A stretch of 64,000 nucleotides of DNA from Mycobacterium decipiens. Lineage in GTDB: Bacteria > Actinomycetota > Actinomycetes > Mycobacteriales > Mycobacteriaceae. How positions within the stretch are numbered: the stretch's first letter is position 1; every line of letters starts with the position of its first letter. The notes below the pieces were generated by a model. The model did not search any database, was not told where the DNA came from, and saw only the letters and a program-made list of their open reading frames with translations. The stretch lies in NCBI RefSeq assembly GCF_963853665.1, contig NZ_OY970459.1, positions 4,960,001-5,024,000 on the forward strand, read 5' to 3'. Positions 1 through 64,000 of the stretch are shown here, one piece after another. The position numbers and the translations under genes are program-made.

Positions 1-1141
1 GACGACGAAAGGCGAACGCATCGCGCCGGCCCAGCTTGCCGCCGCCGGCGCACCGGACCGGGAGGCCGTCGAACACCACCGTGCCCGACGTCGGTTGCAG
101 CAGCCCAAGCACCATCCGCGCCAACGTCGACTTGCCTGACCCGGATTCGCCGACGATCGCCAGGGTGCTTGCCCGGGGTAACCGGAATGACACCCCGTCA
201 ACGGCGCGATACTCCACCCGCCGCCATGGTGCACCGCGGGTCTCCCGGTAGATCTTGGTCAGTTCCGAGGCGACGAGAATGTCGTCAGCCTCGTTAGGAA
301 CCCGCGACCGGAACTCCCCCGGACCTCTGTTCCGCGCCGTCAGCGACGGAGCCGCGGCCACCAATCGCCGGGTGTATTCGTGCGCAGGGTCTTGCAGGAT
401 TGACCGCGCCGCACCGGATTCCACCACCACTCCGTCCCGGACGACGACGACGGACTCGGCCCGCTGCGCGGCCAGGGCCAGATCGTGGGTGATCAGCAGC
501 AGCGCGGTACCTAGTTCGTCGGTGAGCTCCTGCAGATGGTCGAGCACTTGGCGCTGCACGGTAACGTCGAGTGCGGACGTCGGCTCATCGGCGATCAACA
601 GCCGCGGCCTGCCCGCCAAGCCGATGGCGATCAATGCCCGCTGGCACATGCCGCCGGACAGCTGGTGCGGGTACCGTCCGGCTTGCTTCGTCGGGTCCGG
701 CATGCCGGCCTCAGCGAGTAGCTCCACCGCCCGTCGTCGCGCGGCGCGGCCAGCGGTGTTGGTCCGCAACGCTTCTGCGATTTGAAAGCCGACCTTCCAG
801 ACCGGATTGAGGTTGGTCATCGGGTCCTGGGGAACATAGCCGATCTCTCGTCCCCTTATCGACCGCAGTTGTCTCGCATCGGCCGAGGTGATGTCGCGCC
901 CGTCGAATACGATGCGTCCACTGGTAATTCGTCCTCCGGGCGGAAGTAGCCCGAGAATCGCGGCTGCGGTGGTGGATTTCCCCGATCCCGATTCACCCAC
1001 GACAGCGACGGTTTGACCGCGTAGGACGGCCAGATCCACCCCACGCACGGCGGGAACGTCGGTGCCGAACGTGACCTGAAGTCCCTCGACCGACAACAGT
1101 GGCCCCGCTGCCAGCTCATCGCCACCGGTGCGGGCGCTCAT
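1..1141 (-). CDS. dppD: Dipeptide/heme ABC transporter, double ATP-binding subunit (partial)
   Basis: Orthologue of Rv3663c. This is the ATPase that energises the DppBC membrane channel; the M. tuberculosis Dpp system imports peptides and has been linked to heme uptake. I read it on the minus strand from an ATG at 1139-1141 that overlaps the dppC stop (ATGA), and it runs off the left edge, so the C-terminus is missing. Two ABC domains are visible. The first has Walker A GESGSGKST near residue 45, Q-loop VPQDP, signature LSGGMCQRA and Walker B LLIADEPTSALD. The second restarts with another GESGSGKST near residue 325. The frame is open throughout the visible part. It is the last gene of a dppABCD operon. 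Confidence 0.92.
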   Translation of the reverse strand, partial: MSARTGGDELAAGPLLSVEGLQVTFGTDVPAVRGVDLAVLRGQTVAVVGESGSGKSTTAAAILGLLPPGGRITSGRIVFDGRDITSADARQLRSIRGREIGYVPQDPMTNLNPVWKVGFQIAEALRTNTAGRAARRRAVELLAEAGMPDPTKQAGRYPHQLSGGMCQRALIAIGLAGRPRLLIADEPTSALDVTVQRQVLDHLQELTDELGTALLLITHDLALAAQRAESVVVVRDGVVVESGAARSILQDPAHEYTRRLVAAAPSLTARNRGPGEFRSRVPNEADDILVASELTKIYRETRGAPWRRVEYRAVDGVSFRLPRASTLAIVGESGSGKSTLARMVLGLLQPTSGTVVFDGLPVRCAGGGKLGRRDAFAFRR

Positions 1142-2013
1142 GCCCGCCAGGCCCGTGAGGCCGGGTCCAACGCATCGCGCAGGGCGTCGCCCATCATCAT
1201 GAACGCCAGTACCGTAATTGCCAGTGCGCCCGCGGGATAGAACAGGATGGGCGAGCCCGACCGTAGTCGGGTCTGCGCGACATTGATGTCGCCGCCCCAG
1301 GACACCACCGACGTCGGCAATCCAATGCCGAGGTAGGACAGCGTGGCCTCGGTAACGATGAAGATCCCCAGGGCGATGGTAGCCACCGCGATTACCGGGC
1401 CCATGGCGTTGGGCAGCGCGTGCCGCAGCAGGATCTGAAACCTATTCAGCCCCAATGCTTTAGCTGCAAGCACGTAATCGCTGGCGCGCACCTCGAGCAC
1501 CGCACCGCGAGCGATCCTGGCCACTTGCGGCCAGCCGAACAAGGCCAGAATGGCGATCACAGTCCACACCGTGCGGTGATGCATCACCTGCATGAGCACG
1601 ATGGCGGCCAACAGCAACGGCAGTCCGAAAAACACATCGGTGACGCGTGAAACCGTCGCATCCACCCAGCCTCCGTAAAAGCCGGCCAGTGCTCCCAACG
1701 CGCCGCCCACGACAAACACGGCCAGCGTTGCTCCCAGCCCGACGGCGACCGAGGCCCGCGCACCATAGACGGTGCGCGCGTAGATGTCGTGCCCCTGCAG
1801 GTCGGTACCAAACCAGTGCGCCGCCGACGGCGCAAGCAGGCTCTGGCTGGGATCGGCATAGGTTGGGTCGACTCCGGTAAACAACGCCGGAAGCGCCGCG
1901 ACGACCAGGATGAACAGGATCATCGCCGCGGCGACGACAAACTTGGGACGCCGGCGCAACCCGCGCCATGCGTCGCGCCAAACGCTGTGTCGGGGCCCGA
2001 TCCGCTCACCCAT
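1138..2013 (-). CDS. dppC: Dipeptide ABC transporter permease
   Basis: Orthologue of Rv3664c, 291 aa with the ATG at 2011-2013 (MGERIGP...). This start gives an 8-bp overlap with the end of dppB; an in-frame start nine codons upstream is possible but would lie deeper inside dppB. It is an inner-membrane permease of the DppC/OppC family. It has an N-terminal cytoplasmic stretch, one TM segment, a large extracytoplasmic loop with the family's FGTDLQGHDIYAR motif, then five hydrophobic segments. The EAA loop for ATPase contact is recognisable around GLNRFQILLRHALPN. It pairs with DppB to form the substrate path. Confidence 0.92.
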   Translation of the reverse strand: MGERIGPRHSVWRDAWRGLRRRPKFVVAAAMILFILVVAALPALFTGVDPTYADPSQSLLAPSAAHWFGTDLQGHDIYARTVYGARASVAVGLGATLAVFVVGGALGALAGFYGGWVDATVSRVTDVFFGLPLLLAAIVLMQVMHHRTVWTVIAILALFGWPQVARIARGAVLEVRASDYVLAAKALGLNRFQILLRHALPNAMGPVIAVATIALGIFIVTEATLSYLGIGLPTSVVSWGGDINVAQTRLRSGSPILFYPAGALAITVLAFMMMGDALRDALDPASRAWRA

Positions 2014-2932
2014 AGCGGATCCGCGGGTCCAGGGCCGCATACAGCAGATCCACCAACAGATTGGTGATCAGGTAGATCAGCACCAGCACCGTCACGATCG
2101 ACACCACCGTCGGAGCCTCCTGACGTGTGACCGCTTGATATAGCACGCCGCCGACGCCGTGGATGTTGAAGATGCCTTCGGTCACAATCGCTCCGCCCAT
2201 CAGCGCCCCCGCGTCCGCGCCGAGGAACGTCACCACCGGGATCAGCGAGTTGCGCAGAATGTGCACCGCCACCACCCGGGGCCGCGACAACCCTTTCGCG
2301 GTGGCGGTACGGACATAGTCGGCGTGTGCATTGGCGGCCACGGCCGAGCGGGTCAGTCGCACCACATAGGCGAATGACACCGCTCCCAACACGATCCCGG
2401 GCAGCAGCAGACGGGCGAAGGTGGCCCGTTCGCCCACCGTGACCGGGGCGATTCCGAGCTGGACCCCGAACAGGAACTGAGCCAGGAAACCCAGCACGAA
2501 GATGGGGATCGCGATGATGACGAGTCCGGTGACCAGCACCACCGCATCGAAGATGCCACCCTGGCGCAGGCCGGCGATCACGCCGAATCCGATTCCCAGC
2601 ACTGCCTCCACCGCCAGCGCGATCAAGGCGAGCCTGATGGTGACCGGAAACGCGTGTGCCAGAACGGCACTAACCGGAAGGCCGGAATACGCACGACCCA
2701 AGTCACCATGCAGGATTCCACCAAGGTAGCGCAGGTACTGCAGGATGAACGGATCGTCGAGGTGGTAGCGCGAACGCAGCTGCGCGGCCACCGCGGGGGT
2801 CAAGGGGCGGTCGCCGGCCATCGCGGCCACCGGGTCACCCGGGAGCAGGAAGACCATGCCGTAGATCAGCAGCGTGGCACCGAGGAAAACCGGCACCATC
2901 ACGGCGATCCGACGCGCGATATACCAACCCAT
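2006..2932 (-). CDS. dppB: Dipeptide ABC transporter permease
   Basis: Orthologue of Rv3665c, 308 aa. I chose the ATG at 2930-2932 (MGWYIARR), because it begins with the standard DppB/OppB N-terminal TM helix and leaves one base after the dppA stop; the longer open frame upstream lies inside dppA. The YxxRR start, the FLLPGDP motif after TM1 and the EAA loop (TAKGLSRPRVVAVHILRNS) are typical. Six TM helices are expected. It overlaps dppC by 8 bp, so translation is probably coupled. Confidence 0.92.
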   Translation of the reverse strand: MGWYIARRIAVMVPVFLGATLLIYGMVFLLPGDPVAAMAGDRPLTPAVAAQLRSRYHLDDPFILQYLRYLGGILHGDLGRAYSGLPVSAVLAHAFPVTIRLALIALAVEAVLGIGFGVIAGLRQGGIFDAVVLVTGLVIIAIPIFVLGFLAQFLFGVQLGIAPVTVGERATFARLLLPGIVLGAVSFAYVVRLTRSAVAANAHADYVRTATAKGLSRPRVVAVHILRNSLIPVVTFLGADAGALMGGAIVTEGIFNIHGVGGVLYQAVTRQEAPTVVSIVTVLVLIYLITNLLVDLLYAALDPRIRYG

Positions 2933-2933
2933 G

Positions 2934-4568
2934 TCAGGCCTTGACGATGTTCTCGTAGTCGGGCAGACCGTTCCAGGCGACGGTGACGTTGCTGACCTGC
3001 GACGACCATCCGACCACGCTGATGTAGTCCCACAGCGGGACAACGGGCATGTCGTGAAACAGGATCCGCTGCGCATCATTGACCAGCGCATCGGATTCCC
3101 GCAGCGTGGGTGCGGCTTCGGCAGTAGCCAGCGCCGCGTCGAACTCCCGACTGGAGTACCCAACGTCGTTGGATCCGGCGCCGGTCGCGTACAGCGGAGC
3201 GAGGAACTCAATCATTGATGGGTAGTCACCCTGCCAACCGGCGCGAAACGCACTGTCGATGGTGCGGTTGGTGATCTGGGTGCGCAATCCGGCGAAGGTG
3301 GGCTGCGGAGCGCCCACCGCGTCGATACCCAGCACATTCTTGATGCTGTTGGCCACCGCGTCGACCCAGTCCCGATGGCCGCTGTCGGCGTTGTAGGCGA
3401 TCGCGTATCGGCCGCTCCACGGCGAGATCGCGTTGGCTTGCGCCCAGAGTTTCCGGGCCCGTTCGGGGTTGAAGTCCAAGACCTCATTACCGGGTATGTT
3501 CGGGTCGAATCCCGGCAACGACCGGGCAGTGAAATCGCGTGCCGGACTGCGGGTTCCGACGAAGATATGCTGGCAGATTTGCGGGCGATTGATGGCGGCC
3601 GACAGGGCCAGCCGGCGTAGCCGGCCCTCCTCGCCGCCGAAATGCGGCAGCCGCAACGGGGTGTCAAGGGACTGGTTGACCGCCGCTGGCCCGCTGGTGG
3701 CGTTGTCACCCAGGTCACGCTTGTAGATCGGCAACGCGCTCGGCGGAATCGTGTCCAGGACATCGAGATTGCCGGACAGCAGGTCGGCGTATGCGGTGTC
3801 TAGATTCGCGTAGAACTCGAATCGCAGACCTTTGTTGCGAGGTTTCCGGTTGCCGTGGTAGCCCGGGTTGGGCACCAGGTCGATTTTGACATTGTGTTCC
3901 CAGGCCGGCCCGTCCGAATCGTCGGCAAGCTGGTACGGGCCATTGCCGATCGGGTTGCGGCCAAATGCCGCCATGTCCTGAAATGCCGCGTCCGGCAGCG
4001 GATAGAACGAGCTGTGGCCCAGTCGCAACGTGAAGTCGATGGTCGGCGCCTTGAGCCGCACGGTGAACTCGAGGTCGGTGACCACGCGCAACCCGGACAT
4101 GGTGGTCCGCCTTCCGTCCCCCGGTGCGCCGGCTACCTCGTCGAACCCCTCGATCGGGCTGAAAAACTGCTGCTGCAGTTGGGCATTGGTGCTCGACGCC
4201 CCGTAGTTCCACGCGTTGACGAATGAATGGGCCGTCACCGGCGAGCCGTCGGTGAACTTCCAACCCGGTTTGAGGGTGATTCGGTAGTTGACGTTGTCGG
4301 TGGTCTCGATCGACTGGGCGACCTCCGGCGACGGCTTGCCGGTGGCGTCATAGGACATCAGGCCGGCGAACAGCCGGTCAAGGATGCGGCCGCCATTGCT
4401 GTCGTTGGTGCCCGTCGGGATCAGCGGGTTGGGCGGTTCGCCGCCGTTGACCAGCACCACATCGGGGCTCAGCACACCGCCGCCGCAAGCGGCCACCGGC
4501 GCGACGACCAGCACGGCGGCAGCCACCGGGGCAATCCAGGCCAGCGTGGTCCGCAACCGACGCACCAT
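2934..4568 (-). CDS. dppA: Periplasmic dipeptide/heme-binding lipoprotein
   Basis: Orthologue of Rv3666c, 544 aa from the ATG at 4566-4568. This start places an Arg-rich n-region and hydrophobic core before a lipobox ending VAAC at Cys28, so the mature protein should be a cell-surface lipoprotein. The rest is a family 5 solute-binding protein (SBP_bac_5), with the typical LKPGWKFTDGSPVTA segment near residue 120. It captures substrate for DppBCD and is the first gene of the operon. The open frame upstream of 4568 is a chance extension. Confidence 0.93.
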   Translation of the reverse strand: MVRRLRTTLAWIAPVAAAVLVVAPVAACGGGVLSPDVVLVNGGEPPNPLIPTGTNDSNGGRILDRLFAGLMSYDATGKPSPEVAQSIETTDNVNYRITLKPGWKFTDGSPVTAHSFVNAWNYGASSTNAQLQQQFFSPIEGFDEVAGAPGDGRRTTMSGLRVVTDLEFTVRLKAPTIDFTLRLGHSSFYPLPDAAFQDMAAFGRNPIGNGPYQLADDSDGPAWEHNVKIDLVPNPGYHGNRKPRNKGLRFEFYANLDTAYADLLSGNLDVLDTIPPSALPIYKRDLGDNATSGPAAVNQSLDTPLRLPHFGGEEGRLRRLALSAAINRPQICQHIFVGTRSPARDFTARSLPGFDPNIPGNEVLDFNPERARKLWAQANAISPWSGRYAIAYNADSGHRDWVDAVANSIKNVLGIDAVGAPQPTFAGLRTQITNRTIDSAFRAGWQGDYPSMIEFLAPLYATGAGSNDVGYSSREFDAALATAEAAPTLRESDALVNDAQRILFHDMPVVPLWDYISVVGWSSQVSNVTVAWNGLPDYENIVKA

Positions 4569-4830
4569 GACAGCGACCTTAGGGCGTGCGGCGGCGCCGG
4601 GTCCGGCAGCCCCGTGAGTAGTGAAGTGCCGCCCCGGACGCCAGACCCTCTTGCCCGGACGGCGAGCGCGACGACTGGATGTACGAGGTATTCGGTGACG
4701 CGTGGCAAGTCGACAAGGCTGTTGCCGGTCGATTGCGACCACACCCGGTGGCGCGGATGTACCACTTGCAGTGATCCGGCTCATAGACACATCAACACGC
4801 GGCTCCCATCCACAACCTAGAATCCCGCCA

Positions 4831-5100
4831 GTGACCGTGACATACCTCGCCGCGAATGGCGCCGCGTTTCAGGCGGGGTATCTGATCGCGGCGCTCGGCG
4901 TTCCGACACTGGGATGGGTCTTGCTGATCGTTGGCCTGAAGCAGCGCTCGAGCAGTCGTGATCAACCCGGTGTTCACCGGACCGATCCCCTCTCCCCGCC
5001 GCAAGGTGGATCGCCGGGTACCAGGCTCATCATCATCGGCCTGGTGCTGATGGCGTTGGGTGTGCTGGCGATCCTCGGTCGCCTGGCAACTGCCGGTTAG
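4831..5100 (+). CDS. Small two-TM membrane protein, function unknown
   Basis: An 89-aa frame from a GTG at 4831 (VTVTYLAAN). I preferred this start to the longer upstream one because the residues before it are basic and carry no membrane signature. Two hydrophobic segments are clear: residues about 12-36 (YLIAALGVPTLGWVLLIVGL) and 68-86 (LIIIGLVLMALGVLAILG). A Ser/Gln/Pro-rich polar loop joins them. It resembles other small mycobacterial membrane proteins of unknown role. It is divergent from dppA and sits upstream of another exported protein gene. Confidence 0.55.
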   Translation: MTVTYLAANGAAFQAGYLIAALGVPTLGWVLLIVGLKQRSSSRDQPGVHRTDPLSPPQGGSPGTRLIIIGLVLMALGVLAILGRLATAG

Positions 5101-5136
5101 AAGACGTCTGAGGGGTCGCTGAGCACCGACTTCAGT

Positions 5137-5796
5137 GTGCGCACGGGCTTGGCTCCTGCAATATTGTCATTTGCGCTCATTATCGGCCTCTCTGCGGTAA
5201 TAATCACCGTCGTGACCGCACCTCAAGTGCGCCCGCCACGACGCCGGGTTCACCGGGTAACCGCCGCCGCTGCCCTGGCCACAACGAGCTACGCCACCAC
5301 CATGTTGGGCCCAGCCGCATGGGCCGCACCACCTGATACCAACGGCGAGCCGGCGCCATGCCGGGCGGATCGGATCGCCGTGACCGCGTCGTCGACTCAG
5401 GCCACCCCGGGCCACCGCGCACTGACCCTGAGGTTTGCCCTCGCCGGCGGCGCGGTGCCGTGCACGCTCACCGGCTATCCCTGGGTCGACTCGGGCGCTG
5501 GCGGGCCGCTCATTCATGCCGAGCCCACGCTGCGCGGGCACATGGGTGGCTTGCCGGCAGCCGTCGATGTGCCGCCCACTGTCACGCTGTCGCTATTGCA
5601 AGAGGCGCAGGCCATCGTGGAGGGCATGGCGATCGACGGCGGGGGCAACCAGTGCCCCGCCTACACCGAACTACTCGTCAGCCCGCCCGACACCACCGAG
5701 GTGTTCACCGTGCCGGCCACGATCGACGCCTGCCACCTGCAGGTGCACCCCATCACCCACATTGCGCCAGAACCCGTTGAGTACCAGTTCTCCTGA
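5137..5796 (+). CDS. Secreted DUF4232-like protein
   Basis: The open frame gives 219 aa from a GTG at 5137. A GTG at 5212 is as likely: it yields a classical signal peptide (Arg-rich n-region, Ala/Thr core, AWA-A cleavage site), whereas the longer form adds another hydrophobic segment. The mature part has the DUF4232 hallmarks: an early CRADRIAV segment, the CTLTGYP motif, and a second Cys pair (QCPAY and DACHL) likely to form disulfides. DUF4232 proteins are exported beta-sandwich proteins of unknown function. The gene ends 115 bp before acs and may be independent of it. Confidence 0.7.
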   Translation: MRTGLAPAILSFALIIGLSAVIITVVTAPQVRPPRRRVHRVTAAAALATTSYATTMLGPAAWAAPPDTNGEPAPCRADRIAVTASSTQATPGHRALTLRFALAGGAVPCTLTGYPWVDSGAGGPLIHAEPTLRGHMGGLPAAVDVPPTVTLSLLQEAQAIVEGMAIDGGGNQCPAYTELLVSPPDTTEVFTVPATIDACHLQVHPITHIAPEPVEYQFS

Positions 5797-5911
5797 CCGG
5801 GCAACCTCGCCCGTACGGGTCGCTTCGTCGCAGGGTTAGGCTCACACCCGTTGCCGGGTGGGAATCGATCGCCCTGACCATCGGGCAGCGGATGACAGAG
5901 GAGTAACGCCA

Positions 5912-7867
5912 GTGACCGCCACCGAGCCCGGGGTCCCGTCGTCGTACCCGCCGTCGGCGCAGTTCGCTCAGCAGGCGAACGCCCTCGCCGAGTTGTATCG
6001 CGAGGCCGAGGAGGACCGGCTGGCCTTTTGGGCCAAGCAGGCCCATCGGCTGTCCTGGGCGACACCGTTCACCGAGGTGCTGGACTGGTCGGATGCGCCG
6101 TACGCCAAGTGGTTCATCAATGGCACGCTCAACGTCGCCTATAACTGCGTGGATCGTCACGTCGAGGCCGGCCACGGGGATCGAGTGGCCATCCACTGGG
6201 AAGGAGAGCCGGTCGGTGACCGCCGGACCCTGACCTACTCCGATCTGCAGACCCAGGTGTGCAAGGCGGCCAACGCACTGACCGACCTCGGCCTGGTGGC
6301 CGGTGACCGCGTCGCCATCTACCTGCCGTTGATCCCTGAGGCCGTGATCGCCATGCTGGCCTGCGCCCGGCTCGGAGTCATGCACAGCGTCGTTTTCGGC
6401 GGCTTCACCGCCGCGGCCCTGCAGGCCAGGATCGCCGATGCCCAAGCCAAGCTGCTGATCACCGCGGACGGGCAGTTCCGGCGGGGCAAGCCGTCACCCC
6501 TCAAAGCGGCCGCCGACGAGGCCCTTACGGCGCTCCCCGACTGCCCCGTCGAACACGTTCTAGTGGTGCGGCGCACGGGAATTGAGGTGTCCTGGAACGA
6601 CGACCGCGACCGTTGGTGGCACGACGTCGTCGACTCAGCCGCACCGGCACACACCCCGGAGCCCTTCGATTCCGAGCACCCGCTGTTCCTGCTGTACACG
6701 TCGGGCACCACCGGCAAGCCCAAGGGGATCGTGCACACCAGCGGCGGCTACCTCACCCAATGTTGCTACACGGCGCACACCATTTTCGACGTCAAGCCGC
6801 AGCATGACGTGTTTTGGTGCACCGCCGATATCGGCTGGGTCACCGGCCACACCTACGGCGTCTACGGTCCACTGTCCAATGGGATCACCGAGGTTCTCTA
6901 CGAGGGCACCCCCGATTCGCCCGACCGACACCGGCACTTCCAGATCATCGAAAGATACAGGGTCACAATCTATTACACTGCCCCCACCCTTATCCGGACG
7001 TTCATGAAATGGGGCCGCGAGATCCCGGACAGCCACGATCTGTCCAGCCTGCGGCTGCTCGGGACGGTCGGCGAGCCGATCAACCCCGAGGCATGGCGCT
7101 GGTACCGCGACGTCATCGGCGGTGGACGCACCCCGATCGTGGATACCTGGTGGCAGACCGAGACCGGCTCCGCGATGATCTCGCCGCTACCCGGAGTCGC
7201 TGCGGCCAAACCCGGTTCGGCGATGACGCCGCTACCCGGGATCTCGGCCAAGATCGTCGACGACCACGGCGATCCGCTGCCGCCGGACACCGAGAGTGCC
7301 ACGCACGTCACCGGGTACCTCGTCTTGGACCAGCCGTGGCCGTCGATGCTGCGCGGCATCTGGGGTGACCCCGCGCGATACTGGCACGCCTACTGGTCCA
7401 AGTTCGCCGACAAGGGCTACTACTTCGCCGGGGACGGCGCTCGGATCGACCCGGACGGCGCGATCTGGGTGCTGGGCCGCATCGACGACGTGATGAACGT
7501 GTCCGGGCACCGGATCTCCACCGCCGAAGTGGAATCCGCGCTCGTCGCCCACTCCGGGGTGGCCGAAGCTGCGGTGGTCGGGGTTACCGACGAGACCACC
7601 ACCCAAGCCATCTGTGCGTTCGTCGTCCTATGCGCCAACTACGCCCCGCACGACGGCACCACAGAAGAGTTGCGCGCCCAAGTGGCTGGAGTGATCTCAC
7701 CCATCGCACGGCCGCGCGAAGTTCATGTGGTGCCCGAACTACCCAAGACCCGCAGCGGAAAGATCATGCGCAGGCTGCTGCGCGATGTCGCCGAGAACCG
7801 TGAACTTGGCGACACGTCGACGCTGCTCGACCCCACCGTGTTCGACGCGATCCGGGCCGCCACGTGA
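5912..7867 (+). CDS. acs: Acetyl-CoA synthetase
   Basis: Orthologue of Rv3667, 651 aa. It makes acetyl-CoA from acetate, ATP and CoA via acetyl-AMP, and the mycobacterial enzyme also takes propionate. I start it at the GTG at 5912 behind a strong AGAGGAG ribosome-binding site, which gives the known family length; the frame extends 18 codons upstream without one. It belongs to the AMP-forming ANL superfamily. Visible motifs are YTSGTTGKPKG (phosphate loop, near 255), WWQTETG, the hinge region GRIDDVMNVSGHRIS, and the C-terminal catalytic Lys in KTRSGKIMRR, a known acetylation target in this family. Confidence 0.96.
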   Translation: MTATEPGVPSSYPPSAQFAQQANALAELYREAEEDRLAFWAKQAHRLSWATPFTEVLDWSDAPYAKWFINGTLNVAYNCVDRHVEAGHGDRVAIHWEGEPVGDRRTLTYSDLQTQVCKAANALTDLGLVAGDRVAIYLPLIPEAVIAMLACARLGVMHSVVFGGFTAAALQARIADAQAKLLITADGQFRRGKPSPLKAAADEALTALPDCPVEHVLVVRRTGIEVSWNDDRDRWWHDVVDSAAPAHTPEPFDSEHPLFLLYTSGTTGKPKGIVHTSGGYLTQCCYTAHTIFDVKPQHDVFWCTADIGWVTGHTYGVYGPLSNGITEVLYEGTPDSPDRHRHFQIIERYRVTIYYTAPTLIRTFMKWGREIPDSHDLSSLRLLGTVGEPINPEAWRWYRDVIGGGRTPIVDTWWQTETGSAMISPLPGVAAAKPGSAMTPLPGISAKIVDDHGDPLPPDTESATHVTGYLVLDQPWPSMLRGIWGDPARYWHAYWSKFADKGYYFAGDGARIDPDGAIWVLGRIDDVMNVSGHRISTAEVESALVAHSGVAEAAVVGVTDETTTQAICAFVVLCANYAPHDGTTEELRAQVAGVISPIARPREVHVVPELPKTRSGKIMRRLLRDVAENRELGDTSTLLDPTVFDAIRAAT

Positions 7868-7901
7868 GAGTGGCACCGTCAGCCGAGCCGATACGGCCGA
7901 C

Positions 7902-8600
7902 CTAGGCCGGTACCGGGACGAATCCCGCGCCGGGCCGGTTCTTGGCGTCAATGTCGGCCAGGTCGGCGTTGAACGACATGACCACCGCCGGGGTGTGCAG
8001 TGGGATGTATTTGGTGATGCAACCCGGCAGATTCTCGCTGAAGGCGCCGTGGATCATCCCAACCAGCAGATTGTCGACGGTCACCGGCGCTCCGGAGTCG
8101 CCGGGTCCGCCGCAGACCTGCATCACAATGGTGCCCGGACTCTCGCCCGGCCCCCAAGTGACGCCACACGAATTGCCGGTCGAGCGGCCCTGCTTGCAAG
8201 CGATCTGGCCGAACGTCGGATCCGGGCCGATGCCATTGATCGCGAACCCGTTGAAGATGGCCATCGGTGTCACCTTGGCCGGATCGAACTTGATCACCGC
8301 ATAGTCCAGGCTGTCGTTGCCGGCGACCATGATGCCCACCGGTCCCCTGTTTTCGGCACCCTCGGCGGCGACCTGCGCGCCCGGGCCGCCACAGTGCGCG
8401 GAGGTAAAGCCGATGAGGTCGCCGTTCCTGTCGTGGCCGATGGTGGTCAGGGTGCACATTGTGCCGCCGTTTACGACGATGCCCGCACCACCACCCAGCG
8501 GTACCTTGTCGTCGGCTGCCGCCGTTTTCACGGGAAGGCCCACCACGGCCAAGAGCACGGCCACGAATGCCGCGGCAAAGCGCCGGTGCGCCGTCTGCAA
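7902..8600 (-). CDS. Secreted trypsin-like serine protease
   Basis: Orthologue of Rv3668c, 232 aa. The start is a TTG at 8598-8600, preceded at good spacing by GGGAG; a second TTG six codons upstream is less well placed. It has a Sec signal peptide with a likely cleavage after TAAA near residue 30. The S1/chymotrypsin-fold triad is visible as His in TSAHC, Asp in LDYAVIKFD and Ser in GGPGDSGAP. Paired Cys residues fit extracellular disulfides. It is convergent with acs, only 34 bp apart, and its substrate is unknown. Confidence 0.85.
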   Translation of the reverse strand: MQTAHRRFAAAFVAVLLAVVGLPVKTAAADDKVPLGGGAGIVVNGGTMCTLTTIGHDRNGDLIGFTSAHCGGPGAQVAAEGAENRGPVGIMVAGNDSLDYAVIKFDPAKVTPMAIFNGFAINGIGPDPTFGQIACKQGRSTGNSCGVTWGPGESPGTIVMQVCGGPGDSGAPVTVDNLLVGMIHGAFSENLPGCITKYIPLHTPAVVMSFNADLADIDAKNRPGAGFVPVPA

Positions 8601-8791
8601 AGTAGTACTCCCGTCCAACCGTCGGACACCTCAGAACAGATGCGCCAGTCTAAATGATCGGAGGGCAACGTCGGCCGCAGTTCAAATGGCCTACGACGTC
8701 AATTCGTGGCAAACTCCGCCCCACGGTGGCGTTGGCTGGCCTCGTATGGCACCGCACCGCATGGCAACATGAACCGCGATGACAGCGAATC
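8601..8791. other. Intergenic region without a recognisable gene
   Basis: Leader region of the protease gene (minus strand) running up to the repeat array. Open frames here on both strands are chance translations that continue through the repeats. I see no tRNA, no strong hairpin and no domain-like translation. Confidence 0.4.
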
Positions 8792-8950
8792 GCTCGGTGA
8801 CGATGCGGGCCGGACGACGGCCCGAGGAGGAGCCGAGCAATCGAACCGCGCTCGGTGACGATGCGGGCCAGACGACGGCCCGAGGAGGAGCCGAGCAATC
8901 GAACCGGGCTCGGCGACGATGCGGGCCGGACGACGGCCCGTGGTGGGGGT
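8792..8950 (+). repeat. MIRU-like 58-bp tandem repeat (about 2.7 copies)
   Basis: Two full 58-bp units start at 8792 and 8850, and a third starts at 8908 and degenerates after about 35 bp. Each unit begins GCTCGGTGACGATGCGGGCC and contains an inverted repeat (GGGCC...GGCCC) followed by CGAGGAGGAGCCGAGCAATC. The core is the same as in the 57-bp array at 19154, so both belong to one dispersed family. The unit resembles mycobacterial interspersed repetitive units. The array ends just before the next gene and forms part of its leader. Confidence 0.85.
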
Positions 8951-8999
8951 CCCCCCGCGTGCCGGGGCGAGCCGAGAATTTGAATCGAGAGGACCGTCT

Positions 9000-9518
9000 G
9001 TGAGCAAGGTTGACCGCAAGAACGGTGTGCCCAGCACGCTGACCACGATTCCGTTGGCCGACCCGCACGCGGGACCTGCTGAGCCGTCGATCGGTGACCT
9101 GATCAAAGAGGCGACAACTCAAGTGTCGACGCTGGTCCGGGCCGAGGTCGAACTGGCCCGTGCCGAGATCACCCGCGACGTCAAGAAGGGCCTGACGGGC
9201 AGCGTTTTCTTCATCTCGGCGCTGGTGGTCGGGTTCTACTCCACCTTCTTCTTCTTTTTTTTCCTCGCCGAATTGCTCGACACCTGGATCTGGCGCTGGG
9301 TGGCTTTCTTGCTCGTCTTCGCGATCATGGTTGTGGTCACCGCCGTGCTAGCCGTGTTGGGTTTCCTGAAAGTCCACCGCATCCGGGGGCCGCGGCAAAC
9401 CATCGAATCGGTCAAAGAGGCGCGCACCGCGCTCACCCCGGGCCACGACAAGACCCACGAGTCAGCGAAGCCCCTCACATCCGATAGCAAGGTGCCCGCC
9501 GATCCCTCGGGTTGGTAG
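9000..9518 (+). CDS. Holin-like (phage holin superfamily 3-type) membrane protein
   Basis: Orthologue of Rv3669, 172 aa from the GTG at 9000 behind GAGAGGACC. An amphipathic N-terminal half (residues about 30-65, IKEATTQVSTLVRAEVELAR) leads to two adjoining TM helices at about 70-95, including a run of six Phe, and 100-125. A polar tail follows. This is the layout of the actinobacterial Phage_holin_3_6/DUF1469 family, whose cellular role is unclear. It abuts ephE directly (TAG then ATG), so the two are probably co-transcribed. Confidence 0.85.
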   Translation: MSKVDRKNGVPSTLTTIPLADPHAGPAEPSIGDLIKEATTQVSTLVRAEVELARAEITRDVKKGLTGSVFFISALVVGFYSTFFFFFFLAELLDTWIWRWVAFLLVFAIMVVVTAVLAVLGFLKVHRIRGPRQTIESVKEARTALTPGHDKTHESAKPLTSDSKVPADPSGW

Positions 9519-10502
9519 ATGGCAGCACCAGATCCGTCGATGACCCGAATCGCCGGGCCATGGCGTCATCGAGACGTGCACGCCAACGGCATCCGGTTCC
9601 ATGTCGTCGAGGCGATGCCGTCGGGCCAGCCGGAAGGCCAGGATGGGCCCAGGCCCCCCATGGAGCCGGCGATGACGCTGCCGCTGGTCATCCTGCTACA
9701 CGGTTTCGGTTCGTTCTGGTGGTCCTGGCGTCATCAGTTGTGCGGACTGACCGGGGCGCGGGTGGTCGCGGTCGACCTGCGCGGCTACGGCGGGAGCGAC
9801 AAGCCGCCCCGCGGGTACGACGGCTGGACACTGGCCGGCGATACAGCCGGACTTATCCGTGCGCTCGGACACTCATCGGCGACGCTGGTCGGCCACGCCG
9901 ACGGCGGATTGGCCTGCTGGACCACCGCGCTGCTGCATTCCCGGCTGGTACGCGCCATCGCCCTGATCAGCTCGCCGCACCCGGCGGCCCTACGGCGATC
10001 CACCCTGACGCGCCGCGATCAGGGGCGCGCACTGCTGCCCACATTGCTGCGCTACCAGCTGCCGATCTGGCCGGAGCGCCTGCTGACCCGGAACAACGCA
10101 GCGGAGATCGAGCGCCTGGTGCGCAGCCGTAGCTGCGCCAAATGGCTTGCATCCGAGGACTTCTCACAAACAGTCGGCCATCTTCGGCGGGCGATCCAGA
10201 TCCCGGCGGCGGCCCATTCCGCCCTGGAATACCAGCGCTGGGCGGTGCGCAGCCAACTGCGCGACGAAGGCCGGCGATTCATGAGGGCGATGACACAACA
10301 ACTTGGTATGCCGCTGCTGCACCTACGCGGCGACGATGACCCCTACGTGCTGGCCGACCCGGTCGAGCGCACCCAGCGCTATGCGCCGCACGGGCGGTAC
10401 ATATCCATTGCCGGCGCCGGACATTTCAGCCACGAAGAGGCGCCGGAGGAAATCAACCGACATCTGATGCGTTTCCTGGAACAGGTGCACCAGCTCAGCT
10501 GA
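9519..10502 (+). CDS. ephE: Alpha/beta hydrolase annotated as epoxide hydrolase
   Basis: Orthologue of Rv3670, 327 aa, starting immediately after the preceding stop. The alpha/beta-hydrolase fold is clear: the oxyanion-loop HGFGSFWWSWRHQ at 61-73, DLRGYGGSD at 86-94, a candidate acid in GDDDPYV, and the catalytic His in GAGHFSHEEAP. At the nucleophile elbow the sequence is G125-H-A-D-G129. The G-x-Nu-x-G position therefore holds Ala127, not the Asp of epoxide hydrolases or the Ser of esterases, and Asp128 is shifted by one. The annotated chemistry is thus uncertain. The gene overlaps the convergent marP by 8 bp. Confidence 0.85.
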   Translation: MAAPDPSMTRIAGPWRHRDVHANGIRFHVVEAMPSGQPEGQDGPRPPMEPAMTLPLVILLHGFGSFWWSWRHQLCGLTGARVVAVDLRGYGGSDKPPRGYDGWTLAGDTAGLIRALGHSSATLVGHADGGLACWTTALLHSRLVRAIALISSPHPAALRRSTLTRRDQGRALLPTLLRYQLPIWPERLLTRNNAAEIERLVRSRSCAKWLASEDFSQTVGHLRRAIQIPAAAHSALEYQRWAVRSQLRDEGRRFMRAMTQQLGMPLLHLRGDDDPYVLADPVERTQRYAPHGRYISIAGAGHFSHEEAPEEINRHLMRFLEQVHQLS

Positions 10503-11688
10503 CGCAGGCCCCGGTGCCCACCGGTTGGGTGGCGCCGATCTTGGCAAGCTGGCCCGCCACCTCACCGGCCGTCAACGCGAAGCCGGTTTCGACGTCGTCG
10601 ACGGCTGCGCCGAAAACCACACCGAGCACCTGACCGTTGAGATCGATCAGGGGTCCACCCGAATCACCTTGCTCCACATCGGCTCTGATGGTGTACACGT
10701 CGCGGGTAACCGGCTCCGGGTCCCGGTAGATGTCGGGGCCACTGAGCCTGATGGCCTCGCGAATCCTGGCCGGTGTAGCGGTGAAATTGCCGCCGCCGGG
10801 ATAGCCCAGCACCACAACGTCGGCACCGGTTTTCGCCGGCTGGGGTGCGAAGATCAGCGGCGGCGGCGGCAAGTTCGGAACGGCCAGCAATGCGATGTCG
10901 ACCGACGGGTCGTAGGACACCACCGTGGCCTCCAAGGGCTTGCCGCTGGCGTACACGGTCACGCTGTTGGATCCGGCCACCACGTGCGCGTTGGTCATCA
11001 CCCGATCGGGCGAGATCACGAAGCCGGTGCCCTCCAACACTTTCTGACAACTTGGTGCCAGGCTGCGGATCTTGACGACGCTTGGCTCGGTGGCTGCCAC
11101 CACCGGACTGTTGGCCAACGCCGGGTCTGGTGAGGCCACCGGAATGACCGGGGTGCGGCTGAACGGCTCCAAGACCGCGGGCAGCCCGGAGGTGTTCAGC
11201 AGCGCCGACAACCGCTTGGGCACCGTCTTCAGCCAGATGGGCGCCACCTCGTTGACCCGGGCAAGCACCCGCGAACCCCGCACCGCGGCGGCCAGCTCGG
11301 GCTGCTCTTTCGACTGTGTCAGTGGCGTCGCCAACAACCACGCCGCGGTGAGCACCACAACCAGCTGCACCCCTACCCCGATGACCGAGTCGATCAACCG
11401 GACTGGCCTGTTGCGGATCGCGCCGCGGACAGCGCGGCCCAGCACCACACCGGCGACCTCGCCGACCACGACCAACGCCAGGATCAGGAACAGCGCGGCA
11501 AAGAGTTTGGCCCGCGGTGCGCTGATGTGGGTGACGATATGCGGCGCCAACAGCACGCCGGCTACCGCGCCCAACAGCACACCGCCAAACGACAGCACTG
11601 AGCCCAGGGCCCCCGCACGCCAGCCGGAGATGGCTGCGATAAAAGCCACCGCCAAGACGGCGACATCCAGCCACTGCGACGGGTCCAT
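10495..11688 (-). CDS. marP: Membrane-anchored periplasmic serine protease (acid resistance)
   Basis: Orthologue of Rv3671c, 397 aa from the ATG at 11686-11688; an ATG three codons earlier overlaps the upstream stop as ATGA and is also possible. In M. tuberculosis MarP is needed for acid and oxidative stress survival and cleaves the hydrolase RipA. The N-terminal CvpA-like part has about four TM helices (to about residue 165). A chymotrypsin-like domain follows, with His235 (NAHVV), an Asp in the DPSVD segment and Ser343 (GDSGGP). Cys in APSCQK and in the C-terminal GACVS match the known redox disulfide. It forms an operon with the upstream NUDIX gene. Confidence 0.95.
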   Translation of the reverse strand: MDPSQWLDVAVLAVAFIAAISGWRAGALGSVLSFGGVLLGAVAGVLLAPHIVTHISAPRAKLFAALFLILALVVVGEVAGVVLGRAVRGAIRNRPVRLIDSVIGVGVQLVVVLTAAWLLATPLTQSKEQPELAAAVRGSRVLARVNEVAPIWLKTVPKRLSALLNTSGLPAVLEPFSRTPVIPVASPDPALANSPVVAATEPSVVKIRSLAPSCQKVLEGTGFVISPDRVMTNAHVVAGSNSVTVYASGKPLEATVVSYDPSVDIALLAVPNLPPPPLIFAPQPAKTGADVVVLGYPGGGNFTATPARIREAIRLSGPDIYRDPEPVTRDVYTIRADVEQGDSGGPLIDLNGQVLGVVFGAAVDDVETGFALTAGEVAGQLAKIGATQPVGTGACVS

Positions 11689-11693
11689 CGAGT

Positions 11694-12518
11694 TCATCGC
11701 GGGTCACTCTCGTCGTCGACCAGCACCATTGCCTCGTCCAACTCGCGGATGTCGCTGGTGTCCCAGGGCTTAGCCCAGCCGGCGACATCGAGCACCGCAG
11801 AAATCACCTGACCAGTGAATCCCCAGACCAGCATCTGGTTCAACAGGAAGGCCGGCCCGGCCCAGCGGCGACCCATGGAGCCGCGGTACACCATGAGCCG
11901 GTTGGCGGGATTGATGAAAGCGCGCACCGGCACCCGCGCCACGATCGCCGTTTCGGACTCGTTGACGACGGCCACTGGTCCGGGATCCGGCGAGTACGCC
12001 AACACCGGGACGACATGGAAGCGGGACGGCGCGATGAACGTCCGCTCCAGGGTGGCAAGTGGGTTCAGCCTGGACACGTCGATCCCGGTTTCTTCGTTCG
12101 CCTCGCGCAGGGCGGTGGACACCGGCCCAGCGTCGGAGGGGTCGGCCACACCACCGGGGAAGGCCGCCTGACCGGCATGGTGGCGCAACGTCGAGGCCCG
12201 CACGGTCAGCAGCAGGTCGGCGTCGTCGGGGACACTACCGTCGGGCGGCCCCGACTCCGGACCAGAAAAGAGCACCAGAACAGCGGCCTCGCGGTGGTCA
12301 CGGCGCGACGGCGCCATCGCTGAGAAAGCCCTGGCGGCGGTCACCATCGCCAGCACATCGGCCGGCAGCCGGCGCCGGTACGCATCGGGTATCTGACCGA
12401 CGTTGTCAACCAGCGGACGCAGCCAGGACGGGCCGGCACCAGGCGTCAGGGCAATCGTCTCCCGCGAGCGGGTGGGGGTTGGGCCACCCGCCTGCGGGGC
12501 CGTAGCCCCAGCACCCAT
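11694..12518 (-). CDS. NUDIX hydrolase, NudL/CoA pyrophosphatase type
   Basis: Orthologue of Rv3672c, 274 aa. The start ATG at 12516-12518 follows AAGGAGG at ideal spacing; the frame stays open for 68 more codons, but I do not count them. The UPF0035 CoA-hydrolase signature LRHHAGQAAFPGG precedes a NUDIX box with its REANEETGI core, so the substrate is probably CoA or an acyl-CoA. It is upstream of marP and almost contiguous with it (within 5 bp), suggesting co-expression. Confidence 0.88.
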   Translation of the reverse strand: MGAGATAPQAGGPTPTRSRETIALTPGAGPSWLRPLVDNVGQIPDAYRRRLPADVLAMVTAARAFSAMAPSRRDHREAAVLVLFSGPESGPPDGSVPDDADLLLTVRASTLRHHAGQAAFPGGVADPSDAGPVSTALREANEETGIDVSRLNPLATLERTFIAPSRFHVVPVLAYSPDPGPVAVVNESETAIVARVPVRAFINPANRLMVYRGSMGRRWAGPAFLLNQMLVWGFTGQVISAVLDVAGWAKPWDTSDIRELDEAMVLVDDESDPR

Positions 12519-12648
12519 CGGCGCCTCCTTCGGGTCCAAAGTTGCCCAGCTCCTCCTCAGGCCGCTACCCGGCGCATCACCGTCGAACGGAGTCCACCTG
12601 CCCGCAGCGTTCCCGGGCCGGTTACGCGGCCCGCGTCGCAAACCGGAC

Positions 12649-13296
12649 TCATCCCGCGTCGTTTCCGACCGCAGCCACGATCTCGTCGGCACTGCCGAAA
12701 GCCCGCGGCAGGGTTTGGGCAACGCTACCGTCCGGCCGTAGGACCACCGTCGCGGGCATCACATTCGCGACCCGCAGCGCCGCCGCCACCCTGCGGTTGC
12801 CATCCTGCAGCGTCGGCAGCCGAACGCCGAGATCGGCCAACCGAGACAACGCGGCCGCCTCATTCTTGTCTTGATGCACCGTCACCACCGTCACGGCGGA
12901 CCCAACCCGGCGTTGATATTCGTCCATCGCGGGCAGTTCGGCCACACACTGCGCGCACCAATACGCCCAAAAATTGATGACCACCCGGCGTCCGGCCAGC
13001 GCGCGTGCGACGTCGACGGCCGAGCCGTCCCCCGCGCATTCGACCACAACACCGCGTAGCGCCCCGGGACCCGGGCCGTTACCCGCGGCGGGACAGGGCG
13101 GCAGGTCCGCGCGCTGTCGGGGCCCGGCCAATGCTTCCGGGGTTTGCGCGTCGCGATGTTCGCCCGGAATAAGCGTCTGGGTGGTCGCGTTCGAGGCGGA
13201 GTGTTCCCGCAGCTGGCTGACCAGCGCCGCCGTCAGCGCTGCCACCAGAACCAAAATCGCGATGGTCCAGCGGGTCCTGCCGGTCAGCGTCGTCAT
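12649..13296 (-). CDS. Membrane-anchored thioredoxin-like protein (TlpA/ResA type)
   Basis: Orthologue of Rv3673c, 215 aa as read. An N-terminal signal anchor (residues about 9-28) would place the domain outside the membrane. The thioredoxin fold carries the active site WCAQC within VVINFWAYWCAQCVAELPA. The cis-Pro appears as MPATVV. An extra Cys pair (PPCPAAG, VVECAG) lies in the N-terminal insert. The likely job is extracytoplasmic reduction or cytochrome c maturation-type redox work. It lies between nth and the NUDIX gene on the same strand. Confidence 0.85.
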   Translation of the reverse strand: MTTLTGRTRWTIAILVLVAALTAALVSQLREHSASNATTQTLIPGEHRDAQTPEALAGPRQRADLPPCPAAGNGPGPGALRGVVVECAGDGSAVDVARALAGRRVVINFWAYWCAQCVAELPAMDEYQRRVGSAVTVVTVHQDKNEAAALSRLADLGVRLPTLQDGNRRVAAALRVANVMPATVVLRPDGSVAQTLPRAFGSADEIVAAVGNDAG

Positions 13297-13332
13297 CGCG
13301 GTCTCATCGCGAGGTCCTTCCCAGACCCGGCA

Positions 13333-14130
<798 letters not shown>

Positions 14131-14174
14131 CTACGACAGAGTACTGATTTCGTGATCTCACTGAGACCTAAGCC

Positions 14175-14570
14175 ATGTTTACTCTCCTTGTGTCATGGTT
14201 GCTCGTGGCCTGCGTTCCCGGGTTGTTGATGTTGGCGACCCTCGGGTTGGGGCGGCTGGAAAAGACTCTTGCCCACGACGCCGTCACGGCGACCGATGTC
14301 GCCGAGTTTCTCGAGCAGGCCGAGGCCGTGGACGTGCGTACGCTGGCCCGGGACGGAATGCCGGAGGCGCTGGAATACCTGCATCGACGGCAAGCCCAGC
14401 GGCTCACTGATCCGCCGTTTCCCGGCTCCGGCGCCGGGACGCACGACGCCGAGCGGTTGTTTGCCACCGACCACGCTGGTCCCGCCGAGCCGGGCTTACC
14501 GACTCGAGCACACAGGCACGCTCGATCCAATCCGCAGTTTAGGACGACCCGACACATAAATCGTGTGTAG
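14175..14570 (+). CDS. Small N-terminally anchored membrane protein
   Basis: Orthologue of Rv3675, 131 aa from the ATG at 14175. One hydrophobic helix at residues 3-26 (LLVSWLLVACVPGLLMLATLGL) is followed by an acidic helical segment and a basic Arg/His-rich tail. No known domain. It is 100 bp upstream of crp on the same strand and may share its transcript; a perfect palindrome sits over its last codons. Confidence 0.75.
   Translation: MFTLLVSWLLVACVPGLLMLATLGLGRLEKTLAHDAVTATDVAEFLEQAEAVDVRTLARDGMPEALEYLHRRQAQRLTDPPFPGSGAGTHDAERLFATDHAGPAEPGLPTRAHRHARSNPQFRTTRHINRV
14552..14568. promoter_or_regulatory. Short perfect palindrome upstream of crp
   Basis: ACACA-N7-TGTGT forms an inverted repeat across the last codons of the preceding gene, about 100 bp before crp. 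It is the mirror of, not the same as, the CRP/FNR consensus TGTGA-N6-TCACA. It could be an operator for crp or chance. Confidence 0.25.
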
Positions 14571-14669
14571 CGTTGGCACGGCGAACCGACTGGCCTACCT
14601 CTAGACTCTTCTCGTTGGCAAGCGGTTAGTCTGCCCGTATCACTTCGTCGGAAAGTTTGAAGAGGCAAC

Positions 14670-15344
14670 GTGGACGAGATCCTGGCAAGAGCAGGAATCT
14701 TCCAAGGGGTTGAGCCCAGCGCAATCGCCGCACTGACCAAGCAACTGCAGCCCGTCGATTTCCCCCGCGGACATACGGTTTTCGCGGAAGGGGAGCCGGG
14801 CGATCGGCTGTACATCATCATTGCCGGGAAGGTCAAGATCGGTCGCCGCTCACCCGACGGCCGGGAGAACCTGCTGACCATCATGGGCCCGTCAGACATG
14901 TTCGGCGAGTTGTCGATCTTCGACCCGGGGCCACGGACATCCAGCGCTACCACGATCACCGAGGTGCGAGCGGTGTCGATGGACCGCGACGCGCTGCGGG
15001 CATGGATCGCCGATCGTCCCGAGATCGCCGAGCAGCTGCTGCGGGTGTTGGCGCGCAGGCTGCGTCGCACCAACAACAATCTGGCCGACCTCATCTTCAC
15101 TGACGTGCCCGGCCGGGTGGCCAAGCAGCTGTTGCAGCTCGCCCAGCGCTTCGGGACCCAGGAAGGTGGCGCAATGCGGGTCACCCATGATCTGACGCAG
15201 GAGGAAATCGCCCAGCTGGTCGGGGCTTCCCGCGAAACGGTGAACAAGGCGCTGGCTGATTTCGCTCACCGCGGCTGGATCCGCCTTGAGGGCAAGAGCG
15301 TGCTGATCTCTGATTCCGAACGACTGGCGCGCCGAGCGAGGTAA
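14670..15344 (+). CDS. crp: cAMP receptor protein, CRP/FNR-family regulator
   Basis: Orthologue of Rv3676, 224 aa from the GTG at 14670 ([14 protein letters not shown]). It is a global cAMP-responsive activator/repressor. The N-terminal cyclic-nucleotide domain contains the family pattern [18 protein letters not shown] and [18 protein letters not shown], where Glu, Arg and Ser contact cAMP. A dimer helix precedes a winged HTH with the recognition helix in [13 protein letters not shown]. The final codons lie within a 34-bp sequence that is duplicated downstream. Confidence 0.96.
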
Positions 15345-15419
15345 GCGCGCGGGCAGCGCGGGCGCAACCGAGCGAGCATCCTACCCCGAGCGAGGTAAGC
15401 GCGCGGGCAGCGCGGGCGC
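15332..15419 (+). repeat. Direct repeat, two 34-bp copies at 54-bp period, spanning the crp stop codon
   Basis: The 34-bp sequence starting CCGAGCGAGGTAAGCGCGCG occurs at 15332-15365 and again at 15386-15419. The first copy carries the crp stop codon (TAA). It is GC-rich and Arg-coding. It looks like a small tandem duplication or a degenerate MIRU-like unit. Confidence 0.8.
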
Positions 15420-15495
15420 CCGCTATTGCGCCGAGCCTGTAGTTACCGAGGGTTCTACTCGCACTTTCGCACGCCATCTACAGTTTCGGCGGGCT

Positions 15496-16287
15496 TCAGC
15501 GGCGCAGATAGTCCAGTTGCGCCTGCACCGACCATTCGGCCGCATCCCAGAGCCTCTCGTCGACATCGACGTAGACGTGTTCGACGACCTCGCGGACCGT
15601 GGCGTCGTCACCAAGATCCCGCAAGGCAGCACGTACCTGCTCGAGACGTTCGTGCCGGTGCATCAAGTATCCCGACGCGACGGCCTCCAGGTCGACCAAG
15701 TCCGGGCCGTGCCCCGGCAGCACCGTCCGCCCGCCCAGGCCGCGCAGCCGGTGCAGCGATTCCAGGTAGTCAGCCAGGCTGCCGTCGTCCTTGTCGATTA
15801 CCGTGGTCCCGCGGCCCAACACGGTGTCGGCGGTGAGCACGGCGTCGTCGAGGACAAACGACAGCGAGTCGGCAGTGTGGCCGGGAGTGGCCAGCACCTT
15901 GATCGTCAACCCTGCGGCATCGATCACTTCGCCGTCGCCTAGCTTCACCCCATCGCCGCGCAAGAACTGCGGATCCGCTGCGCGTACCGGCGCCCCGGTC
16001 AACTCGACCAGCTTGTCGATGCCGGTGGTGTGGTCACCGTGCCGGTGGCTGATCAGCACCAGCGCGATGCGGCCCAGCGCGGCAACCCGTGCAATGTGCT
16101 CGTCGTCGTCCGGTCCGGGATCGACAATGACCACCTCGTCACTTCCCGGGCCACGCAGCACCCAAGTATTGGTGCCGTCCAACGTCAACAACCCGGGGTT
16201 GTCGGCCAACAACACGGACGCGGTGTCGGTGACCGCCCGCAACCGGCCGTAGGCGGGATGGGTCAGCGACTGGGCTGTCATGGACAT
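15496..16287 (-). CDS. Metallo-beta-lactamase-fold hydrolase
   Basis: Orthologue of Rv3677c, 263 aa, ATG at 16285-16287. The metal-binding motif SHRHGDHTTG (HxHxDH) and later GHTADS and LPGHGPD His residues place it in the glyoxalase II/LACTB2-like group. The real substrate is unknown; activity on beta-lactams is not implied by the fold. It starts 6 bp after the stop of the RidA gene, so the two are probably translated from one message. Confidence 0.88.
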   Translation of the reverse strand: MSMTAQSLTHPAYGRLRAVTDTASVLLADNPGLLTLDGTNTWVLRGPGSDEVVIVDPGPDDDEHIARVAALGRIALVLISHRHGDHTTGIDKLVELTGAPVRAADPQFLRGDGVKLGDGEVIDAAGLTIKVLATPGHTADSLSFVLDDAVLTADTVLGRGTTVIDKDDGSLADYLESLHRLRGLGGRTVLPGHGPDLVDLEAVASGYLMHRHERLEQVRAALRDLGDDATVREVVEHVYVDVDERLWDAAEWSVQAQLDYLRR

Positions 16288-16293
16288 CGGCCG

Positions 16294-16749
16294 CTATCGG
16301 ACCTCCACGATTAACTCAACTTCCACCGGAGCGTCCAACGGTAGCTCGGATACGCCCACCGCCGAACGCGCATGCGCGCCGCTATCGCCGAATACTTCGG
16401 CCAACAGGTCGGAAGCCCCATTGATGACACTCGGCTGGCCGTGAAAACCCGGCGCGGAAGCGACGAACCCGACGACTTTGACCACCTGGTTCACCGCGTC
16501 CAAACCCACCAGCGAATCCACGGCTGCCAGCGCATTGAGCGCGCAGATCCGCGCAAGCGCTTTGGCGTCCTCGGGGCCGACGTCGGCGCCAACCTTGCCG
16601 GTCCGCACCAGCTTGCCGGCCTCGAACGGCAGCTGGCCCGCGGTGTAGACGAGATTGCCGGTGCGCACCGCTGGAACGTAGGCGGCCAGCGGCGCCACCA
16701 ATTGCGGTAGCGCGACACCGAGTTGACCAAGCCTGGCCTTGACGCTCAT
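16294..16749 (-). CDS. RidA/YjgF-family protein
   Basis: Orthologue of Rv3678c, 151 aa. RidA proteins hydrolyse reactive enamine/imine intermediates released by PLP enzymes. The family's conserved Arg is present in GAHARSAVGV, followed by the ELPLDAPVEVELIVEV strand. TAGGAGGTATC precedes the ATG. It lies between the small DUF4177 gene and the MBL-fold gene, all on the minus strand. Confidence 0.88.
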   Translation of the reverse strand: MSVKARLGQLGVALPQLVAPLAAYVPAVRTGNLVYTAGQLPFEAGKLVRTGKVGADVGPEDAKALARICALNALAAVDSLVGLDAVNQVVKVVGFVASAPGFHGQPSVINGASDLLAEVFGDSGAHARSAVGVSELPLDAPVEVELIVEVR

Positions 16750-16764
16750 TAACCGTGATACCTC

Positions 16765-16926
16765 CTACTTAGGGCGCTTCAGGTAAGCGACGTGCTGTTC
16801 ACCGGTGGGCCCGGGCAGCACCGCCACCAGCTCCCAGCCATCGGCGCCCCACTGGTCGAGGATCTGTTTGGTGGCGTGCGTCAGCAGCGGGACCGTCGCG
16901 TACTCCCATGCGGTGGGTTGGGTCAT
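16765..16926 (-). CDS. DUF4177 small protein
   Basis: Orthologue of Rv3678A, 53 aa (MTQPTAWEYATVPLL ... HVAYLKRPK), read directly on the minus strand from the ATG at 16924-16926 to the TAG at 16765-16767. The pattern WEYATVPLL...LDQWGADGWELVAVL is the DUF4177 signature. The function is unknown. It is the first gene of a three-gene minus-strand set with RidA and the MBL-fold protein. Confidence 0.82.
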   Translation of the reverse strand: MTQPTAWEYATVPLLTHATKQILDQWGADGWELVAVLPGPTGEQHVAYLKRPK

Positions 16927-17011
16927 GCCCGCGAGCTTATCCGTCGGACTCGACCCGCTCCGCGCAGCCCGGTAGCCGGGAAAGATCGCCGGGACGTCGG
17001 GCTAGCATGCG

Positions 17012-18034
17012 ATGGTGGCGAACACACCTAGCGGCGGTAGTTCCGTTGGCTGGCCGTCGCGCTTATCAAAAGCCCGCCTGCACTTTGTGACCGGCAAAGG
17101 CGGTACTGGAAAGTCGACGATCGCGGCCGCGCTGGCGCTGACCCTGGCGGCCGGGGGCCGCAAAGTCCTGCTTATCGAAGTCGAGGGGCGCCAAGGGATC
17201 GCGCAACTCTTCGACGTCCCGCCCCTGCCCTACCAGGAACTAAAGATCGCGACCGCCGAGCGCGGCGGTCAGGTCAACGCCCTGGCAATCGACATCGAGG
17301 CCGCTTTCCTGGAATACCTCGACATGTTCTACAACCTCGGTATCGCAGGCCGAGCAATGCGACGCATCGGCGCGATCGAGTTCGCGACGACAATCGCGCC
17401 CGGTCTGCGCGACGTGCTACTCACCGGCAAGATCAAGGAGACGGTGGTACGCGTCGATAAGAACAAGCTGCCGGTCTATGACGCGATCGTCGTCGACGCA
17501 CCACCGACCGGGCGGATAGCGCGCTTCCTCGATGTCACCAAGGCGGTGTCCGACCTAGCCAAGGGCGGACCAGTGCACGCGCAAAGCGAAGGCGTAGTGA
17601 GGTTGCTGCACTCCGACCAGACGGCAATCCACTTGGTCACGCTGCTGGAGGCGCTACCGGTCCAGGAGACTCTGGAGGCCATTGAGGAGCTTGCGGAGAT
17701 GGAGCTGCCGATCGGCAGTGTGATCGTGAACCGCAACATCCCCGCCCATCTGGAGCCTCGAGACCTGGCTGAAGCCGCGGACGGTGACATCGACGCAGAC
17801 TCGGTCCAGGCCGGGTTGTTGACGGCCGGAATCAAGCTCCCTGACGCCGATTTCGCTGGCCTCTTGACCGAAACCATCCAGCACGCCACCCTAATCACCG
17901 CACGCGCCGAGACCGCGCAACAGCTCGACGCCCTGCAGGTACCGCGATTGGAATTGCCGACTATCCCTGACGGTGTCGACCTTGGCAGCCTCTACGAGCT
18001 CTCGGAATTACTTGCCCAGCAGGGGGTTCGATGA
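17012..18034 (+). CDS. Get3/ArsA-like ATPase, subunit A
   Basis: Orthologue of Rv3679, 340 aa. It is a deviant-Walker P-loop ATPase of the SIMIBI class, [17 protein letters not shown] near residue 26, with Switch [12 protein letters not shown]. The M. tuberculosis pair Rv3679/Rv3680 is known to form a heteromeric ATPase related to eukaryotic Get3 and bacterial ArsA, affecting glycerol metabolism and stress tolerance; no arsenite-binding Cys cluster is visible here. It overlaps the next gene by 4 bp (ATGA), consistent with a stoichiometric complex. Confidence 0.9.
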
Positions 18035-19191
18035 GTATCACACCGAAAACCCTTGATATGGCCGCGATCCTGGCCGACACATCAAACCGGGTGGTTGTGT
18101 GCTGCGGGGCCGGTGGTGTCGGCAAGACCACTACCGCGGCGGCGCTGGCGCTGCGTGCGGCCGAATATGGCCGCATCGTGGTTGTCTTGACGATTGACCC
18201 AGCCAAGCGATTGGCACAAGCGTTGGGGATCAACGATCTTGGCAACACACCACAGCGCGTGCCAATGGCGCCCGAAGTTCCCGGCGAGCTGCACGCGATG
18301 ATGCTCGACATGCGCCGCACGTTCGACGAGATGGTGATGCAATACTCCGGATCCGAACGGGCACAATCGATTCTGGACAACCAGTTCTATCAGACTGTTG
18401 CTACATCACTTGCCGGCACCCAAGAGTATATGGCCATGGAGAAGCTGGGCCAACTGCTAGGCCAGGACCGCTGGGACCTGATTGTGGTAGACACCCCGCC
18501 GTCGCGTAACGCGCTCGACTTCTTGGACGCGCCAAAACGATTGGGCAGCTTCATGGATAGCCGGCTGTGGAGGCTGCTACTCGCACCCGGCCGGGGTATC
18601 GGGCGACTAATAACTGGCGCAATGGGATTGGCGATGAAGGCGTTGTCCACCGTGCTGGGTTCCCAGATGCTGGCCGACGCGGCGGCATTCGTGCAATCTC
18701 TGGACGCCACGTTCGGCGGTTTCCGCGAGAAGGCCGACCGCACTTACGCGTTGTTGAAACGGCGCGGCACCCAGTTCGTGGTGGTGTCAGCGGCCGAACC
18801 CGACGCCCTGCGCGAGGCGTCCTTCTTCGTCGACCGGCTGTCACAGGAGAGCATGCCGCTAGCTGGACTCGTCCTGAACCGCACCCACCCGACGCTGTGC
18901 GCATTGCCGATCGAGCGGGCAATCGACGCTGCCGAAACCTTGGAAGCCGAGGCCACCGACTCCGGCGCCACATCGCTGACCACAGCCGTGCTGCGGATCC
19001 ATGCCGAGCGCGGGCAGACCGCGAAACGGGAGGTCCGGCTGCTGTCCCGGTTCACCGGAGCCAATCCCACCGTGCCGGTTGTTGGGGTACCGTCGCTGCC
19101 GTTTGACGTCTCCGACCTGGAAGCGCTACGTGCGCTCGCCGACCAGATCACTTCGGTCGGTGACGATGCGGGCCGCACGGCGGCCCGCTGA
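18031..19191 (+). CDS. Get3/ArsA-like ATPase, subunit B
   Basis: Orthologue of Rv3680, 386 aa. The P-loop is [16 protein letters not shown] near residue 29, Switch I is in [14 protein letters not shown] and Switch II is [15 protein letters not shown] helical, partly hydrophobic region ([13 protein letters not shown]) could bind a client helix. The last dozen codons ([12 protein letters not shown]) are encoded by the first unit of a 57-bp tandem repeat, so the C-terminus may vary with repeat history. It partners with the overlapping upstream gene. Confidence 0.9.
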
Positions 19192-19314
19192 GAAGCCGGC
19201 CCATCAGACCCGGTCGGTGACGATGCGGGCCGCACGGCGGCCCGCTGAGAAGCCGGCCCATCAGACCCGGTCGGTGACGATGCGGGCCGCACGGCGGCCC
19301 GCTGAGAAGCCGGG
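19154..19314 (+). repeat. MIRU-like 57-bp tandem repeat (about 2.8 copies)
   Basis: Near-identical units start at 19154, 19211 and 19268, each CGGTCGGTGACGATGCGGGC followed by CGCACGGCGGCCCGCTGAGA and AGCCGGCCCATCAGACC; the last is truncated. The first copy contains the stop codon of the upstream ATPase gene. The core matches the 58-bp array at 8792. Several M. tuberculosis VNTR loci have this unit type, so copy number may be polymorphic between strains. Confidence 0.9.
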
Positions 19315-19330
19315 CGATGATTAGGATCGA

Positions 19331-19369
19331 CCTATTGGGCACACGCCAGTTCCTATTGGGCACAAGCCA
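19331..19369 (+). repeat. Short direct repeat, two 18-bp copies
   Basis: CCTATTGGGCACACGCCA at 19331 recurs with one change at 19352 (CCTATTGGGCACAAGCCA), 21 bp apart, between the repeat array and the end of whiB4. The spacing of about two helical turns would suit a binding site, but no regulator is implied by the sequence. Confidence 0.4.
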
Positions 19370-19450
19370 ATTGGAGCTACTAGGCTGGCTCGTAACAAAA
19401 ACGTAATCAGAACAGCAGGGGCCGGTGGTCCTATCGACAGTCCCGAGAGG

Positions 19451-19807
19451 CTATCCAGCGGTGCCGGTGCGGCGCTTACGCTTCTCGAGGTAGTCCGACC
19501 ACGAAACCACCTCGGGATGCTGCTTGAGCAGAGCCCTGCGCTGGCGCTCGGTCATGCCACCCCACACGCCGAACTCGACCTTGTTATCCAGCGCATCTGC
19601 CGCGCACTCCTGCATTACCGGACAGTGGCGGCAAATCACCGCGGCTTTGCGTTGTGCAGCTCCCCGGACAAAGAGTTCATCGGGGTCGGTCGTCCGGCAC
19701 AGCGCCTTTGACACCCACGCGATCCGCTCTTCCGCGTCAACGCTTCGTAGCACGTTCTGTGCGGCCACGAGGTTCGTCCTTCGCGCGGCCGGGCGTGTTC
19801 CTGACAC
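19451..19807 (-). CDS. whiB4: WhiB-family iron-sulfur redox regulator
   Basis: Orthologue of Rv3681c, 118 aa from the GTG at 19805-19807 (VSGTRPAARR), behind AGGAAGGGAT; the frame extends 25 codons further but the known length fits this start. Four conserved Cys for the 4Fe-4S cluster are present (ALCRTTD, CRHC, ECAAD), then the WhiB turn GVWGGMTERQRR and a basic C-terminal DNA-binding tail (EKRKRRTG). In M. tuberculosis WhiB4 senses O2/NO and controls antioxidant genes and nucleoid compaction. Confidence 0.95.
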   Translation of the reverse strand: MSGTRPAARRTNLVAAQNVLRSVDAEERIAWVSKALCRTTDPDELFVRGAAQRKAAVICRHCPVMQECAADALDNKVEFGVWGGMTERQRRALLKQHPEVVSWSDYLEKRKRRTGTAG

Positions 19808-20168
19808 GAGCTGATCCCTTCCTCTCGGCCGCGGGTTGCGACCGCCCTCCTCGGAAACAGCCGATGTTGCGAGCGACGCCACACTGTGCCCATCGGTGTT
19901 ACCTGTATCTCACTGATCTGTATAAGTTAGGTGGTCCAGTGCCAATTGCGCAACAGTACGATAACGCTTTTTTTGGGACGCGCGTGCCGTCTTGTCCCGA
20001 TCGGCCGGGGGAAATGCAGTCGCTTCGGTCCCGTTTAGGGGGCTGACCAGTGACGCAGCCGCAAATATCGGCCCGCCCCTAGCGGCGCTCCCCCCGCACC
20101 TGCCTCGAGAAAGATTTTTTGGAGTGAGCGGCGCGGTGGCGTGACTGGGGGTCGCTACTGTAGTACCC
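19808..20168. other. whiB4-ponA2 divergent intergenic region
   Basis: A 361-bp stretch with no convincing gene. It must hold the whiB4 promoter (minus) and the ponA2 promoter (plus). AT-richer patches occur near 19915-19950 (CTGTATAAGTTAGG) and 19965-19980, plausible promoter elements, but I cannot assign -35/-10 boxes securely. Confidence 0.4.
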
Positions 20169-22601
20169 ATGCCCGAGCGCCCGCCGGCCGCGATCACCGT
20201 CCTGAAGTTGGCTGGGTGCTGCTTGTTGGCCGGTGTCGTGGCCACTGCCCTTATGTTCCCGTTCGCAGGCGGGCTCGGGCTGATGTCCAATCGCGCCTCT
20301 GAGGTAGTAGCCAACGGCTCGGCTCAGCTGCTCGAGGGGCAAGTGCCGGCGGTATCGACGATGGTCGACGCGAAGGGCAACACGATCGCATGGCTGTATT
20401 CCCAGCGTCGGTTTGAGGTGCCCTCGGACAAGATCGCCAACACGATGAAGCTGGCGATCGTCTCGATCGAAGATAAGCGGTTCGCTGACCACAACGGCGT
20501 GGACTGGAAGGGCACCCTGACCGGCCTGGCCGGCTATGCATCCGGCGATCTCGACACTCGCGGCGGCTCGACACTCGAACAGCAGTACGTGAAGAACTAC
20601 CAACTGCTGGTGACCGCCCAGACCGATGCCGAGAAGCGAGCGGCCGTCGAAACCACTCCGGCGCGCAAGCTTCGCGAGATCCGGATGGCGCTCACGCTGG
20701 ACAAAACCTTCACCAAATCCGAAATCCTGACCCGATATCTGAATCTGGTCTCGTTCGGCAACAACTCGTTCGGCGTCCAGGACGCGGCGCAGACCTACTT
20801 CGGCATCAACGCGTCCGACCTGAATTGGCAGCAAGCGGCGCTGCTCGCGGGCATGGTGCAGTCCACCAGCACCCTCAACCCGTACACCAACCCGGAGGGC
20901 GCGTTGGCCCGGCGGAATGTGGTCCTGGACACCATGATCGAGAACCTTCCCGGGGAGGCGGAGGCATTGCGCGCCGCCAAGGCCGAGCCACTGGGCGTAC
21001 TGCCGCAGCCCAATGAGCTGCCGCGCGGCTGCATCGCGGCCGGCGACCGCGCATTCTTCTGCGACTACGTCCAGGAGTACCTGTCTCGGGCCGGGATCAG
21101 CAAGGAACAGGTCGCCAAGGGGGGGTACTTGATCCGCACCACCCTTGACCCGGAGGTGCAGACACCGGTCAAGGCTGCTATCGACAAGTACGCCAGCCCG
21201 AACCTCGCGGGCATTTCCAGCGTGATGAGCGTGGTCAAACCCGGTAAGGATTCGCACAAAGTGCTGGCCATGGCCAGCAACCGCAAGTACGGGTTGGACA
21301 TAGAAGCCGGCGAAACCATGCGGCCACAGCCGTTCTCCCTGGTCGGCGACGGCGCCGGATCCATCTTCAAAATCTTCACCACCGCCGCCGCCCTGGACAT
21401 GGGCATGGGCATTAACGCCCAACTCGACGTGCCGCCCCGATTCCAGGCCAAAGGCCTGGGAAGTGGCGGGGCGAAGGGGTGCCCCAAAGAGACCTGGTGT
21501 GTGGTGAACGCCGGCAACTACCGCGGATCGATGAACGTCACCGACGCGCTGGCAACCTCGCCCAACACCGCATTCGCCAAGCTGATCTCGCAGGTCGGGG
21601 TGGGGCGTACGGTCGATATGGCCATCAAACTCGGGCTGAGGTCCTACGCGAATCCCGGCACCGCACGCGACTACAACCCCGACAGCAACGAGAGCTTGGC
21701 CGACTTCGTCAAACGGCAGAACATCGGTTCATTCACCCTCGGACCCATCGAGGTAAACGCGCTGGAACTGTCGAACGTCGCGGCCACATTGGCGTCCGGC
21801 GGCGTGTGGTGCCCCCCGAACCCGATCAACCAGCTCATCGACCGCAATGGCAACGAAGTCGCCGTCACCACCGAGACGTGCGACCAGGTGGTACCCGAGG
21901 GGCTAGCGAACACCCTCGCCAACGCGATGAGTAAGGACGCCGTAGGCAGCGGCACGGCGGCCGGTTCAGCCGGCGCGGCGGGCTGGGACCTGCCGGTGTC
22001 CGGCAAGACCGGCACCAGTGAGGCCCACCGGTCCGCCGGCTTCGTTGGCTTCACCAACCGCTACGCGGCGGCGAACTACATCTACGACGACTCCAGCTCG
22101 CCGACAGACCTGTGCTCCGGCCCGCTGCGCCATTGCGGAAGCGGCGACCTGTACGGCGGCAACGAGCCTTCGCGCACCTGGTTCACCGCCATGAAGCCGA
22201 TCGCCAACAACTTCGGCGAGGTGCATTTGCCACCAACCGATCCGCGCTATGTCGACGGCTCACCGGGCTCACGGGTACCGAGCGTGGCCGGTCTGGATGT
22301 CGACGCCGCACGCCAGCGTTTAAAGGACGCGGGTTTCCAGGTCGCCGACCAAACCAACTCCGTCAACAGCTCCGCCAAGTACGGCGAGGTGGTCGGAACA
22401 TCACCCAGCGGTCAAACCATTCCGGGTTCGATCGTCACGATCCAGATCAGCAACGGCATCCCGCCGCCTCCGCCGCTGCCGCTACTGCCGGAGGATGGTG
22501 GGCCGCCACTTCCGGTCGGATCGCAGGTGGTAGAGATTCCGGGGCTGCCGCCGATCACCATCCCGCTGTTGGCACCGCCACCGCCCGCGCCTCCTCCGTA
22601 G
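20169..22601 (+). CDS. ponA2: Bifunctional class A penicillin-binding protein with PASTA domain
   Basis: Orthologue of Rv3682, 810 aa. It builds peptidoglycan by glycan polymerisation and transpeptidation at the outer membrane face, and supports stress and stationary survival. A TM anchor (about 13-37) is followed by a GT51 transglycosylase domain with SIEDKRFADHNGVDWKG and RGGSTLEQQYVKN. The transpeptidase has S398-I-F-K, SPN in LATSPNTAF and K613-TGTS. A single PASTA domain (PSVAGLDVDAARQRLKDAGF) lies near 700-765, then a Pro-rich tail. Confidence 0.97.
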   Translation: MPERPPAAITVLKLAGCCLLAGVVATALMFPFAGGLGLMSNRASEVVANGSAQLLEGQVPAVSTMVDAKGNTIAWLYSQRRFEVPSDKIANTMKLAIVSIEDKRFADHNGVDWKGTLTGLAGYASGDLDTRGGSTLEQQYVKNYQLLVTAQTDAEKRAAVETTPARKLREIRMALTLDKTFTKSEILTRYLNLVSFGNNSFGVQDAAQTYFGINASDLNWQQAALLAGMVQSTSTLNPYTNPEGALARRNVVLDTMIENLPGEAEALRAAKAEPLGVLPQPNELPRGCIAAGDRAFFCDYVQEYLSRAGISKEQVAKGGYLIRTTLDPEVQTPVKAAIDKYASPNLAGISSVMSVVKPGKDSHKVLAMASNRKYGLDIEAGETMRPQPFSLVGDGAGSIFKIFTTAAALDMGMGINAQLDVPPRFQAKGLGSGGAKGCPKETWCVVNAGNYRGSMNVTDALATSPNTAFAKLISQVGVGRTVDMAIKLGLRSYANPGTARDYNPDSNESLADFVKRQNIGSFTLGPIEVNALELSNVAATLASGGVWCPPNPINQLIDRNGNEVAVTTETCDQVVPEGLANTLANAMSKDAVGSGTAAGSAGAAGWDLPVSGKTGTSEAHRSAGFVGFTNRYAAANYIYDDSSSPTDLCSGPLRHCGSGDLYGGNEPSRTWFTAMKPIANNFGEVHLPPTDPRYVDGSPGSRVPSVAGLDVDAARQRLKDAGFQVADQTNSVNSSAKYGEVVGTSPSGQTIPGSIVTIQISNGIPPPPPLPLLPEDGGPPLPVGSQVVEIPGLPPITIPLLAPPPPAPPP

Positions 22602-22667
22602 GCCTCCAGTGGGCCACGTGCCGCTGCAGGCGCGCGGCCATCCCCCGGCCGGCAGTAGGCTGCGTGC

Positions 22668-23687
22668 ATGGCTGCTGCCGAAGACTCGATTACCCGGCTC
22701 ATTCCCGGGCCGCCGCGCGGCCCGCTTCGTCGCGGGGTTGTGCCCACCCTGATCCGCACCAGCGCCGTGACACTCGGCTCGGCCGCGGCCGGGATCGGCT
22801 ACGCGGCGCTGGTCGAGCGCAACGCGTTCGTGCTGCGTGAGGTGACCATGCCGGTCTTGACGCCGGGCTCCACCCCGCTGCGGGTGCTGCATATCAGCGA
22901 TCTCCACATGCTGCCCAACCAGCATCGTAAACAGGCCTGGCTGCGGGAGCTCGCCAGCTGGGAGCCGGACCTGGTCGTAAACACCGGTGACAACCTGGCA
23001 CACCCCAAGGCGGTGCCCGCGGTCGTCCAGACCCTGAGCGATCTGCTATCCCGGCCGGGCGTCTTCGTATTCGGCAGCAACGACTACTTTGGGCCGCGGT
23101 TGAAGAACCCGATGAACTACCTAACCAACCCGGATCACCGGGTCCGCGGGGAACCGCTGCCCTGGCAGGATCTGCGGGCAGCGTTCACCGAGCGTGGGTG
23201 GCTCGACCTCACCCACATCCGCCGCGAGTTCGAAGTCGCCGGTCTGCACATCGCCGCCGCGGGCGTCGACGACCCGCACATCGACCGAGACCGCTACGAC
23301 ACGGTGGCGGGCCCGGCAAGCCCGGCCGCCAACCTGCGGCTGGGGCTGACCCATTCGCCGGAGCCGCGGGTGTTGGACCGCTTCGCCGCCGACGGCTACC
23401 AGCTGGTGATGGCCGGCCATACCCACGGTGGCCAGCTGTGCCTGCCGTTCTACGGAGCGTTGGTGACCAACTGCGGTTTGGACCGTTCCCGGGCCAAGGG
23501 AGCGTCGCAATGGGGCGCGAATATGCGGTTGCATGTTTCCGCCGGGATCGGCACCTCGCCGTTTGCGCCGCTGCGGTTCTGCTGCCGACCGGAGGCAACC
23601 CTGCTGACGTTGATCGCCAGCCCGATGGGCGACCGCGATTCGAGCAGCAACCTGGGCCGCTCACAGCCGACAGTGTCGGTGCGTTGA
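22668..23687 (+). CDS. Membrane-anchored metallophosphoesterase
   Basis: Orthologue of Rv3683, 339 aa. The calcineurin-like metal ligands are all visible: ISDLHM, NTGDNL, GSNDYFG and GHTHGGQL. One hydrophobic segment at about 25-45 likely anchors it to the membrane. The substrate is unknown; relatives (YkuE type) act on lipid or phosphodiester substrates. Its stop overlaps the TTG proposed for the next gene. Confidence 0.88.
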
Positions 23688-24790
23688 GCGGCGGGGCCTG
23701 TATCGCGGTCCGAAGCCTCTCCAGAAGCTGGACGGACAACGCGGTCCGGTTGATCGAGGCGGACGCCCGCCGCAGCGCCGACACCCACCTGCTGCGCTAC
23801 CCACTGCCGGCGGCGTGGTGCACGGATGTCAACGTCGAGCTGTACCTCAAGGACGAGACGACCCATATCACCGGCAGTCTCAAACACCGGCTGGCGCGCT
23901 CGTTGTTCCTCTATGCGCTGTGCAACGGCTGGATCAACGAGAACACCACGGTGGTCGAGGCGTCGTCGGGTTCAACGGCGGTGTCCGAGGCCTACTTCGC
24001 TGCACTGCTGGGTTTGCCATTCATCGCCGTGATGCCGGCCGCGACCAGCCCCTCCAAGATCGCACTGATCGAATCGCAAGGCGGCCGTTGCCATTTCGTC
24101 GAGAAGTCGAGTCAGGTCTACGCCGAAGCGGAGCGTGTCGCCAACGAGACCGGCGGCCACTACCTCGACCAGTTCACCAACGCAGAGCGCGCAACCGACT
24201 GGCGCGGCAACAACAACATCGCCGAGTCGATCTTCGCCCAGATGCGCGACGAAGAGCACCCGATTCCGGATTGGATCGTGGTGGGTGCCGGTACCGGTGG
24301 AACCAGCGCGACGATCGGACGCTACATCCGCTACCGGCGGCACGCGACCCGGTTGTGCGTCGTCGACCCGGAGAATTCGGCGTTCTTCCCCGCCTACAAC
24401 GAGGGCCGGTACGACATCGTCATGCCCACGTCGTCCCGCATCGAGGGCATCGGCCGGCCGCGGGTTGAGCCGTCGTTTCTGCCCTCCGTGGTTGACCGCA
24501 TGGTGGCGGTCCCCGACGCCGCGTCGATCGCTGCCTCCCGACATGTCAGCACGGTGCTGGGGCGTCGCGTGGGACCGTCTACCGGCACCAATCTCTGGGG
24601 TGCTTTCGGGCTGCTCGCCGAGATGGTCACCGAGGGCCGCAGCGGTTCGGTGGTCACGCTGCTCGCCGATAGCGGTGACCGCTACGCCGATACCTACTTC
24701 AGCGACGATTGGGTCAGTGCCCAGGGGCTCGACCCGACCGGCCCGGCCCAGGCGCTGGTGGAATTCGAGCGCTCCTGTCGCTGGGCGTGA
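23684..24790 (+). CDS. PLP-dependent lyase of the cysteine synthase/CBS family
   Basis: Orthologue of Rv3684. I read 368 aa from a TTG at 23684 overlapping the previous stop (TTGA); a TTG at 23750 would give 346 aa and cannot be excluded. The fold-type II PLP signature is clear: the Schiff-base Lys in [10 protein letters not shown], the substrate loop [13 protein letters not shown], and the phosphate-binding [14 protein letters not shown]. It is more like a cysteine desulfhydrase/lyase than a canonical CysK. Probably translated with the upstream phosphoesterase. Confidence 0.82.
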
Positions 24791-24851
24791 CGGGCGGACC
24801 TGCGGTTTAGCTAGTCGACCAGCCGGTGCGATACGCTGTCGTGGCTTCAAG

Positions 24852-24928
<77 letters not shown>

Positions 24929-25004
24929 GTGTGATGTCGCGGGCACGCAGGTGTCTTCGGATAGGCCCTTCGATCGTCTAGATCGAAGATGGACCCGATC
25001 CCAG

Positions 25005-26378
25005 CTATCGCGTGGTCCCCGCGCGAGGGCGAAACCGCACTCTGGTGCCGCGGCGGGGCGCGAGCATGATTGAGCGCCGCACGATCCTCTCGGGCTCGTC
25101 GTCGACGGCGGTGAACTCGCCCTCGCGGAGCAGCACATGCAGTACGGTGATCAACTCTCGAATTGAGAAACTCGCGCCCAGACAACGTTTGACGCCGCCC
25201 CCGAACGGAACCCATGCATAGGTCTGCGGTCGGGTGCCGAGGAACCGCTCGGGACGGAAGGCGTGTGGTTGCTCGTAGGTCTGGGCATTGCGGTTAATGG
25301 CAATGATGTGGACGACGATTCGGGTGCCGGCGTCGACGCGGTAGCCGCCGATGGCAACCGGTTGGGCGGCAACTCGGGCGGTGAAGGGCGCGGGTGGACG
25401 TATCCGCAGAGTCTCGTTGATCACCGCCGCCGTGAAGGCTTCCTCGCCACTGCTGGCTTCTTCACGCACCCGGCGGAGGGCATCGGGATGATGCAGCAGG
25501 AGGTCGAAGGCCCATGCCAATGTGGTGGCGGTTGTTTCGTGACCCGCCAGCAGCAGGGTGATCAGATCGTCGCGAATCTCGCTGTCCGACAGGCGTTCTC
25601 CGTCTTCCCCACGCGCACACATGAGCAACGCCAAGATATCGAGTTGCTTGTTTAGGTGCGGATCGTTTCGGCGCTGGGCGATCAGCGGCATAACGATGTC
25701 GTCGATTTCGCTGTTGGCGCGTGCGCGCGAAGGCCACACCCGCAGTGCGCCCGCCCGCCGTAGCGCGTAGCGCACGGTCAATTGCTCTGAAACACCGAGG
25801 TTCAGCAGGCGTTCAAACGGCCGGCCCAATCGCTGCACCTCGTCGGGCTCATCAACGCCGAAGATGATCTTGACGATCACGTCCAGCATCAGCGACCGCG
25901 CTGCCTGCAGCATCGCGAACGGACAGTCAATCGGCCACGTACGCATCGCCGCACGGGTGGAGTTCTCAATGATCGGGATGTACCTATCCAGCGCCGCGCC
26001 ATGCAATGGAGGCGTCAGGAGTTTGCGACGCCGAAGATGCTCCGGCTCCTCCTGGACAAACATCGATCCGGAGCCGTAGATCGCCGCCGCCGGCCCCACC
26101 CCCTCGCCTCCGAGCAGGACGTCGGCCGGAGCGGTGAAGACCTCCTTGACCAGCGCCGGATCGGACACGATCGCAACGTCACCCAGGCTGAGGATGGGCA
26201 TGGTCATTATCGGTCCGTACCGACGGATCAGTCGCAGCATCCGACGCTCGCCGCCCACGAGGTAGGTAACCGCATAGGCGGCCGCAAATGCCCAACGAAG
26301 CCCGCGGGGAGCGGGTAGGCCGGGTGGACGGCGCAGCTCATCCGGCGCGTCCTCGCGGCGAAGTGCGGATGCGGCCAC
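25005..26378 (-). CDS. cyp137: Cytochrome P450 (CYP137)
   Basis: Orthologue of Rv3685c. The frame is open from 26561, but its upstream part overlaps the neighbouring gene. I propose the GTG at 26376-26378, giving 457 aa; a TTG near 26414 is an alternative and no ribosome-binding site decides between them. P450 landmarks: I-helix LLLAGHETTATT, ExxR in NETLRIRPP, and heme loop FGGGVKRCLGAS with the axial Cys. The substrate is unknown. No ferredoxin gene is adjacent. Confidence 0.9.
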   Translation of the reverse strand: MAASALRREDAPDELRRPPGLPAPRGLRWAFAAAYAVTYLVGGERRMLRLIRRYGPIMTMPILSLGDVAIVSDPALVKEVFTAPADVLLGGEGVGPAAAIYGSGSMFVQEEPEHLRRRKLLTPPLHGAALDRYIPIIENSTRAAMRTWPIDCPFAMLQAARSLMLDVIVKIIFGVDEPDEVQRLGRPFERLLNLGVSEQLTVRYALRRAGALRVWPSRARANSEIDDIVMPLIAQRRNDPHLNKQLDILALLMCARGEDGERLSDSEIRDDLITLLLAGHETTATTLAWAFDLLLHHPDALRRVREEASSGEEAFTAAVINETLRIRPPAPFTARVAAQPVAIGGYRVDAGTRIVVHIIAINRNAQTYEQPHAFRPERFLGTRPQTYAWVPFGGGVKRCLGASFSIRELITVLHVLLREGEFTAVDDEPERIVRRSIMLAPRRGTRVRFRPRAGTTR

Positions 26379-26460
26379 GTCTACGACACAAACACAGCGC
26401 TTCTGGCCGGTCAACGCGGCTGGCCTGGCCCCCTCCGCGCCCGGCTCGCTCAAGCGCCCA

Positions 26461-26763
26461 CTACACGCAGTCGGCGCAGACCTGACGCCCCGCGCTGGAT
26501 ATGCGCAATCGGCTGCGGTGCTGGACCAAGAAGCAGCTCGAACAGGTGAACTCGTCGGCACGCTTCGGAACTACCTTCATCGCCAGTTCTTCGCCGGACA
26601 GATCCGCGCCGGGCAGCTCGAAGCACGATGCATCGTTGGGATCCTCATCGACGACGGCGGTGGACGACCTGGTCAAGCCAGGCGCCAGCTCGCGCAATCC
26701 GGATTGGTCGGCCCTATCGGCGTCGGACCCGCGGCGTGCGTCGTAATCGCTACCGGTCGCCAT
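26461..26763 (-). CDS. DUF4193 small zinc-ribbon-like protein
   Basis: 100 aa from the ATG at 26761-26763 (MATGSDYDARR), which has AGGAAGG at proper spacing; an ATG two codons upstream sits too close to it. The acidic N-terminal half and two CxxC pairs (FTCSSCFLVQHRSRL and VCADCV at the end) match DUF4193, a conserved actinobacterial family with probable metal binding and unknown function. At the position of Rv3686c. Confidence 0.75.
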   Translation of the reverse strand: MATGSDYDARRGSDADRADQSGLRELAPGLTRSSTAVVDEDPNDASCFELPGADLSGEELAMKVVPKRADEFTCSSCFLVQHRSRLRISSAGRQVCADCV

Positions 26764-26935
26764 GGGCATTCCTTCCTGCTGAGTGGCGGGTCAACTCCCG
26801 ACCTGTGGTCACCCATTGGCTCAGGCAATACCCCATTAGGGCACCAGCCACACCCATCCAGCCGAAGTAATTTCACACACGACAAATCAGCACGACCCAG
26901 CTGGTGCTGTTGGCTGGGGCGGGGCCGGCCCGGCG

Positions 26936-27274
26936 TTACCGCGCCGAAAGTCGCCGACCACGCCAGCCGGTCGGGAATGCGGCCGCCGCATGGGTGTGCG
27001 TTCCGCGCGGACCCGGTGTTCTGCCGGAGACCCCGCGCTGGCTATGTGCGATATAGGCCACCCCAAACCAGGGCGCCATCACGGCGACAACCAGGGCCAC
27101 CGCGGCAACCGGTAGGTGGCCGAGTACCAGCGCAACTAAACCCACAACCAGTGCGACCGCCCACACGCCAGCCGCCACCAGCCCCGGCACCCTGACCCGC
27201 TCGCGGACGGCACCGCCAGCGATTGGCTGAGACGTAGATGCATGATCGTCGGCGTCACTTCCGGTGCGGACCAT
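26936..27274 (-). CDS. Small two-TM membrane protein, unknown
   Basis: 112 aa from the ATG at 27272-27274 behind GGGAGGG. It has an acidic/Ser-rich N-terminus, two adjoining hydrophobic helices (about 29-48 VPGLVAAGVWAVALVVGLVA and 50-72), then a basic Arg/His-rich tail. I do not recognise a named family. The 172 bp between it and the DUF4193 gene shows nothing else. Confidence 0.6.
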   Translation of the reverse strand: MVRTGSDADDHASTSQPIAGGAVRERVRVPGLVAAGVWAVALVVGLVALVLGHLPVAAVALVVAVMAPWFGVAYIAHSQRGVSGRTPGPRGTHTHAAAAFPTGWRGRRLSAR

Positions 27275-27369
27275 GATCCCTCCCAAGCCAGAAAGCGTTG
27301 CAGCCCAACGTAGCCGATGCGATCCATCGACAGCCAGATTCGATCAGCACATCAAAGGATGTCATCAGG

Positions 27370-27560
27370 GCATTGACAGCTTTGGCCGGTCAGGGTGACC
27401 CGCGCCGACAGCTGTGCCACGTCGCGGATCCGGCGGCGGTCCTCGGCAGCGCTGATCCGCAGCCAGTCGGCGATCACCTGGCCCGCCGATCGCGGGCGGG
27501 ATCCTCGCCCCCAGCCCGGCGATCACGTCGTGGCTGACCGCGACCTGGCGTCGGCGCGCG
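27370..27560 (-). pseudogene. REP13E12/DUF222 gene fragment (frameshifted)
   Basis: Reading the minus strand from about 27560 gives ENARRRQVAVSHDVIAGLGA and on to PPAIGGP. After a frameshift near 27478 the next frame continues QVIADWLRISAAEDRRRIRD then VAQLSARVTLTG. This is the DUF222 helix segment of the 13E12 repeat family (WLRISxAExRRRI...LTG). Only about 60 codons remain, with neither the start nor the HNH domain. It lies exactly at the edge of the segment absent from M. tuberculosis. Confidence 0.7.
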
Positions 27561-27563
27561 TTC

Positions 27564-27962
27564 TCAGCCGGCCATAAACTCGTGGTAAGCCGACTCCAGG
27601 TGCGGCGGCAACGCCGTCACATTGCAGTGGCGTTCGGTATCGCCAATGGGCGCCAGAATCCCGCGCAGCTCGTAGTACTCCTGCGGATGCGCGGTGAAGT
27701 AGCTGCGGATGTTGGCGGCCGCATCACCACGCGGCTGGCCGTAGGCGGCCGAGACCACTTGATTGGCGCCCGGATGTGTGGCGAGGTACTGCTGTGCCGC
27801 GCCGGTCACCGACGTCACGGTGGCGCTCACCCCCTCCGGACTGCAGTCGGGCGCCGCCGCCGCCGTGGGCGCACCGACGATACCGATAGCGATTCCCCCG
27901 AGCAGGCAACCCGCGCCGACGCCGACAACTCCGGAACGCGCGACGATACTGCTGAATTTCAT
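27564..27962 (-). CDS. Secreted hemophore-like heme-binding protein
   Basis: 132 aa from the ATG at 27960-27962 (MKFSSIVARSG), with GAAGGAAC upstream. A Sec signal peptide ends near PTAAAA-PDCS. The mature part of about 95 aa has the mycobacterial haemophore (Rv0203-like) pattern: a Cys just after the signal (PDCSPEG), TSVTGAAQQYLATHPGANQV, AAANIRSYFTAHPQEYYELR, and a second Cys (ERHCNV). The family binds heme outside the cell. It is divergent from the DyP cassette, which also involves heme. No counterpart at this locus in H37Rv that I recall. Confidence 0.8.
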   Translation of the reverse strand: MKFSSIVARSGVVGVGAGCLLGGIAIGIVGAPTAAAAPDCSPEGVSATVTSVTGAAQQYLATHPGANQVVSAAYGQPRGDAAANIRSYFTAHPQEYYELRGILAPIGDTERHCNVTALPPHLESAYHEFMAG

Positions 27963-28322
27963 GATGATTGTTCCTTCGATTCGAAAATTGATGCGCTGCG
28001 GGGTGCCCGATCCCCGGAACCCAAAGTAGCTCAAGCGAAAGCGCACCGCCCTTCCGATATTCGCGTGCGACGAGCAACTATTTCGCGCGGAAACTGATGA
28101 ACCCGTGACAAGAGCAACTCGAGTGACAGTTCTGGTTAGACGGACAACCAAATCGACACGCCAATAGTGAGAACTCTTAGAGATGAGCCGTGGTTCTTAG
28201 CTGATCGTGACGAAACCGTGATCGGTGGGTGCGCCGATGCGGCGTTGCCGCCGGCATCCCGGCTACCGCCCCGCGCCGAGGAGTAGCGTTCCACGCACCG
28301 GGTAGTGGAGGGAGAACGAATC
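27963..28322. other. Divergent intergenic region between hemophore gene and DyP cassette
   Basis: A 360-bp non-coding stretch, AT-richer than its surroundings between about 27990 and 28220. It should contain both promoters. An imperfect inverted repeat AGAAC...GTTCT lies at about 28171-28198 and could be an operator. No gene seen. Confidence 0.4.
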
Positions 28323-28883
28323 ATGGCGGCCACCGACCACGACTGGAGCAAACCCGCTGCGATGGCCATCCCCGCGGAGGGCTACTTCGAGCTCCAGCGC
28401 GGCAGATATGGCCCAGTCTTTCCTAAAACACCCGCTTGCCACGGATTCTCCATCATCGCCAAGGTCAAGCCGGGGCGTGAAGCCACGATTCGCGAGTACG
28501 GCAAGGTGATTCAGGCCGCAATCGAAGCCGACCCGGACCTGTTGGCGCCACTGCGGCTGCACTACCTGCGCTGGGTGCTATTCGATGCGGGCTTCGGACT
28601 GCACTTTCAGTACCAAGGCATATTCGATACCGATTTCGACAAGTACACCGAGGACGCGATCAAGCTGTTCTCGCAGTCCGGCGTCACCACGGTTTTCACC
28701 AACCTGGAAGGCTTCCCGGACGACTGGCAGACCAACCCCGAGGCGTTCATCGAGTTCGTCCGGGAGCACCAATTCCCCAGTTTCCTCGAGTACGGGGAGT
28801 ACCCCTATGTGACGGCCGACGAGGTCAAGAAGGCGCTTCGGCTCAAGGCCGCCTTCTCCGACATGCTCGACCAGATGCAGTAG
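28323..28883 (+). CDS. Uncharacterised protein of the DyP-peroxidase cassette
   Basis: 186 aa from the ATG at 28323, with GGAGGGAGAAC at good spacing; a GTG six codons upstream overlaps that ribosome-binding site. There is no signal peptide or TM segment. The segment HGFSIIAKVKPGREATIREY followed by LRLHYLRWVLFDAGFGLHFQ looks like a ferredoxin-like alpha/beta fold, similar to the proteins I recall beside some DyP peroxidases, but I do not know a function. It is 21 bp upstream of the DyP gene on the same strand. Confidence 0.7.
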   Translation: MAATDHDWSKPAAMAIPAEGYFELQRGRYGPVFPKTPACHGFSIIAKVKPGREATIREYGKVIQAAIEADPDLLAPLRLHYLRWVLFDAGFGLHFQYQGIFDTDFDKYTEDAIKLFSQSGVTTVFTNLEGFPDDWQTNPEAFIEFVREHQFPSFLEYGEYPYVTADEVKKALRLKAAFSDMLDQMQ

Positions 28884-28904
28884 TTCACCAACCCCGGTGC
28901 ATCG

Positions 28905-30239
28905 ATGCTTGACCTCGAAAACATCCAGCACATCGTCACAACGCGGACACCCGCGATGACCGGGCGCTACGAATTCCTGTCGTTCGACAACCCGGCAGGC
29001 GGGCGCGCGTGGCTGGGCGAACTGGTGGACAAGGTCCAGTCGGCGGCCGATGCCCGGCGGACCATGGACAGCACCGATCGCTGGGTCACGCTCGCGTTCA
29101 CCTTCACCGGCCTGCGGGCGCTGGGGGTCTGCGAGGAATCGCTGGCCACCTTCCCAGACGAATTTCGGGAGGGCATGGCCGCCCGCGCGGACATCCTGGG
29201 TGACACCGGCGCAAATCATCCGGACAACTGGGTGGGCGGATTGGCCGGCAACGATCTCCACGCGATCGCGATCTTGTTCGCTCGCAACGATGCTGAGCGC
29301 CGACGCTGCGTCACGGTCCACGCCGACCTGATCGCACGCTGCCCCGGTGTGCGGGTGCTGTCCTTTCTCGATCTGAACGCGACGCCGCCGTTCAACTATG
29401 CACACGATCATTTCGGCTTCCGAGACCGATTGTCGCAACCGGTGATCGAAGGTAGTGGCGAGGAGCCGACACCGGGGTCCGGCGGACCGTTGAGACCCGG
29501 AGAATTCATCCTCGGCTACCCCGATGAGGACAATGTAGTCGCGAATCTGCCTCAGCCAGAAGAGTTGTCGCGCAACGGCAGCTACCTGGCCTACCGACGG
29601 TTGCGGGAGCACGTCGGCCTGTTCCGCAGTTACCTGGCTGAGCACACCGATACCCCGGCCCGGGAGGAGCTTCTTGCCGCCAAGTTGATGGGCCGGTGGA
29701 AAAGCGGGGCACCACTGGTTCTGGCACCCGAGCACGACGATCCCGAACTCGGTGCGGATCCGCTGCGTAACAACGACTTCAACTACAAGGAAATGGACCC
29801 CTTTGGATATGCGGTACCGCTGGGCTCGCACATCCGGCGACTTAACCCGCGCGACACGGCGGTCAATATGAACCGGCGGCGGATGATACGGCGCGGAGCG
29901 ACCTACGGCGAGGCCCTTCCCGACGGAGCTCCCGACGACGGCGCTGATCGAGGTATTGCCGCGTTCATCATCTGCGCAAGCCTGGTTCGGCAGTTCGAGT
30001 TCGCGCAGAATGTCTGGATCAACGACCGCAACTTCCACGAACTTGGAAACGAACGCGATCCGATCTGCGGAACACAAGACGGCACACTGGAATACAAGAT
30101 TCCGACGCGCCCCATCCGCAAAGTTCTCAAAGGGCTACCCGCCTTCACCACGCTGACCGGCGGAGCGTACTTCTTCCTGCCAGGCCGCAACGGCCTCAGC
30201 TATCTGGCCTCCCTCAACACACAGAGACCGCACCCATGA
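28905..30239 (+). CDS. DyP-type heme peroxidase family protein
   Basis: 444 aa. DyP peroxidases use H2O2 to oxidise dyes, phenolics or other bulky substrates. The family marks are the distal-side motif HFGFRDRLSQP (normally GxxDG, here GFRDR), the proximal heme-ligand His in PLGSHIRRLNPRD (about residue 310), and the RRRMIRRGATYG segment near 330 with the catalytic Arg. No Tat or Sec signal is present, so it is cytoplasmic or encapsulated; no encapsulin gene is adjacent. It ends ATGA-overlapping with the next gene. It belongs to the larger, insert-containing DyP class rather than the short B type. Confidence 0.85.
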   Translation: MLDLENIQHIVTTRTPAMTGRYEFLSFDNPAGGRAWLGELVDKVQSAADARRTMDSTDRWVTLAFTFTGLRALGVCEESLATFPDEFREGMAARADILGDTGANHPDNWVGGLAGNDLHAIAILFARNDAERRRCVTVHADLIARCPGVRVLSFLDLNATPPFNYAHDHFGFRDRLSQPVIEGSGEEPTPGSGGPLRPGEFILGYPDEDNVVANLPQPEELSRNGSYLAYRRLREHVGLFRSYLAEHTDTPAREELLAAKLMGRWKSGAPLVLAPEHDDPELGADPLRNNDFNYKEMDPFGYAVPLGSHIRRLNPRDTAVNMNRRRMIRRGATYGEALPDGAPDDGADRGIAAFIICASLVRQFEFAQNVWINDRNFHELGNERDPICGTQDGTLEYKIPTRPIRKVLKGLPAFTTLTGGAYFFLPGRNGLSYLASLNTQRPHP

Positions 30240-31270
30240 GCAGCACAAGCACTTCCCGGCCCGCGCGCACGTACAACCAGGCGCACCTTCCCCGTCGGCA
30301 TACCCGAGGTCGCCGGCGCATGAGCATCTATTGGACCTGGAGCTATCCGTGGGAATCGCAACGTGATCCGGCCGCGATCGACAACAGGTTCTCCACCATG
30401 ACCGAGGTCCGCAGAGTGGCCTGGCCGAACTACGAGACCCGGGAGTGGGACCAGACGCACTTCCTGCAAGGCATCGCCGGCACCCTGGAGCTGTTCCATC
30501 GTTCGACGCTGGCGTTTCAAAGTCTGGCCGGGGAGGTAACCGGTCACCCGGTGGCGGTATTCCAGCGCATCGACCAAGCCGGCTACCGGCTGCCGATCGA
30601 CGAGCGGATACTGGCCGACACCGACACCTTGCTGGTGTTCGGTCTCGATCACGTGCTCGGCCAGGACGAGGCGCAACCCGATGAGGTCGACGCGATCCGG
30701 GACTGGCTGCAGCGGGAAGGCACCTGCCTGCTGCTGGCCCCGCATCATGACGTCGGATTCACCGACGACATGACGCAACGCCAGGTCGAGTATCTACACC
30801 ACGGCGATCCGCTGGTGGGGCGCCAGCAACGCTTCAGTCAATACACCCGCTCCCTGATGAGGGCGCTCGACGTTCCCGTCTACAACAAATGGGGGTTGCG
30901 TCCGGCAGTTGTCCCGCAGGCCGACGACAGCAACCAGATCGCTCCGCTGACCGGTTTTCGCGACCTGGACACGCCGCGACTTCTCGACAAGGTCACCACC
31001 TTCAACTTCCACCCTCACCTCCCGCACTACGAGCTAACGGCGCCAGCGGGCGATGGCCTGCGCGTGCTGGCCCGGCAACGGGTCGATCCGACGCGACCCC
31101 ATCCGTTCACCGCGGCGGGAAACACCGAGTTCAATGCGCTTATCTGGATGCCGCCCGACGGCCGCCGCGCCGGCGACATTGTGCTGGTGGACTCCACAAA
31201 TTTCACCACGCTTTTCGGTGGCACCGCGAGCCTGGTGAACTTCTGGCGGAACGTCTCGCTGATGCAGTAG
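30236..31270 (+). CDS. Uncharacterised protein of the DyP-peroxidase cassette
   Basis: 344 aa from the ATG at 30236, which overlaps the DyP stop by 4 bp; an internal ATG at 30320 (MSIYWTWSYP) would drop a basic N-terminus. The centre reads as alternating strands and helices, with DTDTLLVFGLDHVLG and WLQREGTCLLLAPHHDVG reminiscent of the flavodoxin-like or glutamine-amidotransferase-like folds. I cannot see a catalytic Cys-His pair. Its coupling to the DyP gene implies a shared process; the function is unknown. Confidence 0.7.
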   Translation: MSSTSTSRPARTYNQAHLPRRHTRGRRRMSIYWTWSYPWESQRDPAAIDNRFSTMTEVRRVAWPNYETREWDQTHFLQGIAGTLELFHRSTLAFQSLAGEVTGHPVAVFQRIDQAGYRLPIDERILADTDTLLVFGLDHVLGQDEAQPDEVDAIRDWLQREGTCLLLAPHHDVGFTDDMTQRQVEYLHHGDPLVGRQQRFSQYTRSLMRALDVPVYNKWGLRPAVVPQADDSNQIAPLTGFRDLDTPRLLDKVTTFNFHPHLPHYELTAPAGDGLRVLARQRVDPTRPHPFTAAGNTEFNALIWMPPDGRRAGDIVLVDSTNFTTLFGGTASLVNFWRNVSLMQ

Positions 31271-31285
31271 AGCGCAGCGCCGGCG

Positions 31286-31654
31286 CTATCCGTTGAGCCT
31301 GCCGTCCCGCACGCCGGTCAAGGCATCGTCCAGCGTCGGATACAACGGAAAGGTCTTGTCCAAACCCGTCAGGTGAATCGGTCTTCTGGTGGCCGGACTC
31401 CGTGCGACCACCCCGAATTCGGCGGATTCGCCGATTTTCTCGTATGTTGCCGCCAAAATCTTAAGCCCCACCGAGCCAAGAAATTCCACCGCGGAAAGGT
31501 CAATGACCAACGCCGTCGGATTATCTGCAATCACTGAACCGATGGCTTCTTCAAGGGCTGGAGCGGTGACCAAATCAATTTCGCCGCCGATGCTGAGCAC
31601 GGCGACCCCGTCGTGGTCGGCCACCGTGGCGGTGATCGAATCAGGAGCTGACAA
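31286..31654 (-). CDS. rsfB: Anti-anti-sigma factor of the SigF pathway
   Basis: Orthologue of Rv3687c, 122 aa from the TTG at 31652-31654 (LSAPDSITATV) preceded by AAAGGAT; this equals the known length. It is a single STAS domain with the phosphorylatable Ser in LSAVEFLGSVGLKIL. In M. tuberculosis RsfB binds the anti-sigma factor UsfX (RsbW) and frees SigF, and phosphorylation blocks this. It is divergent from a complete stressosome operon here, an arrangement that gives it plausible upstream regulators. Confidence 0.92.
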   Translation of the reverse strand: MSAPDSITATVADHDGVAVLSIGGEIDLVTAPALEEAIGSVIADNPTALVIDLSAVEFLGSVGLKILAATYEKIGESAEFGVVARSPATRRPIHLTGLDKTFPLYPTLDDALTGVRDGRLNG

Positions 31655-31821
31655 TGGCGATCCTTTGTCCGAGCCGTCGGTGTGGTGCAAGCCTAGCCTG
31701 CCCGGCGAACTGCGAGAAGAATATGACGTCAACACCTCGCAGGGGGCCGGGCCAGGCTAGTCTCGCCATAGGACCCGCGCCCTGCGGAGCGCGACGCGCA
31801 CTGGAGGCCTTGGGAGGGTAA

Positions 31822-32715
31822 ATGTCTGATCCGGCGATAGACCTCAGCGGCGCCCACCCCAGCGCGCATATGGTCGGCGTTTCCAGTGAGGGATTGCTGC
31901 CACAGCTGGTGCAGCACCTGCGGCAGAATCGCACCGCGTTGCGCGAGAAATGGGCGCGAAGTATTACCGAGGCGGAGTTGCTCACCGCGATGACGCCCGA
32001 AGAAATCTTCTCCGAAGCGACCGCCGTCTACGACAACTACGTCGGCGTGCTCGAGACCGGAAGCGTCGAAGCGCTACAGGCGTACGCGCGCGACCTGTCC
32101 GAACGCATCATCCCGCGCGGCGTCGAGACCGACGAGGTCGTCGGTATCGTTCTGCTGCTGCGTGACGTGCTGGGGCGCTCGCTGTTCGAGAAATACCAAA
32201 CCAACTTCGAGATGCTCAACCGCGTCCTGGACGCTTACGAGCCGGCGGCTAACCGCATCGCCAATACGGTGGCCGTCAGCTTCGTGCAGGAACGCGAGCG
32301 GGTCATCCGCCAACAGCAAGAAGCCATCCGCGAGCTGTCGACGCCGGTGCTGCAGGTGCGCGAGCAGCTGCTGATTCTGCCGATCATCGGTGTGCTGGAC
32401 AGCCAGCGCGCCCGCCAAGTCACCGAACAGCTGCTGCGCGCCATTCGGTCCAACCGGGCAAAGGTCGTCGTTATCGACATCACCGGTGTGCCCACCATCG
32501 ACTCCACGGTGGCAAACCACCTGGTGCAGACCGTCGACGCATCGGGGTTGATGGGGGCGAGCGTGATCATCACCGGCCTGTCCTCCGAAATCGCGTTGAC
32601 GCTGGTGACGATCGGGTTGGATCTCTCGAAGATGAACGCCGTCGGTGACCTGCAGGGCGGCATCGAAGAAGCCGAGCGCCTGCTCGGCTACGAAGTCACT
32701 CGCACGGGTGAGTAA
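31822..32715 (+). CDS. rsbR: Stressosome sensor/scaffold RsbR paralogue
   Basis: 297 aa, ATG at 31822 behind GGGAGGG. An N-terminal all-helical globin-like RsbR domain (about 25-170: LRQNRTALREKWARSI, TDEVVGIVLLLRDVLGRSLF) joins a C-terminal STAS domain (about 175-290) through a helix. The STAS core reads VVIDITGVPTIDSTVANHL. By hand alignment Ser228 and Thr260 (EIALT) fall where B. subtilis RsbRA carries Thr171 and Thr205, the RsbT phosphorylation sites. RsbR and RsbS co-assemble into the megadalton stressosome. First gene of a five-gene operon. Confidence 0.9.
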   Translation: MSDPAIDLSGAHPSAHMVGVSSEGLLPQLVQHLRQNRTALREKWARSITEAELLTAMTPEEIFSEATAVYDNYVGVLETGSVEALQAYARDLSERIIPRGVETDEVVGIVLLLRDVLGRSLFEKYQTNFEMLNRVLDAYEPAANRIANTVAVSFVQERERVIRQQQEAIRELSTPVLQVREQLLILPIIGVLDSQRARQVTEQLLRAIRSNRAKVVVIDITGVPTIDSTVANHLVQTVDASGLMGASVIITGLSSEIALTLVTIGLDLSKMNAVGDLQGGIEEAERLLGYEVTRTGE

Positions 32716-32745
32716 ACCGCAAAGGACAGCCACCAAGGGCAGCCC

Positions 32746-33138
32746 ATGCCAGTACCAATCCTGAAACAGGGCGCGATTCTTATCGCCAGTGTGCAAGCCG
32801 CACTCACCGACTCCGATACCGAACGCCTGCGCCACGATCTCATGGAGCGGGTCGGCCGGTACCGTGCGCAGGGCATCATCGTCGACGTCACCGCCATCGA
32901 CGTGATGGATTCGTTCGCGGCCCGCTCGCTGCGGACCATTGCACACATGACCCGGCTGCACGGCGCCACCACCGTGATCGTGGGCGTGCAGCCGGAGGTG
33001 GCCTTTGCGATGGTGCAACTGGGCCTGACATTCGAAGACATCAGTACCGCGCTGGACCTGGAAGAGGGCATAGCGCTGCTGAACAAGCTACTGGGGCTGG
33101 GGAAACCGACGATCGGGCGAGACGGTGCCCTCGGGTGA
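32746..33138 (+). CDS. rsbS: Stressosome scaffold protein RsbS
   Basis: 130 aa, a stand-alone STAS domain. Starts MPVPILKQGAILIASVQAAL, typical of RsbS. The phosphorylation site is Ser56 in AIDVMDSFAARSL, matching Ser59 of B. subtilis RsbS. It holds RsbT in the unstressed complex. It is 30 bp after rsbR and overlaps rsbT by 14 bp, as in classical rsbRST modules. Confidence 0.93.
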   Translation: MPVPILKQGAILIASVQAALTDSDTERLRHDLMERVGRYRAQGIIVDVTAIDVMDSFAARSLRTIAHMTRLHGATTVIVGVQPEVAFAMVQLGLTFEDISTALDLEEGIALLNKLLGLGKPTIGRDGALG

Positions 33139-33538
33139 AATCGTGGTCGACATTGGCAATCCCGACGATATCGTCGCCGCCCGCAAAGCCGGACATCAGC
33201 TCGCGCTTGACCTCGGCTTCTCGCTGACCGATGTGACCATGATCGCGACCGCTATCTCCGAAGTCGCACGCAATATCACCAGCTACGCGGGCCATGGCGC
33301 GATTCGGGTTGCGGTGGCCACCCGGGAGGGCCGCAAGGCGCTGGTGGTCCGCGCCGAGGACGAAGGTCCCGGCATCGCCGACATCGAGCGGGCGATGGAG
33401 GACGGGTACTCGACCGGCCGCGGGCTCGGCATGGGCCTGCCCGGAGCACGGCGCCTGATGGATCGGTTGATCGTGGAATCCGCCCTGGGCCGCGGGACGG
33501 TTGTCGAGATGTGGAAATGGGTTCCATCCCGTGCGTGA
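33125..33538 (+). CDS. rsbT: Stressosome serine/threonine kinase RsbT
   Basis: 137 aa from a GTG at 33125. GHKL-type kinase with N-box AISEVARNITSYA, G1 box DEGPGI and G2 region GLGMGLPGARRLMD. In the known system RsbT phosphorylates RsbR and RsbS on stress, leaves the complex and activates an RsbU phosphatase. It overlaps both neighbours, so the subunits are probably made in fixed ratio. Confidence 0.93.
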   Translation: MPSGEIVVDIGNPDDIVAARKAGHQLALDLGFSLTDVTMIATAISEVARNITSYAGHGAIRVAVATREGRKALVVRAEDEGPGIADIERAMEDGYSTGRGLGMGLPGARRLMDRLIVESALGRGTVVEMWKWVPSRA

Positions 33539-34157
33539 TCACGGCCGCTTCGGGCCGATCGAGTGGGCGACCGCCGGACGCCCACGGCCAGGGCAGCAAC
33601 TCTGCGGCGACCAGCCGATCGCGGTCGACATCGACAGCGACACCGCCTTATTCGGCGTGCTGGACGGACTCGGTCACGGCCCGGCTGCCGCCAGCGCGGC
33701 GCTGACCGCGGTGGACGTGCTCACCAACGCCCGCGGCGAGCGACTCGAGGTCTTGATCCAGCTGTGCCATCGCGTGCTGGAGGGCACCAGGGGGGTCGCG
33801 ATGACCCTGTCGCGGGTCGATTTCAGCACCGGCAAGATGAGCTGGACCGGGGTGGGGAACGTCACCGCCAACTTGGTCGCCAAGGCTGTCAGCGGTGTGC
33901 AAATCCGCGCCTGTGCGCGTTTGGCCAACGGTATTGTTGGCTACCGGATTCCGGAGATTACACCCGCGAAACTGGTTCCCATTCGCACCGGCGACCTGCT
34001 CGTCATCGCCAGTGATGGCATTTCCGGCGAGCACCTGGACCATATCGACTTCGCGGCCTCGGCCGCCGATATCGCCGAGCAGATTTTGGCCAAGCACGCC
34101 AAGGCTGCCGATGATGCCGTGGTGCTTGCCGCGCGTCACCGGGGTATCCCGACATGA
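33531..34157 (+). CDS. rsbX: RsbX-like PP2C phosphatase
   Basis: 208 aa from a GTG at 33531 overlapping the rsbT stop; a TTG at 33501 would add ten residues. A single SpoIIE-type PP2C domain: FGVLDGLGHGPAAASAAL, WTGVGNVTANLV, DLLVIASDGIS, then DDAVVLAARH, giving the metal-binding Asp set. In B. subtilis RsbX removes phosphates from RsbR and RsbS and resets the stressosome. Position straight after rsbT supports that role. It overlaps the next gene by 4 bp. Confidence 0.88.
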   Translation: MRDHGRFGPIEWATAGRPRPGQQLCGDQPIAVDIDSDTALFGVLDGLGHGPAAASAALTAVDVLTNARGERLEVLIQLCHRVLEGTRGVAMTLSRVDFSTGKMSWTGVGNVTANLVAKAVSGVQIRACARLANGIVGYRIPEITPAKLVPIRTGDLLVIASDGISGEHLDHIDFAASAADIAEQILAKHAKAADDAVVLAARHRGIPT

Positions 34158-36382
34158 CCTACACCGACGACTTCCGCGCCCACTACAGCGCCGCGCTGCG
34201 TAACTACCTGGACACCCGCGACGAGGACAGCCTGGCCGTCGGGCATGAGCTCGGGCGCCGGGCCCTGCAGGAGCAGATCAGCGTGCTCGACATCGTCGAG
34301 AACCATGTCCGGCTGATCAATGAGCTTGCGAAGGATCCCGCCGCCGACGGGCCGATCGCATTGGAGTTCCTGTTGCAGACGCTGGCCGCGCTCGACGTCG
34401 CGACGCGGGGATTTCTCGATGGCACCAGGCGCTACGAAGAACAGCGGGCCCGCGCCGAGGGTCTGGCCGATCGCGACAAGTTCCGCACCGCGCTGGTGAA
34501 TTCGTTGCAGGAGGGCTTCTTCGTCGCCGATCACGACGGTGCGGTGATCGACATGAACAACGCCTTCGCCGAGATTCTCGGCTATCCCCCGGAGGGCCTG
34601 CCGTACCGGTGGCCGCACCCGTGGCTGGTCGACAAACAGGCCGCGGCCGCGCAACAGGAGCGGGTGCGGCGGGACGGCAGCGCCGAGTACGAAACCCCGA
34701 TCCGGCATCAAGACGGCCATCTCGCCTGGGTGACGGTTAGCATCAACGCGGTCCGGGGCGCCGGCGCCCATCGGGACGTGTACGTCGGAACGGTTCGCGA
34801 CATCACCGCGGAACGGGCTTTTGCCGCCCGAGAAAGCGCGGCCCTGCGACTGGCTACGGCCGTCGCTGTGGCCAGGAGCGTGGCAGAGGTGCTGTCGATC
34901 ACCCTCGAGGAGTGCCGAGCCGCGGTCGACGTGAAGCGCGTCATAGCGGTCATATGGCCACCGGGTGACGGCGAGCCGACCGTACAGGTCGCGGGCGATC
35001 CGTCCGTATCAGCTTGGCGCGAACTGGATCCGTTGTTGCGCCAGACATTTCAGGATGCCCGTCACCAGCTGCCACTGACGGCCCGACCTATCGAGTGGCC
35101 AGACACTCCAGGCAAAGCACAGGGAATGGTCGCGGTGCTGTCCGGCACCGCAGACGTGGCGTTGTGGCTGGAGCTTCGCGCACCCCGCTGGGTGATCGCG
35201 GAGGATCGGCTCCTGGTCACGGTCCTCGTCGGCCATCTGAGTCTGGCCATCCGGCACGTCCGCCAATTCGAGAGCGCACGCGAGACGTCGCTGACGTTGC
35301 AGCGCGCGATGCTGCCTTCGGTAGCACCCCCACCAGGCTTTGCCGTTCGCTACGAACCCGCCGTGCCACCGCTCGAGATTGGGGGCGACTGGTATGACGT
35401 CCTGCCGATCGGTGAGCACCACATCGGCATCGTCGTCGGGGACTGCGTGGGTCGTGGTTTACCGGCCGCAGCGATCATGGGGCAGCTCCGCAGCTCGGCG
35501 CGAGCACTGATGCTGACCGGCGCCAAACCGGCGCTGTTGCTCGAGCAGCTCGATGCGGCGGCCTCGCTCATTCCGGATGCGTACTGCACAACGGTATTCC
35601 TGGCGATCCTTGACACCGAATCCGGGCTGCTGGAGTACAGCAACGCCGGCCACATGCCAGCCTTGCTCGCCGAGGCCGGGTCCGAATCCGAGTCCGGCTC
35701 GGGCGCAACGTCGTTGACCGACGCTCGGTCAGTGCCACTGGCGGTCCGCCGCGACGAGCCGCGTCCGCAAGCATCCCGGGTGCTGGGCCCGGGCTCGACA
35801 CTGATCCTGTTCACCGACGGGTTGGTCGAGCGCAAGCACGAGTCGATCGACGACGGCCTTTCGCGGGTCGCAGATGTCTTGCTGGACACGGTGCAGCTAC
35901 CCATCGCGGCTGTCGCCGATGCGATGCTGCGCCGGTTGGCCCCCGAGGGGGGATACGACGACGACGTCGCAATCGTCGTGTACCGGCACCAACATGCGCC
36001 GCTGCGAATCGAAAGTGCCGCTACCGCAAATCAATTGGCCAGCATTCGACGTCAGCTCACCGCATGGCTGCGAACCGCCGCCGTCCCGGACGCGCAGATC
36101 ACCGACATCGTGCTCGCTGTCAACGAGGCGTGTACCAACATTATCGAGCACGCATACCGCGGACATAGCGTCGGGACGATGCTGCTCAAGGCGCAAGCCG
36201 TTGCCGGTGAAATCCAGCTGCGGATCAGCGATTCCGGCTCATGGAAACCACCGGACACCGATCCCGGCAACAGGGGGCGAGGCCTGCTGCTGATCAAAAC
36301 CATCAGTGACTCGGTAGCACTGGACAGCACCCCAGCCGGAACCACTGTCGACATCACTTTCCGGCTAGCCCGCGGCGACTAG
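34154..36382 (+). CDS. RsbU-like multidomain protein: sensor-PAS-GAF-PP2C phosphatase-GHKL kinase
   Basis: 742 aa. Domains in order: an N-terminal helical RsbU/RsbR-type domain (about 1-92) that in RsbU binds RsbT; a PAS domain (about 108-220, ending YVGTVRDITAER); a GAF-like region (about 235-375); a SpoIIE PP2C domain (about 385-612) with GGDWYDVL, GDCVGRGLPAAA, FTDGLVER and YDDDVAIV; and a C-terminal GHKL ATPase (about 615-742) with VNEACTNIIEHAY and RGRGLLLIKTISD. It could both dephosphorylate and phosphorylate an anti-anti-sigma factor. Related in design to M. tuberculosis Rv1364c, but without a STAS domain, which the nearby rsfB could supply. Confidence 0.9.
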   Translation: MTYTDDFRAHYSAALRNYLDTRDEDSLAVGHELGRRALQEQISVLDIVENHVRLINELAKDPAADGPIALEFLLQTLAALDVATRGFLDGTRRYEEQRARAEGLADRDKFRTALVNSLQEGFFVADHDGAVIDMNNAFAEILGYPPEGLPYRWPHPWLVDKQAAAAQQERVRRDGSAEYETPIRHQDGHLAWVTVSINAVRGAGAHRDVYVGTVRDITAERAFAARESAALRLATAVAVARSVAEVLSITLEECRAAVDVKRVIAVIWPPGDGEPTVQVAGDPSVSAWRELDPLLRQTFQDARHQLPLTARPIEWPDTPGKAQGMVAVLSGTADVALWLELRAPRWVIAEDRLLVTVLVGHLSLAIRHVRQFESARETSLTLQRAMLPSVAPPPGFAVRYEPAVPPLEIGGDWYDVLPIGEHHIGIVVGDCVGRGLPAAAIMGQLRSSARALMLTGAKPALLLEQLDAAASLIPDAYCTTVFLAILDTESGLLEYSNAGHMPALLAEAGSESESGSGATSLTDARSVPLAVRRDEPRPQASRVLGPGSTLILFTDGLVERKHESIDDGLSRVADVLLDTVQLPIAAVADAMLRRLAPEGGYDDDVAIVVYRHQHAPLRIESAATANQLASIRRQLTAWLRTAAVPDAQITDIVLAVNEACTNIIEHAYRGHSVGTMLLKAQAVAGEIQLRISDSGSWKPPDTDPGNRGRGLLLIKTISDSVALDSTPAGTTVDITFRLARGD

Positions 36383-36384
36383 GC

Positions 36385-36849
36385 CTATAGGCGGTCCTTT
36401 ACCGCCGTGGACAAGCGTGCGCCGTCGGCCTTCCCGGCCGCGATCGCGGTGGCCGCCTTCATGACCAAGCCCATCTGTTTCACGCCGGGCCGGTGCCCGA
36501 GTTGTTCGGCCACCTCGGCGATGGCGGTGTCGGCGACATCGGCCAGTTCTGCTTCGGTAAGCGGCGTCGGGAGGTACTCGTCAATGATTCGCGCCTCGGC
36601 ATGCTCGGTGGCGGCGAGCTCACCACGACCGTTCTGGGTGTAGATCTCCGCTGCCTCGCCGCGCTTGCGGGATTCCCTGGCCAGCACCTTGAGCACCTCG
36701 TCCTCGGAGAGCTCTCTTACCTGCTTGCCGGAGACTTCCTCGGTCTGGATCGCGGCGAGCAGCATGCGTAGAGTCGCGGTTCGCAACTTGTCCTGCGTCT
36801 TCATCGCCTGGGTCAGGTCCGACCGAAGCTGGGATTTGAGTTCCGCCAT
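36385..36849 (-). CDS. GatB/YqeY-domain protein
   Basis: Orthologue of Rv3688c, 154 aa from the ATG at 36847-36849 (MAELKSQLRSDL); the frame runs on upstream through the antisense of a repeat and is not used. YqeY domains resemble the tRNA-binding tail of GatB and are linked to tRNA-dependent amidation. Motifs: TATLRMLLAAI and RPGVKQMGLVMKAA. It is convergent with the stressosome operon, 2 bp apart. Confidence 0.9.
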   Translation of the reverse strand: MAELKSQLRSDLTQAMKTQDKLRTATLRMLLAAIQTEEVSGKQVRELSEDEVLKVLARESRKRGEAAEIYTQNGRGELAATEHAEARIIDEYLPTPLTEAELADVADTAIAEVAEQLGHRPGVKQMGLVMKAATAIAAGKADGARLSTAVKDRL

Positions 36850-36977
36850 GGCAAAGACGCTACGCGCCGGAACGGCCGGAGCCCGACATCGAGACCTACC
36901 TTGAGACCTACGTTGAGAAATGCACCGACCGCCGACAGGATGGAGCCCATGACGAACGACGACAGCCGCTTCACCCG

Positions 36978-38198
36978 GTGAGCACGCTGCCGCCTGGTTA
37001 TCCGGGTGAACCACCGCCCGGCTACGGCCCGCCGCCCGGCTACGGCGCGCCACTCGGTTACGCCCCACCGCCGGGCTACGGGGCGCCGCCCGGTTACGGC
37101 CCACCGCCGGGCTACGGGGCGCCGCCCGGTTACGGCCCACCGCCCGGTTACGGCCCACCGCCCGGTTACGGCCCACCGCCCGGCTACGGCCCGCCGCTCA
37201 TCCCGGGTGCGGTCAAACCAGGAATCATTCCGCTGCGACCCTTGACCCTCAGTGACATCTTCAACGGCGCGGTCGGCTACATCCGCGCCAACCCAAAGGC
37301 GACGCTGGGATTGACCGCCATAGTCGTGGTCATCATGCAGGTGATCTCGCTGGTGGCCACGGTCGGCCCCTTGGCCGCCTTCGGCGACTTCGCGACCGCG
37401 GAGCGCGACGAGCTGACCGGCGGTTTGGTGGGTGCGTGGGCAGCGTCAATCGGTGCCAGTCTCCTGGTCAGCTGGCTAGGCGGCGTGCTGCTCAGCGGAA
37501 TGCTCACCGTCATCGTCGGGCGGGCAGTGTTCGGTTCCCCGATCACCGTCGGCGAAGCGTGGGCCAAGGTCCGCGGTCGGCTGCCCGCGTTATTCGGCCT
37601 GGCGCTGCTGGAAGCGGCCGGAGTGGTGGCGCTTATCGGGCTGGTGGTCGTGATACTTTTCGGGGTCGCAACGGCCGCCAACGGCGCGGCGGCGGCCCTT
37701 CTCGGCTTCCCGCTGCTGCTCATGGTCGGGGTGTTGCTGGCCTACCTGTACGTCGTGCTGTTGTTCGCACCCGTACTGATCGTGCTGGAACGGCTACCCG
37801 TCGTCGAGGCGATCATCAGATCCTTTGCGCTGGTACGGCATGGCTTCTGGCGGGTCCTGGGAATCCGGCTGCTGACGGCCCTCGTGGTGGGCATCGTTGG
37901 TAATGCGATCGCGGCTCCGTTCACCATCGTTGGCCAGATACTGATGGCCGCCACAACGTCCGACGGGTCGGTGACCATGCTGCTCGCCGGCGCTACGCTA
38001 TCGGCCATCGGCGGGACGCTAGGCCAAATCGTCACCGCGCCATTCAGCGCCGGGGTGGTGGTGCTGTTGTACACGGACCGCCGCATCCGAGCCGAGGCCT
38101 TCGACCTGGTGCTGCAGACCGGCTTGCAAACCGGCCCGCCCGGCGGGCCCGCGGCGGTGGAGTCCACCGACAACCTCTGGCTCACCCGGCGCTTCTAA
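36978..38198 (+). CDS. Pro/Gly/Tyr-repeat membrane protein
   Basis: Orthologue of Rv3689, 406 aa as read from a GTG at 36978. The N-terminus (about 5-75) is a dozen copies of PPGYG with few variants. The rest has about six TM helices (TAIVVVIMQVISLVATVG, LLVSWLGGVLLSGMLTVIV and later), resembling membrane domains of the YciC/GlpQ-like type; the function is unknown. The GTG lacks a ribosome-binding site and overlaps the TGA of a ten-codon frame starting at an ATG at 36949 (GGATGGAGCCC upstream). This means either coupling to a mini-ORF or a frameshifted N-terminus. Confidence 0.8.
   Translation: MSTLPPGYPGEPPPGYGPPPGYGAPLGYAPPPGYGAPPGYGPPPGYGAPPGYGPPPGYGPPPGYGPPPGYGPPLIPGAVKPGIIPLRPLTLSDIFNGAVGYIRANPKATLGLTAIVVVIMQVISLVATVGPLAAFGDFATAERDELTGGLVGAWAASIGASLLVSWLGGVLLSGMLTVIVGRAVFGSPITVGEAWAKVRGRLPALFGLALLEAAGVVALIGLVVVILFGVATAANGAAAALLGFPLLLMVGVLLAYLYVVLLFAPVLIVLERLPVVEAIIRSFALVRHGFWRVLGIRLLTALVVGIVGNAIAAPFTIVGQILMAATTSDGSVTMLLAGATLSAIGGTLGQIVTAPFSAGVVVLLYTDRRIRAEAFDLVLQTGLQTGPPGGPAAVESTDNLWLTRRF
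37005..37195 (+). repeat. In-frame PPGYG-coding repeats
   Basis: Tandem 15-18-bp units such as CCGCCCGGTTACGGCCCA, about a dozen copies, encode the Pro-Gly-Tyr-rich N-terminus of the membrane protein. Near-identical neighbouring copies suggest recent slippage or unequal crossing-over. Confidence 0.85.
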
Positions 38199-38222
38199 AA
38201 GGACAAGTGAGGACAGGCTGAC

Positions 38223-38876
38223 GTGCCCTCCATCGACATCGACCGCGATGCCGCGCACCAGGCCGCGCAACGCGAGCTCGAAAAGCCGATCTACCCCAAA
38301 GACTCCCTGGCAAAGGAACTCACCGACTGGATCGACGAGCAACTGTACCGGCTACTGGAGAAGGGATCTTCGGTATCCGGCGGGTGGTTCACGATCACCG
38401 TGCTGCTCATCCTGCTGGTGATCGCCGTGATCGTCGGCATCCACATCGCGCGACGCACCATGCGCACCAACCGAAGCGCTGACTACCAGCTGTTCGACGC
38501 AGGGCAATTGACCGCAGCCCAGCATCGAGCCACAGCCGAAGGCTATGCCGCCGAAGGCAATTGGGCTGCGGCGATCCGACACCGGCTACGTGCCGTCGCT
38601 CGCGAGCTGGAGGAGACCGGCGTGCTCAACCCGGCTCCCGGCCGCACCGCCAACGAACTGGCCAACGACGCGGGCGAGACGTTACCGCACCTGGCAGGGG
38701 AACTGACGCAAGCAGCGGCGGCGTTCAACGACGTCACCTACGGCGAGCGGCCCGGAACCCAGGGCGCCTACCAAATGATCGCCGACCTCGATGACCACCT
38801 GCGGTCACGTTCACCGGCCCGGGCATCGGTGGTGGAGCGCCCGGCCGTGCTCGACTCGTGGGCACGGGTCCGGTGA
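38223..38876 (+). CDS. DUF4129 membrane protein of the moxR2 operon
   Basis: Orthologue of Rv3690, 217 aa, GTG at 38223. A soluble N-terminus, one TM helix (about 57-80, WFTITVLLILLVIAVIVGIH), then a DUF4129 domain with DAGQLTAAQHRATAEGYAAE, AIRHRLRAVARELE and GRTANELA. DUF4129 proteins accompany MoxR ATPases and DUF58 proteins and are thought to be part of an envelope-associated assembly. It ends overlapping the next gene (GTGA). Confidence 0.85.
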   Translation: MPSIDIDRDAAHQAAQRELEKPIYPKDSLAKELTDWIDEQLYRLLEKGSSVSGGWFTITVLLILLVIAVIVGIHIARRTMRTNRSADYQLFDAGQLTAAQHRATAEGYAAEGNWAAAIRHRLRAVARELEETGVLNPAPGRTANELANDAGETLPHLAGELTQAAAAFNDVTYGERPGTQGAYQMIADLDDHLRSRSPARASVVERPAVLDSWARVR

Positions 38877-40015
38877 TTCCCGCACGTTCCGGATCGGTAC
38901 CCGGCGCCGTGCGCCGCCGACGCCCGTGGCGCGGGGTACTGCTCACGCTGGCCGCGGTCACCGTCGTCGCCGCAGTCACCACCTACCTGACCGCTCCTCG
39001 GCCCGGCGGCACCATGGACCCCTCGTCCACCAGCTCGTCGGGCGGCCGCGCGCTGGCGACGCTGCTGCGCGACCATGGCGTCGAGGTTGTCGTGGCCGAC
39101 ACCATCGCCGCTGTCGAGAGCGCGGCACGCCCCGACTCGCTGCTGCTGGTGGCACAGACCCAATACCTGGTCGACAACGCCATGCTGGATCGGCTGGCGA
39201 AAGCCCCCGGTGACCTCTTGCTGGTGGAACCCACCGCGCGAACGCGTACAGCGTTGACGCCGCAGCTACGCATAGGCGCCGCCAGCCGATTCAACAGCCA
39301 GCCGAATTGTCCTCTGCGGGAAGCTAATCGGGCAGGATCCGTGCAATGGGGACCGAGTGACACCTACCGAGCCAGGGGCGACCTGGCGCTGACCAGCTGC
39401 TACGACGGGGCATTGGTCCGCTATCGCAGTGACGGCCGAACCATCACCGTGGTCGGCAGTAGCAACTTCATGACCAACGGCGGCCTGCTTGCGGCCGGCA
39501 ACGCCGCACTGGCCATGAACCTTGCGGGTGCCCGCCCTCGTCTCATCTGGTACGCACCCGACCATATTGAGGGTGAAAAGTCCTCTCCGGCATCTCTTTC
39601 CGATCTTGTTCCGGAGAACGTGGACTGGATCGTTTGGCAGCTGTGGCTAGTAGTGCTCCTGGTGGCACTCTGGAAGGGCCGGCGGGTCGGTCCCCTGGTG
39701 GCCGAGGAGTTACCCGTAGTGGTCCGCGCGTCGGAGACGGTCGAGGGCCGCGGTCGGCTATACCGATCCCGTCGGGCCCGCGATCGCGCGGCGGACGCAC
39801 TACGCACCGCGACACTGCAGCGGCTGCTACCCCGGCTCGGCGTGGGCGCAGGCGCACCGGGGCCGGTGGTGGCGTCGACCATAGCCCAGCGCAGCGGAGC
39901 TGACCCGCAGTTTGTTGCCTACCACCTGTTCGGCCCCCCACCGGCCACCGACAACGACCTACTACAACTTGCCCGTGCTCTCGACGACATCGAAAGGCAG
40001 GTCACCCACTCGTGA
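38873..40015 (+). CDS. DUF4350-type membrane protein
   Basis: Orthologue of Rv3691, 380 aa from the GTG at 38873 (VIPARSGSVPG); a GTG five codons earlier is possible. A TM helix near 20-40, an extracytoplasmic DUF4350-like domain (GGRALATLLRDHGVEVVVAD, DSLLLVAQTQYL, GGLLAAGNAALAMNL), a second TM near 250-270, and a cytoplasmic Arg-rich tail. Functional details unknown; the operon suggests work with MoxR2. It overlaps moxR2 by 4 bp. Confidence 0.82.
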   Translation: MIPARSGSVPGAVRRRRPWRGVLLTLAAVTVVAAVTTYLTAPRPGGTMDPSSTSSSGGRALATLLRDHGVEVVVADTIAAVESAARPDSLLLVAQTQYLVDNAMLDRLAKAPGDLLLVEPTARTRTALTPQLRIGAASRFNSQPNCPLREANRAGSVQWGPSDTYRARGDLALTSCYDGALVRYRSDGRTITVVGSSNFMTNGGLLAAGNAALAMNLAGARPRLIWYAPDHIEGEKSSPASLSDLVPENVDWIVWQLWLVVLLVALWKGRRVGPLVAEELPVVVRASETVEGRGRLYRSRRARDRAADALRTATLQRLLPRLGVGAGAPGPVVASTIAQRSGADPQFVAYHLFGPPPATDNDLLQLARALDDIERQVTHS

Positions 40016-41007
40016 CACAGTCCCCTTCCACCCCACAAGCCGCTGGCTCCCAGACCCCGATCGCAGAATCGGCACGTGCAGCCCTGCTGGGGTTGCGCGC
40101 CGAGATCGCCAAGGCCATCGTCGGACAGGACGGGGTGATCAGCGGCCTGGTGATCGCGCTGCTATGCCGCGGCCACGTACTCCTGGAAGGTGTTCCGGGT
40201 GTGGCGAAGACGCTGATGGTCCGCGCTATGTCCGCCGCTCTGCAACTGGAGTTCAAGCGGGTGCAGTTCACCCCGGACCTGATGCCCGGGGACGTCACCG
40301 GTTCACTGGTCTACGACGCCCGCACCGCCGAGTTCGTGTTCCGGCGAGGCCCGGTGTTCACCAATCTGCTGCTGGCCGACGAGATCAACCGGACCCCGCC
40401 CAAGACGCAGGCGGCGCTGCTCGAGGCGATGGAAGAGCGTCAAGTCAGCGTGGAGGGTGAACCCAAGCCACTGCCCGACCCGTTCATCGTCGCCGCGACA
40501 CAGAACCCGATCGAGTACGAGGGCACCTACCAGTTACCCGAAGCCCAACTCGACCGTTTCCTGCTGAAACTGAACGTAACGCTGCCGGCACGCGACTCCG
40601 AGATCGCCATCCTCGGCCGGCACGCGCACGGCTTCGACCCTCGCGATCTGTCCGCGATCAACCCGGTGGCCGGACCGGCCGAGCTGGCGGCCGGGCGCGA
40701 TGCGGTGCGCCAGGTGCTGGTCGCCAATGAGGTGCTGGGCTACATCGTCGACATCGTCGGGGCCACCCGCTCCTCGCCCGCACTACAGCTGGGTGTGTCG
40801 CCGCGTGGGGCAACGGCCCTGCTGGGCACCGCCCGGTCCTGGGCGTGGCTGTCCGGGCGCAACTACGTGACTCCCGACGACGTGAAGGCCATGGCCCGAC
40901 CGACGCTACGCCACCGGGTGATGCTGCGCCCGGAAGCCGAGCTGGAGGGCGCCACACCCGACGGAGTCCTCGACGGAATTCTGGCCTCGGTTCCGGTGCC
41001 CCGCTAG
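40012..41007 (+). CDS. moxR2: MoxR-family AAA+ ATPase
   Basis: Orthologue of Rv3692, 331 aa from the GTG at 40012. MoxR ATPases act as chaperones that mature client enzymes or complexes, often with VWA-domain partners. Walker A is GVPGVAKT, Walker B is LLADEINR, sensor 1 is AATQNP, and the Arg finger region is LPEAQLDRF. The DUF58/VWA partner starts within its stop codon, and both neighbours overlap. Confidence 0.92.
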   Translation: MTQSPSTPQAAGSQTPIAESARAALLGLRAEIAKAIVGQDGVISGLVIALLCRGHVLLEGVPGVAKTLMVRAMSAALQLEFKRVQFTPDLMPGDVTGSLVYDARTAEFVFRRGPVFTNLLLADEINRTPPKTQAALLEAMEERQVSVEGEPKPLPDPFIVAATQNPIEYEGTYQLPEAQLDRFLLKLNVTLPARDSEIAILGRHAHGFDPRDLSAINPVAGPAELAAGRDAVRQVLVANEVLGYIVDIVGATRSSPALQLGVSPRGATALLGTARSWAWLSGRNYVTPDDVKAMARPTLRHRVMLRPEAELEGATPDGVLDGILASVPVPR

Positions 41008-42329
41008 TGATCCTCACCGGACGCACCGGATTGCTGGCGCTGATCTGCGTCCTGCCGATCGCGCTGTCCCCTTGGCCGGCAAAGGCTTTCGTGCTGCTGC
41101 TGGTGGCGCTGGCGATGGCGGTGACCATAGACATCGTGCTGGCAGCCAGCACGCGCAGGTTGCGCTATACCCGCTCGCCGGACAGCTCGGCCCGGCTTGG
41201 CCAACCCGTGAATGCGAGTCTGCTGATCTGCAATGACGGCCGTCGCCGGTTCCGCGGCCAGCTTCGCGACGCCTGGCCGCCCAGTGCGCGAGCGCAGCCG
41301 CGCAGCCACACCGTCGATGTCGCCGCCGGGCAGCGCGAACAGGTGCACACCGAGCTGCGGCCGGTTCGGCGCGGCGACCAGCGCGCGGCCGTGGTAACCG
41401 CCCGGTCGATCGGACCGCTGGGGTTGGCGGGACGGCAGAGTTCGCAGTCGGTACCCGGCCTGGTCCGGGTGCTGCCGCCGTTCCTGTCGCGCAAGCATCT
41501 GCCGTCGCGGCTGGCCCGACTACGGGAGATCGACGGGCTGTTGCCCACCCTGATCCGCGGGCAGGGTACCGAATTCGATTCGCTGCGCGAGTATGTCGTC
41601 GGCGACGACGTCCGCTCGATCGATTGGCGAGCAACCGCACGTCGCGCCGACGTCATGGTCCGCACGTGGCGGCCCGAACGGGACCGCCGGGTGGTCATCG
41701 TGCTCGACACCGGACGCATGGCGGCGGGGCGGGTCGGTGTCGACCCCACCGCCGCCGATCCCGCCGGATGGCCCCGGCTGGACTGGTCCATGGACGCCGC
41801 GCTGCTGTTGGCAGCGCTGGCGTCGCGTGCCGGCGACCATGTCGACTTCCTGGCCCACGACCGGGTGAGCCGTGCCGGCGTGTTTGGTGCCTCGCGTACC
41901 GAACTGCTTGCCCAACTGGTGGATGCGATGGCCCCGCTGCAACCGGCACTTGTCGAATCCGACTGGCGGGCAATGATCGCCACCATCCTGCGGCGCACCC
42001 GACGGCGGTCGCTGGTGGTGCTGCTGACCGACCTCAACGCGACCGCTCTCGACGAGGGCCTGCTGCCGGTGTTGCCGCAGTTGTCGGCCAAGCACCATGT
42101 GCTGGTCGCCGCGGTTGCCGACCCGCGCGTCGACCAACTGGCCGCCGGCCGTTCCGACGCCGCAGCCGTGTACGACGCGGCGGCTGCCGAACGCGCCCGC
42201 AACGACCGGGGTTCGATCGCGTCACGGCTGCGCCGGGGCGGGGTGGACGTCATCGACGCACCGCCCGCCGAGATCGCTCCCGGACTTGCCGACCGCTACC
42301 TAGCGATGAAAGCGACCGGGCGGCTCTAG
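41007..42329 (+). CDS. DUF58 (VWA-like) membrane protein
   Basis: Orthologue of Rv3693, 440 aa from a GTG at 41007 inside the moxR2 stop region. Two TM segments at the N-terminus (residues about 6-42), a beta-rich domain, then the DUF58 signature RGQGTEFDSLREYVVGDDVR-SIDW near 185-205. A VWA-like domain follows with VLDTGRM and VVLLTDLNA metal-site segments. It is the usual partner of MoxR ATPases. The longer open frame overlapping moxR2 is not real. Confidence 0.9.
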   Translation: MILTGRTGLLALICVLPIALSPWPAKAFVLLLVALAMAVTIDIVLAASTRRLRYTRSPDSSARLGQPVNASLLICNDGRRRFRGQLRDAWPPSARAQPRSHTVDVAAGQREQVHTELRPVRRGDQRAAVVTARSIGPLGLAGRQSSQSVPGLVRVLPPFLSRKHLPSRLARLREIDGLLPTLIRGQGTEFDSLREYVVGDDVRSIDWRATARRADVMVRTWRPERDRRVVIVLDTGRMAAGRVGVDPTAADPAGWPRLDWSMDAALLLAALASRAGDHVDFLAHDRVSRAGVFGASRTELLAQLVDAMAPLQPALVESDWRAMIATILRRTRRRSLVVLLTDLNATALDEGLLPVLPQLSAKHHVLVAAVADPRVDQLAAGRSDAAAVYDAAAAERARNDRGSIASRLRRGGVDVIDAPPAEIAPGLADRYLAMKATGRL

Positions 42330-42359
42330 CCATCGGCTTGAGCTTTGGCGAGCGCGGGC

Positions 42360-43352
42360 TCAGCCGGTTGGGACCACGTCGGGCGCGTCCTCCATGTCCC
42401 CGGTCTCTCCGGCCCGTGCGGCACGGCGGCCGAAGTACCAGATATAGGACAAGAACGCCGCTTCGGCGATGATGCCGATCGCGATTCGAACGAATGTCGG
42501 CAACGGTGACGGCGTTACCAGCGCCTCGATCAGACCGGAAACCAGTAACACGCCCACCAGTCCCACCGCAACCGACACGACGCCGCGGCCTTGCTCGGCA
42601 AGGACCTGCCCGCGTGGACGGTCGCCCGGGGATATCACCGACCACCCCAGCCGCATTCCGATAGCCGCGGCGAGGAACACGGCCGTCAGCTCGAGCAGCC
42701 CGTGCGGAAGAAGCAGGCCCAGCAGGAGATTGCCCTTGCCCGCCTGGAACATCAAACCCGCGATCACGCCCACGTTGGCGGCGTTGTCGAAAAGCACCAG
42801 AGGTATCGGCAGGCCCAGCACAACCGACATCGCGATGCACTTGGCAGCCAGCCAGGAGTTATTCACCCAGACATGCAGAGCGAACGACCCGGCCGGGTGC
42901 TCGCTGTAGTAGGACTGGACGTCGTGGCTGACCAGTTCGTCTATCTCGGTTGGCGTCCCGATCGCGGATTGCACCTCGTGACTTCCGGCTACCCAGAACG
43001 CGATCAACACTACGACGGCGAGGAATGCCATCGCCGTGGCCAGCCACCACCACCGGGTGCGGTAGGCAACCACCGGGAACGACACGGTCCAGAACCGAAT
43101 GAACGTACGGGTGAGCGGCGCGTGCGCGCCGGTGACCGCGGAGCGGGCCCGCGCGACCAGACTCGACAGCCGACCAATCACCAACTGATCCGACGAAACC
43201 GATCTCAGCATCGACAGATGCGTGGACACCCGCTGATAGAGCTCGACGAGTTCATCGACTTCGGCTCCGCTCAGCGAGCGGCGCCTCTTGACCAACTGAT
43301 CGAGCCGGTCCCACGTGCCGCGGTGGGTCAGCAAGAACGCGTCGACATCCAC
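42360..43352 (-). CDS. SpoIIM/DUF95-family membrane protein
   Basis: Orthologue of Rv3694c, 330 aa. A cytoplasmic N-terminus (FLLTHRGTWDRLDQLVKRRR) is followed by five or six TM helices, with the DUF95 pattern around VNNSWLAAKCIAMSVVLG and GLLLPHGLLELTAVFLAAAIG. It belongs to the stage II sporulation protein M family found near RDD and MoxR genes. It is convergent with the DUF58 gene and divergent from the RDD gene. Confidence 0.88.
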   Translation of the reverse strand: MDVDAFLLTHRGTWDRLDQLVKRRRSLSGAEVDELVELYQRVSTHLSMLRSVSSDQLVIGRLSSLVARARSAVTGAHAPLTRTFIRFWTVSFPVVAYRTRWWWLATAMAFLAVVVLIAFWVAGSHEVQSAIGTPTEIDELVSHDVQSYYSEHPAGSFALHVWVNNSWLAAKCIAMSVVLGLPIPLVLFDNAANVGVIAGLMFQAGKGNLLLGLLLPHGLLELTAVFLAAAIGMRLGWSVISPGDRPRGQVLAEQGRGVVSVAVGLVGVLLVSGLIEALVTPSPLPTFVRIAIGIIAEAAFLSYIWYFGRRAARAGETGDMEDAPDVVPTG

Positions 43353-43377
43353 CCTGCGCAGCCTACCTAAGCCGCTG

Positions 43378-43429
43378 AGCGTGAACTCACTGCGAAAAAT
43401 CGGCGGAAATTTCGCAGTGAGCTCACGCT
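43378..43429. repeat. Long imperfect palindrome between divergent genes
   Basis: Two 21-bp arms, starting AGCGTGAACTCACTGCGAAA and ending TTTCGCAGTGAGCTCACGCT, differ by one central base pair and flank about 10 bp. The arms also contain the shorter palindrome GTGAGCTCAC. It could be a cruciform or mRNA hairpin, or an operator in the divergent promoter region. It may be one copy of a dispersed intergenic element. Confidence 0.75.
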
Positions 43430-43484
43430 GGGCAAAAGCCGACCGGATCAGGTTGCCGCCGCAAAACCTGTAGCGTTCCTTGGT

Positions 43485-44420
43485 ATGTCGGAGGTGGTGA
43501 CCGGGGACGCCGTGGTGCTCGATGTCCAGATCGCCCAGTTACCGGTGCGGGCGATCGGCGCGGTCATCGATATCACCGTGATATTCATCGGCTACATCCT
43601 CGGTCTGATGCTGTGGGCGGCCACCCTGACCGAGTTCGACGAGGCGTTGACCACCGCGTTTCTGATCATCTTCACGGTGCTGGTGATGGTCGGCTATCCC
43701 CTGCTGTTGGAAACCGCGACACGGGGCCGGTCGGTGGGCAAGATAGTGATGGGCCTGCGGGTGGTGTCCGACGACGGTGGCCCAGAACGGTTCCGCCAGG
43801 CGCTGTTTCGAGCACTGGCGTCGGTGGTGGAGATCTGGATGCTGCTCGGGAGCCCGGCCGTGATCTGCAGCATGTTGTCACCGAAGGCCAAACGCGTCGG
43901 CGACGTCTTCGCGGGCACAATCGTCGTCAGCGAACGCGGCCCCCGATTGGGGCCACCGCCGATGATGCCACCGTCGCTGGCCTGGTGGGCGTCGTCGCTG
44001 CAACTGTCCGGGCTCACCGCCGGCCAAGCCGAGGTTGCGCGTCAATTTCTGTCCCGGGCAAGGCAACTCGATCCCGCGCTACGCGAGCAGATGGCCTACC
44101 GGATCGCCGGTGATGTGGTTTCCCGCATCGCCCCGCCACCGCCACCCGGTGTTCCACCGCAGTTGGTCCTTGCCGCCGTTCTCGCCGAACGGCACCGGCG
44201 TGAACTGGCGAGACTGCGTCCCACGATGCCTCCCCCGCGAGCTGTGCCATGGCCCCAACCGGCGCCTTACCACGGTTTGCTGCCCGGTCCGCCCGGCGCT
44301 GCGCCGTGGCCTCTTCAACAACCGGCGATCCCGTGGCCGGAGCCCGATCCGCCGGCACCCCAAGTGGTTCCCTGGCCACAGCAACCGCCCGACACCCGCG
44401 GGTTCTCGCCGCCCAACTAG
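43485..44420 (+). CDS. RDD-family membrane protein with Pro-rich tail
   Basis: Orthologue of Rv3695, 311 aa. The RDD domain at about 10-150 has TM helices (IGAVIDITVIFIGYILGLML, TAFLIIFTVLVMVGYPLLL) and the RGRSVGKIVMGLRVVSDDGG loop. The C-terminal 100 residues are Pro/Trp-rich and probably disordered. Function unknown; RDD proteins are often linked to transport or ion homeostasis. Confidence 0.87.
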   Translation: MSEVVTGDAVVLDVQIAQLPVRAIGAVIDITVIFIGYILGLMLWAATLTEFDEALTTAFLIIFTVLVMVGYPLLLETATRGRSVGKIVMGLRVVSDDGGPERFRQALFRALASVVEIWMLLGSPAVICSMLSPKAKRVGDVFAGTIVVSERGPRLGPPPMMPPSLAWWASSLQLSGLTAGQAEVARQFLSRARQLDPALREQMAYRIAGDVVSRIAPPPPPGVPPQLVLAAVLAERHRRELARLRPTMPPPRAVPWPQPAPYHGLLPGPPGAAPWPLQQPAIPWPEPDPPAPQVVPWPQQPPDTRGFSPPN

Positions 44421-44560
44421 CTGCTGCAGTGGTGCCGGGCTGATCCCCGGAACGCCCGACGTGTTGCTGCGACTGCGATACCATCACCGGTGTCAACTTT
44501 TCGCTGACTGGGAGCCGATAGCCGAGTCGAAGCAGCCTGGTTGACGCGGTGATCGGAGCG

Positions 44561-44791
44561 CAGCGACGTCATTTGTCGCGGCACCGGAAGTAGTGACCGC
44601 GGCGGCGAACACGACCACGTGGTTGCCGCAGCGGTACCAGGCGCCCAATACGCAGGCGGCAACGTTTCAGACCAGTTCGTCCGGCGCTGCTGGGGCGCCC
44701 GCTGATCGGCAATGGTGAGACCGGCGGCATGGGTGGGCCCGGTGAGCGCGGCGGAGCCGGCGGGAACGGCCACGACGGCCGCACCGGTTGA
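44561..44791 (+). pseudogene. Degenerate PE_PGRS gene remnant
   Basis: The plus strand reads TSFVAAPEVVTAAANTT, the start of a PE domain, with the start ATG changed to ACG. It then skips most of the domain to YQAPNTQAATFQTSSSGAA (compare YQxLSAQAAAFHxQF). In a shifted frame it continues LLGRPLIGNGETGGMGGPGE and RGGAGGNGHDGRTG before a TGA at 44789-44791. These are the PE linker and first Gly-rich PGRS repeats. So this is a PE_PGRS gene reduced by internal deletion, frameshift and start loss. Confidence 0.72.
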
Positions 44792-44841
44792 AGCCGGAAG
44801 GAACGGACGCTCTCGCCGCCAAGCTAGGCGGGAACGTCGGG

Positions 44842-46407
44842 CTAGGACACGTCGACCCAATCCAGGGTTCGCTGCACCGCCTTACGCCAGCCCGCATAGC
44901 CAGCGGCGCGCTCTTCGTCGGTCCAGGTGGGCGTCCACCGCTTGTCCTCCTGCCAGTTCGTCCGCAGGTCGGTCGGGTCCGTCCAGAAGCCGACCGCCAG
45001 ACCCGCCGCGTAGGCAGCGCCCAGCGCGGTGGTCTCGGCAACCACCGGCCGTACCACATCCACGCCCAGCACGTCGGCCTGGATCTGCATACACAGGTCG
45101 TTGCCGGTGATCCCGCCGTCCACCTTCAACACTTCCAGGCGCACGCCGGAGTCCGCTGCCATGGCGTCCATCACATCGCGGCTCTGGTAGCAGATCGCCT
45201 CCAGCGTCGCGCGAGCCAGGTGCGCATTGGTGTTGAACCGCGACAACCCGACGATCGCTCCGCGGGCATCGGATCGCCAGTACGGGGCGAACAACCCGGA
45301 AAACGCCGGTACGAAGTACACCCCGCCGTTGTCGGCGACCTGACGGGCCAGCGACTCGCTCTGCGCGGCGCCGCTGATGATGCCCAGCTGATCGCGTAGC
45401 CACTGCACCGCCGAGCCGGTCACCGCGATCGAACCCTCAAGCGCGTACACGGGTTTGGCGTTTCCGAATTGGTAGCAGACCGTGGTCAGCAGGCCATTGT
45501 CCGATCGCACGATGGTTTCACCGGTGTTCAGCAGCAGAAAATTCCCGGTCCCGTAGGTGTTCTTCGCCTCCCCCTCGGCCAGGCAGACCTGACCGACCAT
45601 CGCGGCATGCTGGTCGCCGAGCATGCCGGTGATCGGCACCTCGCCACCCAGCGGTCCGGTATCGGCGGTGACGCCGTACGCGCGTAGCGGGCTCGACGCC
45701 GCGATCTGCGGCAACATCGCGCGGGGGATGGCGAAGAACGACAGCAGCTCGTCGTCCCAGTCCAGCGTTTCGAGATCCATCAACATGGTGCGGCTGGCGT
45801 TGGTCACGTCGGTAACGTGCACACCGCCCCGCGGACCGCCGGTCAGGTTCCACAGCACCCAGGTGTCCGGGGTGCCGAACAGCGCATCGCCGCGTTCGGC
45901 GGCTGCGCGCACCCCATCGACGTTGTCCAGGATCCACTGCAACTTCCCGCCGGAGAAGTATGTCGCCGGCGGCAGACCGGCCTTGCGGCGGATCACGTCG
46001 CCACGACCGTCCCTGTCCAGTGCCGACGCGATGCGGTCGGTGCGGGTGTCCTGCCAAACGATCGCGTTGTAATACGGTCTGCCGGTCCGCCTATCCCATA
46101 CCAGTGTCGTCTCGCGTTGATTGGTAATCCCCAGGGCAGCAATATCTTTCGACGATAGATTGGTGACGTTGAGCGCCGAGAGCAGCACCGACGCGGTACG
46201 CTCCCAGATCTCGACCGGGTTGTGTTCCACCCAGCCGGCCCGGGGCAGGATCTGCTCGTGTTCTAGCTGGTGGCGGGCCACCTCGGCGCCGTCGTGATCA
46301 AAGATCATGCAGCGGGTGCTGGTGGTGCCCTGGTCAATGGCGGCTATGAATTCACCGAACTCGGCCAACTGCTCTCCTCCGGCGTGAGGTGTGACACTTC
46401 CTGGCAT
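44842..46407 (-). CDS. glpK: Glycerol kinase
   Basis: Orthologue of Rv3696c, 521 aa from the ATG at 46405-46407; a GTG four codons in is an alternative. It phosphorylates glycerol to glycerol-3-phosphate with ATP. FGGY-family marks: the N-terminal [29 protein letters not shown], the glycerol-binding WQDTRT, and the C-terminal [20 protein letters not shown] signature. It lies between the PE_PGRS remnant and a divergent ligase gene. Confidence 0.96.
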
Positions 46408-46472
46408 CGTCCATGATGGTCTACCCGGGCAACCACTTGCGTAGCGGCCGGTAAACCTGTTGCATCGGCGAT

Positions 46473-47945
46473 GTGGGCGAAGAGGTCAAGCGCACCACGT
46501 ATACCCGCGAACAGCAGCGGGCGTACCAGCGTAAGGTGCGGCTGTGCTTGGACGTCTTCGAGACGATGCTTGCGCAGACCAGTTTCGAATCCGAGCGGCA
46601 ACTCACCGGCATGGAGATCGAATGCAACCTGGTCGACGCCGACTACCAGCCGGCCATGTCGAACCGCTATGTGCTGGATGCCATCGCCGATCCGGCCTAC
46701 CAAAGCGAATTGGGGGCCTACAATATCGAATTCAACGTGCCGCCCCGGCCGCTACCGGGACACACCGGCCTGGAGCTGGAGGCAGAAGTCCGCGCTAGCC
46801 TCAACGATGCCGAGACCAAGGCCAGCTCCGGTGGCGCCCACATAGTGATGATCGGCATCCTGCCCACGCTGATGCCCGAGCATCTGACCGACGGCTGGAT
46901 GAGCGAGTCAACGCGGTATGCGGCCCTCAACGCCTCGATCTTTCGTGCCCGCGGCGAGGACATCCCGATCAACATTGCCGGCCCGGAACCGCTGAGCTGC
47001 CGTGCCGGATCTATCGCACCCGAATCCGCTTGCACCAGTGTGCAATTGCATTTGCAAGTAGCTCCAGCGGATTTTGCGGCCAACTGGAATGCGGCCCAGG
47101 TGCTGGCCGGACCGCAGCTGGCGCTGGGCGCCAACTCGCCCTACTTCTTCGGCCACCAGCTGTGGTCGGAAACCCGCATCGAGCTGTTCACGCAGTCCAC
47201 CGACACCCGCCCCGAGGAGCTGAAATCGCAAGGGGTGCGACCCCGGGTGTGGTTCGGCGAGCGCTGGATCACCTCGATTCTCGACCTGTTCCAGGAGAAC
47301 ATCCGCTACTTCCCGTCCTTGCTGCCCGAGGTGTCCGACGAGGACCCAGTCGCCGAGCTTTCGACCGGACGCGTCCCGCAGCTCTCCGAGCTGCGGCTGC
47401 ATAACGGCACGGTGTACCGGTGGAATCGGCCGGTGTATGACGTGGTCGATGGGCGCCCGCACCTGCGGCTGGAGAACCGCGTGCTGCCCGCGGGGCCGAC
47501 GGTCGTCGACATGCTGGCGAATTACGCCTTCTACTATGGCGCGTTGCGCGGCCTGTCCGAAGCGGAGCGCCCATTGTGGACGAGGATGAGTTTCGCTGCG
47601 GCACAAGCAAATTTCCTTGCGGCAGCCAGGTACGGCATTCAGGCTCGGTTGCACTGGCCGGGCCTGGGCGAGGTGCGGGCGCAGGAGTTGGTGTCCGACA
47701 CTTTGCTGCCGATGGCCGACGAGGGACTGCGGCGGTGGGGTGTCGACGCGGAGGTACGCGACCGGTTTCTCGGTGTCATCGGGGGCCGCGCCCAGACCGG
47801 GCGCAACGGTGCGCGCTGGCAGGTGGCCACCGTGCGGGCTCTGCAAGACGGCGGGCTGACCCGGCCCGCGGCACTGGCCGAGATGCTGCGCCGGTACTGC
47901 GAGCACATGCACACCAACGAACCGGTGCACACCTGGGCGCTGTGA
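46473..47945 (+). CDS. Glutamate-cysteine ligase-like (GCS2-type) protein
   Basis: Orthologue of Rv3698, 490 aa from a GTG at 46473. Carboxylate-amine ligase fold: [11 protein letters not shown] (metal/ATP Glu residues) near 45, [25 protein letters not shown] and a Trp/Arg-rich core around VWFGERW. The metabolic product is unknown; it is distinct from egtA further on. It is divergent from glpK with only 65 bp between them, so no vapBC48 pair is present. Confidence 0.85.
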
Positions 47946-47964
47946 CGACGCGTAGGTTGGAACC

Positions 47965-48666
47965 ATGTCACCTGAGGTACTGGATTGGGACGATGCCTAC
48001 CGCCAACAGGGCGTATTCGAAGGTCCCCCGCCGTGGAACATCGGTGAACCACAGCCCGAACTGGCCGCGCTGATCGCTGCCGGCAAGGTGCACAGCGACG
48101 TGCTGGATGCCGGGTGCGGATACGCCGAGCTGTCACTGGCGCTCGCCGCCGACGGCTACACCGTGGTCGGCATCGACCTCACGCCCACCGCCATCGCGGC
48201 CGCCACCAAGGCCGCCAAGGAGCGGGGTTTGACTACGGCCGGCTTCGCGCAAGCCGATATCACCGATTTCGCCGCTTATCCAGCCGGCTCGGCCAACCGG
48301 TTCTCGACGGTGATCGACAGCACTCTGTTTCACTCGCTGCCGGTAGAGGGCCGGGACGGCTACCTGAGGTCGGTGCACCGCGCGGCAGCCCCGGGCGCCA
48401 GCTATTTCGTGCTGGTGTTCGCCAAGGGCGCTTTCCCCGAGGAGTTGGAAACCAAACCCAACGAAGTCGACGAGGATGAGTTGCGTGCCGCGGTCAGCAA
48501 ATACTGGGACATCGACGAAATCCGCCCGGCCTTCATCCATGCCAATGTGCCCGCGTTTCCGCCGCAGCCCGACGGACCGCCGATCCAGTTTCCGCCGCAC
48601 GACCGCGACGAAAAGGGGCGGATGAAGTTCCCCGCCTTCCTGCTGACGGCCCACAAGGCAGGCTAA
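47965..48666 (+). CDS. SAM-dependent methyltransferase
   Basis: Orthologue of Rv3699, 233 aa. Class I methyltransferase: motif I VLDAGCGYAEL near 50, motif II VVGIDLTPTAI, and an acidic post-I region FAQADITDF. An N-terminal YRQQGVFEGPPPWNIGEPQP segment is typical of thiopurine/tellurite-resistance-type methyltransferases. The substrate is unknown. It is 19 bp after the ligase gene and convergent with the ergothioneine operon. Confidence 0.87.
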   Translation: MSPEVLDWDDAYRQQGVFEGPPPWNIGEPQPELAALIAAGKVHSDVLDAGCGYAELSLALAADGYTVVGIDLTPTAIAAATKAAKERGLTTAGFAQADITDFAAYPAGSANRFSTVIDSTLFHSLPVEGRDGYLRSVHRAAAPGASYFVLVFAKGAFPEELETKPNEVDEDELRAAVSKYWDIDEIRPAFIHANVPAFPPQPDGPPIQFPPHDRDEKGRMKFPAFLLTAHKAG

Positions 48667-48688
48667 CGGCGTCATCTGTGCCTCCGCG

Positions 48689-48716
48689 GTCACGTTGGCG
48701 TGACGCTCGGCGTCAC
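48689..48716. terminator. Overlapping hairpins between convergent genes
   Basis: GTCACG-TTGG-CGTGAC (48689-48704) and GTGACG-CTCGG-CGTCAC (48700-48716) are two perfect 6-bp stems sharing an arm. They sit in the 46-bp gap between the converging methyltransferase and egtE genes. No U-tract, as is common in mycobacteria; a bidirectional terminator is plausible. Confidence 0.5.
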
Positions 48717-49852
48717 GTAGCCGCGGTCGCCGCGACCAACGCCTCGGCGAAGATGCCCAGGTCCTCGGCGGTGTTGTCCAGGTGCGGCGAGATCCGCAGC
48801 ACCGGTGCCGTCAACTCCAGCGGTGCCCGTTCCACTCCGGCGTAGGTGGTCACGATCCGCCGCTGCGCGAGCAACCAGGCCCGCACCGCTGCCGGGTCGG
48901 CGCCGTCGACCGGCGCCAGGGTGGTGATCGCGCTCGGCTCGTCAACCGCTTCGACAACCCGCCACCCGGGCACATCGGCGAGTACGGTCCGGGCGAGGCC
49001 GCCCAGCTCGGCCAGGCGTGCTTGAACGGACGTCGGCCCGCACGCCAGATGCTCACCAAGCGCAACCGAAAATCCCACTCGTGCAGCGATATTGGCCTCG
49101 CCGAAGCCGAGTTGTTGGGCGACCGGCAGCGGCGGCACCCAGTCCGGCGCGGGCAGTCTCGGACACAACCGCTCCATCAATTCAGGGCGAACCGCCAACA
49201 CGCCAACACCGCGCGGCCCGGCGATCCACTTGCGCGACGACGCATAGGTGACATCCGCGCCCACCGCACAGTCCACGTGTCCCAGCCCCTGCGCGGCGTC
49301 CACGACGAGTGGCAGTGTCAGCTCGGCGCAGAGTTGCGCCAGCATCGCCAGCGGTTGCACGACGCCACGGTGGCTGGCCACAACGGTCAGGTGCACCAGG
49401 CCGGGCGGGTCGTTCGCCAACGTGAAGGCCGCGTCGTCGAGCGCCAACCTGCCGTCCTGCAGGGTCGGCAAGGGGCGCGGGTCGAAGCCATGGGCGGCCA
49501 TCACAGCTAGGTTCGGCCCGTATTCGCCCGGCAGGCAGGCCAGCGCGCGATTCTCCCCCGGCCAGCTGCCCAGCAACAGATCCAGCGCGTGCAGTGAGCC
49601 GGTGGTGAACACCACCTCGGCGCCGGGCATGCCGCTCAACGCGGCAACCGCCGCGCGCCCGGCATCGAGCACCGGCGTGGCGGCCTCAGCCGCGACGTAT
49701 CCGCCAACCTCGGCTTCGTGCCGCGCGTGCTCGGCCGCGGCGTCCAGCACCGCGGAACTCTGGCGCGAACAAGCCGCGCTGTCCAGGTGCAGCCCGGCAA
49801 CCGGCGGTCGAGCCACCCGCCATCGGTCGGCCAGCGAATCGCTTTCGCTCAC
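48713..49852 (-). CDS. egtE: Ergothioneine PLP-dependent C-S lyase
   Basis: Orthologue of Rv3700c, 379 aa from a GTG overlapping the egtD stop. It splits the sulfoxide of hercynylcysteine to yield ergothioneine, the last step. Aminotransferase class V fold: [15 protein letters not shown], the Asp in [16 protein letters not shown] for the pyridine nitrogen, and the Schiff-base Lys in [13 protein letters not shown]. Last gene of egtABCDE. Confidence 0.94.
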
Positions 49853-50817
49853 TTGGCGGCCAGCGACAGGCCAAAGTCACCGGCTTCGTCGGTCCACCAC
49901 CCGATGCGACGCAGCCCGGCGGCGGCCAGTTCGGCACCGACCGCTTCCGGGCGGAACTTGCACGACACCTCGGTCAACATCTCCTCACCGGCGGCGAAGT
50001 CGACGGTCAGGTCCAGCGCACCGACCCGCACCCGCTGCCGGCGGTCGGCCCGCAGCCACATCTCGATCCGCTCCTCGGCGGCATTCCAGCGGGCGACGTG
50101 CTGGTAGGCATCGACGTCGAAATCCCCGTCGAGTTCTCGGTTGATCACCGCGAGCACGTTGCGATTGAACCGGGCCGTCACCCCGGCGGCATCGTCGTAG
50201 GCACGCACCAGCCGGTCGGTGTCCTTGACCAGGTCGGTGCCCAGCAGCAGACTGTCGCCCGGCCGCATCACCGCGGCCAGGTTCGCCAGGAACTCCGCGC
50301 GTGGCTCGGGGGTGAGATTGCCGATCGTCGACCCCAAGAACACGAATAGGCGCCGTCCGCCACTGGGAATCTCGGTCAGGTGCTCCTCAAAATCCCCACA
50401 AACCGCCTTGATCTCGACCCCTGCGTATTCACGCTGGATAGCGGTCGCGGTCGCCGACAACACGCTGGCGTCGACGTCGAACGGCACGAACCTGCGCAAC
50501 GATCCGCGGTGACGCAACGCATCCAGCAGCATCCGGGTCTTCTCCGATGTGCCGCTGCCCAATTCGACCAGCGTATCGGCCTGGCTGGCGGAAGCCACTT
50601 TCCCCGCTCGGGCCCGAAGGATGCCGGCCTCGGCACGGGTCGGATAGTACTCCGGCAACCGGGTGATCTGATCGAATAGCTCACTGCCTACCGAATCGTA
50701 GAACCACTTGGGCGGCAACGATTTCGGTGTATTGCGTAGGCCATCGTGCACGTCGCGGCGCAACGCGACATATGCCGAATCCTCGGCCAGATGGTTAGCA
50801 AGCGACAGTGTCATCAA
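49849..50817 (-). CDS. egtD: Histidine N-alpha-trimethyltransferase
   Basis: Orthologue of Rv3701c, 322 aa. It trimethylates histidine to hercynine with SAM, the committed step. Visible features: the N-terminal [20 protein letters not shown] with the histidine-binding region, SAM motif [13 protein letters not shown], and [16 protein letters not shown]. It overlaps egtC and egtE by 4 bp each. Confidence 0.96.
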
Positions 50818-51512
50818 GGTCCTTTCGCGCGATCCAAAGCGGTCAGCGTGACCCCCGCGGCCGTTGCTTCGACCAGGTGACGATCCGGCACGTCCTCCCA
50901 GTCGGGGTGGTCGTCATACGGTTCACTGGCCAGAACCACCCCGTCGGCGCGCCGCAGGATGGACAGCGTGTCTCCCCAGGTGGTCGCGACGATCCGGGTT
51001 CCGTTGGCCGCCAATATATTTAGCCGGGCGTTTGGGTCGGCCGCTCCGACTTGAACAACGGTGTCACCCAGCGCGTCCAGACCATGAGCGAAGATGGTGG
51101 CCGCAAGTATCGCACTGTCGCAACCCGATTCGGCCGACGAGCGCAGCGGCAACACGGCTCGGTCGACCACACCGTTGTGCGCCAGCAACCAGTGACCATC
51201 GGTGAACGGCGGGGTGGAGCTGACTTCGATCGGCATGCCGACGGTCGCCGAGCGCACCGCGGCGACCATGCAGTGGCTACGCAGCGCCGGTGCGACCGAA
51301 TCGAACGACGTGTCTCCCCACAGCGGAGCGGGGCTGCGCCAGCGCCGCGGCACGGTGCCGTCGAAGAATCCGACGCCCCAGCCGTCCGCGTTCATCAGCC
51401 CGTGCTTTTGCCGGCGTGGCGCATACGACTGCACCCGCAGACCCTGTGGCGGGTCCAGCACCAGCGCGGAAACCGCGACTTCTGCCCCGAGCCAACCCAG
51501 GTGACGGCACAT
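50814..51512 (-). CDS. egtC: Ergothioneine gamma-glutamyl amidohydrolase
   Basis: Orthologue of Rv3702c, 232 aa. It removes the gamma-glutamyl group from the sulfoxide intermediate. Class II amidotransferase (Ntn) fold: the nucleophile is Cys2 in MCRHLGWLG, which fixes the start at the ATG at 51510-51512 (TGATG overlap with the egtB stop); [12 protein letters not shown] and LLAHNGVVD follow. The open frame upstream of Cys2 must not be translated, since the nucleophile needs a free N-terminus. Confidence 0.95.
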
Positions 51513-52789
51513 CAGATGTCCCACGCCAACCGGACACCGGCAAAGATCTGGCGCCGATACGGGTGATCCCAGTTGCGGAAGCTGGGCCGCAGAATGGTCG
51601 GCGCCACCGCCCACGAGCCGCCGCGCAGCACGCGATAATCGCCGCCGAAGAACGGCTGCGAGTAGCGCTCATAGATCATCGGGACGAACCCCGGCCAGGG
51701 CCGCAACGGCGAGGCGGTCCACTCCCAGACATCGCCCAGCATGTGCTCGGCCCCGTACGCCGAAGCCCCGGCCGGGTAGGCGCCCACCGGCGCCGGGCGC
51801 AGCGCTCCCCCACCCAGGTTGGCACGGGCGTCGGACGGCTCCTCGGCTCCCCACGGGTAGCGGCGCCGGAAGCCCGTCACCGGATCCCACGCGCAAGCCT
51901 TTTCCCATTCCACCTCGGTGGGCAGCCGCGCGCCGGCCCAGGCGGCGTACGCCTCGGCCTCGAAATAGCTGACATGCTGCACCGGCTCATCTGCGGGAAT
52001 GTCCTCGACGTGACCGAACCGGGTCCGGGTCCGCCCGCCTGAACTCCAGAATTGCGGTGCGGCCAGCCCGGCACGCTGGCGATGCTGCCAGCCGCGCGTC
52101 GACCACCATCGGGATTGGGTGTAACCGCCGTCGTCGATGAAGTCCTGCCACTCACCGTTGGTGACCGGAACCCGGCCGATCCGGAATCCGGGCACGTCGA
52201 CGACGTGGGCCGGACGTTCGTTGTCCAACGAGTGCGGCTCATCCGCGGCGTCCACGCCCAGCACGAACGGGCCGCCGGGCACCGGCACCGACGTTCCTGC
52301 CACCGGGGGCCGTCCGGCGGGCAGGGCGGACGGCTCGCGCAACAGCGGCGGGCCGGGACGCAGGTTCAATGCCTGCAGCATGGTTTCGTCGTGCTGGTTC
52401 TCGTGGCTGATCACCATCCCGAACACGAAGCCGTCGCTTTCGTCGGGTAGCGCATCGAGGGCGTCCAGCGCGGCGGACCGCACCGTCGCGCAATAGGACC
52501 GCGCCCCCTCCGGCGACAACAGTGGCAACTCGACCCGAACGGCGCGGGAGTGTTCGAAGGCGTCGTAGAGCCCCTCGACGGCCGGCGGCAGAATCCCGGG
52601 CTGGCCAGGGTCTCCGCCGCGCAACAGCCATAGCTCTTCCTGCTGACCGATGTGTGCCAGGTCCCACACCAGCGGGCTCATCAACGGGTCGTATTGGCGA
52701 CAAAGCTCGGCATCGTCGAAGTCGACCAGCCGCAGCGTCCGCGTCCGTGCCCGCGCCAGCTCGCCCGCCAGCCGCTCCCGTGAAGTCAC
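51512..52789 (-). CDS. egtB: Hercynine oxygenase (sulfoxide synthase)
   Basis: Orthologue of Rv3703c, 425 aa from the GTG at 52787-52789 overlapping the egtA stop. It is a nonheme iron enzyme joining gamma-glutamylcysteine to hercynine. The N-terminal DinB-like domain provides the three His ligands: [10 protein letters not shown] and HENQHDE (HxxxH). The C-terminal formylglycine-generating-enzyme-like domain contains [19 protein letters not shown] and [10 protein letters not shown], ending [14 protein letters not shown]. Confidence 0.96.
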
Positions 52790-54084
52790 GGTCCCCCTCG
52801 CACCATCCGGGCGACGGCCGGCGCGATGCCGCACTCGATCACCCGGTCGGAGAACTCGTCTGCTGGGCAGACGCCCCGGTCGACGTTGTCGATCAACCGC
52901 TGCATCGCGTCGGTGAGTTCCGCCGGTACCCGCTGCGCGGCGATGGCCAGACAGCGGTTGGCTGCCAGGTGGAGTCGCCGGTCACCCAGGCCGATCCGGG
53001 CCGCGGCGTCCCAGGCCTTGGCCACCGGTTCGACCGCGTCCACCGCCAGGTCTGCCGCTGCCGGGTCGTCGAGCAACGTCACCAGCGTGAACACCACCGC
53101 GGGCCAAACCTCGTCGGGCGCGCTGTCCAGGTAGCGAATCTCCAGCCAGCGTCGTGGTCGCACCGGCGGGAACAGCGTGGTCAGGTGGTATTCCAGATCG
53201 GTGACGGTGGGGCGGCGATCACCCAGCAGCACCCGGCCGTCCGCCCAGTCGGTGAAGGGCACATAGTGCGTAACGGCACAAGTGTCTTGAGCGTCCGGGC
53301 TTCGCACCATCATCACCGGTGCCTTCAGGGCGTACCGCGCCCAGTCGATGCCCGGGTGGTCGCCGCTGGCACCGAGAATGGGGCCGCAGCGCGCGGCGTC
53401 CATCCGACCCCACACCCGCTGCCGGGTGGACTGCCAGCCGGAGAACTGACCGCCCAGCATCGGTGAGTTGGCGGCGATCGCGATCATCGTCGGCCCCAGA
53501 GCGTGCGCCAACCGCACCCGCGCAGCCCAGCCCGCCCGCGGCCCGGCGTCCACATTGATCTGGATCGAGGCCGTCGATGTCATCATCGCCGCGCCGGTCG
53601 CTCCACTATGGCTGGCGTAGAAAAACTGTTCCATGGCCCGATAGCGTGCCCCCGGATTGACCCGCACCGGCGGCCGCAGCGGGTCCGCGCCCAGGAAGGC
53701 CAGCCCCAGCCCGGCGTCGGCGAGCGCCGAACGCAGCACCTTCTGGTCGCGCGTCATCGCACCGATCGCGGCCAGGACGTCGTCAGTAGGCGGACCCGAC
53801 AGTTCCACGGCACCACCGGGCTCCACGCTGACCACGCTGCCGCCCGGCAGCGGACTCAGCCACTCGAGGACCTCGGTGATCTCGTCCCAGCTAGGCCGGC
53901 GATACGGATCGGCCGGGTCGAAGCAGTGCGCCTCCAGCTCCAGACCGACAAGTCCCACCGGCCCATCGACGAGGCAGCCGTCCGAGATGTACTCCACGGC
54001 GGCCAACGAACTGGCGATCTCGATGTCGTCCGAACTCGCGCCGTCCAGCTGCGAAGCCGCGGCGGTCATGGCGGCAAGCGTCAT
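52786..54084 (-). CDS. egtA: Glutamate-cysteine ligase of ergothioneine synthesis
   Basis: Orthologue of Rv3704c, 432 aa from the ATG at 54082-54084 ([10 protein letters not shown]) behind GGAGGGATC. It makes gamma-glutamylcysteine, the thiol donor for EgtB. GCS2 fold: [12 protein letters not shown] with acidic metal ligands, [15 protein letters not shown], and [11 protein letters not shown]. First gene of the five-gene operon. Confidence 0.95.
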
Positions 54085-54252
54085 ATCACGATCCCTCCGG
54101 GCCCGGCGCATGCCCAGGCATGCCTGCGGACCGTTGGTTGCGCGGCTACCAGAACGATAGCCGCCACCCGTTCATCTTCCCGATCGCCCCGACATATTCC
54201 CGAACGACTTGGCCGCGTCGGGCGAAACCCGGGTACCCAAATTCCTGCGCGG

Positions 54253-54900
54253 CTATTGGCCCAGTGTGTTCTGCATTGCCCCGGCCAGCACGCTGACCGC
54301 GGGACCGGCGTTGCCCGACTGACAGACCTTGGCCTGCAACAATACGTTTTCGCGCAGCCTGGTTTGAACAAAGCAGCGCCGATCGGTGTCGGCCTCTTGT
54401 TTGGTCCACGCCTCGTCGGTACCGCTGGGCGGCCCACCGGCGAACGACCAGACCTGCGTCGTCCCGTCGTCCAGGTGGATCGCGGTGGTCTGCCCCGAGC
54501 AACCCCCGGTGCGGTCCGCAACGCGATGAAACGCCCGGTCTGCGGCGTCGTTGCTAGCGAATACGCCAACCGCCTGCTTGACGAGGTGGGTTTGGTCGGT
54601 GGCGGACGTCTGCGTGGTGGCGCCGTTGAACGACGCCAGGTCGGGGTCGTCGTACACCTCGGGTAACCCGATGTCCACCCAGTTGTTGCACGCCGGCAGT
54701 TCGACCCAGTACGCCTGGAACGGCCGGGTGAACACCGACTCCCACCCCATTGGCGCCCCGACGATGTTGCCGACCGAACCCTTGCCGAGGACCGCATAGG
54801 AAACAACTCCTGGCTCCGATGGGTGCGCATCGGCCACGGGGGCAGAGAGAACCCCGCCGAGGCCCAGGCCGAGGCACACTACGGCGGTGGTAGTTCGCAT
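54253..54900 (-). CDS. Secreted PknH-sensor-domain-like protein
   Basis: Orthologue of Rv3705c, 215 aa from the ATG at 54898-54900; the frame is open further upstream without a signal. Signal peptide (MRTTTAVVCLGLGLGGVLSA...DAHPS). The mature part resembles the extracellular domain of PknH: paired Cys (PACNNWVD, TGGCSGQT, DRRCFVQ, AKVCQSG) fit two disulfides, with the WSFAGGPPSG segment between. A ligand-binding envelope role is possible. It is separate from egtA by about 168 bp on the other side. Confidence 0.85.
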   Translation of the reverse strand: MRTTTAVVCLGLGLGGVLSAPVADAHPSEPGVVSYAVLGKGSVGNIVGAPMGWESVFTRPFQAYWVELPACNNWVDIGLPEVYDDPDLASFNGATTQTSATDQTHLVKQAVGVFASNDAADRAFHRVADRTGGCSGQTTAIHLDDGTTQVWSFAGGPPSGTDEAWTKQEADTDRRCFVQTRLRENVLLQAKVCQSGNAGPAVSVLAGAMQNTLGQ

Positions 54901-55036
54901 CGCTGGATTCAATTGCCCGGCTACCCGCGGACCGTGATATCGACGTCGACATTGGTCATGGGCTCGATCATGCCAACCCGGCAAACCGAACAGAAGCCGG
55001 GCTGGCTCGGGCATCGTCGCTCTGGGCTGAACGGAA

Positions 55037-56488
55037 TTACTGATCCAAGTTGGCCCGCACCGCCGCCTCGACCGACTTGGCGAGATCGGGGTCGACGTTG
55101 CGCCAGTACTCGAACACCCGCGACAGCACCGGCTCTTTCACTCCGTTGGAAACGTGCCCAATAATGTTGTGCGCCAATCGTTCCCGAGCGGCATCGTCGA
55201 GAACTTCGCGGACCATGGTGCCGGCCTGCCCCCAGTCGTCGTCCTCGGCGTGCAGCGTGTACGCGGCGCGCACCAGCTGCCCGTCGGCAAACCAGGCCAC
55301 CTCGGCGGCGCGTGCCGGGTCGGCCTGCGGGCCACCGTAGGAGTTGGGCGCGTATACCGGGTCGGAGGCGTTCTTGACCCGCATCGCCCCCTCTTTGGAG
55401 TAGCTGTGCACCTCAACCTGCGGTGAGTTGACCGGGATTTGCTTGTAGTTGGTCCCCAACCGGGCGCGATGCGCATCGGCGTAGGAGAAACCGCGGGCCA
55501 GCAGCATCTTGTCCGGGCTCAATCCGGTGCCGGGCACGATGTTGTTGGGCTCGAACGCCGCCTGTTCGATCTCGGTGTGGTAGTCGGTGACGTTGCGGTC
55601 CAGCGTCATCTTGCCGACGTCGATCAATGGATAGTCGCTGTGCGGCCACACCTTGGTCAGGTCGAAGGGGTTGAACCGGTAGGTTTTGGCCTCCTCGAAC
55701 GGCATGATCTGCACTTTCAGCGACCAGCTCGGATACTCGCCGCGTTCGATCGCCTCGTAGAGGTCCCGTTGGTGGTAATCGGCATCCGTGCCGGCCAGCC
55801 GGTCGGCCTCCTCCTGGGTCAAGAAGCCGATGCCCTGATCGGTCTTGAAGTGGTACTTCACCCAGAAGATCTCGCCGGTGGCATTGATCCAGCTGTAGGT
55901 GTGCGAGCCATAGCCATTCATGTTCCGCCAGGTCTTCGGGATACCCCGATCCCCCATCAGCCACGTCACCTGATGGGCTGATTCCGGGGAAAGCGTCCAG
56001 AAGTCCCACTGCATGTTGTGGTCGCGCAGGTTGTTGTTCAGCCGGCGCTTCTGCGAGCGGATGAAGTGCTGGAACTTCAACGGGTCACGCATGAAAAAGA
56101 CCGGGGTGTTGTTGCAGACCAGGTCGAAATTGCCGTCGACGGTGTAGAACTTCAGCGCGAACCCCCGCGGGTCCCGCCAGGTGTCCGGGCTGCCGCGCTC
56201 ACCGGCGACCGTGGAGAATCGGGCCAGCATCTCGGTCTTGGTGCCCGGCTGGAACACCGCGGCCCTGGTGTACGCGCTGACGTCGTTGGTCACCTCGAAG
56301 CGCCCGAACGCGCCGCCGCCCTTGGCGTGCGGCTGGCGCTCCGGGATACGTTCCCGGTTGAAGTTGGCCATCTGCTCGATCAGGTAGTGATCCTGCAGCA
56401 GGATCGGGCCGTCGGGGCCGACCGTCAGCGACTGGTCGTCGCTGGGTGCGGGGTTGCCGGCGTCATTTGTTGTATAGCGATCCGTCAT
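55037..56488 (-). CDS. katA: Monofunctional heme catalase (clade 3 type)
   Basis: 483 aa, ATG at 56486-56488 behind GAGGAGATGG. It converts H2O2 to water and oxygen. All active-site parts are present: His54 in [16 protein letters not shown], Asn126-127 in [14 protein letters not shown], and the proximal heme ligand Tyr336 in [15 protein letters not shown]. The length of about 480 aa is that of small-subunit clade 3 catalases. M. tuberculosis H37Rv has no such catalase, only KatG, and none lies between Rv3705c and Rv3705A there. No OxyR or Fur gene is adjacent. Confidence 0.95.
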
Positions 56489-56612
56489 TTCGCCATCTCC
56501 TCGCTAAGGATGATTGAACGGAAATCCCCGGGCAGCAAACACTCTCACGGTGATACCCCCGGGTCCGGTACCCCTAAACGGGACGCCGGGCGGGTCGCAG
56601 TCCGGCCAGCCG

Positions 56613-57041
56613 TTAGGGGCGCGTCGGAGCGGTGGTGGGACCGGGAGTGGTCGGCACCGGAATGGGACCGGGACCAGCCGGACCCGCTGCCGGGGGACCG
56701 CCCGGGAAACCGGGACCGCCCGGGAAACCGGGGCCCATGCCCGGCGGCGGGGGTCCGCCGGGGAACCTGAACTGCCATCCGGCCCCCGGACCGAGATTGC
56801 CGGGACCACCGGGCCCGGCGGGCCCGAACATGCCGTGCTGGTGATGGCGGTGGTGGTGACACTTCCCGTGCCCAAGAACCACAGCACCGGAGAAGAACAC
56901 GACGGCGGTGATGAAAACGATTCCGGCCACGATCACCACCCATGCCGCGGCCCGGTACAGCCTGGGCGGCTTTTCCTGCTGCGGTGGTGGCGGTGGCGGA
57001 GCTGCGGCGACTGGGGCTGCGGGTTCGGGAGTTTCGCTCAT
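56613..57041 (-). CDS. Pro/Gly-rich single-TM membrane protein (paralogue 1)
   Basis: 142 aa. A Pro-rich N-terminus (PPPPPPQQEKPPRLYR), one TM helix (about 31-53, AAAWVVIVAGIVFITAVVFFSG), a His cluster (GHGKCHHHRHHQHG) just outside, then a Gly/Pro-rich low-complexity tail (FPGGPGFPGG). It is a paralogue of the next minus-strand gene and corresponds to one of the Rv3705A/Rv3706c pair. The His cluster suggests metal binding. Confidence 0.75.
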   Translation of the reverse strand: MSETPEPAAPVAAAPPPPPPQQEKPPRLYRAAAWVVIVAGIVFITAVVFFSGAVVLGHGKCHHHRHHQHGMFGPAGPGGPGNLGPGAGWQFRFPGGPPPPGMGPGFPGGPGFPGGPPAAGPAGPGPIPVPTTPGPTTAPTRP

Positions 57042-57139
57042 GTCTTGAATATCGCTCAGGCCTGCAACAACGTAAAGAGTTCTTACTACAAACTTGCAAT
57101 GAACTGGTGCAGCCCGGCCCTCGCGCTCGCGCGAGCGCC

Positions 57140-57181
57140 GGGCTACGGGCTACGGGCTACGGGCTACGGGCTACGGGCTAC
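57140..57181 (+). repeat. Heptanucleotide microsatellite (GGGCTAC)6
   Basis: Six perfect copies of GGGCTAC at 57140-57181. The last copy contains the stop codon (CTA on plus, TAG on minus, 57178-57180) of the minus-strand gene. A change in copy number would alter only sequence beyond the stop, but slippage within the last unit could extend the protein. Confidence 0.9.
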
Positions 57182-57531
57182 GGAGCGGTTGTCGCGGGAG
57201 GACTGACAGACCGCGGCACCTGTCCCGGACCGGCCGGGCCCGGGCCGGGACGCACTGCCGCGGGGCCAGCGTGCGGGGTTCCCGGTCGCAACATCATCGC
57301 ATCGTGCTTGTGGTGACGGTGGTGGTAGCCACCGTGACCGGCGTGCCGGCCGAGGGCGTAGCCGGTAAAGAAGATGACCGCGACGATGAACACGGTCCCG
57401 GCGGCGATGGTCACCCACGCCGCGGCCTTGAAGACCTTCGGGGTCTGGTGTGGTGCCACGCTTGCCGGCGGAGGAGGCGGCGCAGTCGCGGTAGAAGTCG
57501 GCGCGGTCGGGGTTCCAGGTGTTTCACTCAT
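57178..57531 (-). CDS. Pro-rich single-TM membrane protein (paralogue 2)
   Basis: 117 aa. It has the same plan as its neighbour: MSETPGTPTAP start, Pro-rich linker, KVFKAAAWVTIAAGTVFIVAVIFFTGYALG membrane helix, a Gly/His-rich patch (GGYHHRHHKHD), and a Pro-rich end. The two share the N-terminal MSETP and the membrane-helix pattern, so they arose by duplication. The stop lies in a heptamer microsatellite. Confidence 0.75.
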   Translation of the reverse strand: MSETPGTPTAPTSTATAPPPPPASVAPHQTPKVFKAAAWVTIAAGTVFIVAVIFFTGYALGRHAGHGGYHHRHHKHDAMMLRPGTPHAGPAAVRPGPGPAGPGQVPRSVSPPATTAP

Positions 57532-57616
57532 GTGTCGAATGATGCCTGGGCAATCAGTGGTGCCGGCTATGTGCCAGTTATGTAGCAGCTGTGAGCCACC
57601 ACCGCCGCCGGCCGGG

Positions 57617-59808
<2,192 letters not shown>

Positions 59809-61074
59809 TTACCGGCCCGTCCCCGCATAGACCGTTGCTTCCTCCGCGCCGCCGAGCCCGAACGCCTCATGCAACGCGACGACAGCCTTATCCAGCTCGG
59901 TGTCCCGGCACAGCACCGAGATCCTGATCTCCGAAGTAGAGATCAGATCGATGTTGACGCCGACCGCGGCCAGTGCCTCGCAGAAGGTCGCCGTAACCCC
60001 CGGATGGCTGCGCATGCCGGCGCCGATCAGCGACAGCTTGCCGATGTGATCGTCGTAGAGCAGCTGCGTGAAGCCGATGTCGTCCTTGAGCGAGTCCAGC
60101 TTGGCCACCGCGGTCGGTCCGACGTCTCGGGAGCAGGTAAAGGTGATGTCGGTCTTGCCGTCCTCGACCTTGGAGACGTTCTGCAACACCATGTCGATGT
60201 TCACGTCCGCGTCGGCGATGGCCCGGAACACCTTGGCCGCATACCCTGGGATGTCGGGAATTCCGACGATGGTCACCTTGGCCTCGCTGCGGTCGTGCGC
60301 GACTCCGGTCAGGATGGGGTCTTCCATGGGTATGTCCTTGATTGATCCGACAACGACGGTGCCCGGCTTGTCCGAGTACGACGACCGGACGTGCACCGGA
60401 ATGTTATGGCGGCGGGCGTATTCCACGCAGCGCAGCATCAGCACCTTAGCGCCACAGGCGGCCATCTCGAGCATCTCCTCGAATGTCACCGTGTCCAGCT
60501 TGCGGGCGTTGTGCACGATCCGCGGGTCGGCCGTGAAGATGCCGTCCACGTCCGTGTAGATCTCGCAGACGTCGGCGCCCAGCGCCGCGGCCAGGGCCAC
60601 CGCCGTGGTATCCGACCCGCCGCGCCCCAGCGTGGTGACGTCCTTGCTGTCCTGGCTGACCCCCTGGAAGCCGGCAACCAAGACAACCCGTCCCTCGTCG
60701 AGCGCGGCTTGCAGCCGTCCCGGGGTGACGTCGATGATCTTCGCGTTGCCATGGGTCCCGGTGGTGATGACGCCGGCTTGCGAACCGGTGAACGACCGGG
60801 CGTGCGCGCCGAGCGATTCGATCGCCATGGCCACCAGCGCATTTGAGATGCGTTCGCCGGCTGTCAACAGCATGTCCAGTTCCCGGGGCGGCGGGGCCGG
60901 ACATACCCGCTGAGCCAGGTCAAGCAGGTCGTCGGTGGTGTCACCCATCGCGGAGACGACGACGACCACATCGTTTCCCTGCTTCTTGGTCTCGACGATG
61001 CGTTCGGCAACGCGGCGAATCCGCTCGGCGTCGGCCACCGAGGATCCGCCGTACTTCTGCACGACGAGCGCCAC
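59809..61074 (-). CDS. ask: Aspartokinase (with internal beta-subunit start)
   Basis: Orthologue of Rv3709c, 421 aa from the GTG at 61072-61074 ([10 protein letters not shown]) behind GGGAAGGGAAAA. It phosphorylates aspartate. Kinase signature [21 protein letters not shown], and two C-terminal ACT domains ([33 protein letters not shown]) for lysine/threonine feedback. Relatives make a separate regulatory beta subunit from an internal start near [14 protein letters not shown], and that Met is conserved here. Confidence 0.95.
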
Positions 61075-61228
61075 TTTTTCCCTTCCCCGTGCCAGTCCCC
61101 GCCTGGGTAAGTCCACAACAGAATACGTGCCGGCGCATCTGGATTTATTTCGATGGTCGGGGGTATGAGCGCCGGTCAACCGACCGGAGGCCGGCCGCGT
61201 CAGCAGATGTCGGCTGTGATGTCCCGAG

Positions 61229-61755
61229 ACATCACAGTTCGACGAGCTGTTCGAACGACACTATCCCGCCACCACACCAGAGCCGGCGGAGTTGGTGGAT
61301 CAGATCTGCGTGTTGGCGCGGATACAAAACCGGGCCGCCTCCGCGCAACGGGCCGCGATCGGGGAATTGTTCGGCTACCGGCTCGCGCTGTCCGGACACC
61401 GAGGACTGGGCCATCGACACCGAGGAAGCCGGTGGGCGCCGCACTGGCCCACCGGCTGCGCTACGCCCGCGCCATGCGCGAACGACTCCCGAAGCTGGCC
61501 GCGGTGTTCCGCGCCGGTGACATAGATGTGCGGCTGTTCCCGACCATCGTGTATCGCACCGATCTGATCACCAACCCCGACGTGCTGGCCGCCGTGGACA
61601 CCGAACTCGCGGTCGAGGTGGCGCGCTGGGCCCTCAATGACCCGCGCCGAGCCGCCCAGGTCGATCGGATCGTGGCGAAAGCCGATGCGGACGCGGTGCG
61701 CCGACACACCGGACCCGCCCCACCCCACACCAACGACGACCCACCGCCGTTCTGA
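61229..61755 (+). pseudogene. REP13E12/DUF222-family gene, frameshifted
   Basis: Family text is spread over three frames. Frame 1: [20 protein letters not shown], then RAAIGELFGYRLALSG. Frame 2: DTEDWAIDTEEAG. Frame 3: ALAHRLRYARAMRERLPKLA, then RTDLITNPDVLAAVD and VDRIVAKADADAVRRH, ending at 61755. These are the N-terminal DUF222 helices of 13E12 proteins. At least two frameshifts near 61390 and 61430 break the gene, and the HNH domain is missing. It lies between ask and leuA. Confidence 0.75.
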
Positions 61756-61808
61756 TCTCGCGTTTTGGCCTCCGGGCCGATCGCGGTAGAGTTCAAAGCG
61801 TGCAGCGG

Positions 61809-61827
61809 GTGCTCCTTCTCGGACGCC

Positions 61828-61841
<14 letters not shown>
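61809..61841 (+). CDS. Leu-rich leader peptide of leuA
   Basis: A 10-codon frame GTG CTC CTT CTC ... TGA encodes (M)LLLGRRDGV. Three consecutive Leu codons next to the biosynthetic gene for leucine are the mark of ribosome-mediated attenuation. A weak AGCGGG precedes the GTG. Leader peptides before actinobacterial leuA have been proposed in the literature. The stop codon falls inside the attenuator hairpin. Confidence 0.6.
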
Positions 61842-63746
<1,905 letters not shown>

Positions 63747-63778
63747 GTGGCGTTAGCCTGGCCCGTCCGGGAGCGTGC

Positions 63779-64000
63779 TCAGAACAGGGCGAACTGCTCG
63801 TTGACCAGGGTGGCGTCGGTGAATTGCTCCATGCTGTTGCCGCCGACGACGGAACCAACGCAGGCCATGAATTGGGCGTCGGAAACCACTGGCACCCCTA
63901 GCTGCAGGGCGTGATATCCCTTGCCCTGTTCGGGGGCGGCATCGTTGCACACCACCAGCGAGGTCTCGCGGTCGACGGCATCGGCGTAGGCCAGCCCGGC
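63779..64000 (-). CDS. dnaQ: DNA polymerase III epsilon-like exonuclease (C-terminal part)
   Basis: Only the last 73 codons lie in the window, on the minus strand, with the stop at 63779-63781. The text LVVCNDAAPEQGKGYHALQL-GVPVVSDAQFMACVG is the C-terminal BRCT-like domain of the Rv3711c DnaQ-family protein. The exonuclease domain itself is outside. It converges with leuA. Confidence 0.8.
   Translation of the reverse strand, partial: AGLAYADAVDRETSLVVCNDAAPEQGKGYHALQLGVPVVSDAQFMACVGSVVGGNSMEQFTDATLVNEQFALF

Follow-up and report, generated by a model that had tools for sequence, protein, structure and literature searches.

A complete stressosome operon divergent from rsfB in Mycobacterium decipiens and the apparent loss of its sensory core in related lineages

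The stressosome operon and its divergent neighbour

The window, a 64,000-nucleotide stretch of the M. decipiens genome, carries a five-gene stressosome operon with rsfB divergent from it. Its features, with the domains of the last gene, are as follows.

rsfB, 31286..31654, minus strand: anti-anti-sigma (STAS) protein (STAS, E 3.8e-21)
Intergenic region, 31655..31821, no strand: two promoter-like elements in an alignment of 16 regions
rsbR, 31822..32715, plus strand: 297 aa, predicted globin-like N-domain and STAS domain
rsbS, 32746..33138, plus strand: 130 aa STAS protein, phospho-site Ser56
rsbT, 33125..33538, plus strand: 137 aa GHKL serine kinase and RsbU activator
rsbX, 33501..34157, plus strand: PP2C-type phosphatase (SpoIIE family by Pfam, E 3.4e-9)
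rsbUW, 34154..36382, plus strand: 742 aa phosphatase-kinase fusion
RsbU_N of rsbUW, 34181-34402, plus strand: by Pfam
PAS of rsbUW, about 34484-34804, plus strand: by Pfam and predicted structure
GAF-like domain of rsbUW, about 34880-35188, plus strand: by predicted structure, without a Pfam match
PP2C of rsbUW, about 35414-35989, plus strand: by Pfam and predicted structure
RsbW-type kinase of rsbUW, about 36017-36358, plus strand: by Pfam and predicted structure

The sequence-only reading had placed five overlapping stressosome genes at 31822-36382, and Pfam and solved structures agree with all five identities; the overlap holds for three of the four junctions, whereas rsbR and rsbS are separated by 30 bp. 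Judged from its sequence, the operon is intact, with the motifs of its five parts in place, and the complete module adjoining rsfB is apparently functional. RsbR combines a predicted globin-like sensor N-domain with a STAS domain, as expected of this family, and its best structure match is the stressosome RsbR chain 9o3o (E 4.2e-30), with the Listeria innocua stressosome RsbR 7b0u also matched (E 7.3e-30). Ser194 and Ser228 of RsbR sit at two known threonine phospho-sites. A role for RsbR as a canonical haem sensor was considered and rejected: despite the globin-like fold predicted for it, residues 33-170 contain no histidine. RsbS is a STAS protein with a phosphorylatable serine, as in stressosomes, and Ser56, already singled out as the phospho-site from the sequence, aligns with the serine of Listeria RsbS 6qcm (E 7.5e-26). 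RsbT is a GHKL ATPase (HATPase families, Pfam) in which the N, G1 and G2 boxes expected of a stressosome kinase are intact by eye in the alignment. RsbX, whose TTG start at 33501 is uncertain, matches both 3w40, an RsbX (E 2.3e-9), and 3zt9, a SpoIIE/RsbX-like phosphatase from a stressosome study (E 3.6e-19) that presumably comes from Moorella.

The last gene, named rsbUW in the literature, had been described as RsbU-like, which is correct for its RsbU_N domain (E 4e-20) but too narrow for a fusion that also contains PAS, GAF-like, PP2C and GHKL kinase domains. It is an RsbU_N-on-PP2C protein and holds the only RsbU_N match in the whole genome; its kinase motifs seem intact by eye. Its closest solved relative is Rv1364c (3ke6, E 2e-41; 29% identity in the fold match), which likewise joins PP2C and an RsbW-type kinase in one chain and has a PAS domain in front (PMC12143880). 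Unlike Rv1364c, RsbUW has RsbU_N in front and no C-terminal STAS domain; Pfam gave no STAS match in the 742 aa, which places the protein outside the Rv1364c family.

The start of rsfB is most likely TTG 31654, giving a 122-aa product; this form matches two solved structures, 4qtp (residues 1-122) and 8ih8 (residues 1-121), the latter being the RsfB chain of a UsfX-RsfB complex. Counted from the Ser63 switch of M. smegmatis RsfB (PMC7693655), its phospho-site is predicted to be Ser61. With this start the intergenic region measures about 167 bp and contains elements at 31687-31701, facing rsfB, and 31755-31764, facing rsbR, each conserved in most of the 16 aligned regions; we regard both as putative promoters. 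SigF autoregulation was considered and rejected: in an intergenic scan with the SigF consensus, the motif occurred in 2 of 100 rsfB-rsbR intergenic regions, the window's not among them, and no such promoter was found upstream of the window operon.

The operon is not an unreported branch: PMC8115616 documents it for M. marinum and the majority of slow growers, with the same R, S, T, X and UW set alongside rsfB/rsbV, and rsbV of the published operon is probably rsfB. M. marinum RsbR and RsbS have 298 aa (MMAR_5182) and 129 aa (MMAR_5183) compared with 297 and 130 here, and we see no difference of substance, the M. marinum gene order being known to us from these two locus tags. Pairwise interactions among M. 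marinum RsbR, RsbS and RsbT, and foci, have been reported (PMC8115616); the rsb names were not found in the text of other M. marinum work (PMC4596819). What is new here is the history of the module, the operon kind itself being already published.

Set beside the familiar rsb gene order of Bacillus subtilis and Listeria, the locus shares the RsbR-RsbS-RsbT core, an RsbX-type phosphatase and RsbU_N on the output phosphatase. It differs in that RsbU and RsbW form one chain in which PAS and GAF-like domains separate them, sigF lies elsewhere in the genome, the divergent rsfB takes the role of RsbV, and the threonine phospho-sites of RsbR are serines. The c-di-GMP stressosomes of the Moorella and Vibrio type carry a GGDEF output gene in the operon; Pfam found none among the 10 proteins of this locus, which is thus not of that type. 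By eye, a GGDEF-like frame is present at another locus (L162).

Distribution of the module and operons reduced to rsbT

Genus-wide searches used RsbT and RsbU_N, so that genomes with only RsbR or RsbS would escape the count. RsbT of the window kind was detected in 113 of 297 sampled genus genomes and no match was found in 182; G279 and G157 were left out of the 113 because their RsbT (42-43%) belongs to another kind of stressosome. All 113 genomes have rsfB on the same contig, on the opposite strand and divergently adjacent, and because of this adjacency we consider the module tightly coupled to rsfB. In 106 of them the gap between rsbT and rsfB measures 1348-1507 bp, and in the other 7 it measures 219-392 bp. 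The module does not always lie directly between rsfB and an Rv3688c-like gene, that gene being 2.8-44 kb from rsbT in the 16 genomes measured. RsbT and RsbU_N co-occur: RsbU_N is present in 113 of 113 RsbT genomes and without RsbT in 10, nine of which score 26.4-48.5 bits against a lowest value of 50.6 with RsbT. Outside the genus, RsbT occurs in 24 genomes of six other genera of the family and has no match in 192 of 221 family genomes; all five genes were present at 18 of the 19 loci viewed in these genera, the remaining locus ending at a contig edge. The RsbT reading of G426, from the family-wide search, contains one in-frame stop. Eighty of 98 named loci were kept, none of them recognised as coming from the M. 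tuberculosis complex, and the figure of 74 of 80 refers to tblastn matches; L049 rsbX and L056 rsbR fail a stricter open-frame filter, L116 and L183 represent one contig, and L041 and L187 have identical RsbUW.

In 7 genomes rsbT is intact, but rsbR, rsbS and rsbX are missing on either side of it; rsbUW and rsfB are kept. The deletions flanking rsbT are separate, with differing endpoints, and remnants of rsbR, rsbS or rsbX persist at six of the seven loci; no trace of rsbR or rsbS was seen at the reduced locus of G183. Searches of these genomes with the C-terminal half of RsbR as query (E limit 1e-6) returned no RsbR or RsbS in 7 of 7 and were positive in a control genome, although the control RsbS reached only E 1.2e-11, so that a diverged lone RsbS could escape. 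RsbX was likewise absent in 7 of 7, with a positive control. On the RsbUW tree the RsbT-only state corresponds to 5 changes, and a single RsbT-only clade was rejected (p-AU 2e-4). This tree, built on a selection of 84 out of 143 RsbUW sequences, is a quick, single-gene tree with some long branches, rooted on chosen rows; L067, L089, L100, L101, L112, L162, L163, L170, L173, L175, L177, L181, L182 and L245-L248 had no usable RsbUW row, and L229 was omitted because its RsbUW is in two pieces in different frames. The window RsbUW lies closest to G105, G029 and M. simulans.

In all seven RsbT-only genomes the frame of the retained RsbT is open and includes the N, G1 and G2 boxes, RsbU_N scores at least 55 bits in each of them, and the six of seven RsbT genes tested are under purifying selection (dN/dS 0.06-0.23, highest in G261 at 0.14-0.23; full-operon pairs 0.02-0.19). 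These three observations speak against the unlikely alternative that RsbT persists there as a functionless remnant due to be deleted, a reading favoured by the altered Arg beside the catalytic Asn in 3 of 7 RsbT-only loci, a position that is R in the 115 of 115 other loci scored (Fisher p 1e-4, not corrected for relatedness or repeated genomes). RsbT has been lost as well in 3 events, in two of which RsbU_N is weakened or undetectable. After loss of the stressosome, rsfB stays with rsbUW at 20 VU loci, of which two represent one contig, and at 7 VTU loci. The losses follow a functional seam, and this pattern, together with the decay of RsbU_N after RsbT loss, indicates that in the RsbT-only species RsbT probably works for RsbUW with no stressosome present.

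Taken together, the comparisons suggest that at least five lineages shed the sensor core and retained RsbT, whose action there is likely independent of a stressosome. The fuller proposal for these lineages, that RsbR, RsbS and RsbX were cut, RsbT became a permanent RsbUW subunit, sensing passed to the PAS/GAF-like region and loss of RsbT frees RsbU_N to decay, is one we favour by a narrow margin over its negation. None of the titles and abstract openings listed in a literature search, which reached a minority of subscription papers, describes RsbT without RsbR and RsbS.

A proposed route to RsfB and SigF

Our main reading, to which we assign a probability of about 0.75, is that the intact operon acts through RsbUW and RsfB on SigF, that the module is ancestral, and that RsbT serves as a standing co-activator where the core has been lost. 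By analogy with work in Bacillus, Listeria and M. marinum, RsbR and RsbS would assemble, RsbT would phosphorylate RsbS at Ser56 and then be released, and RsbX would reset the complex, a role termed hypothesised elsewhere (PMC8765406). Stress sensed by RsbR likely releases RsbT, which likely activates RsbUW, RsbT being known to activate RsbU via its N-domain and linker (PMC12143880). Activated RsbUW would dephosphorylate RsfB and so free SigF, since studies in M. smegmatis and M. tuberculosis lead us to expect that unphosphorylated RsfB binds the anti-SigF factor. Re-phosphorylation of RsfB probably falls to the fused kinase domain, in which case RsbUW alone would hold both opposing activities. 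In RsbT-only lineages, the loss of the core and RsbX with retention of RsbT suggests that RsbT probably acts on RsbUW as a standing co-activator, not as a released messenger.

We infer the RsbUW-RsfB link from adjacency and from M. smegmatis, in which the RsfSR input is also found at the rsfB locus, with genes for a histidine kinase and a PP2C close to rsfB-rsbW2; this PP2C reportedly acts on RsfB (data not shown; PMC10950880, PMC7693655). That system differs in consisting of a histidine kinase and a receiver-PP2C protein rather than a stressosome, with rsbW2 separate. The window genome has one SigF-family sigma factor above the curated cut-off, immediately preceded by a marginal RsbW-like match (27.3 bits against a cut-off of 27.4; 29.1 with neighbours). 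Further RsbW-like and STAS proteins in this genome could share the role. It is conceivable, if improbable, that a real stressosome has its main target elsewhere, with RsbUW acting on another STAS protein such as RsfA or an Rv1364c-like STAS: the genome has 11 STAS matches (RsfB, RsbR and RsbS among them) and a 659-aa Rv1364c-like frame with kinase and STAS matches, and RsfB and the remaining output arm diverge at the same rate (45% to other genera). The divergent adjacency of rsfB in every RsbT genome and its persistence beside rsbUW after stressosome loss argue against such a target. We consider it very unlikely that the RsbUW kinase domain is itself an anti-sigma factor binding SigF directly, as its relative Rv1364c is reported to do in vitro (as cited in PMC7693655), given that M. 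smegmatis splits the kinase role (RsbW2) from the anti-SigF role (RsbW1; PMC7693655) and that the RsbUW kinase motifs appear intact.

Probable ancestry of the module and its meaning for SigF control

Loss and gain had both been offered from the sequence to explain the absence of the module from M. tuberculosis, and the evidence favours loss, since full modules exist in six other genera and reduced forms are nested among full ones. The occurrence in six other genera and the RsbUW tree make it most likely that the ancestor of the family already had the module and that it was dismantled on many occasions, against late acquisition. According to PMC8115616, the tuberculosis complex lacks these genes. 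The published view, in which the module was gained late in mycobacteria after the slow-grower split and elsewhere never arrived, accommodates its reported lack in the M. chelonae clade and in the majority of rapid growers (PMC8115616), as well as the many genus and family genomes without an RsbT match; we consider it unlikely in view of the full operons outside the genus and on deep branches within it in the tree, and of the gene remnants at the reduced loci.

SigF is a controller of mycobacterial stress survival, and PMC8115616 calls its input in species without a stressosome an open question. As gene-removal experiments made by nature, the reduced operons part sensing from output, and they allow tests of RsbT acting alone and of a putative RsfB-phosphatase activity of RsbUW. 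They would also reverse the published history of the module, from late acquisition to repeated loss.

The rsb operon of the window and its proteins

The sequence-only reading had proposed a five-gene operon divergent from rsfB, and five plus-strand genes were indeed recovered at this site. The features of the region are as follows.

28305–31270: three genes beyond rsfB (unknown, Dyp-type peroxidase-like, unknown)
31654, minus strand: TTG, the likely start of rsfB
31822–36382, plus strand: rsbR–rsbS–rsbT–rsbX–rsbUW
36385–37176: Rv3688c-like YqeY gene, listed as an overlong 263-aa frame; its start is placed near 36858 because the family match begins only at residue 114

Pfam matches and solved structures identify the products as RsbR, RsbS, RsbT, RsbX and an RsbU_N–PAS–PP2C–HATPase protein, here termed RsbUW. 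The predicted structure of RsbUW (742 aa, mean pLDDT 82) consists of a helical RsbU_N bundle, a PAS domain, a GAF-like α/β domain, a long linker helix, PP2C and a kinase; the GAF-like domain (residues ~243–345) lacks a Pfam match and was read from the secondary structure of the model. Rv1364c is the nearest solved relative, although its STAS domain is missing from RsbUW, which holds the sole RsbU_N match in the genome. RsbR is predicted to combine a globin-like domain with a STAS domain (pLDDT 78), and its residues 33–170 contain no histidine. The phospho-positions of RsbR are Ser194 and Ser228, both of which are Thr in Listeria and Bacillus; of 15 rows from other genera, 6 have Gly in place of Ser194.

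RsfB matches a chain of the solved UsfX–RsfB complex. A single SigF-family sigma factor of the genome (C1:1195222) exceeds the curated cut-off, and it is directly preceded by a marginal RsbW-like match (C1:1194743) of 27.3 bits against a cut-off of 27.4, or 29.1 bits with neighbours. Among published accounts, RsbW2 phosphorylation of Ser63 controls RsfB in M. smegmatis and no RsfB phosphatase is said to have been published (PMC7693655), RsfSR is added as a further input (PMC10950880), the mechanism of RsbU activation by RsbT is described (PMC12143880), and RsbX is dealt with in Listeria (PMC8765406).

Distribution and gene neighbourhood

RsbT was matched in 115 of 297 genus genomes (E 1e-10 or better), and omission of G279 and G157, whose 42–43% identical matches belong to another system, left 113; in all of these rsfB shares a contig with rsbT and is encoded on the other strand. 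RsbU_N was found in 123 of the 297, comprising these 113 and 10 without RsbT. Within the best 80 of 98 named loci found via rsfB, all five genes were matched in 74; in the others, a contig end falls within or next to the operon (L067, L089, L100), the contig is too short to judge (L112), only rsfB is seen in 9.2 kb (L101), or rsbUW lacks the other four genes (L116). PMC8115616, which covers 244 genomes, finds this gene set in M. marinum and in the majority of slow growers, describes it as missing from, among others, the tuberculosis complex, M. leprae and M. ulcerans, and reports RsbR–RsbS–RsbT interactions; it argues for acquisition after the slow/rapid grower split, yet finds no evidence of horizontal transfer.

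The family search found RsbT in 29 of 221 genomes and 7 of 31 genera, 24 of these genomes lying outside the genus in six genera. Nineteen of the 24 loci were viewed, and the five genes were complete in 18, a contig end cutting the remaining one. An RsfB-like STAS gene lies nearby in 14 of the 19: in 11 it follows rsbUW and shares its strand, in one it is downstream but on the other strand, and in two it is divergent, as in the window; the divergent position is therefore not universal. The distance between the Rv3688c-like gene and rsbT ranged from 2.8 to 44 kb in 16 genomes measured; G029 and G105 have the same tight junction as the window.

The Dyp three-gene set resembles a passenger cassette: in relatives it is either found close to the locus, facing one way or the other, or not seen. 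L170 (G026, single contig, 5.6 Mb) has an Rv3688c-like gene with 92% identity, and the 19 kb inspected there contain no match to rsfB or to the rsb genes. L246:7699–9920 (G089, 3.2 Mb genome) carries rsbX and rsbUW pieces in several frames beside Dyp pieces and is a decaying copy in a small genome. In L220 and L221 (G426 and G396, one other genus), RsbUW lacks residues ~230–366, the GAF-like part, with flanking matches continuing in one frame. A separate RsbW-like kinase stretch, 37–39% identical to the RsbUW kinase domain, directly follows rsbUW in L167, L168 and L188. Two mycobacterial genomes contain another type of stressosome (L162:2461–6601; L163, 5512–9754, minus strand), encoding, with domains named by eye, PAS-PAS-RsbR, RsbS, RsbT and a kinase–phosphatase fusion, followed by a GGDEF protein in L162 and a histidine kinase in L163.

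Reduced loci that retain rsbT

Seven genomes (G261, G183, G208, G232, G068, G170 and G125; loci L150–L156), five of them single-contig assemblies, retain rsbT, with rsbUW directly after it and merely 219–392 bp between rsfB and rsbT. RsbR and RsbS (E 1e-6; query, the RsbR C-terminal half) and RsbX (E 1e-3) were found in none of the seven, while the control genome G327 was positive in these searches, although its RsbS scored no better than E 1.2e-11. Set against relatives' full operons, these loci show gene scraps flanking rsbT with differing endpoints. L155 keeps rsbR codons 1–12 and 64–94, the rsbS end, and rsbX codons 1–19 and from 206; L150 keeps the first and last parts of rsbR and of rsbS as well as the rsbX start, and comparison with two of three relatives also shows the rsbX end. 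L154 is similar, L152 and L153 have fewer remnants, L156 has one rsbR piece and the rsbX start, and L151 has no convincing remnant. The retained rsbX start is held with rsbT because part of it overlaps rsbT.

The nucleotide-binding motifs of RsbT are kept in these species. Across six of the seven genomes, rsbT dN/dS was 0.11–0.18 within the G208/G232/G068 clade, 0.06–0.11 for G170 and G125 against their sisters and 0.14–0.23 for G261 against relatives, compared to 0.02–0.19 in full-operon pairs. The arginine beside the catalytic asparagine, present in all 115 other loci scored, is changed in 3 of 7 reduced loci (Fisher p 1e-4, ignoring relatedness and genomes present twice); two divergent-system loci also have R and fell outside the count through a pattern mismatch. 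At a guess, this arginine may contact the substrate.

Loss events and conservation along the pathway

An RsbUW tree (84 rows, 650 columns, RsbU_N columns removed, quick method) was rooted on 14 other-genus rows forming one group (support 100). The reduced rows sit among full rows; five changes are needed and the starred branches force five. G170 pairs with full G278 (support 99), G125 groups with full G214 and G146 (support 100), and a single clade of the reduced rows was rejected (p-AU 2e-4). Loci with rsbUW only form a clade of 12 with no detectable RsbU_N, a clade of 7 with weak RsbU_N, and L116 (the same as G199), nested among full relatives with a still good RsbU_N (64 bits). RsbT loss therefore amounts to three events in the tree, two of them accompanied by a weakened or missing RsbU_N, against five events of RsbR, RsbS and RsbX loss with RsbT kept and RsbU_N of at least 55 bits in 7 of 7 genomes; event counts are small in this comparison. 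The 12-row clade may have passed through a state with RsbT but no RsbR, RsbS or RsbX, since it is sister to such a clade (support 87).

Median identity to other genera (17 loci; 13 for RsfB) was 97% for the RsbR STAS domain, 87% for the RsbR N-domain, 78% for RsbS, 69% for RsbT, 57% for PP2C, 54% for RsbU_N, 49% for RsbX, 46% for PAS, 45% for RsfB and 43% for both the GAF-like domain and the kinase. Identity thus drops along the pathway, and the sensor is the best-conserved part, yet it is the part shed by lineages. Contig-end cuts aside, no sensor half without RsbT occurred among the loci seen, RsbR and RsbS not having been searched genus-wide. The operon of the window is an intact, ancestral-type stressosome whose predicted targets are RsfB and SigF. 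Two separable halves emerge from the comparison, one for sensing and reset (RsbR, RsbS, RsbX) and one for output (RsbT, RsbUW, RsfB), of which the output half persists alone.
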